In this document: positions 1 to 64,000 of the stretch, piece by piece | Numbering within the stretch: the stretch's first letter is position 1 | Layout of the letters: the number at the start of each line of letters is the position of its first letter | Origin: Thermoanaerobaculia bacterium | GTDB lineage: Bacteria > Acidobacteriota > Thermoanaerobaculia > UBA5066 | Assembly: GCA_022071945.1 (NCBI GenBank) | Contig: JAJVIN010000040.1 | Coordinates: 1-64,000 of the forward strand | Reading direction: 5' to 3' | DNA length: 64,000 bases | The notes under the pieces: model-generated | The model's database searches: none | What the model saw: only the letters and a program-made list of their open reading frames with translations | What the model was told of the DNA's origin: nothing | Program-made: the position numbers and the translations under genes

Positions 1-86
1 CGCCCCATTCGCCTTCCTTCGCCTCTCGATGCCCTCACCCATTGGGTGATCCTCCTTCGCTCCGTACCCCGTTCTTCTTCAACACT

Positions 87-338
87 TTACCGTGTTTTCC
101 CCGTCAGCTCTGCGGTTTCTAGGTTGAAATACGCGGCCACTCTCGAGACGAGGACTCCACCGATGACCCGGCCGAAGTAGGGTCCGAAGTGCTTCACATC
201 TCCCGTGAGGAGGTGGGTGCACCCGGAGGCCATGGCGGAACGCAGGATGGGAACGTCCTTCTCCGGAAGCGTGATGTCCGTCGGGACCTCCACGAGAGGC
301 TCCACCGGAATCACCCGGACTCCTTCCAGGAGCATCAC
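87..338 (-). pseudogene. C-terminal fragment of a PIN-domain protein
   Basis: The 83-residue product matches only the back half of a PIN-domain nuclease (VapC-like toxin fold). The segment LPEKDVPILRSAMASGC followed by HLLTGDVKHFGPYFGR is the usual PIN C-terminal pattern, with the acidic T-G-D motif kept. The N-terminal strand carrying the first catalytic Asp is missing, and the sequence upstream has stop codons and no open frame that restores it. No antitoxin gene is visible. I read it as a truncated remnant beside the selenocysteine tRNA. A divergent short PIN-like protein cannot be excluded. Confidence 0.55.
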
Positions 339-340
339 GA

Positions 341-446
341 GGGGTTAGGGAAGGAAATGAGCCGTAACTCACTCAGGATGCCCCTAGTGAGAAAAGGCTC
401 TTTTCCCATTTACTTTCCCATTCGCTACCCTGTTTCGCCTAACCCC
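341..446. repeat. 9-bp inverted repeat flanking an A/T-richer spacer
   Basis: GGGGTTAGG at 341-349 and CCTAACCCC at 438-446 are exact reverse complements. They bracket a spacer richer in A/T than the surrounding genes, between the truncated PIN gene and the 3' end of the tRNA. It could be a remnant of an element that entered at the tRNA or simply a chance inverted repeat; there is no integrase here. Confidence 0.4.
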
Positions 447-465
447 TTTGTTTTCAAGGACTTAA

Positions 466-564
466 TGGCGGAGACGAATGGGAGTCGAACCCATCCGCCG
501 CCCCTCTCGGGACGAGCACACTGGTTTTGAAGACCAGGAAGGCCACCGGGCCTCGTGCGTCTCC
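466..564 (-). tRNA. selC: tRNA-Sec (anticodon UCA)
   Basis: Reading the minus strand gives a 99-nt tRNA with an encoded 3' CCA. Its acceptor stem begins GGAGACG and pairs with CGTCTCC. The D stem is long (AGGCC/GGCCT) with a 4-nt loop, the anticodon stem is CTGGT/ACCAG with loop CTTCAAA (anticodon TCA), the variable arm is a 6-bp stem capped by GAGA, and the T loop is TTCGACT. A UCA anticodon, extended D stem and long variable arm together distinguish it from tRNA-Ser and identify selenocysteine tRNA. It implies that this organism decodes some UGA codons as Sec through SelA/SelB, neither of which is in the window. Position 8 of the acceptor is a C-T mismatch. Confidence 0.95.
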
Positions 565-580
565 GCAAGGGATTTTACGG

Positions 581-1261
581 CTACTTCGGGGAACCGCCCT
601 CCCGCATGTCGTAGCGGTGCTTGATGACGCGGCCCTCGGCGATGTAGATCGTCTCCTCGCCGATGTTCGTCGCCAGGTCGCCCACTCGCTCGAGGTTCTT
701 CGACACCGACATGATGTCGATGCAGAAGGAAATGAGTGCGGGGTTCTCAGCCATGTAGGTCAGGAGTTCCCGGATGAGCGACTTGTTCTTTTCGTCGAGG
801 ATGTCGTCGTGCTCGCAGACCTGCCGCGCCAGGGCCGTGTCGCGCCTGACGAATGCATCGAGCGAGTCCTTCAGCATTCCCCGGGCGATCTCGGCCATGT
901 GCGGAATGTCGATCCACTTCTTGAAGGGTTTCGTCCGGGCCATCCGCTCGGCCGCCTCGGCGATGTTGACGGCGTGGTCCCCGATCCGCTCGAGATCGGC
1001 GTTGATCTTCAGCGCGCACACGAGAAGACGCAGATCACCAGCCACCGGCTGCTGCGTGGCCAGAAGGTGGATCGCCTCTTCCTCGTTCCGGATCTCCATC
1101 TCGTCGATCAACCTGTCCCGCTCGATGACGTCTCGCGCCTTGCCGATGTCCGCCGTGACGAGGGCCTCGATGGCCAGACGGATCTGGTTCTCCACCTCCG
1201 CTCCCATGCCGATCAGGGACCGGCGGAGGTGCTCGAGCATTTCCGCGAAGTGTTCTTTCAT
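581..1261 (-). CDS. phoU: Phosphate signalling protein PhoU
   Basis: This 226-residue all-helical protein has the two PhoU half-domains. The first ends in the metal-binding signature DLERIGDHAVNIAE and the second in NLERVGDLATNIGEE. PhoU links the Pst transporter to the PhoR kinase and keeps the regulon off when phosphate is plentiful. Length is typical for the family (about 220-240). It is the last gene of the pst-pho operon, and its start codon overlaps the phoR stop by 4 bases, so translational coupling is likely. Confidence 0.95.
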   Translation of the reverse strand: MKEHFAEMLEHLRRSLIGMGAEVENQIRLAIEALVTADIGKARDVIERDRLIDEMEIRNEEEAIHLLATQQPVAGDLRLLVCALKINADLERIGDHAVNIAEAAERMARTKPFKKWIDIPHMAEIARGMLKDSLDAFVRRDTALARQVCEHDDILDEKNKSLIRELLTYMAENPALISFCIDIMSVSKNLERVGDLATNIGEETIYIAEGRVIKHRYDMREGGSPK

Positions 1262-2787
1262 GCTTTCTCCTCGATTTTGGCGGCACCCAGAAAGGTCACG
1301 GGCAGGGACACCGTGAAGCGGCTGCCAGTGTTCGGCTCCGATTCGACCCGGATCGTCCCGCCATGCAGGATCAACAGGTGCTTGACGATTGCCAGTCCGA
1401 GCCCCGTTCCGGGAACGGACTTCGTACGGGACGGATCGACGCGGTAGAACCGCTGGAAGATCTTCTGTTGCTCTGATTTCGCGATGCCGATACCCCGGTC
1501 GATCACGTGGACCACTGCCCGTCCCCAGCTTCCGTCGGACCGAAGGGCGTCGCCCTCGATGAGGATGTCGACTCTGGCCCTCGGAGGCGAGAACTTGATG
1601 GCATTGTCGATGAGATTCCGGAAGACCTGCGCCATCCTCCGCCGGTCGGCTGCCACCGTCAGATCATCCGGGCCCTCCACCGCGGCCCTTATGCCGCGGG
1701 ACTCCGCCCCACCGGCGAGATCCTTGATCACCGTTTCGAGGAGCTGGCGGATCGGAACCTCCTCTACGTGCAGGGTGACGGCGCCGGTTTCGATCTGGGA
1801 GAGGTCCATCAAGTCCGACACCAGGTCGGCCATGTGCGCCGCTTGCCGCTCGACGATGCCGGCGAGGCGCAGTTCCTCGGGTGTCAGGTTCTCCCCGGGA
1901 AGCAGCGTGTCGATGGCCGCCCGGATCGACGCGATCGGCGTCCGGAGTTCGTGCGAGACATCACCCACGAAGCGCTTGCGCATGTCGTCCGTCCTCTCTC
2001 GGTCGGTCACATCGAGGACCACCCCGACGGCCGCGGGCTCTCCCGGCTTGCCTGAGTTGGGAACGGCCCGAACCGTCACCTCCACGGCCCGTTCGTCCCC
2101 CACCTCGCGGTCGATGCGGACGAGAGCCGAGTCGGGCTCCCACGGGGCCATCTGCTTGGCGATTCCACGTTCGAAAAGGCCCACGATGGCGGGTTGCCTC
2201 ACGAGGTCGACGAGGGCCCGCTTCGCGACGTCCGTCCGGGCGCCAAAGAGCCTCACGACGGTCGGGTTGGCGTCGAGGATGACGAGCTTCGGATCCACGA
2301 CGATGAGGCCCGCCGGAACCTCCTCGAAGACCGTGCGCGCCAGGACCCTCGCCGTCTCGCTGCCCTGGCGCTGCGACGCCACGAGGTCGGCGAGCCCGAT
2401 CAACGTTTCCTGGATCTCTCGAAGCTCGGGGGACCCCGCCGGGAGGTCCTCCGGGCGGCGTCCCGCGCCGGCATCCGTCACGCCGCGCCGGATCGAGGCC
2501 AGATCACGGGCGTGACGGGCCCTGAGGACGAGAACGATGGCCGCCACCACCGCCCCGAACACCAGCGCGATCTTCAGAAGCGCACGCCTGAGCGATTCCT
2601 CGACCCCATCGAGCGGCGGGGCACTCGACTCCGTGGCAACGGAGAGACCTTGCGGCTGCGTCGCCAGGCGCAGCCGCAAGCCCGAGACGGCCGAGCTGAG
2701 TGCGAGGTTGAGGAACAGGGCAGCTATGAGCCCGGCTGCGGCGCCCAGCAGCAGCCCGGCACTCGAACGGCGAAGCCAGGAAGTCAT
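1258..2787 (-). CDS. phoR: Phosphate regulon sensor histidine kinase PhoR
   Basis: The 509-residue membrane kinase has two transmembrane helices (about residues 9-33 and 71-89) with only a short periplasmic loop, as expected for a PhoR that senses through Pst/PhoU rather than a ligand. A PAS domain follows (about 145-260), then HisKA with the phospho-acceptor His in DVSHELRTP (about residue 279) and a HATPase_c domain with NLIDNAIKFSP and GTGLGLAIV. The start chosen is the ATG whose codon overlaps the phoB stop (ATGA); the frame stays open upstream inside phoB, but that extension is just overlap. It phosphorylates PhoB under phosphate limitation. Confidence 0.93.
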   Translation of the reverse strand: MTSWLRRSSAGLLLGAAAGLIAALFLNLALSSAVSGLRLRLATQPQGLSVATESSAPPLDGVEESLRRALLKIALVFGAVVAAIVLVLRARHARDLASIRRGVTDAGAGRRPEDLPAGSPELREIQETLIGLADLVASQRQGSETARVLARTVFEEVPAGLIVVDPKLVILDANPTVVRLFGARTDVAKRALVDLVRQPAIVGLFERGIAKQMAPWEPDSALVRIDREVGDERAVEVTVRAVPNSGKPGEPAAVGVVLDVTDRERTDDMRKRFVGDVSHELRTPIASIRAAIDTLLPGENLTPEELRLAGIVERQAAHMADLVSDLMDLSQIETGAVTLHVEEVPIRQLLETVIKDLAGGAESRGIRAAVEGPDDLTVAADRRRMAQVFRNLIDNAIKFSPPRARVDILIEGDALRSDGSWGRAVVHVIDRGIGIAKSEQQKIFQRFYRVDPSRTKSVPGTGLGLAIVKHLLILHGGTIRVESEPNTGSRFTVSLPVTFLGAAKIEEKA

Positions 2788-3497
2788 CTCGAGAAGCGGT
2801 AGCCTACCCCGACGACGGTCTCGATGATCTCGTCGCCGATCTTCTTCCTCAGGGACCGGATGTGAACGTCGACCGTGCGGGTCTCGACATCGGCCGCGTA
2901 GTCCCACAGTCGCGAGAGGATGGTCTCGCGGCTCACGACCCGTCCGGCGCTCCGGATCAAGAGCCAGAGGAGGTCGAACTCCTTTTTCGTCAGATGGACG
3001 GCCCGGCCCCCGGTCTCCACGAGGTGGCGGGACCGGTCCACTCTCAGCTGCCCGTCGTCGTAGACGTCGTCGGACCCTCCGTCGGGCCCGGTTCGTCTGA
3101 GGTGCGCCCCGATGCGGGCCACGAGCTCGCGCACCGAGAACGGCTTGGTGACGTAGTCGTCGGCCCCCAGCTCGAAGCCCAGGAGCTTGTCCCTCTCTTC
3201 CGCCCGCGCGGTGAGCATCACGATCGGGATCCTTCGCGTCGCCTCGTTCTTGCGAAGCTCGCGGCAGATCGTCAGGCCGTCGACGTCGGGCAGGTTGAGA
3301 TCGAGGATGACGAGATCCGGAGGACGCAGGGTGAGATCCTCGAGCGCCACGAGGCCCCCCGCGAACCTCTCCACCTCGTACCGCCCGTCCCGCTTGAGGT
3401 TGTAGACGAGAGTAAAGGCGAGGTCCTCGTCGTCCTCCACCAGGACGATTCGCTTCCGGCCTCGGCTGGCGGTCTCTTCTTCCTTCTGGCGGCCCAT
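2784..3497 (-). CDS. phoB: Phosphate regulon response regulator PhoB
   Basis: This is an OmpR/PhoB-family regulator of 237 residues. The receiver domain (about 16-130) has the acidic pocket EDDED, phospho-acceptor Asp66 in ILDLNLP and Lys118 in TKPFS. A winged-helix DNA-binding domain follows, ending in TVDVHIRSLRKKIGD and the GVGYRF wing. A clear GGAGG lies 8 nt before the ATG at 3497. An upstream ATG at 3527 that overlaps the pstB stop (ATGA) would add 10 residues. It is the likely binder of the 11-bp repeats in front of pstS. Confidence 0.93.
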   Translation of the reverse strand: MGRQKEEETASRGRKRIVLVEDDEDLAFTLVYNLKRDGRYEVERFAGGLVALEDLTLRPPDLVILDLNLPDVDGLTICRELRKNEATRRIPIVMLTARAEERDKLLGFELGADDYVTKPFSVRELVARIGAHLRRTGPDGGSDDVYDDGQLRVDRSRHLVETGGRAVHLTKKEFDLLWLLIRSAGRVVSRETILSRLWDYAADVETRTVDVHIRSLRKKIGDEIIETVVGVGYRFSR

Positions 3498-3523
3498 GGA
3501 CTTCGCCTCCTCGAACGCCGCTC

Positions 3524-4348
3524 TCATCCGAACCGCCCCGTGATGTAGTCCTCGGTCATCTTCTCCTTCGGACGGGTGAAGATCGTGTCGGTCTTGCCGA
3601 ACTCCACCAGCTTCCCCAGCATGAAGAAGCCCGTCTCGTCCGAGACGCGGGCGGCCTGCTGCATGTTGTGCGTGACGATGACGATGGTGAACTTCTCCTT
3701 GAGGCTGAAGATGAGCTCCTCGATCTTCGCCGTTGCGATCGGATCGAGGGCCGAACAGGGTTCGTCCATCAGGACCACTTCCGGTTGAACGGCAAGGGCG
3801 CGGGCGATGCAGAGCCTCTGCATCTGCCCTCCGGAAAGGCCGAGGGCGCTCTCGTCGAGACGGTCCTTCACTTCCTCCCAGAGGGCAGCGCCTTTGAGAG
3901 AGGTCTCGCACGCTTCCCGCAGAACCGCCCTGTTGTTGACGCCCTGAATGCGGAGCCCGTAGACGACGTTCTCGAAGATCGACTTCGGGAAGGGATTCGA
4001 CTTCTGAAACACCATCCCGAGCCGCTTCCGGATGTCGACGACATCGACTCCGGGAGCGTAGATGTCCTGTCCTTCGACCGTGATCGTCCCCGTCATCCGG
4101 ATCCCGTCGATCAAGTCGTTCATCCGGTTCAGGCACCGCAGAAGCGTGGACTTCCCGCATCCCGATGGCCCGATGAAGGCCGTGACGTGCCGTTCCTTGA
4201 TCCTCAGGTCGATGTCCGTGAGCGCCTGCTTCGACCCATAGAAGAAGTTGAAGTTCTCGATCTGGATGACGTGCCGGCCCTCTTGTGACGTTCCCTGGGG
4301 ACGCGGGGCGACGGAGGTCCTGACTGCTGGAGTCTCTGTGGCAGACAT
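3524..4348 (-). CDS. pstB: Phosphate ABC transporter ATPase PstB
   Basis: This ABC ATPase of about 274 residues powers phosphate import. It has Walker [10 protein letters not shown] (about 60-68), signature LSGGQMQRL, Walker B VLMDEP and the switch His in IVTHNM. The PstB-typical regions NRMNDLIDG and [13 protein letters not shown] make the family assignment specific. The N-terminus before the conserved IENFNFFYG is 30 residues long; a GTG at 4393 would add 15 more, and neither start has a convincing Shine-Dalgarno. It lies between pstA and phoB in the operon. Confidence 0.95.
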
Positions 4349-4403
4349 GATTCGAGCCGCTTCCTTCTCCTTGACGGGTGAAATGGTCCTCACGGAATTC
4401 CCT

Positions 4404-6023
4404 TCATAGCCCAGACGTCCGCAGCTTCTTGCTGAGGCGATTACGAACGATGATGGCTGTGAGGTTGAGGGCGACGACCACGACCAAGAGGAGGATCGTC
4501 GTCGTGTAGACCATGGGTTGCGCCGCCTCCACGTTCGGGGACTGGAAGCCGACGTCGTAGATGTGAAATCCGAGGTGCATGAACTTCCTCTCGAGATGAA
4601 AGAACGGGGGGAATTCGTCGATCGGCAGCGCCGGCGCGAGCTTCACGACCCCGGTGATCATCAATGGCGCGACCTCGCCCGCCGCACGAGCCATCGCCAG
4701 GATGAGACCCGTGAGAACCGATGGGAAAACCGCGGGCAGGACGACCCGCCACATCGTCTCGAACTTCGTCGCCCCGAGCGCAAGAGAGGCCTCGCGCGCT
4801 CCCCTCGGCACCGCCGCGAGGCCCTCCTCCGTGGCCACGATGACCACGGGGACGGTCAAAAGAGCGAGCGTGAGAGACGCCCAGAGAATCCCGCCCGTTC
4901 CGTAGGTCGGGCTGGGCAGCGCCTCGGGGAAGAACAGCCTGTCGATCGAGCCCCCGACGATGTACACGAAGAACCCCAGCCCGAAGACCCCGAAGACGAT
5001 CGACGGAACGCCGGCGAGGTTGTTCACCGCTATCCGGACCGCGCTGACGAAGGGACCCTGCCGGGCATACTCGCGCAGGTAGAAGGCCGCGAGAACGCCA
5101 AACGGTGTCACGACGAGGCTCATGATGAAGACCATCATCACCGTTCCGAAGATCGCCGGAAAGACACCGCCCTCGGTGTTGGACTCGCGCGGATCCTCCG
5201 AAACGAATTCCCACAGCCTCGACGAATAGAGTCCGAGCCGTCCGAAGAAGCTCAGCTCGTTCGGCCGATAGGCGCGAACGATGTTCGTCAGCGCGACCTG
5301 CTTTTCCTGACCATCGGCGGAGACGAAAACGACGTTCGTTCGCACGGTTCCCCGAAGCGCGGCCAGAGCCTCCATCTGCTTGTCGAAGAGCTTCTGGAGC
5401 CTCTCCTCCTCAGCCTTCAACGCGTCAAGCGCGGACCCTTTCGAGTGTCCCTTCAGCTCGAGAGACCGTCTCTTCAGACGGATCTTCTCCTTCTTGAAGT
5501 TGATTCCCCCGAGCTCGTCCTTCTCGATCCTCCGGGCCTGGTCATAGACTGAGAGGGCGGCCGGGAGCCTCTGGATGAGAAGAGCCCAGGAACGGTCGAC
5601 GCCCTCGGCGACGACGGTCTCGCCTTCCAGGACCTTCAGAGGGCGCCCGTGAAAGGCCCCCCACTCACGCCTCTCGATGACGGCGATCTCTTTCGGGTAG
5701 GCGCGCTCGCGGACATCCTTCTCGTCGACCCAGACGAAGTCCGAGCCGTACAGGTCGCGGTTCCCCTGCTTGAGCTTGAAGCGCCAGGAACCGGTGGTCT
5801 TCTTCCCGCTCTGCGGATCCGGGATCCTCTCGCGGGCCTCGATCGAGCCCGCGAGCTTGCGCCCATCTGCCAGCGAGATCTCGACCATGCTCCGGGGCCA
5901 GAAGAAGCCGAGCCCGCTGACGAGGACGAGCCCGAGAAGGCCGGCCACGAGCAGAAGAGCGAAGGCGAGAGCGGATCCGGTCACCCAGATGAAGGGATCC
6001 CCGCTCCGGATGAACCTATTCAT
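4404..6023 (-). CDS. pstA: Phosphate ABC permease PstA with enlarged N-terminal domain
   Basis: The C-terminal 250 residues (from about 287) are a standard PstA permease with the EAA-loop region [22 protein letters not shown]. The protein is 539 residues, against about 280-300 for E. coli PstA. The extra part lies between the first transmembrane helix (about 15-40) and the core. It is predicted to face the periplasm and includes a charged helical, coiled-coil-like stretch (about 170-230, lysine/glutamate/leucine rich). Pseudomonas-type PstA proteins are also long, so the form is known, but I know of no established function for the extra domain. Its start overlaps the pstC stop by 8 bases. Confidence 0.92.
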
Positions 6024-8286
6024 ACGTCCGGTACTTCTTTCGGAGCCTCAGCCGCACCAGCTCGGCGGCCGTGTTGACGACGAAGGTCATGGCGAAGAGA
6101 AGCAGCGCGGCCACGAACAGGACGCGAAACAGCGTCCCACCCTCTGGCGCCTCGGGGAGCTCCACGGCGACGTTCGCCGACATGGCGCGAAAGCCATTGA
6201 AGGGGGACCAGTCCATCACCGGCGTGTTGCCAGTTGCCATCAGGACGATCATCGTCTCCCCGACGGCCCGTCCGAAACCGATCATGATGGCCGAAAAGAT
6301 CCCCGGGCTCGCCGTCGGCAGGACGGTTCGGAGCGCCGTCTGCCACCGCGTGGCGCCGAGCGCGAGCGATCCCGCCGTCAGGTTCTTCGGGACGCTCGAG
6401 AGCGAGTCCTCCGCCACGGTGAAGATGATGGGGATGACGGCAAACCCCATGGCCAGACCCACCACGACCGAGTTCCGCTGATCGTAGGTGAGGCCCAGCA
6501 CCTTCAGGAAAAAGGCCCGGTAATCCCCGTGAAGGAGCGAGTGCTCGATCTGATGACCGATCTGAAGACCCACCCAGAGGGCGAGAAGGACGACAGGGAG
6601 CAGAAACAGGATCTCGTATCCCGCCGGAACAGCCCTTTTCAGTGCCGTGGGCACCCGTTCCCACACGGCCGAGGCCGCAAACGCGAAGACCGGGACGACG
6701 ATGATGGTGGCCAGGATTCCTGGCACGACTCTCTCGACCGCCGGAGCCAGCCAGAGTCCGGCCACGAACCCCAGAACGACGCTGGGCAGGGCCGCCATGA
6801 TCTCGACGCCCGGCTTGATGATCGACTTGAGATTCGGGTGGAGAAACTGAGACGTGTAGAGCGCGCCGAAAAGAGCGAGGGGGATCGCCACGATCAGGGC
6901 ATAGAACGTCCCCTTCAGGGTCCCGAATATCAGGGGTGTCAGGCTGAACTTGGCCTCGAAGTCGTCCGTGCCGCCGGTCGACTGCCACACGTACCCCGGC
7001 TCGTTGTAGCCCTCGTACCAGACCTTGCCGAAGAGGGTCCGGAGCGTGATCTCGGGGTGCGGGTTCTGAAGAGACCAGTGGAGGATCTTCCCATCGGCTC
7101 TCGCCGCCAGGACGCCATCCGCCTTTGGAGCGAACGAGGTACCTGTTAGCCGCGCCCCTTCCGCGCGAAGTGAGAGAAGGGTCTTGCCCGTCGTCCCGTA
7201 ATGGACCTTGACCTCCCCGCCGTCGTCGATCGTCACGAAGCCCTTGTCGCGCCTGGAGGGAGAGATGCCCACCACACGCCCCTTGTGAGCTTCGAACTGG
7301 TTCATCGGGGTCAGGGTTCTCGGCCTCCCATCGGGCTGGAGCATCTGCAAGGAAACGACGCCTCCGGCCGCATCTCCAGCGATGAGAGTCCGGTCCCCGT
7401 TGAGAAAACCGAGGGCCGTGACCGCGGTCGTTCGGGAACGCGCCACGAAAACGGATTCCTTCTGGCCCCGGTCCTCACCCGCCCTGCGATCGAAGCGAAT
7501 GACCTCGCCCGTGGAGGTCCCGAGGAACAGGTCGTCGCCCCGTGCATCCATCGCGAGGGCCGTGATCTCTCCGGCCGCCTGGAGCTGGATCAGCTCCCTC
7601 TTCTCCTCCCGGGTCGACTCCCCCATCAGGTTCGCTGTCTCGGTGGCCTCGAGGATGGCCACATCCCGGGGTCCGACTCGCGCGGACACCTTGGTGGATC
7701 CATCGCGAACCAGGTACTTGGCGAGCTCGGTGGGCCGGCCCCCCTCGTCTACGACGAGAGGCTTACCGGGCGTCACCACTGTCCGGATCTGCCTCTTCGA
7801 ACCCTCGAACGAGGTTTCGAAGGCGACATCGACGGGCAGAAGCCGCCCATCCGACAATCCGGCCGCCAGCCCTCCGGAGGCCGTTACGAACCCCTGGACG
7901 ATCTTCGCCTCGCCGATACCGGGGGTGTCGATCCGCGTGGGCCCCGGACCCGATTCCACGAGAGAGAACTGAACGAAGCCCGAGGGAAGGCAAGCAACTC
8001 CGTTTTCCCGGTACTCGTCGGTGACGAAAGCCAAAACAGGCTCCGAGAAGCCGAGATCGACCGCCTGATGCGGCGTTGCCTTCGGGGGAAGAAGGAGTGG
8101 GAGCGCAACCGAGAAGAGGACGAACAAGATGGCGGCTATGGCCAGGATGACGAGGACGCCCGAGCCGTAGACCAGCCGCCTGGCGATCCGGTCCGCGAGG
8201 AATCGCCGAGCCTTCTTCCTGGCCGCGACCCCGGGGCGGGCCGGAACATCCAGCCCGCCATCCGAGGTTGTCGAGATCGGCGCCAA
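6016..8286 (-). CDS. pstC: Phosphate ABC permease PstC with beta-propeller-like insert
   Basis: The last 309 residues (from about 448) form the normal PstC permease core, including VAEDSLSSVPKNLTAGSLALGATRWQT and the GRAVGETMIVLMATG segment. The whole protein is 756 residues, more than twice E. coli PstC. After the first membrane helix (about 40-68), a region of roughly 375 residues is inserted. Repeats of WD40-like style are visible in it (AMDARGDDLFLGTSTGEV, LIAGDAAGGVVSL, FVTIDDGGEVKVHYG), so a periplasmic beta-propeller is likely. Long PstC proteins occur in gammaproteobacteria. The insert could touch PstS or relay phosphate status, but that is inference. Confidence 0.92.
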   Translation of the reverse strand: MAPISTTSDGGLDVPARPGVAARKKARRFLADRIARRLVYGSGVLVILAIAAILFVLFSVALPLLLPPKATPHQAVDLGFSEPVLAFVTDEYRENGVACLPSGFVQFSLVESGPGPTRIDTPGIGEAKIVQGFVTASGGLAAGLSDGRLLPVDVAFETSFEGSKRQIRTVVTPGKPLVVDEGGRPTELAKYLVRDGSTKVSARVGPRDVAILEATETANLMGESTREEKRELIQLQAAGEITALAMDARGDDLFLGTSTGEVIRFDRRAGEDRGQKESVFVARSRTTAVTALGFLNGDRTLIAGDAAGGVVSLQMLQPDGRPRTLTPMNQFEAHKGRVVGISPSRRDKGFVTIDDGGEVKVHYGTTGKTLLSLRAEGARLTGTSFAPKADGVLAARADGKILHWSLQNPHPEITLRTLFGKVWYEGYNEPGYVWQSTGGTDDFEAKFSLTPLIFGTLKGTFYALIVAIPLALFGALYTSQFLHPNLKSIIKPGVEIMAALPSVVLGFVAGLWLAPAVERVVPGILATIIVVPVFAFAASAVWERVPTALKRAVPAGYEILFLLPVVLLALWVGLQIGHQIEHSLLHGDYRAFFLKVLGLTYDQRNSVVVGLAMGFAVIPIIFTVAEDSLSSVPKNLTAGSLALGATRWQTALRTVLPTASPGIFSAIMIGFGRAVGETMIVLMATGNTPVMDWSPFNGFRAMSANVAVELPEAPEGGTLFRVLFVAALLLFAMTFVVNTAAELVRLRLRKKYRTYE

Positions 8287-8287
8287 C

Positions 8288-9256
8288 TTACTGGACCTTG
8301 GCCAGCTCTTCCTTCGCCAGAGCCGCGGTCAGCGGGTAGTAGCCGTCCTTGATGACGACCTCCTGGCCCTCCCTGGCGACGACCATCTTCAGGAACTCGC
8401 GCACGAGGGGGTCGAGCGGCTTGTTCGGGGCCTTGTTCACGAAGACATAGAGGAAGCGGGCCAGGGGGTACTTCCCTGAGTAGGCCTCTTCCGCGGTGGC
8501 CTCGTGGCAGGTGTCGCCGGGCTTTCCAGACAGAGGAATCGCCCGCACGCCCGGTGTGGTGTAGCCGATGCCGCTGTAGCCGATCGCATAGCGGTCGACG
8601 GTGACACCCTGAACGACGGAGGCCGATCCGGGCTGCTCCTTCACCGAGTCCTTGTAGTCCCCGTTGCCGAGAGCGTGTTCCTTGAAGAAGCCGTAGGTGC
8701 CGGAAGCCGAGTTACGGCCGAACAGACTGACCGGCCGCTGGGCCCAGTCCCCGGTGAGGCCGAGCTGTCCCCATGTCTTGATGTCCTCCTTGGCGCCCGA
8801 GCGGCGCGTCTTGGAGAAGATGGCGTCGACCTGCTGCAGCGAGAGGCACTTCACGGGGTTGTCCTTGTTGACGAAGACGCCGAGGGCATCCACGGCGACG
8901 CGGATCTTCGTCGGCTTGTAGCCGAACTTCTTCTCGAACTGATCGATCTCCGAGCCCTTCATGTCGCGAGACATGGGACCGAGCTGAGCCGTGCCGGCGA
9001 TCAGGGCCGGAGGGGCTGTCGAGGAGCCCTTCCCCTCGATCTGGATCTTGACGTTCGGGTAGAGCTTGTTGAATTTCTCCGCCCAGAGGGTCATCAGGTT
9101 GTTGAGGCTGTCCGAGCCGATCGAATTCAGGTTGCCCGAGACCCCGGGGGCCGTCTGGTAGGCCGGGATCGCGGGATCGACCTTGGCGACCTGCGCCTGG
9201 ATGGTGGTTGTGACGGCCGCGAGGGCGAGGGCGACGAGCGTCTTTTGGTGCTTCAA
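8288..9256 (-). CDS. pstS: Phosphate-binding protein PstS
   Basis: This 322-residue periplasmic binding protein belongs to the PstS family: TYGFFKEHALG, the phosphate-loop region GIGYTTPGVRAIPLS and a C-terminal LVREFLKMVVAREGQ are recognisable. The start is a TTG codon: AAGGAGG sits 6 nt upstream and the first 22 residues form a clean signal peptide (MKHQKTLVALALAAV..., cleavage near IQAQ). The open frame continues upstream but has no ribosome site there. It captures phosphate for PstCAB, is first in the operon and lies 58 bases downstream of the Pho-box array. Confidence 0.93.
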   Translation of the reverse strand: MKHQKTLVALALAAVTTTIQAQVAKVDPAIPAYQTAPGVSGNLNSIGSDSLNNLMTLWAEKFNKLYPNVKIQIEGKGSSTAPPALIAGTAQLGPMSRDMKGSEIDQFEKKFGYKPTKIRVAVDALGVFVNKDNPVKCLSLQQVDAIFSKTRRSGAKEDIKTWGQLGLTGDWAQRPVSLFGRNSASGTYGFFKEHALGNGDYKDSVKEQPGSASVVQGVTVDRYAIGYSGIGYTTPGVRAIPLSGKPGDTCHEATAEEAYSGKYPLARFLYVFVNKAPNKPLDPLVREFLKMVVAREGQEVVIKDGYYPLTAALAKEELAKVQ

Positions 9257-9313
9257 GAGATTCCTCCTTGACCCATTCACGGCGCCGAGTGTCGGCGGGA
9301 GTCCCGGGAACCC

Positions 9314-9346
9314 TGTTACGTCCGTGTTAAGTCCGTGTGAAGTGAC
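9314..9346 (-). promoter_or_regulatory. Pho-box-like PhoB site upstream of pstS
   Basis: Three tandem 11-bp units lie here. On the minus strand they read CTTCACA-cgga-CTTAACA-cgga-CGTAACA, a 7-bp repeat separated by 4-bp spacers. That 7+4 geometry is the classic PhoB/PhoP recognition layout, and the half-site resembles the TTAACA-type element known from other phyla more than the E. coli CTGTCAT. It lies 58 bases before the pstS start, oriented toward the pst operon. Confidence 0.75.
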
Positions 9347-9360
9347 GCGCTGAGAGGCTG

Positions 9361-9389
9361 ATTTACAGGGGCTTAACCCGCTCTTTGAG
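9361..9389 (+). promoter_or_regulatory. Second, degenerate Pho-box facing the porin gene
   Basis: On the plus strand ATTTACA-gggg-CTTAACC-cgct-CTTTGAG repeats the same 11-bp spacing with weaker half-sites. It lies about 70-95 bases upstream of the phosphate-type porin, so both divergent units may be switched on together by PhoB. Confidence 0.5.
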
Positions 9390-9457
9390 CGGTCTTGGGC
9401 CCCGCCCCGCGACACTCCCGCCCATCCGGTCACCACGAAAAAGGAGAAACCTCGAGA

Positions 9458-10768
9458 ATGATTCCCCAGACCCTTCAGAGAGCGTTCGGAAGCCTCGCCA
9501 TCCTTCTTCTCCTCACCGCCAGCGCCGCCAGCGGGCAGGTGAACACCCTCTGGTACAAGGAAGTCACCCACGACGGGAGGATCTACGTCTTCAACACGCC
9601 CACCAAGTTCGACCTGTGGGAGAAGTCGCGGGACATGGGCGCGTCGTTGACGCGGATCGGACACGGGCCGAACGGCGAGACCGTCGTCTTCGAGAACGAG
9701 AACGCGCTCGATCTCTACAACTTGAAACACAACAAGGAATCGGAAGTCCGGCCTTACAAGGCTCCCGAGGCTCCCAAACCTGTCCTGCCGGCCAGCTTGA
9801 AGGTCGCCGACGGGGAGCTGAAGTTCGGGCTTCTCTTGCAGGCCTGGTACTTCGGCGACGACTCCAAACAGGCGTCGGGCTCCTCGTACCTCGGCAACCC
9901 GACGGGCGTGAACACCTTCCGGCTTCGCCGCGCGGAGATCAAGCTCTCCGGCAAGGTCACCCCGGCCTGGGGCTTCGAAGTCATGGTCGACCCCGCAAAG
10001 ACCCAGAACTTCTCAGCCGGAAGCGACGACAAGATCCTGCAGGACCTGGGGATCTCCTACCTTGGTTTGAAGGGACACGAGTTCACGCTCGGCCAGAAGA
10101 AGATCGCCATCACCGAGGAAGGTCTTCGCTCGTCGTCCGAGATCGATTTCGCGGAGCGTTCCCGGATCACCCGCGTCATCGGCGACCAGCGCCAGATGGG
10201 GTTCTTCTACAAGGGTGAATACGGCGCGAAGTTCGCCGCCCAGGCCTCGATCACATCGGGCCTGCCGTCCAACGTCGCCGGAACCTCCGATCGCCTCTTC
10301 TACGCGGCTCGCCTCGATTTCAAGGCCATCAAGGGGTTCGTGGCCGGCGTATCGGGCGGAACCGGAAACCAGGGCACCCAGGCCTTGACGCGCAACCGCC
10401 TCGGCGCTCACGTCCGCTGGGACGGAACGGACGAGCTCCCTCTCATGTTCCGCGGCGAGTACGGCGCGGCGACGGACGGACAGACGAATGGGACGGAGAT
10501 CGACCGCGACGGCTTCTATCTCTCCGCCCTCTACACGTTCGCCGAGCAGTTCCGGGTCGGCCTTCGCTACGAGGAGTACGACCCGAACAAGGACGTCGAC
10601 GGGGACAGCCTCTCGATCCTCACGGGCGGCTTCCACTACATGATCAAGGGTCGGAATATCAACATCAAGGCCGAGTGGTACGGCGTCGAACAGGAAGGCC
10701 GCAAGATCAACAACGTCCTCGACGAGAGATACAACCAGTTCGTGATCGCGGCGCAAGTCGCGTTCTGA
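9458..10768 (+). CDS. Phosphate/polyphosphate-selective porin (OprO/OprP family)
   Basis: The 436-residue outer-membrane protein starts with a signal peptide (MIPQTLQRAFGSLAILLLL..., cleavage after ASG). After a periplasmic N-terminal portion comes a beta-barrel whose strands match the Porin_O_P family: LKFGLLLQAWYFGD, FRLRRAEIKLSGKVTPAWGF, QKKIAITEEGLRSSSEIDFAERS. AAGGAG precedes the ATG; the open frame upstream lacks a ribosome site. Its position opposite pstS and the Pho-box-like repeats between them support a role in phosphate or polyphosphate uptake across the outer membrane. The substrate itself cannot be read from sequence. Confidence 0.85.
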   Translation: MIPQTLQRAFGSLAILLLLTASAASGQVNTLWYKEVTHDGRIYVFNTPTKFDLWEKSRDMGASLTRIGHGPNGETVVFENENALDLYNLKHNKESEVRPYKAPEAPKPVLPASLKVADGELKFGLLLQAWYFGDDSKQASGSSYLGNPTGVNTFRLRRAEIKLSGKVTPAWGFEVMVDPAKTQNFSAGSDDKILQDLGISYLGLKGHEFTLGQKKIAITEEGLRSSSEIDFAERSRITRVIGDQRQMGFFYKGEYGAKFAAQASITSGLPSNVAGTSDRLFYAARLDFKAIKGFVAGVSGGTGNQGTQALTRNRLGAHVRWDGTDELPLMFRGEYGAATDGQTNGTEIDRDGFYLSALYTFAEQFRVGLRYEEYDPNKDVDGDSLSILTGGFHYMIKGRNINIKAEWYGVEQEGRKINNVLDERYNQFVIAAQVAF

Positions 10769-10796
10769 GCCAGTCTCCTCCTCAGTTCCTCCAGAA

Positions 10797-10830
10797 CCCC
10801 CGGGCCAGATGGTCCGGGGGCATTCTTTTT
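10797..10830 (+). terminator. Rho-independent terminator after the porin gene
   Basis: CCCCCGGGCC and GGTCCGGGGG form a 10-bp stem with one G-U pair and the loop AGAT (10797-10820), followed by CATTCTTTTT. It lies 28 bases after the porin stop. Confidence 0.9.
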
Positions 10831-10851
10831 CTGGCTAGCGAGGCGGACGTC

Positions 10852-12159
10852 TCAGGTCCGGAGGGCCAGGAACTCCTGGCTTCGCTCGAAGCTCCCGACG
10901 CAGTCCTTGGCCCGGTAGACCTTTCCTCCCGCCTCGGCAACGAGCCGGTCGTAGGTTCGACAGAGCTGGATCAAGGCCGCGGAATTCGAACGGGTCACCG
11001 GGAAGTCGAGCGCGAGGGAATAGCCCTCGGGCGTGTAGGCGTTTCGGAATCGGTCGGCCCGGTGGCGCTTCAGGACGCCCAGATAGGAGACGACGCCGAG
11101 GCGGTGCTGGAGCTTGATCGCCTCCGTCAGAACGTCCAGCCCGCGCTCCTTCGGAACGAAGATCTGGTACTGGATGAAACCAAGCGGCCGGTACGCGCGG
11201 CGCCAGTCCGGGATCGAGTCGAGCAGGAAGTTGAAGTGAACGAGCGGCTGGCGGTAGCGGGTGTGACCGAGGAGCTTTCCAGCCCAGAACTTCCCGGTGT
11301 TGACGGCGTGCATCCCCAGATCGAAGGTGAAGAGCGCGAGAACCTGGGCGAGAAGGCCCTTCGGCACGATGCCGGCGATGGTCCCCGGGACCTCCTGATC
11401 CGCCAGATCAAAGCCCTTCCCGGCCGGGATCTCGCCCGCGGGAGTGTGGTTGGCGACGTGGACGGCGCTCCGGCCCAGGTCTGCCCCCGAGGGGTAGCAG
11501 TCGATCCAGGCAACCTGGTACTCCCACGTCTCCTTTCCGGACTCGAAGGCCGCGAGCGTCTCGGAAAGGGACGGCAGGGTGAACCCTTCGACGTCAAAGT
11601 ACCCGGTCTCGATCCTCTTCATTCCGAGCTCGATCTCGACGATCGGACCACGGGCGCCGTAGGCGGCCACGAACTCCTCGAGCCTCGGATCATCCTTCGG
11701 AATTCGAATCAGCTCCCCGCCCGGCCCGGCGGCCGTGATCGCCTCGAGGTGCTCACAGAATGAACCGCGCTTGTAGTGGTTCTTCCCGTGGATGTTGGCC
11801 GAGACGGCTCCCCCCATGGTGACGAACATCGTTCCCGGAACGACGGGCGGCCAGAAGCCGCGCGGCACGGCGTAGCGCCACAAATCGCCGATCGTCGCTC
11901 CGGCCTGGAGCTTCATCACGCCGCTCTCGGCATCCAGGGAGACCGCGTTGTTGAGCAGACTGAAGTCGATCACGGCGCCGCCCGGATGCGTCGCGACCGG
12001 TCCGTAAGAGCGCCCCGCCCCCCGGCAGACATAAGGCCGCCCTTCCGACTTGAAGCGCGCGACAAGCGCCTGGACCTCCTCGACCGTCCGGGGGCGATGA
12101 ACGTCGGAGAGCGAGAAGTTGTAGAGGCCGAATCCCTGAACCAGTTCCAGAGCCGTCAT
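10852..12159 (-). CDS. DprE1-like FAD-dependent oxidoreductase
   Basis: This 435-residue flavoprotein resembles decaprenylphosphoryl-beta-D-ribose 2'-oxidase (DprE1). The FAD-binding half has CRGAGRSYGP, VTMGGAVSANIHGKNH and the GSFCEHLEAI segment characteristic of that family, and a late YRAKD matches the region of the catalytic Lys418. The residue equivalent to the benzothiazinone-target Cys387 (GWNVCVDFP in Mycobacterium) reads GYSLALDFP, so the Cys is replaced by Ala. The protein ends soon after the YRAKD region, shorter than the mycobacterial enzyme. It overlaps the SDR gene by 4 bases (ATGA), the same pairing as dprE1-dprE2. Epimerisation of a polyprenyl-linked sugar is the likely job. 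Confidence 0.78.
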   Translation of the reverse strand: MTALELVQGFGLYNFSLSDVHRPRTVEEVQALVARFKSEGRPYVCRGAGRSYGPVATHPGGAVIDFSLLNNAVSLDAESGVMKLQAGATIGDLWRYAVPRGFWPPVVPGTMFVTMGGAVSANIHGKNHYKRGSFCEHLEAITAAGPGGELIRIPKDDPRLEEFVAAYGARGPIVEIELGMKRIETGYFDVEGFTLPSLSETLAAFESGKETWEYQVAWIDCYPSGADLGRSAVHVANHTPAGEIPAGKGFDLADQEVPGTIAGIVPKGLLAQVLALFTFDLGMHAVNTGKFWAGKLLGHTRYRQPLVHFNFLLDSIPDWRRAYRPLGFIQYQIFVPKERGLDVLTEAIKLQHRLGVVSYLGVLKRHRADRFRNAYTPEGYSLALDFPVTRSNSAALIQLCRTYDRLVAEAGGKVYRAKDCVGSFERSQEFLALRT

Positions 12160-12899
12160 GGAGGGCCAACCCGCTTGAAGACGAATCTCGGGATGTGCCT
12201 CAGGATCAGCCCGAGGATCCCCCACCGCCGGTAGACGTAGAAGACCTCGTGTCCCTTGTCGACGCGCCGGTCGATCGTGGCGGCGGCCTCCTCGGGAGAG
12301 GCGGCCCAGAAGACCCCGGAACGCCCCGCGATCATCTTCGTCAGGACGAATCCGGGCTTGACCGTGACGACTTGCACGCCGAAGGGATGGAGGCGATTCC
12401 TCAGCCCCTCGAGATAAGTGGTCAATCCCGCCTTGGAGGCACAGTAGGCCGGGTTCAGCTTCCGGCCGCGGTCGCCCGCGATCGAAGAGATGCCGACCAG
12501 CTGCCCCTTCCCCGCGAGACGAAAGTAGTTGCCCGCGATGCCGAGCAACTGAACGGCGGCGACGGTATTCACCTGGAACATCTCGGCGTCGTCTTCGGGA
12601 ACCGAGGTGACGCCGTCCGTCGCGTGCATGATCCCGGCCACGTAGACGAACTGGTCACAGTGGCCGATCGCACGGACGGCCTCGTCAAACGCCGGCCCGA
12701 GACGGGAGTTGTCGCGGAAGTCGCAGACGACTCCCCGGAGGGTGGCCGCGGGGAACCGGCTCGAAAGACCACCCAGAAGCGCGTCGAGCTTGGCCGGGTC
12801 ACGTCCGAGAATTGCGACCCAGTACCCCTTGCTTGCATGAAGCTCCGCCAGAGCCTTTCCGATTCCGTCGGTGGCTCCGGCCAGGATGACTCTCTTCAC
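12156..12899 (-). CDS. DprE2-like short-chain dehydrogenase/reductase
   Basis: This 247-residue SDR has the nucleotide-binding GATDGIG motif at residues 8-14, the catalytic Ser in ISSIAGDRGRK and the YCASK pair. In mycobacteria DprE2 reduces the 2'-keto sugar made by DprE1, and this gene directly precedes and overlaps a DprE1-like gene, so a two-step epimerase is likely. The start is GTG with GAAGGA just upstream. A -10-like TAGAAT lies about 55 bases before it (plus-strand 12954-12959). General SDR activity is certain; the DprE2 role rests on context. Confidence 0.75.
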   Translation of the reverse strand: MKRVILAGATDGIGKALAELHASKGYWVAILGRDPAKLDALLGGLSSRFPAATLRGVVCDFRDNSRLGPAFDEAVRAIGHCDQFVYVAGIMHATDGVTSVPEDDAEMFQVNTVAAVQLLGIAGNYFRLAGKGQLVGISSIAGDRGRKLNPAYCASKAGLTTYLEGLRNRLHPFGVQVVTVKPGFVLTKMIAGRSGVFWAASPEEAAATIDRRVDKGHEVFYVYRRWGILGLILRHIPRFVFKRVGPP

Positions 12900-12980
12900 G
12901 AATCCTTCCCCGGGCTCCCGGCCTCGCTTGCGGGCGGAAGCCCTGACTCCCCCATTCTAGAGTCTCCGCCTCCCCCCGCC

Positions 12981-13009
12981 TTGCCTTCGCGGATCTCAAG
13001 GGATAAACT
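12981..13009 (+). promoter_or_regulatory. Candidate promoter of the rrf2-hemerythrin unit
   Basis: TTGCCT (12981-12986) and TAAACT (13004-13009) are separated by 17 bases, a good sigma70-type arrangement 19 bases before the GTG of the Rrf2 gene. Confidence 0.5.
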
Positions 13010-13028
13010 CATCCACAGAGAGTTTGAA

Positions 13029-13484
13029 GTGATCTCGAAGACCGCGCGCTACGCCCTCCGGATCCTGGGTTATCTCGTCGAGAGGCCCGGGGAACGCATC
13101 CAGGGCGACCAGATCGCCCTGGCGACGGGAGTTCCGTCGAACTACCTCTCGAAGATCCTCAATCAGCTTCGAAAGCAGCGGATCGTCGAGAGCCAGAAGG
13201 GGTGGGGCGGAGGGTTCGTCCTGGCCCCGAGATCGGGCCGCATCCCCATCCTTGACGTCGTCGAGCTCTTCGACGGCCGGATTCCCCAGAGGGAGTGCGT
13301 CTTCAACCTCGGGCTGTGTGACGCGAGTCACCCCTGCCCGCTCCACGATCACTGGGCTCAGATCTCGACGCAACTCGACGGGATGCTGCGAACCGTCACC
13401 GTCGGCGAACTCGGAACCGTGAACCTCGAAAACGGCGCCCAGAAGCGCCCTCGCAGAAAAGCGAACGGGACCCGCTCCCGCTGA
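13029..13484 (+). CDS. Rrf2-family transcriptional regulator
   Basis: The 151-residue protein begins at a GTG giving ISKTARYALRILGYL, the standard Rrf2 N-terminus. A winged helix with LATGVPSNYLSKILNQLRKQ and the wing GWGGGFVLA follows. Three cysteines lie in CVFNLGLCDASHPC (spacing C-x6-C-x5-C), close to the cluster-binding pattern of IscR/NsrR, so an Fe-S cluster sensing nitric oxide, oxygen or cluster status is likely. It is followed after 23 bases by a hemerythrin gene, which favours a nitrosative or oxidative-stress role. The open frame extends far upstream antisense to the SDR gene, but that part is not coding. Confidence 0.85.
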   Translation: MISKTARYALRILGYLVERPGERIQGDQIALATGVPSNYLSKILNQLRKQRIVESQKGWGGGFVLAPRSGRIPILDVVELFDGRIPQRECVFNLGLCDASHPCPLHDHWAQISTQLDGMLRTVTVGELGTVNLENGAQKRPRRKANGTRSR

Positions 13485-13507
13485 ATCGAAGACCACAAGG
13501 AGATCAC

Positions 13508-14107
13508 ATGCGTGCTGCCATCGACATCCTCATGAAGGAACACCGGTTCATCGAAGAGGTGGCCGGGGCCCTGGATACTCTCGTCCTCAGCGTCCGGGAC
13601 GGTCTCGTGCCCGACCGGCAGGTTCTCGCGCGGTTCGGCGCCTTCCTTCGCGACTACGTGGACCGGGCGCACCACGGCAAGGAGGAGGACCGGCTCTTCG
13701 TCAGGATGACCGAGCATGGTTTTCCCGCGGAGTACGGCCCGATCGGCGTGATGCTGGCCGATCACGTCGAGGGGCGAAGCCACACGCGCGCCATCATCGA
13801 TCTCGGGGCGGGGGATGGACCGCTCTCGGAGGGCGATCTCTCTCGACTGGTGTCGGCGGGGTCCGCGTACGTTCCCCTCATTCGCTCGCATATCGGCAAG
13901 GAGGACAACATCCTCTACCCGATGGCGATGCGCGTATTGCCCGTGCCCGTGCTCGACCAGCTCGAGAAGGAGTTCTTCGAGTTCGACAGGCTCCAGATCG
14001 GGACTGCGAAGCTCGAGGAGTACGTCGCGGCCGGCAAGGACTTGGTGGCTCGCTTCCCGCCCGACCCGGCGCGCGTCCACCCGGTCTTCATGGGATGCCA
14101 TAGCTGA
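13508..14107 (+). CDS. Hemerythrin HHE-domain protein
   Basis: This 199-residue helical protein carries the di-iron ligand set of the hemerythrin fold: His in MKEHRFIEE, His and Glu in RAHHGKEEDRLF, His in LADHVEGR and His/Glu in RSHIGKEDNILYP. Such proteins bind oxygen or NO, or repair Fe-S centres (compare YtfE/RIC). AAGGAG precedes the ATG. With the Rrf2 regulator upstream it looks like a regulator-effector pair responding to NO or oxygen. Which gas it handles cannot be told from the sequence. Confidence 0.88.
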   Translation: MRAAIDILMKEHRFIEEVAGALDTLVLSVRDGLVPDRQVLARFGAFLRDYVDRAHHGKEEDRLFVRMTEHGFPAEYGPIGVMLADHVEGRSHTRAIIDLGAGDGPLSEGDLSRLVSAGSAYVPLIRSHIGKEDNILYPMAMRVLPVPVLDQLEKEFFEFDRLQIGTAKLEEYVAAGKDLVARFPPDPARVHPVFMGCHS

Positions 14108-14151
14108 GGCCTGTCCGCGGCTGATCGGCCGATCTGGGCGAGAATCCGCCC

Positions 14152-14583
14152 ATGCTCCCGACCGATTTCGCGCTCTTTCCAATCGACGACGACTCGAGGC
14201 TCTTCATCTCTCCGGCGATCACCGACTGGAGCATCGTCAGGACCGCGGGCATCGAGGTCGTGCTCGACATGGAAGGGGGACTCGACCTCGGGGTACCGAC
14301 GATCCCGAACGAGGTCCTCTACGTGTATTTCCCGTTCAACGACGGCGGGCTTCCCGATCTGGCTCGCCTCAGGGCCGTCGGCTCCCTCGGGGCGAGCCTC
14401 GTTCGGGCGGGAGAGAAGGTGCTGTCTCACTGCGGGCTCGGCTTCAATCGCTCCGCTCTCGTCGCGGGTCTGGTCCTCGTCGAGCTCGGGATGAAGGGAA
14501 CCGAAGCCGTTACCAGGCTTCGCGAGAGGCGTCCGGGGGCGCTCTTCAACGAGGATTTCGCGGCCTACCTCTCCGGGCTCTAA
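14152..14583 (+). CDS. Dual-specificity/tyrosine phosphatase-like protein
   Basis: The 143-residue protein contains HCGLGFNRSALVAG, the Cys-x5-Arg P-loop of cysteine-dependent phosphatases, and an upstream Asp-bearing segment (YFPFNDGGLPD) that can supply the general acid. This is about the minimum size for a dual-specificity phosphatase domain. There is no signal peptide or membrane helix. Shine-Dalgarno is absent; a GAGAAT hexamer stands 6 bases before the ATG. Its substrate is unknown. The window also holds protein kinases, but nothing links them directly. Confidence 0.75.
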   Translation: MLPTDFALFPIDDDSRLFISPAITDWSIVRTAGIEVVLDMEGGLDLGVPTIPNEVLYVYFPFNDGGLPDLARLRAVGSLGASLVRAGEKVLSHCGLGFNRSALVAGLVLVELGMKGTEAVTRLRERRPGALFNEDFAAYLSGL

Positions 14584-14586
14584 CAT
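14581..14586 (+). promoter_or_regulatory. -10-like hexamer TAACAT before the SnoaL-like gene
   Basis: TAACAT overlaps the stop codon of the preceding gene and stands 6 bases before the ATG at 14593, with no Shine-Dalgarno between. This fits a leaderless start. Confidence 0.35.
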
Positions 14587-14592
14587 CGGGTC

Positions 14593-15087
14593 ATGCGCAA
14601 GCGAATCCTTCTCGTCGTCGCGCTCGCAGTCCTCGCCCTGCCGGCCGCAAGCCAGCCCCCCGGAAAGGCCGCGGTGGAAAAGGTCCTCGACTCCTGGCAC
14701 CGCGCCGCGGCCGAGGCCAACGAGGCGGCCTACTTCGAGCTCATGGCGCCCGACGCGGTCTTTCTTGGCACCGACGCCACCGAGAGGTGGACGCGTGACG
14801 AGTTCCGCGCCTGGGCGAAGCCTTTCTTCTCGCGTGGAAAGGCCTGGAGCTTTTCGGCCACGAAGCGCTGGGTCTCGCTCTCACCTGACGGAAAGACGGC
14901 CTGGTTCGACGAACGGCTCGACACGGCGAACATGGGACCGTGTCGAGGCAGCGGCGTCCTCACGCTCGAGAAGGCAGGCTGGCGAATCGCGCAGTACAAC
15001 CTCTCGATCCCGATCCCGAACGACCTGGTTGGAGACTTCGTGAAGAGGATCGCCGATCAGGGCGCCCGCCCGGCCGCATCGCCCTAG
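14593..15087 (+). CDS. Exported SnoaL/NTF2-like domain protein
   Basis: The 164-residue product has a signal peptide (MRKRILLVVALAVLALPAAS) followed by a SnoaL/DUF4440-type NTF2-like fold: VLDSWHRAAAEANEAAYFELMAPDAVFLGTD at the front and GVLTLEKAGWRIAQYNLSIPIPND at the back. Proteins of this kind are often annotated as calcium/calmodulin-kinase-II-association-like or unknown. A periplasmic location is inferred. No catalytic set is evident and no function is assigned. Confidence 0.75.
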   Translation: MRKRILLVVALAVLALPAASQPPGKAAVEKVLDSWHRAAAEANEAAYFELMAPDAVFLGTDATERWTRDEFRAWAKPFFSRGKAWSFSATKRWVSLSPDGKTAWFDERLDTANMGPCRGSGVLTLEKAGWRIAQYNLSIPIPNDLVGDFVKRIADQGARPAASP

Positions 15088-15117
15088 CCCCGGCAGTCGA
15101 TCCGCAAGGAAGCGCTC

Positions 15118-15615
15118 TCAGCGCGCGGCCGCCTCCAGAACTCGCTTCCTTGTGTAGGCCACCAGCCCTCCTGCGTCGATGATGGCCTGCCTGGCGGCGG
15201 GGAGCTTCTCCACAGCGAAGGTCTTCCCCGTCGTGTTGTTCACGACCGCCTCGAGCCCGAGCTCGAGCTCGTCGCCCTCGCTGGCCTCGATCTCCGGAAC
15301 GATGAAGATCTTCAGGCCGAGGTTGATCGAGTTCTGCAGGAAGATCCTCGCGATCCCCTTCGCCACGACCGCGAGGTCATAGCCCACGAGACACGAGACC
15401 GCCTGCTCGCGCGAGGAGCCGCAACCGAAGTTATTCCCGGCGACGAGGACCGAGCCCTTCGGGATTTCTCCGGACGTGAGCGCCTTGTTCAGTTCCTTCT
15501 CGTTGGCGAAGGCGAACTGCGGAGTCTCGGACGGCAGCACCGTCGCCATGTAGCGGCCGGGGTAGATCACGTCGGTGGAGATGTCGTCCCCGAACAGAGC
15601 CACGACCTTTCCCAT
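15118..15615 (-). CDS. Aconitase-family dehydratase small subunit (LeuD-like)
   Basis: This 165-residue swivel subunit has GNNFGCGSSREQA, the active-site signature of isopropylmalate/homoaconitate isomerase small subunits of the archaeal type. The substrate-recognition loop after DDISTDVIYPGR reads Y-M-A-T, which is neither the YLRT form linked to homoaconitase nor the YLV-type form linked to isopropylmalate isomerase. Its ATG lies 1 base from the large-subunit stop. It should form a heterodimer with the upstream gene to dehydrate and rehydrate a 2-hydroxyacid. 3-Isopropylmalate, citramalate and homocitrate are all possible. Confidence 0.88.
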   Translation of the reverse strand: MGKVVALFGDDISTDVIYPGRYMATVLPSETPQFAFANEKELNKALTSGEIPKGSVLVAGNNFGCGSSREQAVSCLVGYDLAVVAKGIARIFLQNSINLGLKIFIVPEIEASEGDELELGLEAVVNNTTGKTFAVEKLPAARQAIIDAGGLVAYTRKRVLEAAAR

Positions 15616-15616
15616 C

Positions 15617-16909
15617 TCAGTTCGCCTCCTTCCGAGGATCGGTGATGACGCCCGTGATCGCGGAGGCAGCCGCGACCGCCGGCGAGCAGAGAAAAACCTC
15701 CGAGTTCGGGTTTCCCATCCGCCCCTTGAAGTTGCGGTTCGTCGTGGAGAGAGCCGTCTCGCCATCGCCGAGCGCTCCCTCGTGAACGCCCAGACACGGC
15801 CCGCAGCCGGGGTTCATGACAACGGCTCCGGCCTTCATGAAGTCCCCGATCAGCCCCTTCGTCAGGGCCTGCGCGAAGATCCGGCCCGAGGCCGGAAAGA
15901 CCAGCATCCGCGTCCCCTGGGCCACTTTCTTGCCGCGGAGGATCTCCGCCGCGATCTCGAGATCGTCCAGCCGCCCGTTCGTGCACGAGCCGATCACGAT
16001 CTGGTGGACCTTCTTTCCCGTGACGCCGTCAACGGATTTCACGTTGTCGACCGTGTGCGGGCAGGCGATCTGCGGCGCGAGCTCCGAGACGTCGATCTCG
16101 ATGACCCGTTCATACGCGGCATCCGGGTCGGGAACCACGAGCTCGATGGGATCCGTCACGGAGGCTTCCTCGCGAAGGTACCGGAGGGTCTCCTCGTCCG
16201 ACGGAACGATGCCCGACGTGGCCCCCGCCTCGACCGACATGTTGCAGATGACGAGCCGGCCGGACGTCGACATCTTCCGGATCGTTTCGCCATGAAACTC
16301 GAGCACGCGGAAATTGGCGCCCTGTGCCGTCAGCTTGCCGATCAGATGGAGGATCAGGTCCTTCGGCCCGACGAAATCGGGGAACTCCCCCGAGACGACG
16401 ACCTTGATCGTCGACGGGACCTCGATGTTGACCGCCACCCCGAGGGCCCACGCGCTCGCCATCTCGGTCGCGCCGATCCCGAAGGAAAACGCCCCGAGAG
16501 CGCCGTGGCTCGTCGTGTGGCTATCGGTGCCCACGATGACCTGACCGGGCCGCACGTATCCGTACTCGGGCAGGATCTGGTGGCAGATGCCGCCGACATC
16601 GCCTCTCACGTCGTGGAACTTCCCGATCGCCTGGGCGGTCACGAACTCGCGGATCTTCTTCTGGTTGGTGGCCGTCTTCGGCGACTCGGCCGGTACCCGG
16701 TGGTCGAAGATGATGGCGATGCGGGCGGGATCCCACGGCTTGGGCTCGATGCCGGTCCCCGCGTAGATCTCCTGGAACTGGTTGATGACGAGCGCGGCGT
16801 TCTCGTGAGACATCGCGAGATCGACCCGCGGCTCGACGACATCTCCGGCGCGCACCTCGGTTTGTGAGGAGGCGCGCGCCAGGATCTTCTCGACGACGGT
16901 CATGGGCAT
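15617..16909 (-). CDS. Aconitase-family dehydratase large subunit (LeuC-like)
   Basis: This 430-residue subunit carries the three [4Fe-4S] ligand cysteines, in IGSCTNGR and PGCGPCLG, and the GTDSHTTSHGALG motif. It is of the short LeuC/homoaconitase type rather than the long aconitase type. AAGGAG lies 6 bases before the first of two close ATG codons. Its neighbours are a CoA transferase, an HMG-CoA-lyase-like enzyme and a decarboxylating dehydrogenase, with no 2-isopropylmalate synthase present. The gene is therefore probably not plain leucine biosynthesis; a citramalate/citraconate/3-methylmalate isomerase fits the context. Confidence 0.88.
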   Translation of the reverse strand: MPMTVVEKILARASSQTEVRAGDVVEPRVDLAMSHENAALVINQFQEIYAGTGIEPKPWDPARIAIIFDHRVPAESPKTATNQKKIREFVTAQAIGKFHDVRGDVGGICHQILPEYGYVRPGQVIVGTDSHTTSHGALGAFSFGIGATEMASAWALGVAVNIEVPSTIKVVVSGEFPDFVGPKDLILHLIGKLTAQGANFRVLEFHGETIRKMSTSGRLVICNMSVEAGATSGIVPSDEETLRYLREEASVTDPIELVVPDPDAAYERVIEIDVSELAPQIACPHTVDNVKSVDGVTGKKVHQIVIGSCTNGRLDDLEIAAEILRGKKVAQGTRMLVFPASGRIFAQALTKGLIGDFMKAGAVVMNPGCGPCLGVHEGALGDGETALSTTNRNFKGRMGNPNSEVFLCSPAVAAASAITGVITDPRKEAN

Positions 16910-16934
16910 GGGCAACTCCTTGATCTTCTGGCGC

Positions 16935-16996
16935 GGCGCGCCAACCACGGCTGGCGCGCCAACTACGGCTGGCGCGCCACCTGTGGTTGGCGCGCC
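16935..16996. repeat. 18-bp tandem repeat with GGCGCGCC cores
   Basis: GGCGCGCC recurs at 16935, 16953, 16971 and 16989, an exact 18-bp period. The first two units read GGCGCGCCAAC(C/T)ACGGCT. The outer copies are also mirrored: GGCGCGCCAACCAC (16935-16948) is the exact reverse complement of GTGGTTGGCGCGCC (16983-16996), so the block can fold into a 14-bp stem. It fills the 90-base gap between the CoA-transferase stop and the LeuC-like start. A role as an attenuator, processing or mRNA-stability element is possible. Confidence 0.85.
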
Positions 16997-16999
16997 TTC

Positions 17000-18199
17000 C
17001 TAGACGACGCCTTCCTGTCTCAGGCGGGCGATGTCGGTCTCTTCATATCCAATGGTTCCGAGGATCTCGGCCGTGTGGGCGCCGAGCCTCGGTGGCGGCG
17101 TGTCGACGGAGGCGGGCGTCTCGGAGAAGAGTGCCGGCAGGTTGAAGACCTGGATGTCCCCGATGCCGCCAAGCGGGACGGACTGAAGCGTCTTTCTATG
17201 CTTCACCTGCGGCTGGGTCAGGGCGTCCTTCAGGGAAAGGATCTCGCCCGAGGGAACGTCCTTCGCGTTGAGAAGCTCGACCCACTCGAGCGTGGGGCGG
17301 CTGGCCAGCTTCTCCTCGAGGAGCGGGGTCAGCTCCTTGCGGTTCTTCTTTCGCGTGTCACGCTCGGCAAAGCGCGGATCCCCCTTCAGCCCGGGGACCT
17401 CGAGCACGTCGCAGACGGCTTCCCACTGTTCCTGCTTGTTGGCGGCGATGTTGATGTAGCCGTCCTTCGTCTTGAAGGTGCCGGAGGGAGCCGCCGTGAA
17501 GTTGTCGTTTCCCATCAGGACCGGCTCCTGCCCGCCGATTAGGAGGTTGGCCGCGACCCAGCCCATCAGCGGCATGATCGCGTCGAGCAGGGCGACATCG
17601 ATCATCTGGCCCTTGCCCGTCCGCTCGCGGTGGAAGAGGGCGGCGAGGATGGAGAAGGCAGCGGTGAGCCCGCCCACCGTGTCGCAGACGGGAAAGCCAC
17701 AGCGGAGCGGATTGAGCCGCTCGTCGCCGTTGACCGCCATCGTGCCGGAGAGCCCCTGGATGATCTGGTCGTACGCGGGCTTGTCCGCGTCGGGACCGGT
17801 CTGGCCAAAGCCAGAGATGGCGCAGTAGACGAGGCGGGGGTTGATCTCCGAGAGAAGGCGAAACGAGATCCCGAGCCTTTCCATCACGCCGGGCCGGAAG
17901 TTCTCGACGACGACGTCGGAGACGGCCGCGAGCTTCTTGAAGATCTCCCGCGCCTCCTTCTTCTTCAGGTTGAGGGTGAGCGACTTCTTGTTGGAGTTCT
18001 GCGCGAGAAAGCTCGTCCCAAGAAGCTCCTTGTTGAGCTTCGGGACGTTGCCGAGCTTGCGGGCGAGGTCGCCGTCCTGGGGGTTCTCGATCTTGATGAC
18101 CTCTGCCCCGAGGAGGGCGAGGTGGAGCGTCGAGAAGGGCCCAGAGAGGACGTTCGTGAGATCGAGAACGCGGATTCCCGACAGGAGCTTCTGGCTCAT
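17000..18199 (-). CDS. CaiB/BaiF-family CoA transferase
   Basis: This 399-residue family III CoA transferase begins with the family hallmark SGIRVLDLTNVLSGPFSTLHLALLGAEVIKIENP and contains VVVENFRPGVMERLG. The catalytic Asp is most likely the one in GFPVCDTVGG (about residue 176). These enzymes swap CoA between carboxylates, for example succinyl-CoA to citramalate. In this operon it sits between an HMG-CoA-lyase-like enzyme and a hydroxyacid isomerase. It could therefore free or activate the hydroxyacid that the lyase makes or cleaves. The substrate is inferred only. Confidence 0.88.
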   Translation of the reverse strand: MSQKLLSGIRVLDLTNVLSGPFSTLHLALLGAEVIKIENPQDGDLARKLGNVPKLNKELLGTSFLAQNSNKKSLTLNLKKKEAREIFKKLAAVSDVVVENFRPGVMERLGISFRLLSEINPRLVYCAISGFGQTGPDADKPAYDQIIQGLSGTMAVNGDERLNPLRCGFPVCDTVGGLTAAFSILAALFHRERTGKGQMIDVALLDAIMPLMGWVAANLLIGGQEPVLMGNDNFTAAPSGTFKTKDGYINIAANKQEQWEAVCDVLEVPGLKGDPRFAERDTRKKNRKELTPLLEEKLASRPTLEWVELLNAKDVPSGEILSLKDALTQPQVKHRKTLQSVPLGGIGDIQVFNLPALFSETPASVDTPPPRLGAHTAEILGTIGYEETDIARLRQEGVV

Positions 18200-18201
18200 C
18201 T

Positions 18202-19131
18202 TCAGGCCTCGACCAGCCGCGGCCTGGCGAGATACGCGAGCGGCCCCGTCTTGTGGACGCGGCCCGGCAGCTCCCTGCCGAAGTACGCGGCGACATCGCG
18301 GGCCACGTCGATCAGGGTTCCCAGATTGACATTGGAGCAGAGGCCGATCCGCTGAAAGGAGTGGACGACGTCCTCTGTCGGAACGTTCCCGGCGGCGACT
18401 TTCGTGAAGGGGCAGCCGCCCAGGCCTGCGAAGGAACTCTCGAACGAGGTGACACCCATGCCGAGGGCGGCGTACACGTTCGCCATGCCGAGCCCGTAGG
18501 TGTCGTGGAAGTGGCAGGCGGCCTCGATCGTGGCGTCGAGGCCGAGAAGTGCTGAAAAAAGCCGCTCCACCTGATCGGGGTGCGCGTGCCCGGCGGTGTC
18601 GGCGAGGCTGATGCGCGTGAGCCCCGCCTCGACGTAAGTCCTGGCGATCTCGATGACGCGGGCCTCGGACACCTCGCCCTCGAAGCCGCAGCCGAAGGCA
18701 GACTGGATCGAGACCTGAACCTCACGGCCGGCGCGGCGGGCCTCCAGGGCCATGGCGATGACTCGATGAAGCGCCTCGTCGACCGACATTCCGGTGTTCT
18801 TCCTGCTGTGCGTTTCGCTCGCGGAAACACCCATGCAGAAGAGCTCGACTCCAGACGCGATACCGCGTTCGAGGCCTCGCTCGTTGAGGACGAGACCCGA
18901 GAGGACGGGCCGTCCGAGCGCGGGCTTCTTGCCGAGCCGTCGGAACAGCTCGTCGGTCTCCGCCATCTGCGGGACTTTCTCGGGATTGACGAAGGAACCG
19001 ATCTGCACAACGTCGATTCCCGCTGTCAGGACCTTCTCGATCCAGGAGAGCTTTCGCTCCAGCGGGACCGTCTGCTTTTCCATCTGGAGGCCATCCCTCG
19101 GGCCGACCTCGTGGATGACGACCTTCTTCAT
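18202..19131 (-). CDS. HMG-CoA-lyase-like (DRE-TIM) lyase
   Basis: The 309-residue TIM-barrel lyase has GPRDGLQ at the N-terminus (catalytic Arg and Asp), the metal-binding CHFHDTYGLGMAN and the mobile-loop Cys in GLGGCPF. Known members cleave 3-hydroxy-3-methylglutaryl-CoA, and (R)-citramalyl-CoA lyases belong to the same fold. No other leucine-degradation genes lie near. The adjacent CoA transferase, LeuCD-like isomerase and dehydrogenase make citramalyl-CoA an attractive substrate, with pyruvate and acetyl-CoA on the other side. HMG-CoA remains the conservative reading. Confidence 0.85.
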   Translation of the reverse strand: MKKVVIHEVGPRDGLQMEKQTVPLERKLSWIEKVLTAGIDVVQIGSFVNPEKVPQMAETDELFRRLGKKPALGRPVLSGLVLNERGLERGIASGVELFCMGVSASETHSRKNTGMSVDEALHRVIAMALEARRAGREVQVSIQSAFGCGFEGEVSEARVIEIARTYVEAGLTRISLADTAGHAHPDQVERLFSALLGLDATIEAACHFHDTYGLGMANVYAALGMGVTSFESSFAGLGGCPFTKVAAGNVPTEDVVHSFQRIGLCSNVNLGTLIDVARDVAAYFGRELPGRVHKTGPLAYLARPRLVEA

Positions 19132-19145
19132 CGGTGGCGTCCTCC

Positions 19146-20264
19146 TCAGAGGGAACGGGCGATGGCCTCGCCCATCTCGAGCGTGGTGGCCGACCCTCCC
19201 ATGTCGTACGTCCGGACATACCCTTCCGCGATCACTTTCGCCGTGGCGGCCTCGACGCGCGCGCCCTTCTCCGTCTCGCCGAGCCAGTCGAGCATCATCT
19301 TGGCCGCCAGGATCGTGGCGATCGGGTTGACCTTGTACATGCCGGTGTACTTCGGGGCGGAGCCGTGACTCGGCTCGAAGACGGCGAGTTTCTCGCCGAT
19401 GTTGCCCGAGCAGCCGAACCCGAGCCCGCCGACCATCTGGGCCGAGAGGTCGGAGATGATGTCGCCGTAGAGGTTCGGGGCGACGAGAACGTCGTAGCTA
19501 CCAGGGTTCTTCAGAAGCCACATGCAGATCGCGTCGACGTTGGCCTCGTCGAACGTGATCTCCGGGTAGTCCTTCGCGACTTTCTTCGCTTCCTCGAGGA
19601 AGAGCCCGTCGGTGGCGCGAACCACGTTCGCCTTGTGGACGATCGTCACCTTCTTGCGGCCGTGCTTCTTCGCGAACTCGAAGCCGGCCCTGACGATGCG
19701 CGAGGAGCCCTTCTTGGTGTTGACCTTGCAGGAGATCGCGTACTCATCACCCGGAAGGTCCTTGAACGCCGTGAACGGCTTGTTGAGGCTGGCAAGGGCC
19801 GCGGCGAGTTCGGGCGGCACCGTGGGGAACTCGACACCCGCGTAGAGGTCTTCGGTGTTCTCGCGGAAGACGACGATGTCGACGCCTTCCTTGTAGTTCA
19901 AAGGATTCCCGGGATAGGCCTTGCAGGGACGGAGGCAGATGAAGAGGTCGAAGAGCTGACGCATCCTGACGATCGGGGAGCGGTACGTGAGCCCCTTGCC
20001 CTGAAGAGAGGGGACGAGCTCCGCCTCGGCCTGCTTGGCCGGCTTGGACGTGATCGCGCCGAACATGGCCGCGTCGGAGCTGCGAAGCAGGTCGATCGTG
20101 CGCCCGGGGAAGGACTCTCCCTCCTGGCACCAGAACTCCCAGCCGATGTCTCCGTGGGTGTAGACGGCGTCGAGCTTGACGGCATCCAGGACGATGCGGG
20201 CGGCTTCCATGACTTCTTTTCCGACTCCGTCGCCGGGGAGCCAGGCAATCTTGTAGGCGCTCAT
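19146..20264 (-). CDS. Isocitrate/isopropylmalate-family dehydrogenase
   Basis: This 372-residue beta-decarboxylating dehydrogenase has LPGDGVGKEV at the start, RSPIVRMRQLFDLFICLRP for substrate binding, FRENTEDLYAGVEF, the Asp-rich LYGDIISDLSAQ metal site and the cofactor loop EPSHGSAPKYTG. The YAG form after RENTED is closer to isocitrate dehydrogenase than to LeuB, while the cofactor loop is of the NAD type (SHGSAP). In this operon it is the first gene, and its likely substrates are 3-methylmalate, isocitrate or isopropylmalate. It has no Shine-Dalgarno at ideal distance; the ATG at 20264 matches the conserved N-terminus. Confidence 0.87.
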   Translation of the reverse strand: MSAYKIAWLPGDGVGKEVMEAARIVLDAVKLDAVYTHGDIGWEFWCQEGESFPGRTIDLLRSSDAAMFGAITSKPAKQAEAELVPSLQGKGLTYRSPIVRMRQLFDLFICLRPCKAYPGNPLNYKEGVDIVVFRENTEDLYAGVEFPTVPPELAAALASLNKPFTAFKDLPGDEYAISCKVNTKKGSSRIVRAGFEFAKKHGRKKVTIVHKANVVRATDGLFLEEAKKVAKDYPEITFDEANVDAICMWLLKNPGSYDVLVAPNLYGDIISDLSAQMVGGLGFGCSGNIGEKLAVFEPSHGSAPKYTGMYKVNPIATILAAKMMLDWLGETEKGARVEAATAKVIAEGYVRTYDMGGSATTLEMGEAIARSL

Positions 20265-20325
20265 CGGGGTGTTGCCCTTTCTCGGACCCGCGCCCGTCCC
20301 GGACACGGGTTCAGACTCTGTCTCA

Positions 20326-20354
20326 AGACTAGAGAATCGCCAGGCGCCGTTCAA
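20326..20354 (-). promoter_or_regulatory. Candidate promoter of the dehydrogenase-lyase-CoA transferase-isomerase operon
   Basis: On the minus strand TTGAAC (20349-20354) and TAGTCT (20326-20331) are 17 bases apart. A transcript from here would have a leader of about 55 bases. Confidence 0.45.
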
Positions 20355-20480
20355 TGAAGCGAACGGACCCAGTGGGCTAGAGCATTTGTCTCATCTGGCG
20401 GCGAGGGATCCGATGAACACAGGGGGCCGCTTCTCGAGCAGGACCGGAGAACTCCGCAGGGGTTCCTCCGTCACCGGCCG

Positions 20481-22052
20481 CTACTCCTGGCCTGGGACCT
20501 CGTAATCCGCCTCGTAGAAGAGCTTGAACGTGTCGGCCCGGGGCGGCCATTCGAGGCCTGGCGGGAGGAACGCGAATTCCTGTTCGTTGAAGACGGGAAC
20601 GGCCAGCCGCTCTTCCACGACCTGCCGCATGATGGCCTGGAGCTGGCGCTTTCGGCTCGGCATGTTCAGGTCTCCGCGGCTGGCCTCGATCTGACGGTCG
20701 AGCCCGGCAAGCGGACAGACGTCGTACGAGAAGTTGGCCGCTCCCAGACCCTTTTCCGGAACCTTGGAGTGGACCCACCTGTCGTAGAACTCCTGGGCAT
20801 CCCCCGACCGGCAAGAGAATCGAAGGAGGTACAGCGACGACTTTCCCGCCTCCAGCTTCCCGAAAAAGGCGTCCTCCTCCAGAACGTTCAACTTGGCCCG
20901 GATCCCGATGGACTCGAGGGCTGTCACAAGCGGGCCCGCGTAGTCACTCATGACCGATCGCACGTCGAACTCCACCTCGAACCCGTCCTTGAAACGAGTC
21001 TCGGCCATCAGGGCCCGCGCCCGCGCCAGATCGCGGTGAAGAGGATTGATCGACGGGTCGAAGCCGAAGACGAGGGCCGGAACGAGCTGACTGACGATCC
21101 CGCCGCCGGCTCCTCCGAGGCGATGGTCGAGGTCCGCATAGTCGATCGCCCGGGCGATGGCCTCGCGGACTCGCTTTTCCAGGAACGGATTCGGAGCGGG
21201 GCGGCCGGCCGCCTTCACGCCCGGGCTCACGGCGTTTCTCAGATCGAAACCCAGATAGGTCACGGAGAGACTCGGGCCCGTCATCGGCTTCATCTGCCTC
21301 GCCGCGCTCTCATGGGCCGCGGAGCCGGGACGGGCCCAGAACACGAGCAGGTGGTCCTTCGGAAGGAGCTCCCGCATTCCCGGGGTTCGCACCGGAACCG
21401 AGACGACCCAGCCTTCCGAGATCCGGCCCCGGCCCCGCCAGTAGGGCTCGAAGGCCTTCAGCCGGAGATACCTGCCCCGCTCCCACCGCTCGAGCTGGTA
21501 CGGTCCGGTCCCGCAGGCCGCCGTTCCCTCATCTGCTCCGTCCGATCCTTGTCTCGGCCGGGGCATCACGAAAACCGAGGCGAGCCGGGAGATCAGCGAG
21601 CCGTCCGGCTGGCGGGTCCTCACCCTGATTTGCCCGCCCGGGATCTCCTCCACCTTCTCGATCATCGAGAGAGAGGACTTCAGGACGGAATCCGGATGCG
21701 TCCGGGCCCGCTCGAAACTGTAGACGACATCCGCGGGCGTCAAGAGGCCCCCGCAATGGAACCGGACTCCCTGGCGGATCTGGAAGTCCCACGTGAAATC
21801 GTCGCGGTTCGTCCACGACTGGGCGAGCGCCGGGTAGATCGCCATGTGGTGGTCGAACCCGGCGAGCCCCTCGTACACGTTCGACAGGAGGCTCTGCGTC
21901 TGCCAGAGCTGGCCAGAGAGGTGAGGGTCGATCCCCTCGACATCGCGCATAACCTGCAGAACCACGGGCGGCGGCCCTGGCCTTTTGCGGGAGCACCCAG
22001 CGACCGGCATGCCGGCGACACAGAGGAGGACTAGGATGGAACGCAGGCGCAC
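20481..22052 (-). CDS. Solute-binding lipoprotein, oligopeptide family (SBP_bac_5)
   Basis: The GTG at 22052 gives MRLRSILVLLCVAGMPVAGC, a textbook lipoprotein signal with lipobox VAGC. The mature part follows the family 5 pattern: IDPHLSGQLWQTQSLLSNVYEGLAGFD, WDFQIRQGVRFHCGGLLTPADVVYSFERA and so on to about 523 residues. It would bind peptides, nickel-type chelates or similar. No permease or ATPase lies nearby, so partners must be elsewhere. An in-frame ATG 12 bases upstream (22064) is possible but would add residues ahead of the signal. A TAGAAT hexamer 10 bases upstream of the GTG favours the shorter start. Confidence 0.85.
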   Translation of the reverse strand: MRLRSILVLLCVAGMPVAGCSRKRPGPPPVVLQVMRDVEGIDPHLSGQLWQTQSLLSNVYEGLAGFDHHMAIYPALAQSWTNRDDFTWDFQIRQGVRFHCGGLLTPADVVYSFERARTHPDSVLKSSLSMIEKVEEIPGGQIRVRTRQPDGSLISRLASVFVMPRPRQGSDGADEGTAACGTGPYQLERWERGRYLRLKAFEPYWRGRGRISEGWVVSVPVRTPGMRELLPKDHLLVFWARPGSAAHESAARQMKPMTGPSLSVTYLGFDLRNAVSPGVKAAGRPAPNPFLEKRVREAIARAIDYADLDHRLGGAGGGIVSQLVPALVFGFDPSINPLHRDLARARALMAETRFKDGFEVEFDVRSVMSDYAGPLVTALESIGIRAKLNVLEEDAFFGKLEAGKSSLYLLRFSCRSGDAQEFYDRWVHSKVPEKGLGAANFSYDVCPLAGLDRQIEASRGDLNMPSRKRQLQAIMRQVVEERLAVPVFNEQEFAFLPPGLEWPPRADTFKLFYEADYEVPGQE

Positions 22053-22062
22053 GGCTCCATCC

Positions 22063-22068
22063 ATTCTA
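22063..22068 (-). promoter_or_regulatory. -10-like hexamer TAGAAT of the solute-binding lipoprotein gene
   Basis: TAGAAT on the minus strand ends 10 bases before the GTG at 22052, with no Shine-Dalgarno. Transcription would begin at or within a few bases of the start codon. Confidence 0.4.
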
Positions 22069-22136
22069 GGCTGGAGCCAGCCGGCCAGATCCACCAAACC
22101 AATATGTCATCACAGCAGCCCAAACCGACAATGATG

Positions 22137-22142
22137 TAGGAT
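22137..22142 (+). promoter_or_regulatory. -10-like hexamer TAGGAT of the NifA-like gene
   Basis: TAGGAT ends 6 bases before the GTG at 22149 and no Shine-Dalgarno is present, consistent with a leaderless message. Confidence 0.4.
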
Positions 22143-22148
22143 CTTGAC

Positions 22149-23699
22149 GTGAGAGTCCCTTCCTTCGCCGCCCTCTACGAGCTGAGCGAGACACTCGGGG
22201 CCCCTCTGAACCTGGCCGCAGCCCTGAATGAAGTCCTGGAGATCCTGGAGACCGAATTTCGGGCCGTCGCCGGGGTCCTGGCCCTGGCCGATGAAAGCGG
22301 AGCGCTGACGGTGGCGGCGGGCCCCGAGGGCGCGGTTCCCATCAGGCGGCCCCGGGCCCGAATCTCCGACACCATCCTCGCGCAGGTTGTCCGGTCCGGC
22401 CGGCCGGTCGCGATTCCTCAGATCTCCGCCGAGCCCGAGGCCGCCGAGCTGACCCGGCTCGTCCCGGCCTCTCGAAAGAGCCGCCTCGGGCGGGAACAGT
22501 CGTTCCTTTGCGTTCCCGTGCCGGTGGAGGGCAAGCCAGCGGGGGTTCTGGCTCTGCTCTTCCCCTACGAGCGCGGGCTCGACATCAAGAACGCTCTCGA
22601 TTTCCTCGGAGTCGCCGCGTCGCTGACGGGCCAGGCCCTTCGCGTCAACCGCCTCGTCGAGGCCGAAAGGAAGCGGCTGGTCGAGGAGAATCAGTTCCTC
22701 AAGCAGGAGCTGCGGGAGAGGTACGACCTCAGGAACCTGATCGGGACGAGCCACCCCATGCGGGAGGTGTACGAGAAGGTCGCCCAGGTCGCGCCCTCGG
22801 CCACGACCGTGTTGATCCAGGGGGAGTCCGGGACGGGCAAGGAGCTCGTCGCCCACGCCATCCACCACAATTCCCCTCGCTCGGGCATGCCCTTCATCAA
22901 GGTGAACTGCGCCGCGATGCCGGAGAACCTCGTGGAATCCGAGCTCTTTGGCTATGAGCCCGGAGCCTTCACGGGAGCCCAGACGCTCAAGAAGGGCAGG
23001 TTCGAGCTCGCCCATGGAGGAACGCTCTTTCTGGACGAGGTCGGCGACCTCTCCCCGACCACCCAGGTGAAGCTCCTCAGGGTGCTGCAAGAGCGCGAGT
23101 TCGACCGGCTCGGGGGGGTCAAGCCGGTCAAGGTCGACGTGCGCCTCATCACCGCGACAAACCGGAATCTCGAGGAAGCGATGAGGAAGAACCTCTTTCG
23201 CGAGGATCTCTACTACCGGCTGAACGTCTTCGCGATCTTCCTCCCTCCGCTTCGCGACAGGCGGACCGACATCCCGCTCCTGGCCGACTTCTTCGTCGAG
23301 AAGTACGGACGGCAGCACGGAAAGAGCATTCGTAGAATCGCCACGACCGCCATCGACATGCTCATGAGCTACCACTGGCCCGGCAACGTGCGCGAGCTCG
23401 AGAACTGCCTGGAACGAGCCGTTCTCGTCTGCGACGGAGGCGTCATTCACGGCCATCACCTCCCCCCCACCCTGCAGACCGCGGAGGTCTCCGGAACGCT
23501 CCCCAGCCAGTCTCTCGAGGAAGCCGTCGCGGCCTTCGAGAAGGACCTGATCCTCGACTCCCTGAAGATCGCCCGAGGGAACAAGGCCCGTGCCGCCCGC
23601 CTCCTGCAAACCACCGAGAGGATCCTGAGCTACAAGGCCGCCCAGCTCCAGATCGATCCCGTGCGCTTCAAGCCCAGATCCGACAAAAACGTTGTTTAG
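22149..23699 (+). CDS. NifA-like sigma54-dependent activator (GAF-AAA-HTH)
   Basis: This 516-residue enhancer-binding protein has an N-terminal GAF domain (about 10-170). The AAA+ domain has Walker A GESGTGKE, the sigma54-contacting GAFTGA loop and Walker B GGTLFLDEVGDL, and the C-terminal Fis-type helix-turn-helix is ARGNKARAARLLQTTERILSY. The C-terminus ending QIDPVRFK is the form found in NifA/AnfA regulators. No C-x4-C linker of oxygen-sensitive NifA is present. It stands directly before amtB-glnK and no nif structural genes are here, so control of ammonium uptake and possibly nitrogen fixation elsewhere is the likely role. A 499-residue open frame on the opposite strand is a shadow. Confidence 0.88.
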   Translation: MRVPSFAALYELSETLGAPLNLAAALNEVLEILETEFRAVAGVLALADESGALTVAAGPEGAVPIRRPRARISDTILAQVVRSGRPVAIPQISAEPEAAELTRLVPASRKSRLGREQSFLCVPVPVEGKPAGVLALLFPYERGLDIKNALDFLGVAASLTGQALRVNRLVEAERKRLVEENQFLKQELRERYDLRNLIGTSHPMREVYEKVAQVAPSATTVLIQGESGTGKELVAHAIHHNSPRSGMPFIKVNCAAMPENLVESELFGYEPGAFTGAQTLKKGRFELAHGGTLFLDEVGDLSPTTQVKLLRVLQEREFDRLGGVKPVKVDVRLITATNRNLEEAMRKNLFREDLYYRLNVFAIFLPPLRDRRTDIPLLADFFVEKYGRQHGKSIRRIATTAIDMLMSYHWPGNVRELENCLERAVLVCDGGVIHGHHLPPTLQTAEVSGTLPSQSLEEAVAAFEKDLILDSLKIARGNKARAARLLQTTERILSYKAAQLQIDPVRFKPRSDKNVV

Positions 23700-23871
23700 G
23701 CGCTACCCAACGACAGTCCGGTAGCTGAGGGTCTGCCCCGGGCATCGACCATTCAGGAACACAAACAACTGATATAGAACACTTTATAGGAAATTTCAGG
23801 AACGCCTGGCAAGCGAGCACGGAAGTTGCCTTTCGAGGGCGCATGACCGATTCGGAAGGAGACACGACGAA

Positions 23872-25161
23872 ATGACCGCTGCCGACACTGCCTGGATGTT
23901 GATGGCCACCGCCCTCGTACTGCTCATGACCCCGGCCCTCGGGTTCTTCTACGGCGGGCTCGTTCGCTCGAAGAACATGCTCAACACGCTGATGATGAGC
24001 ATCGCCTCCCTCGGGTTCGCCGGAATCGCCTGGGCGGTCCTGGCGTACTCCCTCGCCTTCGGGACGGGGAACGCGTTCCTCGGGGACCTCTCGAAGATCT
24101 TCCTCTCCGGAGTGAACCTCGAGGCACAAGGCAAGATTCCCCACCTGCTCTTCATGGCTTATCAGGGGACCTTCGCCATCATCACGGTGGCGCTGATCTC
24201 GGGGGCGATCGTCGAGCGGATGCGCTTCACGGCCTATCTCGTGTTCCTGCCGCTCTGGACGATCGTGGTCTACGCACCTCTGGCGCACTGGGTGTGGGGA
24301 GGCGGCTGGCTGGCCAAGCTCGGCGCCCTCGACTTCGCCGGCGGAACGGTCGTTCACATCAACGCCGCCGCAGCCGCTCTCGTCGCGGCGCTCGTTCTGG
24401 GTCCGCGCAAGGACTACGCGCGGCAGGCAATCCTGCCGCACAACGTCCCGCTCACCGTCCTCGGCGCCGGCCTCCTCTGGTTCGGCTGGTTCGGCTTCAA
24501 CGCCGGCAGCGCCCTGGAAGCCAACAACCTCGCCGCGCTCGCCTTCGTCAACACGATGCTGGCCCCGGCGGCGACGCTTCTCGTCTGGACTCTTCTCGAC
24601 CTCATGCGGACGGGCAAGGTGACGGCCGTTGGTTCGGCGACCGGGATCGTCGTCGGACTGGTCGCGATCACTCCGGCCGCCGGCTTCATCTCCCCCGCTT
24701 CCGCCCTCGCCATCGGAGCGATCGCCGCCTTCCCGAGCTACTACGCGCTCCTGTTCCGTGCCCGGACGCGCCTGGACGACTCGCTCGACGTCGTCGCCGC
24801 CCATGGCCTGGGAGGAACGGTGGGAGCCATCCTGACGGGCGTCTTCTCCCAGACCACGTGGAACTCCGCCGGAGCCAACGGTCTCCTCTTCGGCAACCCG
24901 AAGCAGGCCGCCATCCAGATTCTGGCGAGCGTCGCGGCGATGGTCTTCTCGGGTGTCCTGACCTTCGCGCTTCTCAAGCTGATCGGTTTGTTCATCCCGC
25001 TTCGCACGGATTCCAGGGCTGAAGGCCTCGGCATGGATGTCTCCCAGCACGGGGAAGAGGCCTACACGGGTGGCGACGGCGCCATTCTCCTGCTCGACCG
25101 CTCGCCGATCGCCAACCCGGCCCCCATCTCGACTCCCGCCCTCACGGCGGAGAAAGGCTGA
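23872..25161 (+). CDS. amtB: Ammonium transporter AmtB
   Basis: The 429-residue Amt/MEP channel has the family hallmarks: FFYGGLVRSKNMLNTLM, the pore twin histidines in GGTVVHINAA and VAAHGLGG, and WFGWFGFNAGSAL. About eleven membrane helices are expected. There is no cleaved signal peptide of the gammaproteobacterial kind. GAAGGAG precedes the ATG. A hydrophilic C-terminal tail of about 50 residues contains GMDVSQHGEEAY, the region that contacts PII. It is followed after 3 bases by glnK, the classic amtB-glnK arrangement (glnK second here). The 172 bases before it hold no clear -24/-12 promoter. Confidence 0.95.
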   Translation: MTAADTAWMLMATALVLLMTPALGFFYGGLVRSKNMLNTLMMSIASLGFAGIAWAVLAYSLAFGTGNAFLGDLSKIFLSGVNLEAQGKIPHLLFMAYQGTFAIITVALISGAIVERMRFTAYLVFLPLWTIVVYAPLAHWVWGGGWLAKLGALDFAGGTVVHINAAAAALVAALVLGPRKDYARQAILPHNVPLTVLGAGLLWFGWFGFNAGSALEANNLAALAFVNTMLAPAATLLVWTLLDLMRTGKVTAVGSATGIVVGLVAITPAAGFISPASALAIGAIAAFPSYYALLFRARTRLDDSLDVVAAHGLGGTVGAILTGVFSQTTWNSAGANGLLFGNPKQAAIQILASVAAMVFSGVLTFALLKLIGLFIPLRTDSRAEGLGMDVSQHGEEAYTGGDGAILLLDRSPIANPAPISTPALTAEKG

Positions 25162-25164
25162 TCC

Positions 25165-25533
25165 ATGAAACTCGTCGTTGCCGTCGTCCGGCCGGACAAG
25201 ATCAATGACGTTCTCGAGTCCCTCTTCCGGGCCGAGGTTCGCGGGCTCTCGATCAGCCGCATCCACGGACATGGCGGAGAGACCGAACAGGTGGAGACCT
25301 ACCGCGGAACGACCGTCAAGATGGAGCTCTCGGAAAAGGTCCGGCTCGAGATCGGCGTCTCGGATCACTTCGTCGAGCCCACCGTCAAGGCCATCATCGA
25401 AGGAGCCCGAACGGGCGAGGTCGGAGACGGAAAGATCTTCGTCCTGCCGCTCGAGAAGGTCTACCGGATCCGGACGGGTGAGGAGGACCGCGCCGCGGTC
25501 ACCCCCGTCAACGTCCTCGCCGGCAAGGCCTGA
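25165..25533 (+). CDS. glnK: PII signalling protein GlnK-like lacking Tyr51
   Basis: This 122-residue PII protein has the C-terminal signature TGEVGDGKIFVLPLEKVYRIRTGEED. In the T-loop the sequence is TYRGTTV: the residue equivalent to Tyr46 is present, but position 51, the uridylylation site in E. coli PII, is Val. The loop is otherwise of normal length. Control by GlnD is therefore unlikely and sensing probably relies on ATP/ADP and 2-oxoglutarate alone. The partner should be the AmtB channel encoded 3 bases upstream. Confidence 0.93.
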   Translation: MKLVVAVVRPDKINDVLESLFRAEVRGLSISRIHGHGGETEQVETYRGTTVKMELSEKVRLEIGVSDHFVEPTVKAIIEGARTGEVGDGKIFVLPLEKVYRIRTGEEDRAAVTPVNVLAGKA

Positions 25534-25661
25534 CCTTCCTTTCGCCACCCAGGTCCCGGGCGGCCAGGAGCCGTCCGGGACCCTCCCGGATCCCGGTCTC
25601 TCGTCACGCGTCGCCGCTCCTCGCTCTCTCCCTCTTCGTGTCTTTGGAGCGGCATTCGACA

Positions 25662-25694
25662 GCCCGCCCGTGGCCACGGGCGGGCCACTTTTGA
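25662..25694 (+). terminator. Palindromic terminator downstream of glnK
   Basis: A 24-base perfect palindrome (25662-25685, each arm starting or ending GCCCGCCCG/CGGGCGGGC) can fold into a 10-bp stem with loop GGCC, followed by CACTTTTG. It lies 128 bases after the glnK stop. Confidence 0.65.
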
Positions 25695-25765
25695 ACCCGG
25701 GGCCCGCCCCGTGTTCACACGGCCTTCGCGAGCCACAGCGAACCTTGAAGCCGGAAACGAACGTC

Positions 25766-26149
25766 ATGAAGAGCTCAAAAACCCTTCGAAAAAGCCTGTC
25801 CCTCTCTAGGAACTCCCTGTCCCTCGCCGCCGGGGTCGCCGGCCTCGGGGCTCTCCTCGTTGGATGCTCCAGCGCCTCGGAATCCCGTCAGGCGGGCGTT
25901 CCCATCTCGGCTCGCCCCGCCGGATCCGTTCTGACGGTCCAGTGCGCGGAGGGGAAGTCCGCCACTCCGTCCCCCGGTCCGGTGCCTGGCGGCCACGCCA
26001 GCGAGAAGTGTTCGGTCACCGCCTCGCACCCCGGCTATGAACCCGCGAGCGCGATCGTCACCCGTATCGCAACAACCTCGTCGTCACCGGTCAGCGTCGT
26101 CTTGACCCTCCAGCCGCAGCGTCCCCCCACGGGCGAGAGCCTTCCCTAG
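25766..26149 (+). CDS. Small putative lipoprotein
   Basis: The 127-residue product has a basic N-terminus, a hydrophobic stretch ending GALLVGC (lipobox) and a Ser/Pro-rich body with two further cysteines (VQCAEGK and EKCSVT) that could form a disulfide. The SASHPGYEPASAIV region is faintly reminiscent of carboxypeptidase-regulatory or PEGA-like folds, but I recognise no family. It ends 28 bases from the convergent GT39-like gene. No ribosome-binding site is obvious. Confidence 0.5.
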   Translation: MKSSKTLRKSLSLSRNSLSLAAGVAGLGALLVGCSSASESRQAGVPISARPAGSVLTVQCAEGKSATPSPGPVPGGHASEKCSVTASHPGYEPASAIVTRIATTSSSPVSVVLTLQPQRPPTGESLP

Positions 26150-26177
26150 CGACGCCCGGGTCTTCTGGCCGGGGACC

Positions 26178-27686
26178 TCATCGCGACTGGTGAGGAAGGC
26201 CATCCGGCCGGCCCGAGCTCGGCTGGAGCTCGAGGATCTCGAAGAGGGGCGTGGCCGCGATTCTCCGGCTGGGCAGAGCGGTTGCCGCCTGAACCAGGGC
26301 ATCAGAGGCCCGGTAGCCGATCGGCAAGACCAGAACATCGGGAGCCGCTGCCGCCTTCAAGAGCTCCACCGCCTCCCTCCGGAGGTCCGCATCCGTGAGG
26401 TGGGCCTCCGAGTACCAGCCCGGGTGCTTCTCGAGCTCCGCAGGGAAGAGACGAACTCTCCCCCCGAGACCCGCCCGCTCGAACCAGTACCGGATCTCTG
26501 GACCCCAGATCCCCGCGACGACCAGGAGATGCTGGTCCCGAAAGGCCGGAATCAGCTTCTCGGAGAGCTGCTGGATCGGAAGGGGCCGCGTCCAGGTTCG
26601 CCCTTGAAAGGCCAGAAAACCGCTCATCAGCAAGACGAGGCCTGCCACTGGCACCCGCCCGAGCGCGGCCAGCGAGAGGAAGACGAGGGGGAGAAACAGG
26701 ACGGCGCTTCGTTCCGGCAGCAGGAGCTCCGGCCGCAAGAGAGCTCCCAGGAGAAGGAGCAGGAATCCCATGAGGAAGGCCCCCACGGGTTCCGCGGGCA
26801 GCTCCTTGCGCCTCCAGAAGAGGAGGCCCAGAAGGACCGTAGCGGCCACCAGCAGAAGGACCGTGGCGGCTCCGTCAGCGTGGACTCCCGTCATGACGTT
26901 GGCGAGGACGATCCCGGCCCTCGCCGAGAACGGCTCCTCGCGTTCCCAGTCCATCGCGGCCCTCGGCTGACCGGCAAGAATCGGGAGCCACGGCGCGACG
27001 CAGATGGCGGCGACGGCCGCCGAGACGAGCCACAGCTTCATCTTGTCTCGATGCCTCAGGGTGAAGGCACCGCCGATTCCGGCCAGGACGAAGAGCGAGA
27101 GGTAGTGGCTCAGGAACGCAAGGGCGACGAGGACGCCCAGAACCACCGCTTTTCCCGGGGTCGGTTTCTCCCCGAGCGCGAGGCACCGCTCGAACACGAG
27201 GAGACACAGAAAGGTCGTCAGGGCGTAGGCGCGTCCCTCGGCGGCGTAGAAAACGGCCAGCGGTGAGACCGCGTAGAGGAGCGCCGAGAGCCAGCCCGTT
27301 TCGGGCCGGCCCATCCGCTTGCCGAGATAGATCAGGAGTCCCATGACGCCAAGGGAAGCAAGGAGGGACGGCAGCCGGACCAGGATGTCGAGGCTGCCCG
27401 GCGACGAGGTTGGCGAGAGAACGGCCTTCGACACCAGATAGTGAAGAGGCGGTCCCGAATCGAGCTTCAGGGCCGAAAGGAGCGCCCCGAGATCCAGGCG
27501 GGCGAGCCACAGAGTGAAGATCTCGTCGGCCCAGAGAGGTTTGAGAAAGAGGAAGTAGATCCTGGCTCCCACGCCGAAGAGGAAGAGCCCGGCGATGATG
27601 CCGGCAACTCTTCCCCAGACGGCCCCGGGTGGCCGGGACCGGGCAGGTTCGTCGTCGAGGGCGGGATCAGCCTCCTGCTGACTCAC
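26178..27686 (-). CDS. GT39/ArnT-like membrane glycosyltransferase
   Basis: This is a multi-span membrane protein of about 502 residues. After a first helix (GIIAGLFLFGVGARIYFLF), the periplasmic loop carries WADEIFTLW, the acidic motif of GT39/ArnT/mannosyltransferases. Further helices and a soluble C-terminal domain (GWYSEAHLTDADLRREAVELL) follow. Such enzymes move a sugar from a polyprenyl-phosphate donor to protein or lipid. The start is uncertain: the GTG at 27686 overlaps the end of proS by 20 bases, and an ATG at 27782 would overlap it more. The acceptor is unknown. Confidence 0.75.
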   Translation of the reverse strand: MSQQEADPALDDEPARSRPPGAVWGRVAGIIAGLFLFGVGARIYFLFLKPLWADEIFTLWLARLDLGALLSALKLDSGPPLHYLVSKAVLSPTSSPGSLDILVRLPSLLASLGVMGLLIYLGKRMGRPETGWLSALLYAVSPLAVFYAAEGRAYALTTFLCLLVFERCLALGEKPTPGKAVVLGVLVALAFLSHYLSLFVLAGIGGAFTLRHRDKMKLWLVSAAVAAICVAPWLPILAGQPRAAMDWEREEPFSARAGIVLANVMTGVHADGAATVLLLVAATVLLGLLFWRRKELPAEPVGAFLMGFLLLLLGALLRPELLLPERSAVLFLPLVFLSLAALGRVPVAGLVLLMSGFLAFQGRTWTRPLPIQQLSEKLIPAFRDQHLLVVAGIWGPEIRYWFERAGLGGRVRLFPAELEKHPGWYSEAHLTDADLRREAVELLKAAAAPDVLVLPIGYRASDALVQAATALPSRRIAATPLFEILELQPSSGRPDGLPHQSR

Positions 27687-29460
27687 CGGGTTCGAGAACC
27701 AGTCTGCGGCCGCCGCCGGCGATGGTCCGGAGGACCGTTTCGACTGCCTTTGCGACCGGCACGCTCTCTGCCTTTCGCTCAAATCGAGTGGAGATCTCCA
27801 CGGCTCCCTTGGCGAGAGCCTTGCTCCCGACGATAACTCGAAGAGGGAATCCGATCAGGTCGATGTCCTTGAACTTGACGCCCGGCCGCTCCTCCCGGTC
27901 GTCGAAGATCACCTCGACGCCCTTTTCCCGGAGCTCCTCGTAGATGGCGCCGGCCTTCGCGAGGACGTCCGCGTCACGCTGGAGAGCCGCCACGACGCAC
28001 GTGTACGGGGCAAGCGGGACCGGCCAGATGATGCCTTCGCTGTCGTGGTTCTGCTCCACGGCCGAGGCCACGGTCCGGCCGATTCCGAGGCCGTAGCAGC
28101 CCATGACGAGCGGGACGAGCTTCTGCGACTGATCCGCGACCTCGCACCTCATCGCCTCCGAGTACTTCGTCCCCAGCTTGAAGATGTGTCCGACCTCGAT
28201 ACCTCTCTTGATGAGGAGCTTGCCGTTCCCGGTGGGCGACGGGTCGCCCTCCCGCGCCGTGGCGACCTCGACGATGCCGGCGATCTTGACGTCACGGGCG
28301 ATCGAGACGTTGGAGTGATGAGTCCCCTCCTCGTTGGCGCCGCAGTAGACATTCACGGCATTCGCGAGCGAGCGGTCCACGTAGACCGGAACGTCGTCCT
28401 GTCCGGCCGGCGGGGTCAGGCCGATCGGCCCGACGAATCCCGGCGGGGTGTGCGCGATGGCGTCCAGCCGGTGCTCGGGGAGAAGCAGCGCGTGGAGGAT
28501 TCCGAGAGCCTTCGGGAGCTTGACCTCGTTGATGTCCAGGTCGCCCCGGATCAGAACCGCGGCCACGAACGAGGTGTTGTCGTGGCGGACGGCCTCGTAG
28601 AGCATGGTCTTGACGATTCGGGAGGTCGTGGTCCCGAAGTGCCGGGCCTGGTCCTCGCACGTGATGAGCCCGGGGGTCGGAGCGTTGGCGCGGCCGAACG
28701 GGCGTGCCTCTTCCCCGGCCCAGGGTTCGGGGAGCTCACCGGTGACGGCCTTTTCTATGTTGGCGCCGTAATCGCCGCTCTCGGAAAAGACGAGGGCGTC
28801 CTCGCCGGTGTCGGCGACGACCATGAACTCCTCGGAGGCGGAGCCGCCAATGGCTCCGGAGTCGGCCTGGACCAGCACGTATTCGAGGCCGCACCGCTCG
28901 AAGATCCTTCGGTACGCCTTCTCCATCTTCTTGTAGTGGACGTCCAAGCCCTTGTCGTCGACGTCGAAGGAATAGGCGTCCTTCATCAGGAACTCGCGCC
29001 CGCGAAGGAGACCGAACCTCGGACGGATCTCGTCTCGGAATTTGGTCTTTATCTGGTAGAGATTGAAGGGGAGCTGCCTCCAGGACGTCACGGACTTCCG
29101 GACCATGTCGGTCACGGCTTCCTCTGCGGTGGGGGCCAGCGCGAAGGAACCGCTCTTCCTGTCGTCGAGATGGAACAGGATGCCGTCGTTGATGTAGCGC
29201 TCCCAGCGCTTGGTCTCCTGCCAGATCTCCATCGGCTGCAGGATCGGGAGATCGACCTCCTGGGCCCCCGAGCGGTCCATCTCTTCCCTGACGATCTCGA
29301 TCATCTTCTTCAGGGACCGAAAGCCGAGCGGGGTGTAGCTGTAGATGCCGGCGGCGAGCCTCTGGATCATGCCCGCGCGAGCGAGGAGCTTGTGGGAAAT
29401 GGCTTCGGCGTCGCCGGGAGCCTCTCTGAGAGTGGAGATGAAAGCCTGAGACCAGCGCAT
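27667..29460 (-). CDS. proS: Prolyl-tRNA synthetase (bacterial, with editing insert)
   Basis: The 597-residue class II synthetase aligns with E. coli ProS from the first residue (MRWSQAFISTLREAPGDAEAISHKLLARAGMI). Motif 2 region is TKFRDEIRPRFGLLRGREFLMKDAYSF. The YbaK-type editing domain is inserted in the middle (about 220-410), and the C-terminal anticodon domain includes APYTCVVAAL. The ATG at 29460 fits the conserved start; an ATG 15 bases upstream is less likely. No Shine-Dalgarno is present, and a promoter lies almost on the start codon. Confidence 0.96.
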   Translation of the reverse strand: MRWSQAFISTLREAPGDAEAISHKLLARAGMIQRLAAGIYSYTPLGFRSLKKMIEIVREEMDRSGAQEVDLPILQPMEIWQETKRWERYINDGILFHLDDRKSGSFALAPTAEEAVTDMVRKSVTSWRQLPFNLYQIKTKFRDEIRPRFGLLRGREFLMKDAYSFDVDDKGLDVHYKKMEKAYRRIFERCGLEYVLVQADSGAIGGSASEEFMVVADTGEDALVFSESGDYGANIEKAVTGELPEPWAGEEARPFGRANAPTPGLITCEDQARHFGTTTSRIVKTMLYEAVRHDNTSFVAAVLIRGDLDINEVKLPKALGILHALLLPEHRLDAIAHTPPGFVGPIGLTPPAGQDDVPVYVDRSLANAVNVYCGANEEGTHHSNVSIARDVKIAGIVEVATAREGDPSPTGNGKLLIKRGIEVGHIFKLGTKYSEAMRCEVADQSQKLVPLVMGCYGLGIGRTVASAVEQNHDSEGIIWPVPLAPYTCVVAALQRDADVLAKAGAIYEELREKGVEVIFDDREERPGVKFKDIDLIGFPLRVIVGSKALAKGAVEISTRFERKAESVPVAKAVETVLRTIAGGGRRLVLEPGESAGG

Positions 29461-29470
29461 ATCGCGCCGG

Positions 29471-29499
29471 AGCATAGGGGCATTGAACCTTCCCGGCAA
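29471..29499 (-). promoter_or_regulatory. Candidate promoter of proS
   Basis: TTGCCG (29494-29499) and TATGCT (29471-29476) on the minus strand are 17 bases apart, and the hexamer ends 10 bases before the proS ATG. Transcription would start within a few bases of the ATG. Confidence 0.5.
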
Positions 29500-29519
29500 T
29501 CTCTCGCCGGGGATGGGAG

Positions 29520-29525
29520 TACACT
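29520..29525 (+). promoter_or_regulatory. -10-like hexamer TACACT of the aminotransferase gene
   Basis: TACACT ends 11 bases before the ATG at 29537 with no intervening Shine-Dalgarno. No convincing -35 is seen. Confidence 0.35.
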
Positions 29526-29536
29526 CCGCGACCGTC

Positions 29537-30841
29537 ATGGACGTATCGAGCCTCCTCTCGCTGCCCGAATCCTCTGGTCCCGCCCTTTCGGCACTCGCCC
29601 GCGGCGTCATCGGCTCGGAGATCCTCAAGATCTCGGCCGATATCCGGGGAATGAAGGCCCGGGGAATCACGGTCTGCAACCTGACAGTGGGCGATTTCGA
29701 CCCCGCGCACTTCCCGATTCCCGGGATGCTGCTCGAGGGGATCAAGAAGGCCCTCGTCGAGGGGAACACGAACTACCCGCCATCCGATGGCGTCCTGCTG
29801 TTTCGGGAGGCGATCGTCCGCTTCTATTCCCAGGCTCTGCGCCTCACCTACCCGGTGGAGTCGGTGCTGGTCGCCAGCGGGGCCCGGCCCCTGATCTACG
29901 CGACGTACCAGACGGTCGTGGACCCCGGCGACACCGTCGTCTACCCGGTGCCGTCCTGGAACAACAACCACTACTGTCACCTGACCGGAGCCAGGCCGGT
30001 CGAAGTGGTATCGGGACGGGAGACCGGCTTCTTCCCCGACCCGGCCAAGCTCGCGCCCCACCTCGAGAACGCGCGGCTTCTGGTGATCAATTCACCCCTG
30101 AACCCCACCGGCACGGTTGTCGATCCCACGATTCTCTCGGCGATCGCCAGTCTCGTGGTCGCCGAGAACAATCGCAGGCTCCAGACCGGCGCCCGCCCCC
30201 TCTTCCTGCTCTACGATCAGGTCTACTGGACGCTCACGTTCGGGGACGCCCGGCACTGCACACCGGTCGAGCTCGTGCCGGAGGTGGCCCCCTACACGAT
30301 CCTTCTTGATGCGGTCTCGAAGTCGTTCTGCGGGACGGGCCTTCGTGTGGGCTGGGCCTTGATGCCCCCCGCGATCAGGAACCGGATGGCCGACATCGTC
30401 GGACACATCGGCGCCTGGGCCCCGAAGGCGGAGCAGGTCGCGACGGCCCGTCTCCTCGATTCCCCCACGCTCGTTTCCGAGTTCCACCGCGACTTCATCT
30501 CGCGGCTGAGGCTCCGCCTCGATGCCCTCTATGAGGGCTTCGAGAAGATGAGGGCGGAAGGTCTGCCGATCGAGGTCATCCCCCCCGAAGGCGCGATCTA
30601 CCTGACGGTGCGGTTCCCGCTTTTCGGGGGACACCGCCATGGTGTTCCGATCACGACGAATGAGCAGATCCGCACGATCCTCCTCGAGGAGGCTGGCATC
30701 GGGATCGTGCCGTTCCAGGCCTTCGGCCTGCGCGAGAACTCGGGCTGGTTCCGCCTGTCCGTGGGCTCGGTCTCGATGGAGGACATCGAGAGCGCTCTGC
30801 CCCGCGTGGAGAAAGTCCTCCACTCCCTCAGGACGGCCTAG
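29537..30841 (+). CDS. Class I/II PLP aminotransferase
   Basis: This 434-residue fold-type I aminotransferase has the PLP-binding Lys in DAVSKSFCGTGLRVGWA, NSPLNPTGTV, YDQVYW and a C-terminal Arg in WFRLSVGSV for the substrate carboxylate. The overall pattern is that of aspartate/aromatic-type aminotransferases, with KISADIRGMKARG early on. The amino donor cannot be assigned from sequence. It is divergent from proS and ends exactly where the convergent DHH gene ends. An upstream ATG at 29513 would lengthen it by 8 residues. Confidence 0.85.
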   Translation: MDVSSLLSLPESSGPALSALARGVIGSEILKISADIRGMKARGITVCNLTVGDFDPAHFPIPGMLLEGIKKALVEGNTNYPPSDGVLLFREAIVRFYSQALRLTYPVESVLVASGARPLIYATYQTVVDPGDTVVYPVPSWNNNHYCHLTGARPVEVVSGRETGFFPDPAKLAPHLENARLLVINSPLNPTGTVVDPTILSAIASLVVAENNRRLQTGARPLFLLYDQVYWTLTFGDARHCTPVELVPEVAPYTILLDAVSKSFCGTGLRVGWALMPPAIRNRMADIVGHIGAWAPKAEQVATARLLDSPTLVSEFHRDFISRLRLRLDALYEGFEKMRAEGLPIEVIPPEGAIYLTVRFPLFGGHRHGVPITTNEQIRTILLEEAGIGIVPFQAFGLRENSGWFRLSVGSVSMEDIESALPRVEKVLHSLRTA

Positions 30842-31744
30842 TCACCCCTGTCGCTTGAGCTCCGACAGGAGCCTTTTCAGCGCTTCCTCCGTCCCCTCTG
30901 CGGGGAGGGGGCACGAACCCGCGCCTCGGTGGCCGCCCCCTCCAAAGAGGGCCATCGTGTGCCCGATGTCGCTCCAGCTGGACCTTTCGAAAATGTTGTG
31001 CCCGCAGGTCGCCATCACCTTTTTTCGCCCGGGGCCCCACTGCAAGCGAACCGAAACGGTGGCGTCGGGAAAGAGCGTGTAGATCAGAAACCGGTTTCCG
31101 ACCGGAATCTCGGGAAGGCCGCGAAAGTCGGTCACGACCACGTTCGCGTCGACCCAGGAATGGGCCAGCAGGGCTTCCTTGAACTTCGCCTCTTGAGCCC
31201 TCATCTTCTCCACGCGCTCCACGACCGGCGCCGACGAGAGGACCTCATCGATCGACATGGAACGAAGCGCCATCCCGAGAAAGAGGAAATAGTCGCGGAA
31301 CTCCTTGAGTCCCGTCCGCGAGTCGATGGTGAATCCGAGGAGGATGACCCGTTGCGGGTTGACCACGTCGTCGCGGGTCAGGTTCGCGGAATCGACGCGG
31401 TCGGTTCCGTCCAGGAGCTCGGCATACCGCGCAAAAACCGCCGGCCCCCGTCTCTTCACGTAGTAGTCATGGACGAGGCGCGCGGTCGAGGGAGCAATCC
31501 CATAGTTGCCAGCAAATTCCCCCTCGGGAATCTTGTTGCTGTCGGTGAGCTCGTGATGGTCGAACCACAGCGAGCACTTCGGGTGATAGGGCAGGTTCGC
31601 GAGGATGTCTCCGGGGAGGACCTCGAACTCCCCATCGGTCAGTTGTTGCGGGTGGATGAGTTCGATCCGTTCGATTCTCTCCATCGAGGTGATGAGGACC
31701 GAACAGGTGAGCCCGTCGAGGTCTCCGCGCGTGACGAGTCGCAT
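30842..31744 (-). CDS. DHH-family phosphoesterase
   Basis: The 300-residue protein has the DHH motifs TRGDLDGLT and WFDHHE and the DHHA1 glycine-rich motif FGGGGHRGAG near the end. It therefore belongs with exopolyphosphatase/NrnA-type metal-dependent phosphoesterases that cleave oligonucleotides, cyclic dinucleotides or phosphate chains. It is compact and has no CBS or tRNA-nucleotidyltransferase domain. A GAGAAT hexamer lies 12 bases before its ATG, which has no Shine-Dalgarno. Its actual substrate is unknown. It stops next to the aminotransferase stop with no gap. Confidence 0.82.
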   Translation of the reverse strand: MRLVTRGDLDGLTCSVLITSMERIERIELIHPQQLTDGEFEVLPGDILANLPYHPKCSLWFDHHELTDSNKIPEGEFAGNYGIAPSTARLVHDYYVKRRGPAVFARYAELLDGTDRVDSANLTRDDVVNPQRVILLGFTIDSRTGLKEFRDYFLFLGMALRSMSIDEVLSSAPVVERVEKMRAQEAKFKEALLAHSWVDANVVVTDFRGLPEIPVGNRFLIYTLFPDATVSVRLQWGPGRKKVMATCGHNIFERSSWSDIGHTMALFGGGGHRGAGSCPLPAEGTEEALKRLLSELKRQG

Positions 31745-31829
31745 ACGAGACCTTGGATTCTCCACCCTGCCAGCGGATCTGGGAATGGAAGGGATAAAGG
31801 GCTCTCGGCTCCGTCCCTGGCGGGACAGG

Positions 31830-34544
31830 TCAGGGTCGGGCTGCCTCGCTCTTTCCCGGCGGACTCGAGAGGCTCCGGGAGAGGTCGACGAGAAGCAGGT
31901 TCGGGCTCTGTTCGATGAGCGAGACGGTGACCCGCTTGCCGTCCGGCGAGATCGCGAAGGACTCGGCGGTCTCGTCGTCGGCGAGGGACACCAGCGGCCG
32001 GCGGGAAGGACGGGTGTCGCGGCCGGGGACGAAGTCCTGAACGAAAAGCTTCGCCTGTCCACGATCATCCAGGCCGACGAAGGCGATTCCCTTTCCATCT
32101 GGCGTGAACCGAGCCCGCCCGATGGTTCTCGGCCGCGTGCTGAGGGAAACCGGAATGGCCGGAACCTCGATCCGGATCGGCGCGGGCACCTCGGAGCCGT
32201 CCGTGAGCTTCACGACCCTGATCTCGCTCCAGCCGGGGTCGGGCGGCGTGTGGAACTGCACGTACTCCCCATCTGGCGATATCTCGGGACTCATCGTGTT
32301 GATCCCCGCGACCAGGCGCTTCTCGTCGCCGGTTTCGAGCGACTTTCTCCAGAGCCCGAGGCGCTCATCCCTTCCGCAGACCCAGACGAGCCACTTCCCG
32401 GCCTTGTCCACCGAGGGATTCTGGGCATCGAGCTCGTCCGAGGAGAGCTGCCTCGCCCCGTGTCCGTCCAGATCCGCCGCGAAGACCTCGAAGTGACCGG
32501 AGCGATTGGAGCTCCAATAGATGTTTTTTCCATCCGGGCTCGTCCAGGGATCCCAGTCGTCGCCGGGATCCTCCGTCAGACGCCGCACGCTCCCACCCGT
32601 CAGCGAGAGAGCCCAGAGATCCAGATTTCCGCTTCTACTGGAAGAGAAGATGACCCAGGCGCCGTCTCTCGAGTAGACGGGCTGGCGGTCGACGGCTCCG
32701 CCCCGAGAGAGCCAGCGGGCAGAGGCCCCGGTCTCGAGCGGGATCTCCCGGAGACTCTGCCGCAGGGAGAGCCCATCCAGGACGAGGGTCCCCGGCTTGA
32801 GAAAATCCACGGTCGTGACCTGCGTCGGGATCCAGGCGAGCGTCCTGACTTCTCCCGAATGGACGCTCTGTTCGACGAGCCGGCTCTGGGGCACGTAGGC
32901 CGTGACGGTGGACGATTGTGTGTAAGAGATCTCCTGTCCCTTGGGCGACCAAGCGGGCGCTGAGATGACGCCCTCGCCGGCTCTCTTCAGGGCTTTCGCG
33001 GCCCCGCTTTCGACATCGACGAGCAGGATCTCATCCGCAAGGAGCGCGAGCCGGCCCGATCGGACGACCGCGATGCTCTTCCCATCCGGGGACCACCGGG
33101 GAGTCACGAGAGGCGACGGACTCGCGGGTGCGAGCGGCCGCTCCTCGCCACCGGCCAGGTCGAGGATGAAAAGACCCCATTCGAGTCCCGACTTTCCCTG
33201 GGAGACCCTTGTGAAGACGACCCTCTGGCCATCTGGGGCCCAGTCGCCCGCCTCGGCTCGCTCCACGACCTTCCTCGGCTCTCCGCCGAGGATGGAGACC
33301 TTGTAGAGAGCGGAGTGCGACTCCTGCTGACCAGGACTCCCGCTGCTCGAACGGGTGAACAGGACGGACGATCCGTCGGGGGACACGCGGGGAAACCGGT
33401 CTGGACCCTCGGTGAGAGAGGCTTCACTCGCGGTCGCCGTCTGGTGGATCCAGACTCTCGGGACCCCCTCTCGCAGGGAGGTGAAGACGACGAGGGACCC
33501 ATCCGGCGAGGCGTCGGGAGCGGTGTCGTGGCCCGAAAACGTGAGGTAGGTCAGCTTCGGAGGAGAACTCCGGGTGGGGCCGGCAAGCCAGAGTGTCAAG
33601 AGAACGCTCGCGAAAGCGACGGCCAAGAGCGCGGAAGCCCAACCGGCAAGGTGCCAGCGCCGGCTTTTCCGGGGCAACCCCGCCGTCGCGATCGTCGAGC
33701 GCTGGGCGCCTGATTCCAGGGTCTGGAGATGAAAGGCCAGGTCGCTGGCGGACTGGTACCTCCGGGCGGGACGCTTCTCGAGGCACCGGGCCAGGATCGA
33801 GCCGAAGGCGGCCGGGAGCGGCCGGCCATCGGGCAGCAAAGGTTCGGGCGGGTCCTCGCGGAGAGCGGCCGACATCGTCTCGACGACCGACAGCCGGTCG
33901 AAGGGCCGCTTGCCCGTCACCATCTCGTAAAGGACGCATCCGAGGCTGAAGAGGTCGGAGCGGTGGTCGATTTCTCCCCCCTCGACCTGCTCCGGGGACA
34001 TGTACCCCGGTGTTCCGACGACGAGCCCCGGATCTGTCATGAGACTGCCTGCACGGGCCGACGCCGACACCGGCCGGACTAGCCCGAAATCGAGGATCTT
34101 CACCCGGTCATCCCGGGTCAGGAAGATGTTCTCGGGCTTGATGTCGCGGTGGACGATCCCGGCCGCATGCACGGCGGAAAGCCCCTCGGCGACACCGATC
34201 GCCACCCGGACGGCAAGGCGCAGGGGGAGCACCCCGCGGCCCAGACGCTCCCTCAGGGTCTCGCCGTGCAGAAGCTCGGTCACGAGATAGGCCACCCCGC
34301 CCTCTACGTCCGCGTCGAAGACCGTGAGGACATTGGGATGGTTGAGGGCCGAGGCAGCCCGGGCCTCGACGCCGAACCGCCTGAGCCGTTCGGGATCGAG
34401 AGCCAGCTCCTCGGGGAGCACCTTGATCGCGACCTCACGCCCCAGGCGAGGATCCGCGGCCCGGTATATCTCTCCCATGCCCCCTGATGCGAGGGGGGCG
34501 ACGATCTCGTACGGTCCGAACCGGGTTCCCGTCGCGATGGTCAT
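31830..34544 (-). CDS. Receptor Ser/Thr protein kinase with TolB/PD40 propeller
   Basis: The 904-residue protein starts with a PknB-type kinase domain (about 10-270): Gly-rich loop LASGGMGEIYRA, Lys41 in VAIK, catalytic HRDIKPEN, DFGLVRP and MSPEQVEGG. A single membrane helix (about 300-320) follows. The rest is a run of TolB/PD40-type propeller blades such as TFSGHDTAPDASPDGSLVVFTS and YSRDGAWVIFSSSRSGNLDLW. This architecture is strongly expanded in Acidobacteriota. The propeller is expected to sense a periplasmic signal. The DHH gene follows on the same strand after an 85-base gap. Confidence 0.93.
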   Translation of the reverse strand: MTIATGTRFGPYEIVAPLASGGMGEIYRAADPRLGREVAIKVLPEELALDPERLRRFGVEARAASALNHPNVLTVFDADVEGGVAYLVTELLHGETLRERLGRGVLPLRLAVRVAIGVAEGLSAVHAAGIVHRDIKPENIFLTRDDRVKILDFGLVRPVSASARAGSLMTDPGLVVGTPGYMSPEQVEGGEIDHRSDLFSLGCVLYEMVTGKRPFDRLSVVETMSAALREDPPEPLLPDGRPLPAAFGSILARCLEKRPARRYQSASDLAFHLQTLESGAQRSTIATAGLPRKSRRWHLAGWASALLAVAFASVLLTLWLAGPTRSSPPKLTYLTFSGHDTAPDASPDGSLVVFTSLREGVPRVWIHQTATASEASLTEGPDRFPRVSPDGSSVLFTRSSSGSPGQQESHSALYKVSILGGEPRKVVERAEAGDWAPDGQRVVFTRVSQGKSGLEWGLFILDLAGGEERPLAPASPSPLVTPRWSPDGKSIAVVRSGRLALLADEILLVDVESGAAKALKRAGEGVISAPAWSPKGQEISYTQSSTVTAYVPQSRLVEQSVHSGEVRTLAWIPTQVTTVDFLKPGTLVLDGLSLRQSLREIPLETGASARWLSRGGAVDRQPVYSRDGAWVIFSSSRSGNLDLWALSLTGGSVRRLTEDPGDDWDPWTSPDGKNIYWSSNRSGHFEVFAADLDGHGARQLSSDELDAQNPSVDKAGKWLVWVCGRDERLGLWRKSLETGDEKRLVAGINTMSPEISPDGEYVQFHTPPDPGWSEIRVVKLTDGSEVPAPIRIEVPAIPVSLSTRPRTIGRARFTPDGKGIAFVGLDDRGQAKLFVQDFVPGRDTRPSRRPLVSLADDETAESFAISPDGKRVTVSLIEQSPNLLLVDLSRSLSSPPGKSEAARP

Positions 34545-34564
34545 CCGAAGAACCGAATGATGCC

Positions 34565-36334
34565 TCAGTCCTGACGTTCCACCGATTCTCCCCCGGATCT
34601 CTCCGCTTCATCGTATGCGGGAGGCAGCGCGGGCTGGCCACTCCCCTGCCCGATCACGAGCTGTTCCGAAAGCGAGGCCGCGAGCTCTTCCTCGCTCAGG
34701 GCGCCGACCGAACCGAGCTTGTAAAGAAGCCTGTCAACCATGGCCGAGAAGCGGGCCGACGGGATTCCGCTCGCAAATGCCGGCTGGTACTTGACCGGAC
34801 CGGGAATCAGCGTCACGAGAAACGAGATCTCGCGGGGCGAAAGCTCCCTTGGCTCCTTCCCGAAGTAGTGCCGGCTCGCCCGCCGCAGCCCATAGACTCC
34901 CGGGCCCCACTCGATGATGTTGAGGTAGATCTCGAGGATTCGCCGTTTCGAAAGGGATTTCTCGAGCAGGAGCGCGAGGCACAGCTCCTGGAGCTTCCGC
35001 CTGAGGGTCCGTTCCTTTCTCAAGAAGAGGTTCTTCGCCGTCTGCTGGGTGATCGTCGAGGCTCCGCGTGGCGGTCCGCCTCGCGTCAAGTTGAGCGACA
35101 GGGCAACCGGGATCGCCTCCAGATCGATGCCCGGGTGCGAGAAGAAGCTACTGTCCTCCGCGATCAAGAGGCTCCGGATAAAGAGGGGGGGTACGTCGTC
35201 GAATGCGATGAACGTGGGGGAACCGGCCGAAACCGGGAAGCGATACTCCTGCCCCTTGGGCCACTCGACGGTCTGGACGAACGGCCCTCTGTACCGGGCC
35301 AGGGCGTCAACGGCCCCGGAAGGAGGATCGAACTCGAGCCGATGGGTGACGGTCCAGGAATCCGGCCGCGTCAACGATCCCTGGATCTGGCCCGAGAAAC
35401 GCGCGGAGCCGAGATCCGAAACCGATCGGAGGGCCTCTGGCGGCTCGACTCCCGTCAGCGCCAGGAGGGTGGTCAGGTTCGCGGATGCGGCGTCGACGAC
35501 CCCCTCGATCCACACCTCGCCTTCCTCGAAAAGAAACCGCCCACGCCCATCGACCGAAAGCCCGGGAGCCCGCAGCGAAAGGCACGGAAACTCCATGCTT
35601 CCGGTCCTGGAAGTGCCCTCGAACGCGAGCTCGAGCCACTCGGGCGCCATGGGCTTCAGACCATGCCTTAGGCTTTCGATATCGGGGAATTCCACTCCGT
35701 CCGCGTGCAAGACGACGTTCGCCTGACGAGATCCCTCCTTGACGCCGAGCTCCGCGACTCCCGAGAACCGCCCTTTCTTCACCACGTCGTGTCCGCCCCG
35801 CCTGATTCGAAGCCAAGGTGCGATCTGGAGCCCCGCCGCGGTCAGACGAAGCGCGTTCCCCCCTTGCCGCTCCACCGCGAGATGCTCCGCTGTTCCCGCT
35901 CGAACGAGCCTCACTCCCCGGTGGTTCAGATCCCGCACCTCCCATTCCGCCTTGCCGGATTCGACCGAGATTCCCGACGGAAGACCGACGCGCAGTCCTT
36001 CGTACGCAAAGCCGCGGATCCGGTCGAGGAGCTTCTCTCCTTGAAGCGACCACTCGACGCGGAGGGTCCGAATCGACACGGCAACCGGTGCCCGCCGGAC
36101 CTCTAATTCCTGAAGCTCCAGGGGTCCCCTCCAGCGAAACCGGATCACCCCTACTCGCAACTCCACGCCCGCCCGGGCCGCCGCTTGCATCAGGCGCTCG
36201 CGAATTCGAGCCTCGACGAGCCGCGGCCCCTGGATGAAGGCGAACGCCAGGGTCCCGAGCAGGAGAAGGCTCGAGAGGAACAGGAGGGCAGGACCTAGTC
36301 GCCCTCCAAGACCGGGCCGGGTTTCGCGATCCAC
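34565..36334 (-). CDS. GT51 peptidoglycan glycosyltransferase with large N-terminal domain
   Basis: This protein of about 589 residues has one N-terminal membrane helix. A region of about 330 residues follows, resembling AsmA/DUF3971-like beta-strand repeats (ESGKAEWEVRDL, LRAPGLSVDGRGRFLFEEG). The C-terminal GT51 domain has motif IAEDSSFFSHPG with the catalytic Glu, RGASTITQQTAKNLFL, RKLQELCLALLLEKSLSKRRILEIYLN and IEWGPGVYGL. A transpeptidase domain is absent, so it is a monofunctional glycan polymerase with an unusual front. GTG at 36334 is the chosen start, with TACGAT 7 bases upstream; the longer open frame would run into the opposite-strand gene. Confidence 0.85.
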   Translation of the reverse strand: MDRETRPGLGGRLGPALLFLSSLLLLGTLAFAFIQGPRLVEARIRERLMQAAARAGVELRVGVIRFRWRGPLELQELEVRRAPVAVSIRTLRVEWSLQGEKLLDRIRGFAYEGLRVGLPSGISVESGKAEWEVRDLNHRGVRLVRAGTAEHLAVERQGGNALRLTAAGLQIAPWLRIRRGGHDVVKKGRFSGVAELGVKEGSRQANVVLHADGVEFPDIESLRHGLKPMAPEWLELAFEGTSRTGSMEFPCLSLRAPGLSVDGRGRFLFEEGEVWIEGVVDAASANLTTLLALTGVEPPEALRSVSDLGSARFSGQIQGSLTRPDSWTVTHRLEFDPPSGAVDALARYRGPFVQTVEWPKGQEYRFPVSAGSPTFIAFDDVPPLFIRSLLIAEDSSFFSHPGIDLEAIPVALSLNLTRGGPPRGASTITQQTAKNLFLRKERTLRRKLQELCLALLLEKSLSKRRILEIYLNIIEWGPGVYGLRRASRHYFGKEPRELSPREISFLVTLIPGPVKYQPAFASGIPSARFSAMVDRLLYKLGSVGALSEEELAASLSEQLVIGQGSGQPALPPAYDEAERSGGESVERQD

Positions 36335-36341
36335 CGTTTTG

Positions 36342-36347
36342 ATCGTA
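36342..36347 (-). promoter_or_regulatory. -10-like hexamer TACGAT of the GT51 gene
   Basis: TACGAT on the minus strand ends 7 bases before the GTG at 36334, with no Shine-Dalgarno. Confidence 0.4.
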
Positions 36348-36385
36348 CTTTGTAACGACCGGGGTGGTCCGGGCTGGAGGTTCTG

Positions 36386-36778
36386 ATGCGGCAGGAGACG
36401 GAGCTCGATGCAATGGACGATCTGATCCTGGGGCGTGGCGTCAAGAGGGGGCGTCACATCCTCGGAGAAGACGAGAGCTTTCTCTTCGTCGAGCGCCTGC
36501 CGCTCTGCGGTTTCGTTCCGAGGACGGTGTCCTCCGTCGAGATCGAGGCGGGTGTTCGCGTGCCGGCCTGGCACGTGGCCGGCCGGACCGTCGATTTCGG
36601 AATGGTGTTCTGGGAGATCTTCACCGACCGGACGAAGCGGAAGCTCTTCGGCTCGGAGGTGCGCAACGCCAAGGGCGACTGGGACATCCAGGTCGGCGCC
36701 GCTTCACCGGTGAGACTGTACGTCAACGCCTCGCTCCTGGAGCGCTACGACCCGTCGCGCCCGGTGGGGATGTACTGA
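36386..36778 (+). CDS. Conserved-looking hypothetical protein
   Basis: The 130-residue soluble protein starts at an ATG preceded by GGAGG at 5 bases. It has no signal peptide or membrane segment and is rich in beta-type sequence (FVPRTVSSVEIEAGVRVPAWHVAGRTVDFGMVFWEIF). No motif I recognise is present. Good ribosome site and codon use support a real gene. It converges with the zinc-ribbon gene. Confidence 0.6.
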   Translation: MRQETELDAMDDLILGRGVKRGRHILGEDESFLFVERLPLCGFVPRTVSSVEIEAGVRVPAWHVAGRTVDFGMVFWEIFTDRTKRKLFGSEVRNAKGDWDIQVGAASPVRLYVNASLLERYDPSRPVGMY

Positions 36779-36803
36779 CCAGGGCGACAGAGGGAGCCTC
36801 GGG

Positions 36804-37271
36804 TCAGAGTTTCGCCAATCGCTTCATGACTTCCGAGTCCGGCGGCATCCCCTTGTGCGCCGCCAGGAGGAACCGTGCCTTCTCCAGCCGGTTCTCTTGC
36901 AGAAACTCTCCGATCTTCCCTTTCACAGTCCTGTCGAAATGGAGGTCCTGTTCGACCTGAACGGCACCGCCCACCCCGGCGAAACAGGCCGCGATGACGA
37001 AGAGGACAGCGCTCGTGGCGACGAGCCATCCCGCGCCGAGAGCCCGGGAGCCGAAATAGGCGGCAAAGGGAAGGACGACGAGGGCGGCGAAAGCGGCCCA
37101 GACTCTCGGACCGTTCAGGCCTTTCAGGGCCTTGTCTTGAGATTCGAGAAACACCTTGACCAGGGCTTCCGTCTCCTCGTCCGTCAACTGACGATAGACC
37201 GGGCTGCCGCAGAAGCGGCACAGCTCGTCCCCGGGCCCGGCCGGAGCCCCGCACTTCTGGCAAGCACGCAT
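36804..37271 (-). CDS. Zinc-ribbon membrane protein
   Basis: The 155-residue product opens with a zinc ribbon, CQKCGAPAGPGDELCRFCG (two C-x2-C pairs). An acidic helix and two closely spaced membrane helices (about 58-110) follow, ending in a short basic cytoplasmic tail. Small proteins of this layout are common and uncharacterised. The ATG has no Shine-Dalgarno, but GATAAT stands 8 bases upstream. Confidence 0.7.
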   Translation of the reverse strand: MRACQKCGAPAGPGDELCRFCGSPVYRQLTDEETEALVKVFLESQDKALKGLNGPRVWAAFAALVVLPFAAYFGSRALGAGWLVATSAVLFVIAACFAGVGGAVQVEQDLHFDRTVKGKIGEFLQENRLEKARFLLAAHKGMPPDSEVMKRLAKL

Positions 37272-37279
37272 GGAGGCGA

Positions 37280-37285
37280 ATTATC
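37280..37285 (-). promoter_or_regulatory. -10-like hexamer GATAAT of the zinc-ribbon gene
   Basis: GATAAT (one base from TATAAT) on the minus strand ends 8 bases before the ATG at 37271, suggesting a leaderless start. Confidence 0.45.
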
Positions 37286-37309
37286 GACGAGTTCCCGGAG
37301 GTCGCGCCT

Positions 37310-38086
37310 TCAGCTGGCGGATCTGGTCTTCCCGGCCGCTGCCAGGGTCGACTTGACGATGTTCTCGAACTCGGCGCCGCCGTCGGGAAGGGCCGGTTCC
37401 TCCGGGTGCTCTTCGACCCACTCGAGCGCGAGGACCAATGGGAGCCACGCCTGACCTTCCCACGAGCGGCTGACGCGCTGGAGACCGGTCGAGAGCTTGA
37501 CCGGCATCGGGACGGTCTCGATACGTTCCGGCGCCGGGTCGGCGCAGAGTCCGCTCGGCGATGTGACGAGGTACTCGCGGCAGGCCAGCGGCCGGTCGGG
37601 GTGAATGGAGCAGCTCTCGTCCTCGAGAAAGGGACAGGCAATGCGAAGGTGGAAGTAGGAAAGCCCCACTTCGCGGCTGGTCTCTTTCGTCAGATCCGGC
37701 CCCGGCAGGAGTGTCCGGCGGAGCCCGGCTCCTTCCAGGGCAGTTCCGGCATCCTGGAAGCGTGACAGCACCCGTTTCCTGCGCTCATCAGGCAGCTCCT
37801 CGACGAGGAGAGCGAGGGCTCGCGCCTCGGAGGGGGCAATCGGCACGAGCTGGCGGCAGCAAGCTCCACATCCCTTCTGGCAGGAAACGGAAAGCCCCGC
37901 CCTCTGGACGGCCTTCTCGGCGGCATCCACGAAGGCGTTGGCGGCCGCTTGCAGGGACGGCAGGAGCCGGACCGGGTGGACCGGCCCCGCGGGCACCTCG
38001 AGCTCGAGCTGCACGGGCTCGCCGGAAACGGACAGGCGAGCCGACAGGTGGCGGAAGGCGGGCTCTGACGTCGTCTTCGGGCGCAT
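37310..38086 (-). CDS. YkgJ-family cysteine-cluster protein
   Basis: This 258-residue protein has the YkgJ/Fe-S-oxidoreductase pattern: CQKGCGACCRQLVPIAPSEA followed by CPFLEDESCSIHPDRPLACREY, a set of eight cysteines that probably binds a metal or Fe-S centre. Function of the family is poorly known. The chosen ATG at 38086 has TAGAAT 7 bases upstream and no Shine-Dalgarno; the frame stays open upstream opposite the sheath-partner gene, which I regard as a shadow. It stands alone between the zinc-ribbon gene and the divergent sheath operon. Confidence 0.82.
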   Translation of the reverse strand: MRPKTTSEPAFRHLSARLSVSGEPVQLELEVPAGPVHPVRLLPSLQAAANAFVDAAEKAVQRAGLSVSCQKGCGACCRQLVPIAPSEARALALLVEELPDERRKRVLSRFQDAGTALEGAGLRRTLLPGPDLTKETSREVGLSYFHLRIACPFLEDESCSIHPDRPLACREYLVTSPSGLCADPAPERIETVPMPVKLSTGLQRVSRSWEGQAWLPLVLALEWVEEHPEEPALPDGGAEFENIVKSTLAAAGKTRSAS

Positions 38087-38093
38087 CGAGGAG

Positions 38094-38099
38094 ATTCTA
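38094..38099 (-). promoter_or_regulatory. -10-like hexamer TAGAAT of the YkgJ-family gene
   Basis: TAGAAT on the minus strand ends 7 bases before the ATG at 38086, consistent with leaderless transcription. Confidence 0.45.
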
Positions 38100-38121
38100 G
38101 AGAACTCGCGCGATCTCTTCT

Positions 38122-38151
38122 TTGACACCTGAGCAAGGCGGTCGCTAGACT
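38122..38151 (+). promoter_or_regulatory. Sigma70-type promoter of the sheath gene pair
   Basis: TTGACA (38122-38127) and TAGACT (38146-38151) are 18 bases apart. It is the best -35/-10 pair in the window and would give a leader of about 79 bases before the gene at 38237. Confidence 0.6.
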
Positions 38152-38236
38152 CGTTCGAAGATTTCGCCAGGATCTCCCCTTCTCGCGGCACGCGGAGGCC
38201 ACTGAGGCCAATTCCTGGCAGTGAGGCCACGAAACG

Positions 38237-39019
38237 ATGGAAGCTGAATTCACCACCCGCCGGCTCCTCGTCCTGAGAAAGCTGACCCGGGCCGTCTCCG
38301 AGGCACTGAAGACCCAGCTGAAGGGTCACCTCGCCACGGTTCAACCCTTGCTGCGGCCCCGCACGGTGTTCGGCGAGTTCGTGCAGAGCACGGTCAAGGA
38401 GGTCGTGAAGGGCTCCGACAAGTCCTTCAAGGAGCTTCAGACCCTCTTTGACAGCGTCGTTCGGGACAAACCCTTCCTCTTGAACCGGGGTCTGGCCGCG
38501 CCGTTCGAGGTCGACAGCACGGCCCTCGAGATCACTCCGTTCGAGTACCGGCACATCGCCCGAGGTCCGCAGGATCAAGAATCCAAGCCCATCCAGATCA
38601 CCTGTCCCCTGAAGTGGGTCCTCAACTACAACAACTTCGGCCTGGGCCGCCTCAGAGAGGTCCTCAACGACCGCGCCCGCTCGGCCGACGACGTCTACCG
38701 GATCACGCTTCACCTCACCCTGCTCAACAGCGTTTTTTCGCTGCAGCCGGGGGTCGTTTCGCTCCTCGAGTCTCTTCGGTTTTTCGTCAAGACCGAGAGG
38801 TGGCCGGAATTCGGCTCCCTGCCGATCACGTGCATCACGACACCCGTAACGACCCTGCGTCCGCCCGACGGCGTCATCATCGAGAGCACCGAGATCTCGG
38901 GCAGCGACACCTTCGAGGAAATCGTCAGGACCGAGGACATCTCGAAGCTGCGTGATCCGTTCCGCGACAAGCTGATCGAGCTCGTCGAAGCCCATGACGC
39001 GACGCTGCTCGCGGGTTGA
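38237..39019 (+). CDS. Unknown protein paired with the contractile sheath gene
   Basis: The 260-residue soluble protein has a helical basic front (about 1-75) and a mixed C-terminal part with CPLKWVLNYNNFGLGRLREVLND and LPITCITTPVTTLRPPDGVIIEST. I recognise no domain. It stands 15 bases before the TssBC-type gene on the same strand, behind a good promoter, so it is probably a partner of the sheath (baseplate, cap or chaperone). It has no signal peptide. The ATG lacks a strong Shine-Dalgarno; only GAGG lies 10 bases upstream. Confidence 0.65.
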   Translation: MEAEFTTRRLLVLRKLTRAVSEALKTQLKGHLATVQPLLRPRTVFGEFVQSTVKEVVKGSDKSFKELQTLFDSVVRDKPFLLNRGLAAPFEVDSTALEITPFEYRHIARGPQDQESKPIQITCPLKWVLNYNNFGLGRLREVLNDRARSADDVYRITLHLTLLNSVFSLQPGVVSLLESLRFFVKTERWPEFGSLPITCITTPVTTLRPPDGVIIESTEISGSDTFEEIVRTEDISKLRDPFRDKLIELVEAHDATLLAG

Positions 39020-39034
39020 GACAGGAGAAAGGCC

Positions 39035-40387
39035 ATGACTGAGTCAACGTTCGGCGGGTTCAACATCAAGCTCGGAGGCGCGGGTGACGCCGGCCGTCCA
39101 CTCGACAGCTCGGCACCGTTTCGAGTCCTCTTCCTCGGCGACTTCAGCGGCCGGGCGGCCAAGGGAACCCTCGAGACGGGACGCGTCCTGGGCAAGAGGA
39201 AGATCTGGGCCATCGACGCCGACGACGTCTCCGACGTTTTCGAGACCCTGGACGTCTCGATTCCCGTTCGCGCGGCCGGGGCCGTCCTGAGGATTCGCGA
39301 CATCGAGGGTTTCCACCCCGATCAGATCTTCGAGGCTGTCCCCCGCTTCGGGGACCTCAAGGACGCGGAGGACTCGGCCCGCACCCGCCGCTCCGAGAGG
39401 CGGATCCCCTCCGGCGGGTTCCTGGATCAGATCCTGTCGGGGAAGCCGGATCTCGAGGCGCCCAAGGAACCCGAGCCCGAGGCCGGCGAGACGCCCACGA
39501 GCCTGATGCGGACGATCCTCCGCGACCCCGCCTTCCGTTCCGTCGAGATGTCGTGGCGGTCCGTCGACTTCCTCAGGCGGCGGCTCGACCTGGAAGAGGG
39601 CCCCGCCCTCTACATTCTCGACATCTCGCTCGAGGAGATCCGGAAGGACCTCGAGACGGAAGATCTTCAAAAGACCGGCCTCTTCGAGATCCTCGTGACG
39701 CGCACGGTCGGGACGCCCGGCCAGCATGCCTGGGCGATCGCGTGCCTGCTCGAGACGCTCGGCAAAGACCCGGCGGATGCCGAGCTCCTCGCGAAGCTGA
39801 CGATGATCGCCTCGATCGCCAGGACGAGCGTTCTGTCGGGAGCCGACTCGACGCTTGCCGGGTGCCCCTCTTTCGAGACTCACCCGAGCCTGGAGGACTG
39901 GGCCGAAGGCCCTCCGCGAGAGGTCCGCGCCACCTGGGATGCCATCCGGCAGATGCCCGAGTCTCGTTATCTGGGGCTGGTCATGCCCCGGCTCCTCCTG
40001 AGGCTTCCGTACGGCAAGAAGTCGGACTCCGTGGATTGCTTCGAGTTCGAGGAGGTCGACTATCCGCCCCAGCACGAGGACCTCTTGTGGGGTCCGGGCT
40101 CTGTCGCGGCGGCCTGCCTCATCGCGCGCGCCTTCCAGCGTGATGGCTGGGACTTGAAGCCCGGTTCGGAGCAGGATCTAGAGAATCTCCCCTACCTGAC
40201 CTACAAGGACAAGACAGAGACCGTCGCCGTTCCCTGCGCCGAGGCCGTCCTGACGGTCAAGGCGGCCGAACGCCTGATCGCCCTGGGCTTCATGCCTCTC
40301 CTGTCGATGAAGGGACGGGACGAAGCCCGCCTGGGGATGACTCAGTCGTTCACGGCACGGCCACTCGCCGGCCCCTGGCGAAGCTAG
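39035..40387 (+). CDS. TssB-TssC fused contractile sheath protein (type VI-like)
   Basis: This 450-residue protein joins a TssB-like front to a TssC-like body. FRVLFLGDFSGR and FHPDQIFEAVPRFGDL (about 27-110) match TssB/VipA. SWRSVDFLRRRLDLEE, YLGLVMPRLLLRLPYGKKS, FEFEEVDYPPQHEDLLWG and a late LIALGFMPLLSMKGRDEA match TssC/VipB. A variable linker (about 110-150) lies between. Ordinary T6SS encode TssB and TssC separately; fused sheaths occur in divergent contractile systems. AGGAG precedes the ATG. No other tss gene (TssA, TssK, TssM, ClpV, Hcp, VgrG) is visible in this window. Confidence 0.85.
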   Translation: MTESTFGGFNIKLGGAGDAGRPLDSSAPFRVLFLGDFSGRAAKGTLETGRVLGKRKIWAIDADDVSDVFETLDVSIPVRAAGAVLRIRDIEGFHPDQIFEAVPRFGDLKDAEDSARTRRSERRIPSGGFLDQILSGKPDLEAPKEPEPEAGETPTSLMRTILRDPAFRSVEMSWRSVDFLRRRLDLEEGPALYILDISLEEIRKDLETEDLQKTGLFEILVTRTVGTPGQHAWAIACLLETLGKDPADAELLAKLTMIASIARTSVLSGADSTLAGCPSFETHPSLEDWAEGPPREVRATWDAIRQMPESRYLGLVMPRLLLRLPYGKKSDSVDCFEFEEVDYPPQHEDLLWGPGSVAAACLIARAFQRDGWDLKPGSEQDLENLPYLTYKDKTETVAVPCAEAVLTVKAAERLIALGFMPLLSMKGRDEARLGMTQSFTARPLAGPWRS

Positions 40388-41129
40388 AATCGTCGGATCC
40401 GATCCGCTCGGCCACGATGACGGTGATGTTGTCGTGGCCGCCGTTTTTCAGGGCCTCGTCGACGAGCATCTGGCAGATCTCCTCGGGAGTGCCTGGCGCC
40501 CCGAGAACCCGGGCCAGAGACTCCTGATCGATCTCCCCCGACAGGCCGTCGGTGCAGAGCAAGAGCCGGTGCCCCGGCCGCATGCGGCACCTCACGACTT
40601 CCGGGTTTGCCTCGTCCGGCATGCCGACGTATCCGGTCACGTACGACCTCGTGTCCTCGTATCCCGGGTCGACGGCCGGAGCGGCGCCGCTCTCGAGAAG
40701 AAGGCGATGCAGACTGTGGTCGCGCGTCAAGAGCAAGAGGTCGCCCCGGTTCCACAGGTAGGCCCGGCTGTCGCCGAGATGGCAGATGACGGCCTCGTCA
40801 TCGAGCAGAACCGCCGCCACCACGGTCGATCCCATCCCGTCGAGAGACGAGCTCTCCTTGGCCTCCTCGTACAGACCGTGACTGAGGGTGCTGACGGTCC
40901 ACAGCAGAGCATTCCGGACGGCCGTCGGGCCCCACTCGCCCGTGCCGAGCCGCTTCTTCAGGATCTGAGGCAGGGAAGTGGCGACCTTCCAGGACGCCAT
41001 GTCCCCGGCGGGCTGTCCCCCCAGACCGTCAGCGACGACGAGGATCCTGTGACTCTCCTCGATCGAGTAAGAGTCCTCGTTGCGCTCCCTCACGCAACCG
41101 AGATGCGTTGTCCCGGCGAAAACCCACAC
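40350..41129 (-). CDS. PP2C-type Ser/Thr protein phosphatase
   Basis: The 259-residue PPM/PP2C phosphatase has the metal-binding and core motifs RNEDSY, VVADGLGGQPAGD, GMGSTVVA, HLGDSRAYLW, CTDGLS and GGHDNITVIV. It is about the size of Stp1/PrpC. Its start is a GTG. It is convergent with the sheath gene and their 3' ends overlap by 38 bases. PP2C phosphatases (PppA) regulate some T6SS by reversing kinase phosphorylation, so a link with the sheath is possible, but the window's kinases could also be its partners. Confidence 0.93.
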   Translation of the reverse strand: MWVFAGTTHLGCVRERNEDSYSIEESHRILVVADGLGGQPAGDMASWKVATSLPQILKKRLGTGEWGPTAVRNALLWTVSTLSHGLYEEAKESSSLDGMGSTVVAAVLLDDEAVICHLGDSRAYLWNRGDLLLLTRDHSLHRLLLESGAAPAVDPGYEDTRSYVTGYVGMPDEANPEVVRCRMRPGHRLLLCTDGLSGEIDQESLARVLGAPGTPEEICQMLVDEALKNGGHDNITVIVAERIGSDDSSFARGRRVAVP

Positions 41130-41178
41130 GTTCTTCTGTCGATGCCTCGTAGCGAAAACCGCGGGGGGAATCAGCCCC

Positions 41179-41206
41179 TGCCGGGTGCTTCAAGATGCAC
41201 CCGGCA
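41179..41206. repeat. Hairpin in the gap between the PP2C and DegT genes
   Basis: TGCCGGGTGC (41179-41188) and GCACCCGGCA (41197-41206) form a perfect 10-bp stem with an 8-base loop. No T-run follows on either strand. It may end the leftward sugar operon or be a leader structure of the PP2C gene. Nothing else is recognisable in this 256-base gap (41130-41385). Confidence 0.5.
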
Positions 41207-41385
41207 CCCCCGCCCGGTGGATTGGTCAGCTCGATTCTGGATGGCGAACGAGACGCTGGCAAGAGTGCGCGCGCGGAAGGGACGGGTATTCTCACCGCCG
41301 GCATTCTTGCCGCCCCCACGCACACCCTTGGCCGGAGACCCTGCCTCGGCCGCCTGAGAGGAAGACCCCGCCCTCTCGCCTCTTC

Positions 41386-42495
41386 TCAGTTCCAGTTCTC
41401 CAGGATGTCCCTGACGGCGTGAGCCACGGTGAAGACCTCCTCGGGCAAGAGCTCGGGGAAGAGCGGAAGCGACAGGACCTCACGAACGGCCTTCTCGGTG
41501 ACGGGCAGCGGCTGGCTCACGAACGCGGAAAACGCGGGCTGCTGGTGAACGGCCCGGGGATAGTGAACATCGGTCCCGATGCCGCGCCCGGCCAGGCGCT
41601 TTCTGAGCTCGTCCCTCTCGCTGATTCTTATGACGTAGAGATGATGCGCCGAGACGTGCCCCGGGATTCGCTTCGGGGTCCGAGGGCCATCCGAAAGATG
41701 CGCGTCGTACGTGGCGGCCAGACGCGACCGGAGGACCTGTCTCTCCCCAAACTCCGACAGCCTGACCAGGAGGAGGGCGGCCTGCAGCTCGTCGAGGCGG
41801 CTGTTGAAGCCGAGCTCCGTCGAGTCGTTGCGCGTGGCATAGCCATAGACCCGCAGCCTCCGCATGCGCGCGGCGGCCTCCTCGTCGTTTGTCGTCACCA
41901 TACCGCCGTCCCCGATCGCGCCGAGGTTCTTCGTCGGATAGAAGCTCCACGACGCGGCGTCGCCGAAGCTGCCGAGGGGTTGGCCAAGAAGGGAGCCCCC
42001 GTGAGCCTGAGCGCAGTCCTCGACGACCCTCAGACCGTGCGTCCGCGCGAACTCCATGATCGCGGGCATGGGAGCCGGCTGGCCATAGAGGTGAACCGGG
42101 ACGATGGCGCGGGTCCTTGGCGTCAGGGCCTCTTCCAGCCGCAAGGGATCCATCGTCAACGTCTCGTCGTCCACATCGACGAAGACGGGCCGGGCCCCAC
42201 TCCTGACGATTCCCGTCGCCGTGGGAGCGCACGTCATCGAGACCGTCAGGACGTCATCCCCGTCTCCGATTCCCAGGCCTCTCAGGGCGAGGGTGATTGC
42301 GTCGGTCCCGTTCGCGCAGCCCACGGCGTGTTTCGCGGCCGCGAAGTGGGCGAAGGCCTCCTCGAACTTCAGGACCGCGTCCCCCAGGATGAACCACCCT
42401 CTGTCGAGGACACCGTGGAAGGCCTCGGCCAGCCGGGGTTCCTCTCTTCTGGCGGCACGTGAAAGGTCATTGAAGGGGATTGTCATCGTCATCAC
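41386..42495 (-). CDS. DegT/DnrJ/EryC1-family sugar aminotransferase
   Basis: This 369-residue PLP enzyme has IPFNDLSRAARREE at the start, NGTDAITLALRGLGIGDGD, the PLP-Asp in VVEDCAQAHGG and the PLP-Lys in SFYPTKNLGAIGDGG, and GFNSRLDELQAALLLVRL. These enzymes aminate keto sugars of nucleotide-linked sugars, commonly dTDP-3- or 4-amino-deoxyhexoses. It follows an epimerase and a GT2 gene with almost no spacing, so it belongs to a glycan-building unit. The exact sugar is unknown. Closely spaced ATGs leave the start uncertain by up to four residues. Confidence 0.9.
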   Translation of the reverse strand: MMTMTIPFNDLSRAARREEPRLAEAFHGVLDRGWFILGDAVLKFEEAFAHFAAAKHAVGCANGTDAITLALRGLGIGDGDDVLTVSMTCAPTATGIVRSGARPVFVDVDDETLTMDPLRLEEALTPRTRAIVPVHLYGQPAPMPAIMEFARTHGLRVVEDCAQAHGGSLLGQPLGSFGDAASWSFYPTKNLGAIGDGGMVTTNDEEAAARMRRLRVYGYATRNDSTELGFNSRLDELQAALLLVRLSEFGERQVLRSRLAATYDAHLSDGPRTPKRIPGHVSAHHLYVIRISERDELRKRLAGRGIGTDVHYPRAVHQQPAFSAFVSQPLPVTEKAVREVLSLPLFPELLPEEVFTVAHAVRDILENWN

Positions 42496-42496
42496 T

Positions 42497-43495
42497 TCAG
42501 CTCGTTGCGGACCAGTAGTGATCCCCGAAGAGGCGGTAGAACTCCACCGTGCGGCGGAGCCCCTCCTCCAATCCGATGCGGGGATTCCACCCGGTGACCG
42601 CTCTCAGGCGGCTCGAATCGGTCGAGAAGTCGCCGATGTCGATCTGCTTGCGTTCAGGTGGGAAGGGAATTCTCCGGACCTCTCCGGTCCCTGCGAGTCG
42701 GACCAGCATCTCGGCGAACTCCGCAAGAGAGACCGGCTCTTCGGTCCCGCAGTTCCAGGCCTCACCGTTGCCCGGAAGCTTCTCCGCAGCCAGAATGAAG
42801 GCATTCACCGCATCGTCGACGTAGAGAAGGTCGCGGTACTGGAGCCCGCTGCCAAACAGGTCGATCGTCTCCCCGAGAAGGGCCTGGCGGATGAACCAGC
42901 CGGTGAAGCTCGCTCTCGAGTGACTCACGAGCTGTCGCGGTCCGTAGACGTTCGTCAGCCTGAGAACGAGGGTCGAGAGCCCGAGTCTCTCGGAGGCGAC
43001 CCGGGCGTAGTACTCGGCCGCGATCTTGGAAACGGCGTTGAAGTCTGGAGGCCTCAGAGGATGGTCTTCGCTGACCGGCAGCCGCAGCGGCGTCCCGTAA
43101 ACCTGCCGCGTCCCCGCGATGACGATTCGGGCCGAGGGGTTGAGTCTGCGGCACGCATCCAGAATCGCCACCGTCGTCGCGGCGTTGTCGATCAGATCCT
43201 CGAGGGGGCGCGCCAGACTGTCGATGTGGCTGACCTTGCCGGCCATGTGGAAGACGACGTCGCACCCGTCCACAGCCGTCTCGGTGACGGCCCGGTGTTC
43301 GAGGGACCCGTCGATGAGCTCGTACTGCCCGTCGACGTCCTTCAGGTTGAACCTATTCCCGCCGTCCCCCGACCGCAGGCAGTCCACGACCCGGACCTTG
43401 GCCCCCAGGTCGAGGAGCTTGCGAACGAGATTCGACCCGATGAAACCGAGCCCGCCCGTGACCAGGACGCGCCGTCCCGATACCCAGAAGCTCAT
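42497..43495 (-). CDS. NAD-dependent sugar epimerase/dehydratase
   Basis: The 332-residue extended SDR begins VSGRRVLVTGGLGFIGSNLVRKLL (Rossmann GxxGxxG) and has the active-site Ser/Thr region IAGTRQVYGTP and a Tyr-x3-Lys-like segment in FNAVSKIAAEYYARV. It resembles UDP-glucose 4-epimerase/dTDP-glucose dehydratase relatives (RfbB/GalE type), but the YxxxK reads Val-Ser-Lys-Ile around the expected site, so the class is left open. Its ATG overlaps the stop of the GT2 gene (ATGA). Confidence 0.85.
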   Translation of the reverse strand: MSFWVSGRRVLVTGGLGFIGSNLVRKLLDLGAKVRVVDCLRSGDGGNRFNLKDVDGQYELIDGSLEHRAVTETAVDGCDVVFHMAGKVSHIDSLARPLEDLIDNAATTVAILDACRRLNPSARIVIAGTRQVYGTPLRLPVSEDHPLRPPDFNAVSKIAAEYYARVASERLGLSTLVLRLTNVYGPRQLVSHSRASFTGWFIRQALLGETIDLFGSGLQYRDLLYVDDAVNAFILAAEKLPGNGEAWNCGTEEPVSLAEFAEMLVRLAGTGEVRRIPFPPERKQIDIGDFSTDSSRLRAVTGWNPRIGLEEGLRRTVEFYRLFGDHYWSATS

Positions 43496-44274
43496 GTGCG
43501 AGGCCCTCCGAGAGCCGTGTCCTGTCTCGTGGAATAGGCGATGTCCCGTGGAGACTCCCGCCTGACGAAGAGCTCCCAGAAAAGCCGGAAGATGTTCACC
43601 GCCGTCACGAAGAGGCGCTTGAAGTTGAAGAACTGCGACCTGCCGTAGACGCGGTGATAGTGATGGACCGGGTAGTCCGCGAACCGGTAGCCCGCCAGTT
43701 CCAGCTTCCGGACGAGCTCGAGGCAGATGACGCCGCTCGAATGCCTGAGCTCGATGCTTGAAAGGGCCGAGCGCCGAATCAGCCGGAAATCGCAATCGAC
43801 GTCACGCACCCGAAAGCGGAAGAGGATGCGCATCAGCACCAGATAGAGCTTCCCGATCACGACCCGATGGACGGGATCCGAGCGGGAAATCTTGTAGCCG
43901 TTGACGACGTCGACTCCGTCCTGCATGACGGGCAGCAGCCTGCGCAGCTCGAGGATGTCGTACTGTCCATCACCGTCCGTGTAGAAGACGAGGTCCTTCG
44001 TGGCGGCCCGAAAGCCCGACCGGAGCGCGGCTCCGTAACCCTGGTTCTTCTCGTGCCGGATGACGCGAAGTTCCGGGTGGTCCTCCCGCAGCGCCTCGAG
44101 GATGTCACGGCTGTTGTCGCTCGACCCGTCGTCGACGACGATGATCTCGAAGTCGCGGCCCGACTCCCTCCCCACCAGGGCGGCCGCCGTGACGAGAGTG
44201 CCGATCGTTCCGGCGTCGTTGTAGCACGGGAAGAAGATCGACAGGCTCTGAGGCTTGGCTTCCAGGGTGGCCAT
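43492..44274 (-). CDS. GT2-family polyprenyl-phosphate glycosyltransferase
   Basis: The 260-residue protein has LSIFFPCYNDAGTIGTLV, the metal-binding IIVVDDGSSDNS and DLVFYTDGDGQYD, and the later DVDCDFRLIRRSAL. These match dolichyl-phosphate mannose synthase and similar enzymes that load a sugar on a polyprenyl phosphate. No membrane helices are evident at the C-terminus. It heads a unit with the epimerase and DegT genes. TACACT stands 10 bases before its ATG with no Shine-Dalgarno. Confidence 0.88.
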   Translation of the reverse strand: MATLEAKPQSLSIFFPCYNDAGTIGTLVTAAALVGRESGRDFEIIVVDDGSSDNSRDILEALREDHPELRVIRHEKNQGYGAALRSGFRAATKDLVFYTDGDGQYDILELRRLLPVMQDGVDVVNGYKISRSDPVHRVVIGKLYLVLMRILFRFRVRDVDCDFRLIRRSALSSIELRHSSGVICLELVRKLELAGYRFADYPVHHYHRVYGRSQFFNFKRLFVTAVNIFRLFWELFVRRESPRDIAYSTRQDTALGGPRT

Positions 44275-44284
44275 ACGCTCCGGG

Positions 44285-44290
44285 AGTGTA
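44285..44290 (-). promoter_or_regulatory. -10-like hexamer TACACT of the GT2 gene
   Basis: TACACT on the minus strand ends 10 bases before the ATG at 44274, downstream of the cstA stop, so the glycan unit may have its own leaderless promoter. Confidence 0.4.
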
Positions 44291-44310
44291 GCGCGAGGAT
44301 CAGGGCTTTC

Positions 44311-46179
44311 TCAGGCGGAAACCGAGTCGATCCTCAGGCTCTCGAGCGTCTCGGTTCGCCCCGCGCGCCAGTGCCTCACCCACCGGGGAACGGCCGCCGC
44401 GAGGATGGCCGCGACGCAGAGGAGCATGCAGATCGTCAGGCCGGAATTGAGGTATCCCTTGAAGGCGTCTCCGGGCTTCGCGGCCGCCGCCGCCATCGGG
44501 AGGAAGATGTCGCGAATGCTCAGGATCCCTCCCGTGATCGTTGTCGTCCCGACGAAGATCATCGGGAGGAGCGTCACGAGGGCGAGCTTCCCGCGCCCCT
44601 CGTTGATGAGGACGGTCGTCCCGATGGCGAGGGCCACCACCGCCAGCAGCTGATTGGCGACCCCGAACATCGGCCAGAGAGTCTGGATGGTGCCGGTGAA
44701 GATGAAGTAGCTCCAGCCGGAAACGACGAGGGCGCTCGTCAAGACGGTGCCGGGCATCCAGTCCGTTTGCCCGAGCTTCGGGTGGATCCGGCCCAGGAAC
44801 TCCTGGACGAGAAAGCGCGCGATGCGCGTCCCCGTGTCGATCGTCGTCAGGACGAAGAGCGCCTCGAACATGATGACGAAGTGGTAGAAGTAGCTCATGA
44901 AGGTCCGCAGACCGGGTATGTCCCCGAAGATCTGCGCGATCCCGACGGCCAGGGAGACTCCCCCTCCCGTGCGCCCCGCAAGCCTCGGCTCGCCGACGAG
45001 CGCCGCGAGCTCGGAGAGGTGGCACTCCTCCAGGCGCATGGTCCGGAGGAGCTCCTTGAAGGCCTCCGGCGTCATGTTGATCTGGTAGTAGTCGGCCTGA
45101 CAGAGGGACGAGGCCGCGATGAGGGCGGTGACCCCGACGAGGCTCTCCATCAGCATCGCCCCGTAGCCGATCGGGCGGATGCTCGACTCCGTGTCGATCA
45201 TCTTCGGTGTCGTCCCCGATGAAACGAGGGCGTGGAACCCCGATATGGCGCCGCAGGCAATGGTGATGAAGACGAACGGGAAGACCGGGCCCTTCACGAT
45301 CGGCCCGCCCCCGCTGATGAAGGTGCTGAGTGCCGGAGCCTTCACGTCGGGCCTGGCGATGAGGACCGCCGCGACGATCAGGAAGATCGTTCCGACCTTC
45401 ATGTAGCTCGACAGGTAGTCACGCGGACAGAGGAGCATCCAGACGGGCAGGACCGAGGCGATGAAGCCGTAGAGAGCGATGCTCGTGGTGATGGCGCCCT
45501 CGGAGGCGGTCAGGTACTTCGCAAAGCCTTCCCAGGCGTGGCCAGGCTGGAACAGCGCCCCGGCGGCGACCGCCCCGATCAGGAGAGTCACGCCGATGAT
45601 CGAGGCCTCCACGACCTTGCCCTTGCGGATCCGGTACATGTAGAGGCCCATGAAGAGCGCGATGGGGATGGAACAGCCGATCGCGAAGACGCCCCAGGGG
45701 CTTTCCGCCAGGGCCTTGACGACGATGAACCCGAGCACGGCCAGTGCCACGATGACGATGAAGAGGATCGCGATCATCGTCACGGTCCCGGCGAAGGGCC
45801 CGAGCTCTTCCCGGGCAATCTGGGCGAGGGACCGGCCCTTCCGTCGGGTGGAGGCGGCCAGGATGACGAAGTCCTGCACGGCGCCGCCGAGACAGACTCC
45901 GAAGATCAGCCAGAGAAAGCCTGGCAGGTACCCGAACTGAGCCGCCAGAACGGGCCCGATAAGGGGGCCCGCCCCCGAAATCGCCGCGAAGTGGTGCCCC
46001 CAGAGGACCCACTTGTTCGTCGGGTGGAAGTTCTGTCCGTCGTTGTACCGGTGAGCCGGCGTCTTGCGCCGGTCATCCAGGGCCGCCACCCGGCTCGCCA
46101 GGAAGGCACTGTAGTAGCGGTACGCAATTGCAAACAGGCCCAGAGCCGCCAGCATCAGCCAGAATGCATTGACCTTCAC
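44311..46179 (-). CDS. cstA: CstA-family transporter (carbon starvation protein)
   Basis: The 622-residue polytopic membrane protein carries the CstA signature near the front: KTPAHRYNDGQNFHPTNKWVLWGHHFAAISGAGPLIGPVLAAQ, followed by WLIFGVCLGGAVQDFV. Many helices follow. Members import pyruvate or peptides during carbon starvation (CstA, BtsT). Start is GTG with GGGAGGG upstream. A TAGACT hexamer lies about 30 bases further up (46207-46212). The gene is divergent from an ABC exporter. Confidence 0.93.
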   Translation of the reverse strand: MKVNAFWLMLAALGLFAIAYRYYSAFLASRVAALDDRRKTPAHRYNDGQNFHPTNKWVLWGHHFAAISGAGPLIGPVLAAQFGYLPGFLWLIFGVCLGGAVQDFVILAASTRRKGRSLAQIAREELGPFAGTVTMIAILFIVIVALAVLGFIVVKALAESPWGVFAIGCSIPIALFMGLYMYRIRKGKVVEASIIGVTLLIGAVAAGALFQPGHAWEGFAKYLTASEGAITTSIALYGFIASVLPVWMLLCPRDYLSSYMKVGTIFLIVAAVLIARPDVKAPALSTFISGGGPIVKGPVFPFVFITIACGAISGFHALVSSGTTPKMIDTESSIRPIGYGAMLMESLVGVTALIAASSLCQADYYQINMTPEAFKELLRTMRLEECHLSELAALVGEPRLAGRTGGGVSLAVGIAQIFGDIPGLRTFMSYFYHFVIMFEALFVLTTIDTGTRIARFLVQEFLGRIHPKLGQTDWMPGTVLTSALVVSGWSYFIFTGTIQTLWPMFGVANQLLAVVALAIGTTVLINEGRGKLALVTLLPMIFVGTTTITGGILSIRDIFLPMAAAAAKPGDAFKGYLNSGLTICMLLCVAAILAAAVPRWVRHWRAGRTETLESLRIDSVSA

Positions 46180-46241
46180 CCGGAACCCTCCCTCTTCAGG
46201 GCGCCGAGTCTACTGCGGAAACTCGCCGTTTCCCGCTGACG

Positions 46242-46247
46242 TATCCT
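46242..46247 (+). promoter_or_regulatory. -10-like hexamer TATCCT of the ABC ATPase gene
   Basis: TATCCT ends 8 bases before the ATG at 46256, with no Shine-Dalgarno between. Confidence 0.4.
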
Positions 46248-46255
46248 GGGTGCCC

Positions 46256-47182
46256 ATGCCCGAGTCCCTTGCGATCGACTGCCAGGACCTGGTGAAGAAG
46301 TTCACGGATGTGGTCGCGGTCAACGGACTCGACCTCTCGGTGAAGACAGGTGAGTGTTTCGGGCTTCTCGGTCCCAACGGCGCCGGCAAGACCACGACCA
46401 TCGAGATCCTGGAAGGGCTCCAGGAACCCGACAGCGGCACGGTACGGGTTCTCGGCTCGACGTGGCGGGACCACCCGCACAGGCTCAGGCAGCGGATCGG
46501 CCTCTCGCTTCAGGAGACCCAGTTCCACGAGAAGTGGACGGTGATCGAGACTCTGCGACTTTTCCGGTCGGTGTTCGGCGACGGGATCGATCCGGAGGAA
46601 CTCCTTCTCGAGGTGGAGCTCGTCGAGAAGCGCGACTCGCGTGTCGGAAAGCTCTCGGGCGGCCAGAAGCAGCGGCTGGCCGTTGCCTGCGCGCTGGCGG
46701 GAAAGCCAGAGCTCCTTTTCCTCGACGAGCCGACGACGGGACTCGATCCTCAGAGCCGCCTCCGCCTCTGGGACCAGATCACCCGCTTTCAGAAGAACGG
46801 AGGAACGATCCTCTTGACGACTCACTACATGGACGAGGCCGAGCGGCTGTGTGATCGCGTGGCCGTCGTCGATCACGGGAAGGTCATCGCTCTCGGCACG
46901 CCCGCCGAGCTCATCTCGACGCTCCCCGGGGCCAACGTCATCGAGGTCGCCTCCGACCCGCGCTTGTCCGAGGAGACTCTGCGAAAGGTGCCGGGCGTCC
47001 GCGAGGTCCAGGTGCGAGAGGACGCCGCCGTCCTCGTCGTGGGATCACTTGTCGAGTCAGTGCCCGCGCTTCTGTCCGCGATCGAGTCGGCGGGCAGCCG
47101 GCTGGTCAATCTGCGAACCCACAGGGCGACCCTAGAGGACGTCTTCGTCCACTTGACGGGCCGTCACCTGCGCGATGCGTGA
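46256..47182 (+). CDS. ABC exporter ATPase (DrrA/CcmA type)
   Basis: This 308-residue ATPase has Walker A GPNGAGKT (about 42-49), signature KLSGGQKQRLAVACALAG, Walker B LLFLDEPTTGLD and the switch His in TTHYMDEAE. The extended C-terminal part is typical of DrrA-type ABC-2 exporters. It overlaps the permease gene by 8 bases, so the two form one transporter. The substrate is unknown. Confidence 0.92.
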   Translation: MPESLAIDCQDLVKKFTDVVAVNGLDLSVKTGECFGLLGPNGAGKTTTIEILEGLQEPDSGTVRVLGSTWRDHPHRLRQRIGLSLQETQFHEKWTVIETLRLFRSVFGDGIDPEELLLEVELVEKRDSRVGKLSGGQKQRLAVACALAGKPELLFLDEPTTGLDPQSRLRLWDQITRFQKNGGTILLTTHYMDEAERLCDRVAVVDHGKVIALGTPAELISTLPGANVIEVASDPRLSEETLRKVPGVREVQVREDAAVLVVGSLVESVPALLSAIESAGSRLVNLRTHRATLEDVFVHLTGRHLRDA

Positions 47183-48218
47183 AAGCCCTCGGTCGCCGCT
47201 TCTCGAGCTGACTCTCCTGCGGGCCAAGGAGTTCCTGCGAGAGCCCGAGGCGGTCTTCTGGACCTTCGCCTTCCCTGTTCTGCTCGCCCTGGCTCTGGGT
47301 TTCGCCTTCCGCGAGAAGCCGCCCGACAAGCTCCCGATCGCGGTCGAGGCGGGATCAGGAGCGGCCGAGACTGCCGCCTCGCTCGCGAGGTCCGAGTTCC
47401 TCTCGTCGGTGGTCCTCGAGAGGGAGGAGGCGCTGGCCGCTCTGCGGCGCGGCAAGGTCGCAATGATCGTCCGGGTCGAGTCCTCACAGCCGGTCTTCAT
47501 CTTCGATCCCACGCGCCCGGACGCGCGCGCGGCCCGCCTCGAGGCGGGCGATGCGCTCGAGAGGGCGGCGGGACGCGAGGACCGGCTGAAGCCGTCGATC
47601 GAGACCGTCCGGGAGCCCGGTGCCCGCTACATCGACTTCCTGATGCCGGGTCTTCTCGGCCTCAACTTGATGGGAACGGGGATGTGGGGAATCGGTTTCT
47701 CGATCGTGACGGCGCGGTCGAAGAAGCTCCTGAAGCGTCTCGTCGCCACGCCGATGAGAAAGAGCCACTACCTCTTCGCGCAGATCCTGGCGCGGCTTCT
47801 CTTTCTGACGGGCGAGGTGGTGGTGCTGGTCGGCTTTGGCTGGCTCGTCTTCGGCGTCGCCGTCCGGGGCTCGCTCCTCGTTTTGGCGGTGACCTGTCTC
47901 ATGGGAGCCATGAGCTTCGCGGGAATCGGCCTTCTGGTGGCGAGCCGGGCCAACACGATCGAGGCCGTGAGCGGCTGGATGAATCTGGTGATGCTGCCGA
48001 TGTGGGTCTTCTCGGGTGTTTTCTTCTCGTCCGAGAGGTTCCCCGAGGCCCTTCAGCCCGCGATCGGTGCCCTGCCCTTGACGGCCGTGAACCAGGCTCT
48101 TCGCGCCGTGATCAACGAGGGAGCGAGTCTGGGAGCGGTGTCCGGCCAGCTCGCAATCCTTGCGGTCTGGGGTGCGGTGTCGTTCGCGATCGCGCTGTGG
48201 ATCTTCCGGTGGAAGTGA
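47175..48218 (+). CDS. ABC-2 type exporter permease
   Basis: The 347-residue membrane protein has a first helix (AVFWTFAFPVLLALALGFAF), an external loop of about 120 residues rich in Arg/Glu/Ala, then five helices with IDFLMPGLLGLNLMGTGMWG and NLVMLPMWVFSGVFFSSERFP. This is the ABC2_membrane pattern of multidrug or lipid exporters. It partners with the preceding ATPase, with which it overlaps. It ends 3 bases from the convergent hypothetical gene. Confidence 0.9.
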   Translation: MRESPRSPLLELTLLRAKEFLREPEAVFWTFAFPVLLALALGFAFREKPPDKLPIAVEAGSGAAETAASLARSEFLSSVVLEREEALAALRRGKVAMIVRVESSQPVFIFDPTRPDARAARLEAGDALERAAGREDRLKPSIETVREPGARYIDFLMPGLLGLNLMGTGMWGIGFSIVTARSKKLLKRLVATPMRKSHYLFAQILARLLFLTGEVVVLVGFGWLVFGVAVRGSLLVLAVTCLMGAMSFAGIGLLVASRANTIEAVSGWMNLVMLPMWVFSGVFFSSERFPEALQPAIGALPLTAVNQALRAVINEGASLGAVSGQLAILAVWGAVSFAIALWIFRWK

Positions 48219-48221
48219 GGG

Positions 48222-48971
48222 TCACGGCTTCCCGGGTGGTGGGGGTTCCTTCGTCGACGTCAGGAGATACGTTCCTTCGGCGGTGACGCCGGCGCCAAAG
48301 CCGCAGTCCGAATCGGTACCGTCCTGCTTGACGGTGAGCTTTCCCTTCTCGAACGTCATCCCGAGGGCGCACGGCTTCTCGCCGTATTCGGACTTTTGAG
48401 AGAAGGCTGCCTTGCCGTTTGCAAGCTTCGCCGTTCCCGAGATCTCTCCGATGGCGGCCGGACCGTACGCCCGCCAGTTGAGACCCATCCGGACGAGGGT
48501 GAACGAGAATCGGATCTGCCCCCCGCCAGTCTCCGCGATCTCGGCGTCGTCCCACGTGCCCGCGCCGGCGTAGCGCCGGTAGGTTCCCGTGACCTTGGCG
48601 GGAAGGGAGAAGCCCTGCATAGCCTCATCCACCTTCGTCTTGTTGAAGAGGGCCGCCTTGTTCTGAGGGTCGCGATCGAGCGCGAGCTCGAGCCATGCCC
48701 GGGCCATCAAGGGGTCCTTGTCCTTCAGGCAGGCCAGGACGAGATTGTTGTACGCCACGAGCGAGTTCTTGAAGCCCGGGGCGCTGCTGGCCATGTCGGC
48801 CTCCTCCGCGTAGCCGGCCTGCGACTCGAACAACAGGATGGCGAGCTTCGGCCGCCCAGCGGCCAGCTCCTTCGTCCCCATGGTGTTGCACGAGGCAACC
48901 GATGTGCATTCCGGAGCCCCCGCGAGGGCCGACAGGGCGACGCAGAGGAGGGCCAGAGAGAGGATCTTCAT
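48222..48971 (-). CDS. Exported hypothetical protein with helical repeat front
   Basis: The 249-residue product has a signal peptide (MKILSLALLCVALSALAGA). A TPR-like helical part (about 25-105) includes GTKELAAGRPKLAILLFESQAGY and ARAWLELALDRDPQNKAALF, and a C-terminal beta domain holds GTYRRYAGAGTWDDAEI. Four cysteines (CTSVASC, CALG and CGFG) suggest disulfides and periplasmic location. No family is recognised. TACGAT stands 9 bases before the ATG. Confidence 0.65.
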   Translation of the reverse strand: MKILSLALLCVALSALAGAPECTSVASCNTMGTKELAAGRPKLAILLFESQAGYAEEADMASSAPGFKNSLVAYNNLVLACLKDKDPLMARAWLELALDRDPQNKAALFNKTKVDEAMQGFSLPAKVTGTYRRYAGAGTWDDAEIAETGGGQIRFSFTLVRMGLNWRAYGPAAIGEISGTAKLANGKAAFSQKSEYGEKPCALGMTFEKGKLTVKQDGTDSDCGFGAGVTAEGTYLLTSTKEPPPPGKP

Positions 48972-48980
48972 CACTGCCGA

Positions 48981-48986
48981 ATCGTA
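48981..48986 (-). promoter_or_regulatory. -10-like hexamer TACGAT of the exported hypothetical gene
   Basis: TACGAT on the minus strand ends 9 bases before the ATG at 48971, the same hexamer as in front of the GT51 gene. Confidence 0.4.
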
Positions 48987-49049
48987 GACCAACGCCCGAA
49001 TCAGGAATGGGAAAGGAGAATAGGAGAATAGGGACAGGCAATATTCTGG

Positions 49050-49055
49050 TAGACT
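49050..49055 (+). promoter_or_regulatory. -10-like hexamer TAGACT of the transposase gene
   Basis: TAGACT ends 6 bases before the GTG at 49062 with no Shine-Dalgarno. The short stretch before it holds the direct repeat AGGAGAATAGGAGAATAG and GGGACAGGCA. Confidence 0.4.
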
Positions 49056-49061
49056 TCTTGT

Positions 49062-50033
49062 GTGCGGAGGGCGAGGGCGTTTCCATCGGAGGGTTCCCAG
49101 GCTGGGTTCTTTCATTGCATCTCGAGGATCGTTGATCGCCGTTTCATCCTCGGCCAGCAGGAAAAGGAGACCTTTCGCAGGATCCTTCGCCAGTGCGAGA
49201 TCTTCTACGGGCTGAAGATCCTCACCTATTGCGTGATGTCGAACCACTTCCACCTCCTCGTCGAAGTTCCTGAACCTCAAGAGCTTCCAGAAGATGAGGT
49301 CGTGCGCCGTGTCGCGGCCCTCTACCCGCCCAAGTTCGTTTCCAGCCTCCGCCACGACCTCGAGGCCTTCCGCGAGGCCGGGCTCGAAGACCACGCTCAG
49401 GCTCGCCTTGCAACCTTCACAAGAAGGATGTGGAGCCTCTCCAACTTCATGAAATCCCTCAAACAGCGCTTCTCGGGGTTCTACAATCGCAACAACCAAC
49501 GCGCGGGCACCCTCTGGGAAGAGCGCTTTCGAAGCCTCATCGTCGAAGGTGAGGAGTCCGCTCTCCTCACGGTCGGCCTTTACATAGACCTGAATCCCAT
49601 CCGCGCCGGCCTGGTCGAAGACCCCGCCGAGTACCGTTTCTGCGGCTACGCAGAGGCCGTCGGAGGCGGAGAAGCCGCCCGTTGCGGCCTCTCCGCCGTC
49701 GTCACATCGAGATCACGAGCCTGGAAAAGCGTCCACGCAGAGTACCGACGGCTCCTCTACTCGACTGGAGAGGAATCGTCCGTCCGGAAAGGCTTCACCC
49801 GCGAACAGACTGCGGGAGTCGAGTCCCAGGGAGGTCGACTCCCCGCCAGTGCCACTCTTAGGCACCGGATTCGCTACCTGTCGGAAGGCGTGATTCTCGG
49901 CAGCCGCGCCTTCGTCGACGGCTGGCTCGAACGGAACCGCTGGCGCTTCGGCGCTCGATCGGTGTCGCAGAACGCGAACCGCCGTCTCCTGGACTTGGCG
50001 TCCCTGGGACCCATTCGAGCGGCACCGGCCTGA
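49062..50033 (+). CDS. REP-type tyrosine transposase (Y1, IS200-like)
   Basis: The 323-residue protein starts RRARAFPSEG and has FHCISRIVDRRF, the metal-binding HFHLLVEV (HUH motif) and the catalytic Tyr in RFSGFYNRNNQRAGTLWEERF. This is the TnpA-REP/RAYT class of domesticated single-strand transposases, which carry a longer C-terminal part like the one here. GTG is the start. No second transposase gene, target duplication or inverted ends are visible, so it is probably chromosomal housekeeping of repeats rather than a mobile IS copy. Confidence 0.85.
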   Translation: MRRARAFPSEGSQAGFFHCISRIVDRRFILGQQEKETFRRILRQCEIFYGLKILTYCVMSNHFHLLVEVPEPQELPEDEVVRRVAALYPPKFVSSLRHDLEAFREAGLEDHAQARLATFTRRMWSLSNFMKSLKQRFSGFYNRNNQRAGTLWEERFRSLIVEGEESALLTVGLYIDLNPIRAGLVEDPAEYRFCGYAEAVGGGEAARCGLSAVVTSRSRAWKSVHAEYRRLLYSTGEESSVRKGFTREQTAGVESQGGRLPASATLRHRIRYLSEGVILGSRAFVDGWLERNRWRFGARSVSQNANRRLLDLASLGPIRAAPA

Positions 50034-50130
50034 GTTCCAACCGTATCGCTGGCCAGGAAGGGAGTCCGCTCCAAGGACCACTGGGCCTCGCATCAAGAGG
50101 CGTCGCGCGGCGGGAGTCCCTGACCGTCTT

Positions 50131-51975
50131 TCAGCGATCGGCTCTGGGCACGAGTCCGATGGCCTCGGCCAGCTGCCGGGCGTTCGTCGTCAACGCGACT
50201 CCGGGGCGCAGCCGGTAGTCGAACGTCATCCGGGCCGTCCCCTCGTCGTGCGCGATCGTTTCCTGGAAGTGGAAGTCCCTTCTCACGCCCGAAAGAGACG
50301 GGATCTTCGCCAGCGCCGAGTCGTGGGTCGAGACGATTCCCACCGCGCGCCTCGCCATGAGAAAAGTGAGGACCTCCTCGGCGAGCGCGCGCCGGTCCTC
50401 GGAGTTCGTTCCCCGGAGCATCTCGTCCAGAAGGAACAGGGCCGCCGGTCCGCTTGTCTCGGAGAGCTTCGTGGCGGCGTCGACGATCTCCTTGAGCCGC
50501 GAGAGCTCGGCCAGGAAGTACGAGACGCCGTCCGCGAGCGAGTCCTCGATCTGGAGGCTCGTCGCCACGATGACGGGAGTGAGCCGGAAGGAGCTCGCAC
50601 AGACGGGTCCGCCGGCCTGCGCGAGAAGGACATTGATGCCGACGGTTCGCAGGAACGTGCTCTTTCCCGACATGTTCGATCCGGTCAGGAGGACGAACGT
50701 ACCGCGCGCATCGAGCTCGAAATCGTTGACGACTCTCTTTGCCGCCGGAATCAGCGGGTGCCCGAGACCTCTCGCCGAGAGCAGTCCGGAGCCATCCTCG
50801 GAAAGCTCGGGCAAGCACCACTCCGGATTCTCGAATCCGAGCGTGGCGAGCGCCGACAGCGCCTCGAGATTCCCCAGGTCGTCGAGCCAGGCCGCCACGA
50901 ACGGACCATGCCGGAGGCGCCAGCGCTCGAGCCCCGACAGGACGTGAAAGTCCCACAGAGTCAGGGACTCGATCACCCAGTAGAAGGGACCCGTTCCCCT
51001 CAACCCGGCGGCCCCGAGAATCCGCTCGAGCGGACGCAGTGCGGAAAGCGGACCCTCGGGACCCAGAATCCGCAGAGACAGCTCTTTCAGGAGACTCGAC
51101 CCGAACTTCTGCGACGCCGCCTCCGCAAAGACCGGCTGGAGATGTTCCGCGACGGCTTCGCCGCGTTCCGAGACCGCGAAGCTCGAATGAAGCCTCAGCC
51201 GGAAGAAGATCGTCACCCCAGCGTTCACGATTGCCGCAAGGAGAGGGAGGGCGACGGGCCACTCGGCGAGCATCGACCCCGCGATGCCGATCGCGGGTAG
51301 AACGGACAGAGCCCAGATGATGGCCCGCAGCCCAGGACGGCCCCGGTACCAGGCTGCCGAGACGGACCACCGCCGGAGCTCGTCCTCGTCCGTCTGGGTC
51401 ATGCCCGCCGACCTGGCCCGCCGCTGCAACTCCTGACGCAGGTCCAGAAGACCAGCAAGCTCCTTGACTGCCTCCTGACGCGCCCGCGCGGAACGAACCT
51501 CGGGCGGGTCCGTCAGCCAAGCGCAAAGGCGCTCGCGCCCCATCGGAGTCTCCGCCGTTCCCGCAAGCTGCAGGAGCGAGGTCTTGCCCGAGAGATTCAG
51601 GTCCTTGACGACGGAACGCTCGCCGAAACCCGCCGGCGGGGTGACGAGAGGTAGTTCGTCCCATCGTCTGCCGATCCGCGCCAGACCTTCCTCGTTGATC
51701 CGGCGCCGTCCGGCCGCGATCTCGAGGCGATTCGCGACGCGCTCGTGAAGGAACGCCGTCGCGGTGAAGGCCCCGATCAGCATCAGGCAGAGCCCTATCC
51801 AGAGCCCGTGCGGGCGGAGTTCACCGCCAAGTCCCATCGAGAGAACCACCACGAAGGCCGCGAACTCCGCAATCCTCAGCGTCGAGAACGCGCGGGAATG
51901 AGAGGTCAACCGGTGCTCCTCGTTCCGTGCCGCCGTGATCCTCTCGCGGTAAGCCGTGCCAGGATCGACCATCAT
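50131..51975 (-). CDS. Membrane-anchored MutS-family ATPase
   Basis: This 614-residue protein has a MutS-type ATPase at the C-terminus: TGSNMSGKSTFLRTVG (Walker A), SYFLAELSRLKEIVDAA, LFLLDEMLRGTNSEDR (Walker B/signature) and VSTHDSAL. The front is unlike mismatch-repair MutS: two helices near 32-75 and a further pair near 210-250 look like membrane segments, and the mismatch-recognition domain is missing. Similar membrane MutS-like proteins are known in Bacteroidota and others but have no assigned role. It overlaps mobA by 4 bases. Confidence 0.85.
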   Translation of the reverse strand: MMVDPGTAYRERITAARNEEHRLTSHSRAFSTLRIAEFAAFVVVLSMGLGGELRPHGLWIGLCLMLIGAFTATAFLHERVANRLEIAAGRRRINEEGLARIGRRWDELPLVTPPAGFGERSVVKDLNLSGKTSLLQLAGTAETPMGRERLCAWLTDPPEVRSARARQEAVKELAGLLDLRQELQRRARSAGMTQTDEDELRRWSVSAAWYRGRPGLRAIIWALSVLPAIGIAGSMLAEWPVALPLLAAIVNAGVTIFFRLRLHSSFAVSERGEAVAEHLQPVFAEAASQKFGSSLLKELSLRILGPEGPLSALRPLERILGAAGLRGTGPFYWVIESLTLWDFHVLSGLERWRLRHGPFVAAWLDDLGNLEALSALATLGFENPEWCLPELSEDGSGLLSARGLGHPLIPAAKRVVNDFELDARGTFVLLTGSNMSGKSTFLRTVGINVLLAQAGGPVCASSFRLTPVIVATSLQIEDSLADGVSYFLAELSRLKEIVDAATKLSETSGPAALFLLDEMLRGTNSEDRRALAEEVLTFLMARRAVGIVSTHDSALAKIPSLSGVRRDFHFQETIAHDEGTARMTFDYRLRPGVALTTNARQLAEAIGLVPRADR

Positions 51976-52601
51976 GGCGGGGTCCCTGCGCGCTCGAGAG
52001 CCGCTCGCTCAGCCCTTCTCAGCTCTTCCAGATCGTTGACGTTGACAAGGCATCCGGGAAAGTAGCCCGAAAGCGCCGCGGTCTCTCGTTCGTCGAGAAC
52101 CCGCCCCTGTGCCAAGGCGAGAGCACCGAGCACCGAGTAGGACCCGCGCTCTAGGCAAGCGTCGATGGCGCTCAGGGCCGAACGCGGCCAGACCGAAGCG
52201 AGCGGCTGGATCCATCCCCGATCCGTCGGAGCGACCGGTCCCGGCCCGCACGCCCGGGCGATCCGCAGGAGGTCCGCGAGGAGCTCCGCCGGGACGAGCG
52301 GGAGATCGACCGCGAGAATGATGGCCCACTCCGTCTCCGCCACCGCCAGAGCGCGCGCCACGCCCGAAAGCGCGGCCTGTTCGGGATGCTGGTCGAGGAA
52401 CACCTCGAGTCCGGCAAGCTCCCCTGTCGCATTCGCGACCTTCGAAACGAGGCTCACCCGCGAGCAGAGCGTCCCGAGCTTCTCGGCCTGAACACGCGCG
52501 AGGGCCTTGCCGAGAAAAGGCACCCGGGCCTTGTCGCGCCCCATTCGCTCCGACTTCCCTCCGCACAGGACGAACCCGTGAGCGGGCGCGTCATCCCTCA
52601 T
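51972..52601 (-). CDS. mobA: Molybdenum cofactor guanylyltransferase MobA-like
   Basis: The 209-residue nucleotidyltransferase has FVLCGGKSERMGRDKARVPFLGK, the GTP-binding motif of MobA, and ILAVDLPLVP for metal binding, plus the late NVNDLEEL. It should join GMP to molybdopterin to make the cofactor of DMSO-reductase-family enzymes. No other moa/moe/mob gene is present. Its presence beside the membrane MutS gene is unexplained; the two overlap. The start is the ATG 6 bases after the FadL-type stop. Confidence 0.85.
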   Translation of the reverse strand: MRDDAPAHGFVLCGGKSERMGRDKARVPFLGKALARVQAEKLGTLCSRVSLVSKVANATGELAGLEVFLDQHPEQAALSGVARALAVAETEWAIILAVDLPLVPAELLADLLRIARACGPGPVAPTDRGWIQPLASVWPRSALSAIDACLERGSYSVLGALALAQGRVLDERETAALSGYFPGCLVNVNDLEELRRAERAALERAGTPP

Positions 52602-52607
52602 CCGGAC

Positions 52608-54014
52608 TCAGAACCTGTAGAAGGCCGAAACCGCGAGCCGTCTCGACTGACGCCCGACATCAAAGGCCAGGTCGATCGAGAGACTGGGCCGCAGGGTTGC
52701 GCCGACACCGCCCGAGAAGCGATCGTCGGGCTTGCCGCCGTTGTAGACCGTCCGGACCGCTTCGGACATCGGCGGATCGGTGATGTCGTACTTCTGCGAG
52801 GAGGCGTCGGTCACGTAGAGATCGGCGGAAACGCCGCGGGCGGGCTCGCGGTGATAGCCGAGGCGAAACGCGAGCACCAGCTTTGGCGTCGAGGCGAGGT
52901 ACTCGAGGCCCACTCTCGGGATGAATCCGGTGGACGGCTGCGAGAGCTCGGCGAGCTGTCCCGAGATCGGGAAGCCGGGGCTCGGCCCGGCCAGCCCGTC
53001 ATACGAGGTGATCGGGAGGGAGGTACTCCACATCTGCTGGTAGAAGATCCACTGGCCCTCGAGCGCGATCGTGAGCCCGTCCATCGGCTGCAGGGCGAGC
53101 CCGGCCGCGAGGTCTGGCGGGACCGCGAACTCGAACGTCCTTTCCGGGGTGTCCCTCAGGGCGGCCGGGATGTTCCCCGACAGCGCCAGCGTGCCCTCGT
53201 AGGACCGGCTGGAGCGGTAAGCGGCTCCCACCGTCAGGCCCGAGTTCTTCGCGAGATCGAGCTGGAAACCCAGCGTGTAGCTCAGCGGGTTGCCGTGGAA
53301 TTCCTTGACTTCCTCAAACGTCGTCTTCGTCTCGATGTCCGTGAGGCTGCGATAGGTCCGGTTGACGATCCGGTGCGCGCCGGCCGCGTCACCCTCGAGC
53401 GAGAACTCCGCCCGGTTCGTCCCCAGGCCGAAGCCCAGGCGGAAGCGCTCGGTGACGCGAAAAGCGGCCGAGACGGAGTAGGTCTTGTTCTCGAGGGCAA
53501 CGGCCCCGAATTCCTTGTACTCGTAAACGAAATCCCGGCGCGTCTGGCCCCCGACACGGTTGTCGCGAAGCTCGATGTACGAGTAGCCGCCCGGGCCCGG
53601 ATCGGCCCTGAACCTCAGGTTCTCCGAGTAACTCACCGCCAGGACGAACCGGCGGGAGACGGGAAGCACGACGCCGATGAACTCGACGCTCGACAGCGTG
53701 CTCGAGATCTCCGAATTCGAGGCCGTGACGGGCGGATAGGGGACCAGAAAGCCTTGCCCCGTCGCCGTCGAGCGCGCCGTGACGAGCCCCGTCGTCTCAT
53801 CGAATCGCTTGAACGAGACGCCGGCCTCGACGGATGAGAGCAGGCCGAGTCCGGCCGGGTTGGCGACGGCCGCGGTGGCATCGTCGGCAACGGCCGTGAA
53901 AGCGCCTCCCATCGCCAGGGACTTGCCTCCCGGATTTGTCAGGTTGAAGGGGATCTGCGAGAGGAGTGCCGAGTCGATCTGGCCGTGAGCGCGAGAGGTG
54001 CTTCCCGTCAACAA
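52608..54014 (-). CDS. OmpP1/FadL-family outer-membrane protein
   Basis: The mature part of about 460 residues is a FadL-type barrel: NLTNPGGKSLAMGGAFTAVADDATAAVANPAGLGLL is the family N-terminus, later strands alternate in normal fashion, and the protein ends in ...LAVSAFYRF with a terminal Phe as outer-membrane proteins do. The start is unresolved. The hydrophobic signal segment (LWLLAALLTG) lies upstream of the only near starts, TTG at 54014 and 54011, and no ATG or GTG occurs in frame until the ATG at 54152 inside the kinase gene. It may import hydrophobic compounds. Confidence 0.8.
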   Translation of the reverse strand: MLTGSTSRAHGQIDSALLSQIPFNLTNPGGKSLAMGGAFTAVADDATAAVANPAGLGLLSSVEAGVSFKRFDETTGLVTARSTATGQGFLVPYPPVTASNSEISSTLSSVEFIGVVLPVSRRFVLAVSYSENLRFRADPGPGGYSYIELRDNRVGGQTRRDFVYEYKEFGAVALENKTYSVSAAFRVTERFRLGFGLGTNRAEFSLEGDAAGAHRIVNRTYRSLTDIETKTTFEEVKEFHGNPLSYTLGFQLDLAKNSGLTVGAAYRSSRSYEGTLALSGNIPAALRDTPERTFEFAVPPDLAAGLALQPMDGLTIALEGQWIFYQQMWSTSLPITSYDGLAGPSPGFPISGQLAELSQPSTGFIPRVGLEYLASTPKLVLAFRLGYHREPARGVSADLYVTDASSQKYDITDPPMSEAVRTVYNGGKPDDRFSGGVGATLRPSLSIDLAFDVGRQSRRLAVSAFYRF

Positions 54015-54034
54015 GGCGGCGAGAAGCCAGAGCC

Positions 54035-55474
54035 CTACTCGAGCGACTTCACCAGCTCTTGCGGGGAAAGAAACGACTCCGCGACGAGGGCTGGCCTTCC
54101 GGCCCTCACCGCAACGACGCGCTCCACTTGCTTGCCTCCTGCAGCCGCGCATTTCAAGACCACCCGGTAGCGGCCCGCCGGAATCGGAGCCAGCAGCATG
54201 GGAGTCGTCGCGCCGGACGGGAGAGCGAGCGGACGCCTGGAGTCCTCTTCGGTGATGGAGACAATCGACGCATAAGGTGTCGCAAGCACCTGAAGCGTAC
54301 CCGAAACGGATCCGTCCGGCTTGATCTCGCCGCCTTCGCGGGTGTCAGGGAACTCGCCTTGCTTCGTTTCGCCGGGCGGGCCGAAGGCCCGATACCCGAG
54401 CCACACGGTGGCGCCGGCAAGGACCAGAAGCGCGGCAGCGGTCAAGAGCAGCCGGCGGCGTTCCTCCCTGCCCATGGCCCCCGGTGTCTGGCCGCCGGCC
54501 ACGAGCGAGGTCGCCTGGGTTTCCGTGACCCTCTCGCTCTCCGCCAGGGCCGTGACACCCGAGAGCTTGACCGTGCCGCCGGACCTCAGTGCCGAGACCA
54601 GTCCATCCACGATCTCGCGATAGGTCTGGGGCCGGTTCTCCCGCTTCTTCTCGAGCATGCGGCCGATCAGCCGGACGAGGTCCATCGGGAGCGCCGGCAT
54701 GCCGGCGGGCGCGGCCACCGGCGGAGGCGCGTGATTCAGGTGCGCCGCGATGTACTCCACCGGAGCCTTTCCTTCGAACGGCCTGTGGCCGGAGAGGACC
54801 TCGAAAAAGATGACTCCGAGGCTGTAGACGTCGCTCAACCAGTCGACATCGGCTCCGGGCCCCATGTAGCCGAGCTGTTCCGGAGAGCCATACGCGACCT
54901 TCCCGAGGAAGAACCCGGTCGCCGTCAGCGACTGGGCCGGGCGGCTCTCGAACATCTTGGCGATTCCGAAGTCGAGAAGCTTGACGATCTTCTCTCCCCC
55001 CGAGTCGACGACGAAAACATTGTCGGGTGAGAGATCCCGATGGACGATCCCCCGCGAGGCGAGGACCTCGAGTCCGTGGGCCGCCTGGATCAAGAGGGGC
55101 AAGGACTCCTGGTACGGGCGGCCGGCGTAGGCGCCGATCGAGACTCCGTCCAGGAACTCCATGGCGAGGTAGGGCGTCCCGTCGTCCTCGCCGATCTCGA
55201 AAAACGAGACGATGTTGACGTGCAGGAGGCTCTTGAGGATCTCGGCCTCTCGCGTGAACCGGACCCGGGCTTCCGCCAGATGGGGAGCATCCTCCGTGCG
55301 TGACGTCTCCGTTTCCCGGATCACCTTGAGCGCGACGGTCCGTCCGTCGCGCTCGTCCACGGCCTTGTAGACGACGCCCATGCCACCCCGGCCGACCCGG
55401 TGGAGGATCCGGTAATGGGCAATCCTCTCGACCGTGGCGGGGGGCATCGAGGCCGGCGGAGAATCGCCGCTCAC
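54035..55474 (-). CDS. Receptor-type Ser/Thr protein kinase
   Basis: The 479-residue protein has a PknB-type kinase domain (about 20-290): VGRGGMGVVYKA, Lys in VALKVI, HRDLSPDN and DFGIAK, then YGSPEQ. A membrane helix (about 350-370) and a C-terminal domain of about 105 residues follow. That domain has beta-type sequence with GTLQVLATPYASIVSITEED and PIPAGRYRVVLKCAA, which resembles a PEGA domain. The ATG overlaps the stop of the 1020-residue secreted protein gene (ATGA), so the two are co-translated. Confidence 0.92.
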   Translation of the reverse strand: MSGDSPPASMPPATVERIAHYRILHRVGRGGMGVVYKAVDERDGRTVALKVIRETETSRTEDAPHLAEARVRFTREAEILKSLLHVNIVSFFEIGEDDGTPYLAMEFLDGVSIGAYAGRPYQESLPLLIQAAHGLEVLASRGIVHRDLSPDNVFVVDSGGEKIVKLLDFGIAKMFESRPAQSLTATGFFLGKVAYGSPEQLGYMGPGADVDWLSDVYSLGVIFFEVLSGHRPFEGKAPVEYIAAHLNHAPPPVAAPAGMPALPMDLVRLIGRMLEKKRENRPQTYREIVDGLVSALRSGGTVKLSGVTALAESERVTETQATSLVAGGQTPGAMGREERRRLLLTAAALLVLAGATVWLGYRAFGPPGETKQGEFPDTREGGEIKPDGSVSGTLQVLATPYASIVSITEEDSRRPLALPSGATTPMLLAPIPAGRYRVVLKCAAAGGKQVERVVAVRAGRPALVAESFLSPQELVKSLE

Positions 55475-58400
55475 CGGCCCGTTCCGGCGGTCGCGGGCCT
55501 CAAAAAGACGTTGGCGGGATCACCCGTCTGCATGTTGATCTTCGAGGCGAAGGCCATGAAAACCCCGTCTCCATCGATCTGACGAACGACGACCCGGACA
55601 TCGCTGAGTTCGGAGAGGTCGAGGCCGAGGAAGCCGCGGAAGAGCTCCCCGGAAATGTAGCCAAACGGCGGAATCTTCCGCGAGACCGTGGCGATCGGCA
55701 CGAGCGAGCCGGGTCTGTAGGCCGAGATCGCCACGTCGCACAGCGAGTCGCCGATCTCCTGCAAGACGAGGTTCGTCCGGTTGCCCGACGAGTTCTCCGC
55801 CCCCTCGATCTGGACCGTTCCCAGGTTCGACTGGAACGAGGAATAGCCGTGCCGGTAGGAATAGGCCTCCATGCCGGTCTTGAAATCGCCGAGCCCGGGG
55901 TTCACTGGATCGGGTGTGTAGGTCTCTGTCTGAACGTCGACGTCCGCCCAGGTCTCGGTCCAGGAGACCCCATCCGAGGCCTTGACCGGCTCGATCGTGA
56001 TCGGACCGAAAACCGCCGTCTCGGGGAGGATCTCATCCGGGAAGAGCTCTTCGAGGATGTCCTCGAAGACGGTGCTGGCGGTCGCCGGCAGCACGACGAC
56101 GGGACTTCTGTACTCCACCTGGTTCTGGTCCCGGAACTTCAGACGGAACCGCCGCTCCTGGTTCTCGTTCACGTTCGTGACGGTGACCCGAGTGCGCCAG
56201 AGCGGTTTTTCCCCGGTCGTGAGCGCGGCGCCGATGGCGTGGACGACCGGGAAGAGGAGTGGAGCGGCTCCTCCGCCGAACGGGAGCCCGTTGACCGACG
56301 GCATCCGGCTGACGGCGGGCGAGTTCGCCGGAGGTGGAAGCGGATCCAGGGCCGTGGCCGCGACGCCGATCCGGAGTGAGGCGTCCTGCGTTCCCTGGTC
56401 GATGACCGTTGCGATCGGCATCACGGCTCCGGCCATGACTCCGAACTTGTCGCGCTCGCTCGTCTGGAACGAGACCTCAGCGTAAGGAGCCCCGCCCTGC
56501 GCGGCCGATCCGAAGAGGTCGGCATCGTTGATCTGGACGGTGGAAAGCGCCGGGACGGTGACGGTCGTCGAGACCGGCTCGGACCCCGCATAGATCTGCC
56601 GTCCCCGCGAATCGAAGAGCTTCAGGAGCACCGTGGTCTGGTACCCCGAGGTCTCGGTCAGAAGGATGTTCGTCCGGCGCCGGGCATCGTGCCTGAGCCC
56701 CGACAAGAAGAAGGAGGCGGACCCTTCCTTGACTCCCTCTCCAGGAGCGATCGGCCTCATCTCGAAGCCGTATTGAGGAAAGCCCCCGGGCAAGGCGTTG
56801 GCAGACTCATCGAGCCTCCGCTTTCGATTGGCGGCCTCGTAGACGACCGGGGTGCTCGTGACCACGGAGGTTGCGCTCACCGAAGGAGAAGGACTGGAGA
56901 TCTCGAGGGCGGCGGCCCCCTCGAGCCCCGCGACCTGACCGAGGACGTTGCGGAACCGGCGCGTTTCCCCGGGCATCAGCGTGATGTCGGCCCTCCTCGG
57001 CGGCGCCTCGGATCCCGCGCTCGCCTTTCCGAGCGGCGTGAAGAACAGCGTGACGAGGGCCTCGTTGAGGGCATCGGAATTCGAGATCCAGACCTCGGTC
57101 GTGTAGCGCCCGGTGCCCGAGACGTCGATGGCGTTCGCAGTCGAGGCGAAGAGAATGCGGGTCCCCTTCGATGGCGGTTCGGGCCGCACGGCGGACGAGG
57201 CGAGCGACACCGAGGGTCCGTCATCGATGACGCGAATCGAGTTCGGAGTGGACTGTCCGGCCGTGTAGACCTCGATGGCGCCGGCCTCCGTTCCGATCGA
57301 GGCCCGTCTGAGGGACCGGTTGGCGGAGATTCGGAGGACACGCACCTCGCCCGGGTTCATGGGCCGGTCCCAGGGCGCCCCGTCTGTCGACTCGACGGTG
57401 ATGAAGGCGCCCTTCACCGAGGCGGCGATGACGGCCGGAACGTCCGAGCGGTTCACGAGTGTCCGCTCAGTGGCGTGGGTCGCGCCATCGAAGATGACGG
57501 CATCCCCGCCCCACTCCACGGGTGGGGCTTCGTCACGGGCAACCATCCCGGAAACGGGCACTTCCATCGCGGCAGAACCCGAACGGAGGATCACCCTGCC
57601 ATGCCACGGCCGGTCGGGAATCGAGGGCGCGGAAAGCGTCACGGTGAAAGAGCGCGTCTCGCCCCGAGGAATCGACTGGGCGGAAGGCTCGACGAGGAAC
57701 GGACCACCATCAGCTGTCGCCGTGACAGGCAGGCTCTCCGTCCCCGTGTTGCGGATGGCAAACGTCGTCTGGTTCCGTCCGTTGGGCGCGATCGACAAGA
57801 TCGGGCGGGGCTCGCTCACGATCGCTGCCGAGACCGGGACTCCCTGAACCTTGACCGGCACGGGAGCCGACCAGGGCCCGGCCGCTCCGCAGGTGTCCTC
57901 CAACCGGACCTGGTAGGAGTAGTCACCAGGAGGATCCGACAGCGAGGTTGCCGAGGCGTAGATGACCCAGTCCCGCGTCCCCGTGGGAGCGACCCGCCGG
58001 ATCCGGTAGCGCTTCCCGTAGGCACAGCTCGAAAGGGCTCCGCAGTAGGGCGAATCCCAAGATAGGACATAGGTCGTGAAGGCCAGCGGATTTGCCGGAG
58101 AGACGGCCACTTGCTGGACCGCCTCCGGAACCGGACAGTCGTTCGTCACCCGGACATCCAGAACTTTCGAGAAGGCTGGAGCCGACGGCAGATTCGGGCA
58201 TACGGGTGCCAGGTTGACACGGTGGTAAACGGCCGTGACCCCGGCGGGAACCGGCGGCAGCTGGATCGCGGAGCGGGACGTGCGGAACTTCTCGACGGGC
58301 TCCGAGAAGTCAGGCTTGGGCGAGCGCTCGACCCAGTAGAACTCGGTGTTTGGGTCCCGCTCCGGCATGACGTCGTTCCACGAAAGGGTGTAGCTCTGCC

Positions 58401-58533
58401 CCGGACGAATGGACGCAGGTCCCGAGACGTCAGGCGCCTTCGGGCTGCAGGATCCCCCCCGGACCACCGGATTTCCGGCCGCGGCGACACTCATGAGGAG
58501 GAGAACTGGTAGAACGTGCTGGATTCGGATCAT
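55471..58533 (-). CDS. Large secreted protein with Ig-like repeats
   Basis: The 1020-residue product has a signal peptide (first 20 residues) and is almost entirely beta: several Ig/fibronectin-like stretches are visible, for example RPGQSYTLSWNDV, LSIAPNGRNQTTFAIRNTGTESL, the repeated theme ISNSDALNEALVTLFF and NVNENQERRFRLKF. No membrane anchor or sorting motif is seen at the C-terminus. Cysteines cluster in the first quarter. It heads the unit with a receptor kinase and FadL-type protein, so a surface or periplasmic role tied to sensing is possible. I assign no specific function. Confidence 0.75.
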   Translation of the reverse strand: MIRIQHVLPVLLLMSVAAAGNPVVRGGSCSPKAPDVSGPASIRPGQSYTLSWNDVMPERDPNTEFYWVERSPKPDFSEPVEKFRTSRSAIQLPPVPAGVTAVYHRVNLAPVCPNLPSAPAFSKVLDVRVTNDCPVPEAVQQVAVSPANPLAFTTYVLSWDSPYCGALSSCAYGKRYRIRRVAPTGTRDWVIYASATSLSDPPGDYSYQVRLEDTCGAAGPWSAPVPVKVQGVPVSAAIVSEPRPILSIAPNGRNQTTFAIRNTGTESLPVTATADGGPFLVEPSAQSIPRGETRSFTVTLSAPSIPDRPWHGRVILRSGSAAMEVPVSGMVARDEAPPVEWGGDAVIFDGATHATERTLVNRSDVPAVIAASVKGAFITVESTDGAPWDRPMNPGEVRVLRISANRSLRRASIGTEAGAIEVYTAGQSTPNSIRVIDDGPSVSLASSAVRPEPPSKGTRILFASTANAIDVSGTGRYTTEVWISNSDALNEALVTLFFTPLGKASAGSEAPPRRADITLMPGETRRFRNVLGQVAGLEGAAALEISSPSPSVSATSVVTSTPVVYEAANRKRRLDESANALPGGFPQYGFEMRPIAPGEGVKEGSASFFLSGLRHDARRRTNILLTETSGYQTTVLLKLFDSRGRQIYAGSEPVSTTVTVPALSTVQINDADLFGSAAQGGAPYAEVSFQTSERDKFGVMAGAVMPIATVIDQGTQDASLRIGVAATALDPLPPPANSPAVSRMPSVNGLPFGGGAAPLLFPVVHAIGAALTTGEKPLWRTRVTVTNVNENQERRFRLKFRDQNQVEYRSPVVVLPATASTVFEDILEELFPDEILPETAVFGPITIEPVKASDGVSWTETWADVDVQTETYTPDPVNPGLGDFKTGMEAYSYRHGYSSFQSNLGTVQIEGAENSSGNRTNLVLQEIGDSLCDVAISAYRPGSLVPIATVSRKIPPFGYISGELFRGFLGLDLSELSDVRVVVRQIDGDGVFMAFASKINMQTGDPANVFLRPATAGTGR

Positions 58534-58554
58534 CCGGATGGCAACCTCGATGCC

Positions 58555-58560
58555 TAGAAT
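58555..58560 (+). promoter_or_regulatory. -10-like hexamer TAGAAT of the Pro-rich protein gene
   Basis: TAGAAT ends 7 bases before the ATG at 58568, with no Shine-Dalgarno. Confidence 0.4.
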
Positions 58561-58567
58561 TCAAAAC

Positions 58568-59509
58568 ATGTGCCCTTGGAAGTGTCGCGAAGCGGTCTTT
58601 TTCTTTCGGAGCTCGAGAGTCCGGGTCATTCTCCTCGTTCTGGCCGCGGCCATCCCCGCCGGGCGCTCCACAGAAGCCATTGGGGCTCAAGCAGTTATTC
58701 TACCTCCTGACTCGGCGGCACGAGCATTTACCCAGGGGCAGCAAGCCTTGCGGAAGGGAGACCCCGCCACGGCCATCGATTTCTTCCGGCAAGCTCTCGA
58801 AACGGGTCACGACCGTCCCAGCCCGCGCCTCGGAACGAACAGGTACTTCGTCGAGCGCTACGACCCCTACTACTGGATGGGGGTCGCCCTGATGCAGAAA
58901 GGGGAAAGAGATGAGGCCCGGGACTTTCTGAAGAGGTCCGCGAGTTTCGGCCTGATCCAGCAGTGGCCCGAGGGAGCAGATCTCGCCAGGAGGCTTCAGG
59001 AGCTTTCCCCGCCCGCTCCAGAAGCGACGCCCGCGGCTCCTCCGGTTCCTGTTCCGGCCCTGGCGTCGCCGACGGCCACGAGTCCGCCCGAGCCGGCCCC
59101 GGTCCCACGCCCGCCGGCGCCCGAAGGAGTCTCACCAGCGGTCTCGCCCGTGACGCTCGTGCCCTCTCCCGCCCCTCCGAGCCCCTCACGGACGATGCTC
59201 CCTCCCCCCGAGCTTTCTCCCGCCTTCAGGGCGGACATGGAGAAGGTGTTGGCGGCCGCGGAGAAGGCGGACTGGGCGCTGGCCGAGTCCCGCCTCCGGA
59301 GCCTGAAGGCGAGGGACCCGGAGCTTCCCCAGACCGCCCTTATCGAGGCCGTTCTCCTGGGCTCCCGTTACCTCCTCGAGGGGGGGCGGGACGAGACGAT
59401 GAGGAGGCGTGCCCGTGAGGCGCTCCTGGAATTCCGCCGCCTGGGCGGAACGGCCAGACAGGAGGCCGTCTGGCTCTCCCCTTCTCTCGGCGCGGCACTT
59501 TCGTACTGA
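58568..59509 (+). CDS. Exported TPR-like protein with proline-rich middle
   Basis: This protein of about 313 residues has a hydrophobic signal or anchor segment (VRVILLVLAAAIPAG). A TPR-type helical stretch (about 45-135) includes QGQQALRKGDPATAIDFFRQAL and YWMGVALMQKGERDEARDFL. A Pro/Ala/Ser-rich linker of about 75 residues and a second helical part (AEKADWALAESRLRSLKARDPELPQ) complete it. Such proteins are scaffolds in envelope complexes; no partner is obvious. It diverges from the secreted-protein operon and converges with the FHA-RDD gene. Confidence 0.65.
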   Translation: MCPWKCREAVFFFRSSRVRVILLVLAAAIPAGRSTEAIGAQAVILPPDSAARAFTQGQQALRKGDPATAIDFFRQALETGHDRPSPRLGTNRYFVERYDPYYWMGVALMQKGERDEARDFLKRSASFGLIQQWPEGADLARRLQELSPPAPEATPAAPPVPVPALASPTATSPPEPAPVPRPPAPEGVSPAVSPVTLVPSPAPPSPSRTMLPPPELSPAFRADMEKVLAAAEKADWALAESRLRSLKARDPELPQTALIEAVLLGSRYLLEGGRDETMRRRAREALLEFRRLGGTARQEAVWLSPSLGAALSY

Positions 59510-59528
59510 GAGGGCCCGGGCTCCTCGC

Positions 59529-60872
59529 TCAGGTCCCCCTGCTGTTCGACTTGACGACGCGGGTTCCGGCCATCACATCGTGCCAGGCCTTTCCGTCCTT
59601 GCGGAAGGCCGCGGCGAGCCACCCGGCGTAGAGCGGAATCGCACCGAGAATCATGAAGACCCACCGGGTCAGGCCGATCTGGAATCCCAGCCCCGCTCCC
59701 CCGGTCCCGGACTCGGCCACGATCTTCAGGCCCATCAGGGCCTTGCCGGGCGTCCGGCCGCTCTTGGCCCAGCCCCCCACGATGTACCAGAAGTCCGCCC
59801 CGAAGATCAGGAGGAACGACAGGATGCTCACCGTGATCAGGATCCAGCCGGGGCGGGGCCCTTCGCCAGAGACCTGGCCCACGAAGAAATAGACGAGCGC
59901 CACGGGCGTCAGGAACAGGAGATTCATCGCCGACAGGATCACCCCGTCGACGAGGAACGCGACGAATCGCAGACCAAAGCCCGCATCCTCGAGGAACCGC
60001 TGCATCTCGCCGTTCGTGGATCTCGGCCGGGAGCTCCTGCGGAGCGGAACCTGCGAGAGGCTGTGCTCCGGCACAGGCTCGGACGGACGGACGATTCTGA
60101 TCTTCGGGGGAAGAGACGGGCTTTCAACGACCTCGGGGAGCGGCGGGTAAGGACGCGACGGCGCCGAGGACGGGGCGGGCTTGGGTGGCGCGGCGGGAGA
60201 CGCCTTCCCCATCGGCGGCATCCCGACATCCAGGGTTGCCACGGGGACCGGAGCCTTGGGCTGAAACGGCTCGGGCTGGGGCGAGTCGGAGACGGTGTCG
60301 TACGTTCCGATCGCCGCGTCGAGCGACGCTCTCTCCTCGACCCTGCGGAGCAGCTCGTCAGCCGAGATCTCGAGAGGGTGGGCCTCCCGCGGGGGCTCCG
60401 AAACTGGCAGGGGGGCCGGAGGGGCGCTGATGGCGCTGGGGCCTTCCAGCACAGGCGGTTCAGCGATGGGAGCCGGCGGATGCAGGGGAATCTGGGGCGG
60501 CGCGGCGGGTTCCGCGGGGGCCGCCTTGTGCCCCAGTCCCGTGTCAAAGAGCGCCGTCTTCTCCGCCGGCTTGAAGGGGGCGACGATCTTCAGAGTCACG
60601 ACGGCGGCGCCGAGCTGGATCCGGTCGCCGTCATTGACTCGCGCCTCTCCCTGGACTCTTTTTCCCGAGACGAAGGTGCCGTTGGAGGAATTCAGGTCCT
60701 TCAGCGTCACGGCCCCCTGCTCGAGTGTCAGGAGGGCATGGGAACGAGAAACGGACTCGTGCTCGACGCGGACCGTGGAAGTCCGGCTGCGTCCGAGTGT
60801 CACCTCGCCATCATTGAGCTGAACTTCACGACCCTCGAGCAGAAGGACGTACTGCCACGTTTCCGGAGTCAC
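59529..60872 (-). CDS. FHA domain fused to RDD membrane domain
   Basis: The 447-residue protein starts with an FHA domain (about 5-95) with GEVTLGRSRTSTVRV, SVSRSHALL and LKDLNSSNGTFVSGKRV, the phosphothreonine-binding residues. A Pro/Ala-rich linker of about 200 residues follows. The C-terminus is an RDD domain (about 305-447) with AGFGLRFVAFLVDGVIL, about three helices and SGRTPGKALMGLKIV. The GTG at 60872 lies 1 base after the methyltransferase stop. It could dock phosphorylated proteins at the membrane, in line with the window's receptor kinases. Confidence 0.85.
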   Translation of the reverse strand: MTPETWQYVLLLEGREVQLNDGEVTLGRSRTSTVRVEHESVSRSHALLTLEQGAVTLKDLNSSNGTFVSGKRVQGEARVNDGDRIQLGAAVVTLKIVAPFKPAEKTALFDTGLGHKAAPAEPAAPPQIPLHPPAPIAEPPVLEGPSAISAPPAPLPVSEPPREAHPLEISADELLRRVEERASLDAAIGTYDTVSDSPQPEPFQPKAPVPVATLDVGMPPMGKASPAAPPKPAPSSAPSRPYPPLPEVVESPSLPPKIRIVRPSEPVPEHSLSQVPLRRSSRPRSTNGEMQRFLEDAGFGLRFVAFLVDGVILSAMNLLFLTPVALVYFFVGQVSGEGPRPGWILITVSILSFLLIFGADFWYIVGGWAKSGRTPGKALMGLKIVAESGTGGAGLGFQIGLTRWVFMILGAIPLYAGWLAAAFRKDGKAWHDVMAGTRVVKSNSRGT

Positions 60873-60873
60873 G

Positions 60874-61473
60874 TCAGGAATTGTAGCGTCCGAAGACCGC
60901 AAGTTGGTTCAGCCCAAGGAGGAACCGGCGGTACGTGCGCATGCTCAGTCCGGCGGAGCGGCCGGTCTCCTCGAGTTGTTTCTTGCCGAGAAGCGCCTCG
61001 TGCTCCTCGTGAGCGTGCCGCGAAAGGAGCCCGAGACGGGCTCCAAGGTCCAGGAGAGCGTGCCCGGAAGGATGAGGGGTGGTGAGGACCAGCTCCCCGG
61101 ATGAACATAGAAGCGACGCGAGCCGGGCGAGGACCTCGCCCGGATTCGCCACGTGCTCGAGGACCGCCAGAAGGAGGATCCGGTCGAACGGTCCCCGTTG
61201 GCGGAGAGCCTCGGGAGCCTCCACCCGGGTGAAGTCCCAGTCGAAGAACGGGACGGCCGGAAAGCGGCGCCGGACCTCGGCCAGGACGACCGGATCGCGG
61301 TCGCAGCCGACATAGTCCCGAATCGATCCGGGTAGGGACGTCCAGCCGCAGCCCGCGTCGAGAACTCTTCCCGGACTCTCGACGTATTCACGGACGGCGC
61401 CGAGACGAGAGCGCTGCACGGCCGAGGTCAGAAGACCGTAGAATTGCCGTTCCTGGGGGCCGTCCCGTTTCAC
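60874..61473 (-). CDS. Class I SAM-dependent methyltransferase
   Basis: The 199-residue protein has VLDAGCGWTSLPG, the SAM-binding motif I, an acidic motif II in VGCDRDPVVL and ILLLAVLEHVANPGEVLARL, as in Methyltransf_11/UbiE-like enzymes. The substrate is unknown. The start is GTG with TATCCT 7 bases upstream. It is 1 base from the FHA-RDD gene and on the same strand, so the two are probably co-transcribed. Confidence 0.82.
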   Translation of the reverse strand: MKRDGPQERQFYGLLTSAVQRSRLGAVREYVESPGRVLDAGCGWTSLPGSIRDYVGCDRDPVVLAEVRRRFPAVPFFDWDFTRVEAPEALRQRGPFDRILLLAVLEHVANPGEVLARLASLLCSSGELVLTTPHPSGHALLDLGARLGLLSRHAHEEHEALLGKKQLEETGRSAGLSMRTYRRFLLGLNQLAVFGRYNS

Positions 61474-61480
61474 GGCTCCG

Positions 61481-61486
61481 AGGATA
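61481..61486 (-). promoter_or_regulatory. -10-like hexamer TATCCT of the methyltransferase gene
   Basis: TATCCT on the minus strand ends 7 bases before the GTG at 61473. The same hexamer precedes the ABC ATPase gene. Confidence 0.4.
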
Positions 61487-61548
61487 ACCCTGGCCCCCTT
61501 CCGGCCATCGGAGCCGGATTCGAAAGCGACGCCCTCGACGAATTAGCC

Positions 61549-62055
61549 ATGCCACTGACGATTCGAGAAGCCAGACCGCAGGACGTGGGAACGCTCGTTG
61601 ACCTGATCCGAGCCCTCTCGGTGTACGAGCGGCTGGAAAGCGAGTGTCAGACGGACCCGAAAGGACTCGAGGAGGCCCTCTTCGGTCCCAGGCCTTTCGT
61701 CGAGGCCCTCCTCGCCATCACCGATGGCGAACCCATCGGCTTCGCGCTCTATTTCCAGAACTTCTCGACGTTCCTCGGCCGGCCCGGCATCTACCTCGAG
61801 GATCTCTTCGTCATCCCCTCTCACCGCGGAAGAGGCATCGGCAAGGCGCTCCTCGCGGAGGTCGCGGCTCGCGCGGTGGCACGCGGATGCGGCCGGTTCG
61901 AGTGGAGCGTCCTGAAGTGGAACGAACCCGCCATCCAGTTCTACCGCTCTCTCGGCGCCGTCCCGATGGAGGAGTGGCAGGTCTACCGCCTCGCCGGACC
62001 CCGCCTGAAAGCCTTGGCCGCACGGCAAGAGAGGCCAGGAGAGGGTCCATCGTGA
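61549..62055 (+). CDS. GNAT-family N-acetyltransferase
   Basis: The 168-residue acetyltransferase begins LTIREARPQDVGTLVDLIRALSVYE and has the acetyl-CoA-binding pattern LEDLFVIPSHRGRGIGKALLAEVAARA. This is close to the diamine/spermidine N-acetyltransferase (SAT) subgroup, which shares the YLEDLFV and RGKGIG forms and the late WNEPAIQFYRSLGA. The amine acceptor is not certain. Its stop overlaps the GTG of the GGDEF-EAL gene. Confidence 0.85.
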   Translation: MPLTIREARPQDVGTLVDLIRALSVYERLESECQTDPKGLEEALFGPRPFVEALLAITDGEPIGFALYFQNFSTFLGRPGIYLEDLFVIPSHRGRGIGKALLAEVAARAVARGCGRFEWSVLKWNEPAIQFYRSLGAVPMEEWQVYRLAGPRLKALAARQERPGEGPS

Positions 62056-63419
62056 TTCGCCGCTGGGATCGAGTTCGAAAGCGGCGGCCCCGTCCGAGGT
62101 ACCTGGTCATAAAGGACTCCGTCAGGAGGAGGGTCTCGGACAGCGGCCCCTTCGACGACCCGACCGGGTTCTTCACGCGCGCCGTCTTCCAGAAGGTCCT
62201 CGACAGGGTCGTGGACGAGAACACCGGAACGGAAAGGCCCCTCGGACTCTTCATCTTCGACCTGGACGACTTCCGCATTCTCAACGACACGCACGGTGTG
62301 GCTGCCGGGGACGAGTACCTGCGCCAGCTTGGCAAGGCCCTGGAGACCTTCCTGCCTTCGAACGCCATCAAGGCCCGGATCGGAGGCGACGAGTTCGCCA
62401 TCCTTCTCGACGAGACCGATGCCAACAAGGCCCGCGTCTTCGCCGAGGAGCTCGCCCGCTACCTGCGGGATTTCGCGCCCGTGATGAACAACCGCTCGCT
62501 TCAGATGACGGCCAGCATCGGCGCGGCGGTCTTTCCAGACCACACCATGCGCGCCAACGATCTGATCCTGAAGGCGGAAGGAGCCTTGAGGGAAGCGAAG
62601 CGCAAGGGCCGCGGCAAGACGCAGGTGTTCGACCCCGCTTCGCTGTCGCGGGAAATGGTGAGCATCCTCAGAGGCCAGACGGACCGCATCCGCCTCGCCC
62701 TCCTCCACCAGCGCTTCGTGCCCTACTACCAGCCGATCGTCGATGTCGCCACGGGAAAGGTCGTCTCCGCGGAGGTCCTCTGCCGGCTCAGAGAAGAAGA
62801 CGGCCGGATCTGCGCTCCCGACACCTTCATGGACGCGGCGGAACGCTTCGGGCTCGTGACCGCCATCGACCGGCTCGTCATCTCGATGGCCTTCGACGCT
62901 CTCGTGGCACAGCGCAAGAAGCTCCCGCAGGAATTCGAGATCTCCCTCAATCTCTCCAGTCTCGACTTCGACGACGACGCCCTCGTCGCCGACATCTCCC
63001 GCCTGGCCCGCTCCAAGGGGATTCGCCCCGGGAGAATCACCTTCGAGATCACGGAAACGGCCGCCCTGCGCGACATCAAGCGGGTCCAGACGTTCACGGC
63101 CGCCTTGGCCGCCGAGGGATTCCGGTTTGCCCTCGACGACTTCGGAATGGGATTCTCGTCGTTTCGGTACCTGCGCGACCTCCCGCTCGCGACCGTCAAG
63201 CTCGATCAGAGCTACATCCGCAGCATCGACTCGCAACCCGCCAACAGGGTGTTCGTCAAGGGAGTCTCGGACATCTGCCGGGGCTTGAAGATCCGGACTG
63301 TCGCCGAGGGCGTGGAGAACCACGAGACCCTCAACTCCCTCAAAGAACTGGGAGTGGAGCGTGCACAGGGCTATCTTTTCGGCCATCCCGTGCCTGACCT
63401 GCCTTACACCAAACCCTGA
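62052..63419 (+). CDS. GGDEF-EAL cyclic di-GMP enzyme
   Basis: The 455-residue cytosolic protein has a GGDEF domain with LFIFDLDDFRILND and RIGGDEFAILL (intact active site) and an EAL domain with SAEVLCRL (E-V-L), the Asn of ISLNLSSLD, EITETAALRD, LDDFGMGFSS, VKLDQSYI and VAEGVE, so all main catalytic residues are present. No inhibitory-site R-x2-D is clear ahead of GGDEF. It may both make and break c-di-GMP. GTG is the start, overlapping the GNAT stop (GTGA). There is no sensory domain beyond a short basic front. Confidence 0.93.
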   Translation: MIRRWDRVRKRRPRPRYLVIKDSVRRRVSDSGPFDDPTGFFTRAVFQKVLDRVVDENTGTERPLGLFIFDLDDFRILNDTHGVAAGDEYLRQLGKALETFLPSNAIKARIGGDEFAILLDETDANKARVFAEELARYLRDFAPVMNNRSLQMTASIGAAVFPDHTMRANDLILKAEGALREAKRKGRGKTQVFDPASLSREMVSILRGQTDRIRLALLHQRFVPYYQPIVDVATGKVVSAEVLCRLREEDGRICAPDTFMDAAERFGLVTAIDRLVISMAFDALVAQRKKLPQEFEISLNLSSLDFDDDALVADISRLARSKGIRPGRITFEITETAALRDIKRVQTFTAALAAEGFRFALDDFGMGFSSFRYLRDLPLATVKLDQSYIRSIDSQPANRVFVKGVSDICRGLKIRTVAEGVENHETLNSLKELGVERAQGYLFGHPVPDLPYTKP

Positions 63420-63463
63420 GCACAGGCCTTTTGCCTGGCCTTTCGGCACCCGGCGGGTTGAGT

Positions 63464-63469
63464 TAGTCT
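63464..63469 (+). promoter_or_regulatory. -10-like hexamer TAGTCT of the CHAD gene
   Basis: TAGTCT ends 9 bases before the ATG at 63479, with no Shine-Dalgarno. Confidence 0.35.
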
Positions 63470-63478
63470 CGATCGCGA

Positions 63479-64000
63479 ATGCCCGTTTCGAAGCCCACGG
63501 CTCCTGCGAAGACTGATGACTCCGCACAAATGCCCGAGCCAGAGTCTCTTCTCGAGAGCCTCATCGCCGCACTTCAGCTCCAGAAAGAGATCGTCGATCG
63601 CATTCTGGGGACGGGAGTCTCCCCGAAGGGAGAGGATCTCCACGATCTGAGGGTGGCCCTCCGCCGGATGGCGAGCCTCGCCAGGCTCTCGCGCGGTTTT
63701 CCAAGAGAGGACGGAGCCAGGAGTCTCAGAAAGGCGGCTCGAAACCTCAGACGCGAGCTCTCACAGCAGCGCACCCTGGAGATCTCGTATCTGCGGCTGA
63801 AACGGCGATTCGCCCGTGACCCCGTTCGCCGGGATGCGAGCCGCCTGATCGCGGAACAGATCCTGCCCGGCGGCCGCCACGCCGCGGGGGAATCGGCAGA
63901 ACGAATCCTCGGGCTGAAAGGGAAGCTCGACAGCCGGTTCGCCAAGCGTCTCGGCCAGCTGACACGCGCCATCCAGGTGCCCGGCGACCGCGTCCATGAC
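63479..64000 (+). CDS. CHAD-domain protein (partial, runs off the window)
   Basis: The open frame begins at the ATG at 63479 and is still open at the last base. The 174 residues seen include LHDLRVALRRMASLARLSRGF, the conserved His and basic helix of the CHAD domain, followed by ARSLRKAARNLRRELSQQRTLE. CHAD proteins bind polyphosphate through such basic helices. With the pst-pho operon also in this window, polyphosphate metabolism is a theme, but no direct link is shown. The C-terminal part lies outside. Confidence 0.75.
   Translation, partial: MPVSKPTAPAKTDDSAQMPEPESLLESLIAALQLQKEIVDRILGTGVSPKGEDLHDLRVALRRMASLARLSRGFPREDGARSLRKAARNLRRELSQQRTLEISYLRLKRRFARDPVRRDASRLIAEQILPGGRHAAGESAERILGLKGKLDSRFAKRLGQLTRAIQVPGDRVHD

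Follow-up and report, generated by a model that had tools for sequence, protein, structure and literature searches.

The window, by which we mean the whole 64-kb stretch of DNA analysed here, carries a phosphate transport operon on its minus strand. The operon is headed by pstS (8288-9256; PBP_like_2), for which a TTG start was inferred from the preceding AAGGAGG. Behind it follow pstC (6016-8286; BPD_transp_1 with a propeller-like insert), pstA (4404-6023; BPD_transp_1), pstB (3524-4393; ABC_tran) and, in last position, phoB (2784-3527; Response_reg and Trans_reg_C) and a phoR-like histidine kinase gene (1258-2907; PAS, HisKA and HATPase_c), all on the minus strand. The open frame of the kinase gene overlaps phoB, and the true start of phoR probably lies further inside this frame. 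We regard the phoB product as a PhoB orthologue because it has a receiver and a winged-helix domain and is encoded together with phoR and the pst genes; its recognition helix, RTVDVHIRSLRK, has Ser at the position of residue 201 of Escherichia coli PhoB. No phoU gene was found in the pst-phoBR operon (1258-9256), and the PhoU-domain gene that we did find sits in a second cluster. On the plus strand, a gene for a phosphate-selective porin (9458-10768; Porin_O_P; ATG start inferred) diverges from pstS, and the profile matches thus agree with the two neighbours named in the preliminary description. PstC is long (a 756-aa frame), and its middle part, ahead of the permease domain, weakly matches WD40/beta-propeller profiles. 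A selenocysteine tRNA (anticodon tca) is predicted shortly downstream of the end of phoR (466-564, minus strand).

Two repeat arrays lie between pstS and the porin gene. The array facing pstS (9342-9314, minus strand) reads CTTCACA-cgga-CTTAACA-cgga-CGTAACA; that is, three direct 7-bp units with identical 4-bp spacers at an exact 11-bp step, which is the layout of a Pho box. The weaker array facing the porin gene (9361-9389, plus strand) reads ATTTACA-gggg-CTTAACC-cgct-CTTTGAG. On direct reading, the coordinates and the wording under which both sets had first been reported proved exact. Units 1 and 2 of the pstS-facing array have T at position 2, and G is found there only in unit 3, so that the array departs from the E. 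coli-type TGTCA core, whose second base is G. When CTTMACA was searched as a triple with up to five mismatches, the pstS-facing array was the sole match within the window. It has one mismatch to this consensus, and the closest among 3000 first-order Markov shuffles of the intergenic DNA has six, a comparison that is circular because the consensus was derived from the tested site. A consensus-free score of 11-bp periodicity gave 17, which was matched by 7 of 3000 Markov shuffles. Among 213 blocks of 300 bp, five equalled or exceeded the two-unit score of the porin-facing array (10/12); one of these five holds the porin-facing site itself or the pstS box. Taken alone, the porin-facing set is weak and not significant; it is credible because relatives have boxes at the same place.

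We searched 13 relatives from the same family, of which nine have a close PstS and eight of these have enough upstream sequence. In the window and in all eight usable relatives, a box faces pstS and a second box can be read facing the opposite way. In at least six of the eight, the divergent gene shares the LWYKEV motif that the window porin has at its N-terminal end, and the boxes are conserved between genera despite diverged flanks. We consider this conservation, as judged from the compared sequences, to be stronger evidence against chance than the periodicity score.

The position of the boxes relative to a putative promoter is also conserved. In the window, GACACT at 9288-9293 (minus strand), 20 nt past half-site 3 and 9 nt past an empty slot 4, may be the -10 element of pstS, and GACACT at 9411-9416 (plus strand), 21 nt past half-site 3 in a register partly set by eye, may be that of the porin gene. 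This hexamer is a poor fit to TATAAT, and its reading as a -10 is putative. Hexamers of the form [GA]A[CGT][AC]CT (GACACT, GATCCT, AAGACT, GAGACT and AACACT) occur 20 nt past half-site 3 on the pstS side of all nine family sequences. On the porin side, where the register was fixed by eye for four of the nine, a similar hexamer recurs (GAGACT, GAGAGT, CAGCCT), one base further off in the window, and three relatives have a readable fourth unit 9 nt before it. For comparison, we fetched the pstS promoter of E. coli K-12, in which TGTCATA, TGTCATA, TTACATA and TGTCACC follow one another at 11 bp and are followed, after 9 nt, by TATTTT. The window array therefore occupies slots 1-3 of the E. coli layout, with a degenerate slot 4 and the putative -10 at the same place. 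In many other boxes, although not in all rows, hexamers resembling TAnnnT (for instance the vicinamibacterial TAGCGT and the alphaproteobacterial TAGCTT) lie at this offset or within one or two bases of it.

We then considered how far the consensus reaches beyond this locus. In the 6.17-Mb genome to which the window belongs, an exact two-unit pattern (TTMACA-N5-TTMACA) matched only two sites, each preceding a pst operon: the window site and C1:384457. The latter has two good units, agrees only imperfectly with the 9-nt spacing, and lies 146 bp before the PhoU-domain gene, after which come pstS, pstC, pstA and two ABC ATPase genes. The PhoU-domain gene itself (L127 9194-10312, G000:C1, minus strand) joins PhoU domains and an LMWPc domain (low-molecular-weight phosphatase, arsC-like) in one 372-aa frame. 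With up to one mismatch, there were eight rows against four with the reversed control pattern, and three of the eight (two sites) are at phosphate genes; with a three-unit pattern and up to three mismatches, the window site and two others matched, against none in the control. The same genome contains PPK1 and PhoD-like genes, neither of which has a box that exceeds background, and a search of it for PhoA-family genes found none. A covariance model built from 18 family boxes with their -10 elements was also tried and dropped as a regulon scanner, being GC-heavy and built from the same sites. In this genome it recovered both arrays of the window (at E 8.1e-10 and 4.3e-6), all further matches having E > 0.7; in ten relatives it gave 16 strong matches, two per genome in eight, all in the pstS/porin region, and the rest were weak.

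Across 60 genomes, including that of the window, the exact two-unit pattern gave 20 matches in 17 genomes, against two with the reversed pattern. Nine of the 20 are clearly at phosphate genes: six have pstS downstream (L010, L180, L183, L185, L186 and L187), and single matches precede phoU-pst (L009), a gene for a PhoB-like response regulator (L177) and an alkaline phosphatase gene (PF00245; L182). Two more are probably related, bringing the number to between 9 and 11; one precedes a signal-peptide-like gene without a Pfam hit beside a second pstS (L181), and the other an OMP_b-brl_4 gene that lies roughly 5 kb away from pstS (L184). The remaining nine are not at recognisable phosphate genes, and lie at prs, a HicB/LexA-like pair, chlorite dismutase, a Fer2 oxidoreductase, ribonucleotide reductase, pyruvate kinase and three nameless genes. 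Boxes thus recur before pstS in the window, before phoU-pst in the same genome, and before pstS, phoB and phoA in relatives. The enrichment before phosphate genes that had been expected is therefore present, and transport (pstS, phoU-pst), phoB and phosphatase (phoA) genes are among the targets, although no box was found at the polyphosphate gene PPK1 of the window's own genome. The proposal that the consensus would find the whole phosphate regulon fares less well: its exact matches are precise, both of those in the genome being at pst operons, but it misses the window's own porin box, no box was found by PPK1 or the PhoD-like gene, and as a regulon finder it is weakly supported. A CTTMACA-type consensus is informative and precise but too narrow to define the regulon. 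A chance origin of the three 7-mers, as a repeat in GC-rich intergenic DNA, is hardly credible, despite the few shuffles that equalled the periodicity score, given that nine genomes conserve the boxes at fixed spacing, that conservation extends between genera with diverged flanks, and that boxes recur before phosphate genes.

The pair is of a kind already known, namely PhoB-type Pho boxes. Like the E. coli pstS Pho box, the pstS-facing array consists of head-to-tail 7+4 units before pstS, a 9-nt gap separates slot 4 from the putative -10, and phoBR is present. It differs in its half-site, which lacks the G at position 2 of TGTCATA, in its spacers, which are AT-rich in E. coli, in its hexamer (GACACT against TATTTT), and in having three good units, whereas E. 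coli has four. The fetched E. coli promoter thus confirms the earlier observation of a PhoB-site layout with a half-site unlike TGTCATA. The label of a phylum-specific consensus has to be given up, since the half-sites vary within the class and among classes, and related ones have been published for cyanobacteria and Streptomyces. The boxes upstream of pstS read TGTCACA in family f13 of the same class, CTTCACA in families f10 and f5, GTTAACA/ATTAACA in Vicinamibacteria, CGTAACA in Rokubacteria and TGTCACA/CGTCACA in alphaproteobacteria, with TGTCACA in f18 and AGTTACA/TGTCACA in f35 as further variants. Near second pstS genes in another family of the class, there are 11-bp arrays of the CTTTACA/GTTTACG type (L271 3087, L274 3822 and L275 5475). 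The PhoP box of Bacillus subtilis has a TTAACA core at 11-bp steps. The Streptomyces coelicolor PhoP box, given as GTTCACC-N4-GTTCACC in the accessible portions of PMC4415409 and PMC4832192, shares the TTCAC core and the 7+4 step and, in this comparison of boxes, has a unit that begins and ends with other bases. The cyanobacterial SphR Pho box, CTTAACCT, is described in the available part of PMC1906773 as 8-bp repeats with a 3-bp linker ending in CT; at the level of boxes, it has in common with the window at least three tandem repeats and a TTAAC core. The same part of that report states that the contact residues of SphR are conserved with E. coli PhoB. A literature search over titles and the starts of abstracts, with most subscription journals outside its scope, found nothing on an OmpR/PhoB recognition code or on phosphate regulation or Pho boxes in Acidobacteriota.

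We conclude that the intergenic region very probably holds a divergent pair of PhoB-activated promoters, a reading in which binding, activation and control by phosphate are all deduced from sequence comparison. Under phosphate limitation, PhoR would phosphorylate PhoB, whose subunits would occupy the three 11-bp units at 9342-9314 in head-to-tail order and bring RNA polymerase to the weak -10 at 9293-9288. The pstS promoter would drive pstSCAB-phoB-phoR in a positive loop, and the weaker array on the opposite strand would act likewise for the porin gene. Less certainly, the half-site may have T in place of the E. coli G because Ser replaces the guanine-contacting Arg201. The repeats might instead be operators of another OmpR-family regulator of the same genome, with PhoB acting elsewhere; the genome has eight Trans_reg_C domain matches, and 11-bp direct repeats are favoured by all OmpR-family regulators. 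We consider this improbable in view of an array that heads the very operon encoding PhoB, of matching sites elsewhere before pstS, phoU, phoB and phoA, and of a half-site type that tracks a residue of the PhoB adjoining pstS.

What might account for the change of half-site? By alignment, the helix of the window PhoB differs from that of E. coli (RTVDVHIRRLRK) only in the replacement of Arg201 by Ser. In the PhoB-DNA crystal structure, according to the accessible text of PMC3973317, Arg201 hydrogen-bonds specifically to guanine. The window PhoB, with Ser, lacks this guanine-contacting residue, and the only G of TGTCATA, at position 2, is T in window units 1 and 2. We compared residue and base among 142 upstream regions, obtained from 158 stretches after 12 without a pstS match and four with too little upstream sequence were set aside. 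At a box score of at least 12 out of 15, a threshold fixed after an initial table had been inspected, there were 78 boxes among the 142 real upstreams and 226 among 4260 shuffled draws. Requiring this score and a nearby phoB, and removing duplicates, left 40 non-redundant operons: 20 have a G-type box, all with Arg201; 14 lack Arg201, none with a G-type box; and six have Arg201 without G. In a first held-out set (34 stretches), only five rows were usable, all with Arg201 and none without it, two being G-type and three not. The second set comprised 30 genomes selected on boxes that had been read earlier, of which some score no more than 11; the prediction was written beforehand. Arg201 was present in 13 of 15 G-type genomes and absent in 11 of the 14 T/C-type genomes with a match (Fisher p 0.0007); G110 had no match, and the two G-type misses, G361 (best match KdpE-like) and G360 (a doubtful orthologue), were counted as such. 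Within the window's class, this set had Arg in three of three G-type genomes (f13) and in none of seven T-type genomes.

A residue-201/operator-base code, read from these sequences, is plausible, not proved. The half-site differences from E. coli might also reflect base composition or drift alone, unrelated to residue 201, and we take this to be a serious possibility, somewhat below even. On a PhoB tree that left out G361 and the second match of G368, Arg201 changes only about three times, so that the residue-base rows are not independent and a sign test has no power. Vicinamibacteria-type PhoBs (helix RSIDAHIRRLR; L087, L108, L233, L293 and L295) keep Arg201 beside pstS boxes of the TTAACA type; of the rows with Arg201, 6 of 26 in the 40-operon set and 3 of 16 in the second set have no G. 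Conversely, 2 of 15 G-type rows of the second set have G but not Arg201, and unit 3 of the window array, CGTAACA, has G although the window PhoB has Ser. E. coli PhoB itself also occupies sites whose half-sites are of the T type (TTTCATA and CTTCACA, for example), as listed in the available part of PMC10294691. Since such sites and such Arg201 rows exist, G would be favoured rather than obligatory. Against drift alone stand the complete lack of G-type boxes among the 14 operons without Arg201, the agreement of both proportions in the pre-stated test, and the fact that residue 201 is the reported guanine contact. We tentatively propose, with a nearly even chance of being right, that in one branch of the Acidobacteriota the operator specificity of PhoB changed through loss of Arg201 (to Ser, Thr or Ala), and that in the pst operators TGTCAYA gave way to CTTMACA while the promoter geometry remained constant.

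For a phylum that is poorly represented in culture, the locus supplies a well-founded layout of PhoB operator and promoter. Should the link between residue and base hold, the regulator and its operator changed in concert at a single contact reported from a crystal structure. The Vicinamibacteria, which combine Arg201 with TTAACA-type boxes, would then represent an intermediate stage, G having gone from the operators before Arg went from the regulator, and part of the OmpR/PhoB recognition code could be read from genomes.

Follow-up and report, generated by a model that had tools for sequence, protein, structure and literature searches.

A fused TssB-TssC protein lacking the inner sheath domain accompanies canonical type VI secretion systems and may act on ClpV

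The window, a stretch of 64,000 nucleotides of contig JAJVIN010000040.1 from a Thermoanaerobaculia bacterium (GCA_022071945.1), carries at 38237-40387 two codirectional open reading frames separated by 15 bases. The second encodes a protein related to both contractile-sheath subunits of the type VI secretion system (T6SS). The features of the locus are:

38122..38151, + strand: sigma70-like promoter match TTGACA-N18-TAGACT (10/12), in the divergent intergenic region
38237..39019, + strand: partner gene, 260 aa, of a T6SS-linked family without a named domain
39035..40387, + strand: fused TssB-TssC-N gene, 450 aa, lacking VipB_2 and representing a short form of the TssCL-type family
39104..39394, + strand: TssB-like part, residues 24-120; VipA match and profile match to solved TssB chains
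39419..39436, + strand: linker helix FLDQIL at residues 129-134, which aligns to the LLDEII-motif helix through which TssC binds ClpV
39482..40384, + strand: N-terminal sheath domain of TssC (residues 150-450), limited to domains 2 and 3, with the gpW/gp25-like domain 1 absent

Both open reading frames are real genes, given their homologues and their dN/dS values, which between two closer relatives were 0.16 for the partner and 0.18 for the fusion (purifying selection). Identity to the homologues in G005, a genome of the same family, is 59% for the partner and 42% for the fusion, compared with 80% for TssC. The first-pass annotation had placed the pair behind the best sigma70-like promoter of the window; this is literally right, as the match tops the only two found window-wide, a number not above chance expectation. 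It had also stated that the other tss genes are absent here. A scan of window proteins near the pair found none, and the neighbouring proteins scanned showed no further T6SS domain that would indicate tube, baseplate or spike genes belonging to the locus itself.

Upstream of the partner gene and divergent from it lies a CxxCxxCC-domain gene (37310-38086, - strand). G005 has the same divergent neighbour, which shows that the locus is conserved on this side and that it is the T6SS side that has moved away. At the other end, a convergent Stp1-like PP2C phosphatase gene (40350-41129, - strand) overlaps the 3' end of the fusion gene tail to tail. The window also contains Ser/Thr kinase genes, for example at 31830-34544 (with a WD40-like propeller) and 54035-55474, and a gene at 34565-36574 (- strand) whose product has a C-terminal peptidoglycan transglycosylase domain after a long N-terminal region matching no recognised family.

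A T6SS is encoded elsewhere in the same genome. Contig C48 (20553-42305) encodes TssK, TssL, TssM, TagF, Hcp, TagJ, TssA, TssE, TssF, TssG, ClpV, VgrG, and separate TssB and TssC, the latter with VipB_2 and being the only full TssC of the genome; tssG was recovered as a tblastn match (62% identity) that closes the interval from tssF to clpV. Contigs C2 and C32 hold two additional VgrG-type genes. The suggestion that the locus is a reduced or scattered contractile injection machine was therefore rejected, since a core T6SS cluster with separate TssB and TssC is present on C48. The first-pass annotation had named two observations that together would count against its reading, a standard T6SS with separate TssB and TssC elsewhere in the genome and no recurrence of the pair in other species; the former is what we found, whereas the latter does not hold, as the genes are also present in other species. 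Without the part needed for sheath building, but with the helix recognised by ClpV, the fusion is probably a helper of the complete T6SS elsewhere in the genome, rather than a machine in its own right.

The presence of TssB-like and TssC-like parts in one chain, proposed from the sequence at the outset, was confirmed by Pfam, with VipB matching residues 156-438 (E 2.1e-46) and T6SS_VipA matching residues 27-110 (E 3.9e-5, a value equal to the curated cut-off), and by comparison of a fusion-family profile with solved chains (E down to 4.9e-10 for TssB and 1.5e-61 for TssC). What had been missed is that the TssC part consists of the N-terminal sheath domain alone, the C-terminal VipB_2 being absent. 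Across 21 aligned family members, VipA and VipB were found in all and VipB_2 in none, and a search of 396 genomes for VipB_2 returned from the fusion-bearing genomes only the canonical gene (in the window genome, on C48 and not on C31). Against NCBIfam TIGR03355, which represents canonical TssC, the fusion scored 140.9 bits, below the cut-off of 271.5. Its AlphaFold2 model (mean pLDDT 87, pTM 0.86) superposes on TssC residues 61-396 only (Z ~30) and ends before domain 1. The place expected for the TssB handshake strand, residues 1-20, is predicted to be disordered (pLDDT 36-40). In fold comparisons, both parts also align to the single-chain sheaths of other contractile systems.

Sheath cohesion depends on a handshake sheet to which TssC contributes strands beta11-13 and TssB its N-terminal strand (PMC5807055), and ClpV recognises the TssC N-terminal helix (PMC5807055; PMC5813253). 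The equivalents of beta11-13 fall in the part missing from the fusion, and domains 2 and 3, including the outer layer recognised by ClpV, are retained. With the tube-binding and handshake domain VipB_2 missing in all 21 members, the fusion is no ordinary sheath subunit and should not be able to enter the sheath lattice in the usual way. The database name "contractile sheath large subunit" for these proteins is misleading. Canonical TssB/VipA and TssC/VipB are homologous to the fusion in the outer sheath domains (2 and 3), but are two chains that include VipB_2 (domain 1), whereas the fusion is one chain without it and belongs to a separate clade.

In a sample of 396 genomes spread over the phylum, canonical TssC, as detected by VipB_2, is present in 59, taken as T6SS-positive. 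The fusion occurs in 20/59 of these and in 0/337 T6SS-negative genomes (Fisher p 1e-18, not corrected for relatedness). The first-pass suggestion of a sheath put to a new use thus holds in outline, for a protein without the sheath core that is conserved and found only alongside canonical TssC. The term "orphan" is true of the window genome, but in relatives the fusion lies inside or beside the T6SS cluster: it shares a contig with canonical tssC, about 1 to 20 kb apart, in G005, G256, G394, G341, G215, G307 and G155 as well as in the same-family genomes G003 and G011. It adjoins vgrG/PAAR genes in G003, G005, G011, G009, G155 and the roseobacters, and tssB/tssC/tssK in some other genomes. In the window genome and in 12 genomes of one other family it is unlinked to T6SS genes, its neighbours in that family being GidA, ParA-like and PilZ genes. 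Maximum-likelihood trees placed 19 fusions, 2 of them from Rhodobacterales, on one branch apart from canonical TssC (100/100), and this branch holds with the TssC-core columns alone. A match was also found in Planctomycetota (G454, E 4.5e-154), and IMG/VR viral contigs yielded no relatives that would suggest a viral origin.

A very divergent VipA-VipB fusion of 594 aa is encoded in G045 (L059:8074-9858) beside separate tssB and tssC, next to a gene for a 702-aa protein without a Pfam domain (L059:5958-8066). Distant TssBC-like genes similar to that of G045 are present in G267 and G249.

The closest published relative of the window fusion is TssCL of roseobacters (Leisingera, Ruegeria and relatives; PMC9515649). 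TssCL and the window protein share the fusion of VipA and VipB without VipB_2, accompany a full T6SS with separate TssB and TssC, and fall in one clade that excludes canonical TssC. They differ in that TssCL proteins are 1000-1700 aa long, with a long acidic N-terminal region rich in (LIV)LxxL motifs and a C-terminal acidic tail, whereas the window protein is a 450-aa core with a single motif and no long acidic N-terminal repeat region. On Rhodobacterales plasmids the fusion is contained in proteins of 1063 and 1370 aa, encoded between clpV and vgrG. The roseobacter fusions at L169:11592-15704 and L171:6459-9650 contain 28 and 11 (LIV)LxxL motifs within acidic regions of ~780 and ~490 residues, far above the shuffled expectation; for the 28 motifs in the acidic N-terminal tail of the Leisingera fusion, that expectation was 2.8. 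The accessible text of the TssCL description makes no mention of these motifs. It does report TssCL in Alphaproteobacteria only and takes it as a more recent event (PMC9515649), a view contradicted by the homologues in Acidobacteriota and Planctomycetota, which show that the family is wider.

ImpD/TssC40 of Agrobacterium and Rhizobium is a second, non-redundant TssC homologue beside canonical TssB/TssC, and in Agrobacterium is required for Hcp secretion (PMC3702570). The Rhizobium etli ImpD (L170:5926-7314) contains VipB and VipB_2 but no TssB part and no TssC N-terminal helix, a truncation opposite to that of the fusion. Membership of the same family was rejected, given that VipB_2 is present and VipA absent.

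The linker between the two parts of the fusion is otherwise variable, and contains an amphipathic L/V/F-x-x-I/L-L helix in 21/21 members. In the window protein this helix (FLDQIL) lies outside the folded domains, on a low-confidence linker of the model. The profile aligns it with the N-terminal helix of TssC, which reads SLLDEIL in Myxococcus xanthus (alignment segment SLLDEILSEAKL). The corresponding ClpV-binding motif of Vibrio cholerae TssC is 19-LLDEIM-24, and ClpV proteins form two classes according to groove residues 6 and 87, with TssC helices following the class (PMC4239648). For an Escherichia coli TssC1 peptide carrying this helix, the reported KD is 26 uM (PMC5048182).

We read the ClpV groove, the TssC helix and the fusion helix in fusion-bearing genomes, 17 without the R/D groove pair and 6 with R6/D87. 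In the former, the groove residues are Y/A in the window genome and mostly L/A or L/G in the others, and the fusion helices are FLDQIL, LLDRIL, LLDAIL, LLGQIL and similar. In the latter (G215, G341, G307, G155, Leisingera and Qingshengfaniella), they are TLGRLLG, TLERLLG, AVQRLLG, TLSRLLG, AFQQLIG and DFQRLIG, similar to the (D/E)FxxLL helix found in the TssC of the same genome. Position 1 of the helix is a large hydrophobic residue in 16/17 genomes without the R/D pair (by reading) and 0/6 with it, a covariation that comes from few independent lineages, with probably at least 2 acquisitions of the charged type. Exceptional or doubtful cases are G461 (FLLEDLKQ), G451 and G318, and the ClpV of G012 was unreadable. 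Since the fusion tree does not join the two charged-class groups as sisters, the match between helix and groove probably arose at least twice. The N-domain of Pseudomonas aeruginosa ClpV1, which belongs to the charged-groove class, shows no direct binding to the TssC helix, ClpV recruitment being attributed there to TagJ (PMC4239648); the charged-class fusion helix may thus have another receptor.

For the 260-aa protein, no domain had been recognised at first inspection, and nothing exceeded the cut-off in Pfam, NCBIfam or PHROG. Its AlphaFold2 model (mean pLDDT 89) gave no fold match below E 0.001 by Foldseek against PDB and BFVD, and VIA Z-scores were <4; phage neck/terminator proteins are included among the weak, non-significant matches of both searches. 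Comparison with Pvc16_N by hhalign was negative (probability 0.2%) and gave no support to a Pvc16-type terminator. Homologues come from Acidobacteriota, Planctomycetota, Nitrosospira, Sedimenticola and a Chromatiales MAG. Their genes often have T6SS surroundings, being flanked by clpV and vgrG in L131, adjacent to tssA in L127, ahead of tssA-tssB-tssC in L134 and behind tssM in L135. All 6 partner-bearing genomes of the phylum sample are T6SS-positive. This is a new T6SS-linked family spanning at least 3 phyla. Two copies lie close together in both G012 (L054:3135-4830) and G001 (L049:95-2584).

The first-pass description of this protein as a partner stands as regards its T6SS linkage, but most fusion genomes lack the 260-aa family. 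The 396 genomes contain the fusion in 20 cases, the partner in 6 and both in 3, and an obligate pair was rejected on these counts. The two do co-occur within the family of the window genome. In a separate set of 13 genomes, chosen for having the partner, the fusion was near full-length in 6, in two contig-end pieces in 1 and present as partial or divergent copies in 2, the remainder having canonical TssC only (3) or neither (1). This association is no more than suggestive (p 0.009 when both uncertain copies are counted). No divergent partner homologue was found beside the fusions of other families in the loci examined. We regard the 260-aa protein as a further accessory of the T6SS that probably works at the same step as the fusion.

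We tentatively propose, at a little short of an even chance, that the fusion is a ClpV-facing, non-polymerising sheath mimic that modulates the recycling of the resident T6SS sheath. It would represent one TssB-TssC protomer in a single chain, an accessory paralogue of the sheath from which the inner domain, with the handshake strands and the Hcp tube contact, has been removed, and which has kept the outer layer and an exposed TssC-type helix. Having lost the inner domain, it would be unable to polymerise as a normal sheath ring. The linker helix would dock it on the ClpV recycling machinery, so that ClpV would be recruited, titrated or regulated, and sheath subunits might be capped or chaperoned; as a result, when or how sheaths are taken apart would change. 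The proposal draws on the architecture, the conservation seen in the dN/dS values, the strict confinement to genomes with a canonical T6SS, the grouping in one clade, the proximity to clpV and vgrG in relatives, and the covariation between helix and ClpV groove class. That the fusion would bind ClpV, and in which direction and when it would act, is what we infer from these sequence comparisons. A similar role in coupling ClpV to the sheath has been proposed for TagJ/HsiE1, the ClpV-sheath adaptor of some T6SS (PMC4239648), which is of the ImpE family and unrelated in sequence. TagJ is also encoded in the C48 cluster, which counts against the ClpV model, as does the vgrG/PAAR linkage beside clpV, which would also fit a role on the spike or baseplate side.

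There is a lesser but real chance that the fusion is an end piece, which by itself or together with the 260-aa protein would cap the sheath, terminate it or adapt its distal end. A protein that keeps domains 2 and 3 and has lost the linkers, and so lacks handshake donors, could stop polymerisation and mark the last ring, as do gp15 in phages and Pvc16 in extracellular injection systems. The composition of the T6SS distal end is not settled (PMC5813253), and the weak matches of the partner to neck/terminator proteins point the same way. However, those matches are not significant, the Pvc16_N comparison was negative, and TssA, a known distal-end protein, is already encoded on C48; a terminator would also leave the conserved helix and its covariation with ClpV unexplained. 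Less probable again is that the fusion and the partner help to mount VgrG-PAAR spikes or specific effectors. The vgrG/PAAR neighbours of the fusion described above and the partner gene between clpV and vgrG in L131 are consistent with this reading, but the fusion is unlinked to T6SS genes in the 12 genomes of one family, lies beside tssB/tssC/tssK in others, and contains no detected adaptor domain.

That the fusion is a functional sheath subunit, mixing with TssB/TssC or building its own short sheath, appears improbable: the uniform loss of VipB_2 and the predicted disorder of the TssB N-terminal strand region weigh against it, despite clear homology to both subunits, the alignment of single-chain sheaths over both parts, and the TssCL paper, which leaves this possibility open (PMC9515649). 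A functionless relic of a duplicated sheath gene is barely credible. The protein is shorter than TssC and evolves fast, as its identity to the G005 homologue indicates, but the low dN/dS, open frames throughout the phylum, invariant residues and a single ancient clade refute decay in practice.

Within the open-access literature, TssCL is the only published account of such fusions that we found, and we met no description of a short form from outside Alphaproteobacteria, of domain 1 being consistently lost, of a helix matched to the ClpV class or of the partner family. In that account the fusions are a recent roseobacter oddity and possible sheath subunits; here they form an older family of several phyla that should be unable to build sheaths in the usual way. 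The fusion data point to ClpV as a testable target. Held more loosely than the ClpV-facing role itself, and possible rather than probable, is the wider picture of an ancient non-polymerising sheath mimic that, in several phyla, controls ClpV-driven recycling through a class-matched helix and in roseobacters has become a multivalent ClpV sponge bearing dozens of docking motifs. How sheath disassembly is timed, and how growing sheaths are spared, is a standing question, on which a soluble mimic with a class-matched helix would give a direct handle. If true, this would be a previously undescribed level of T6SS control, accompanied by a new partner family associated with the T6SS.
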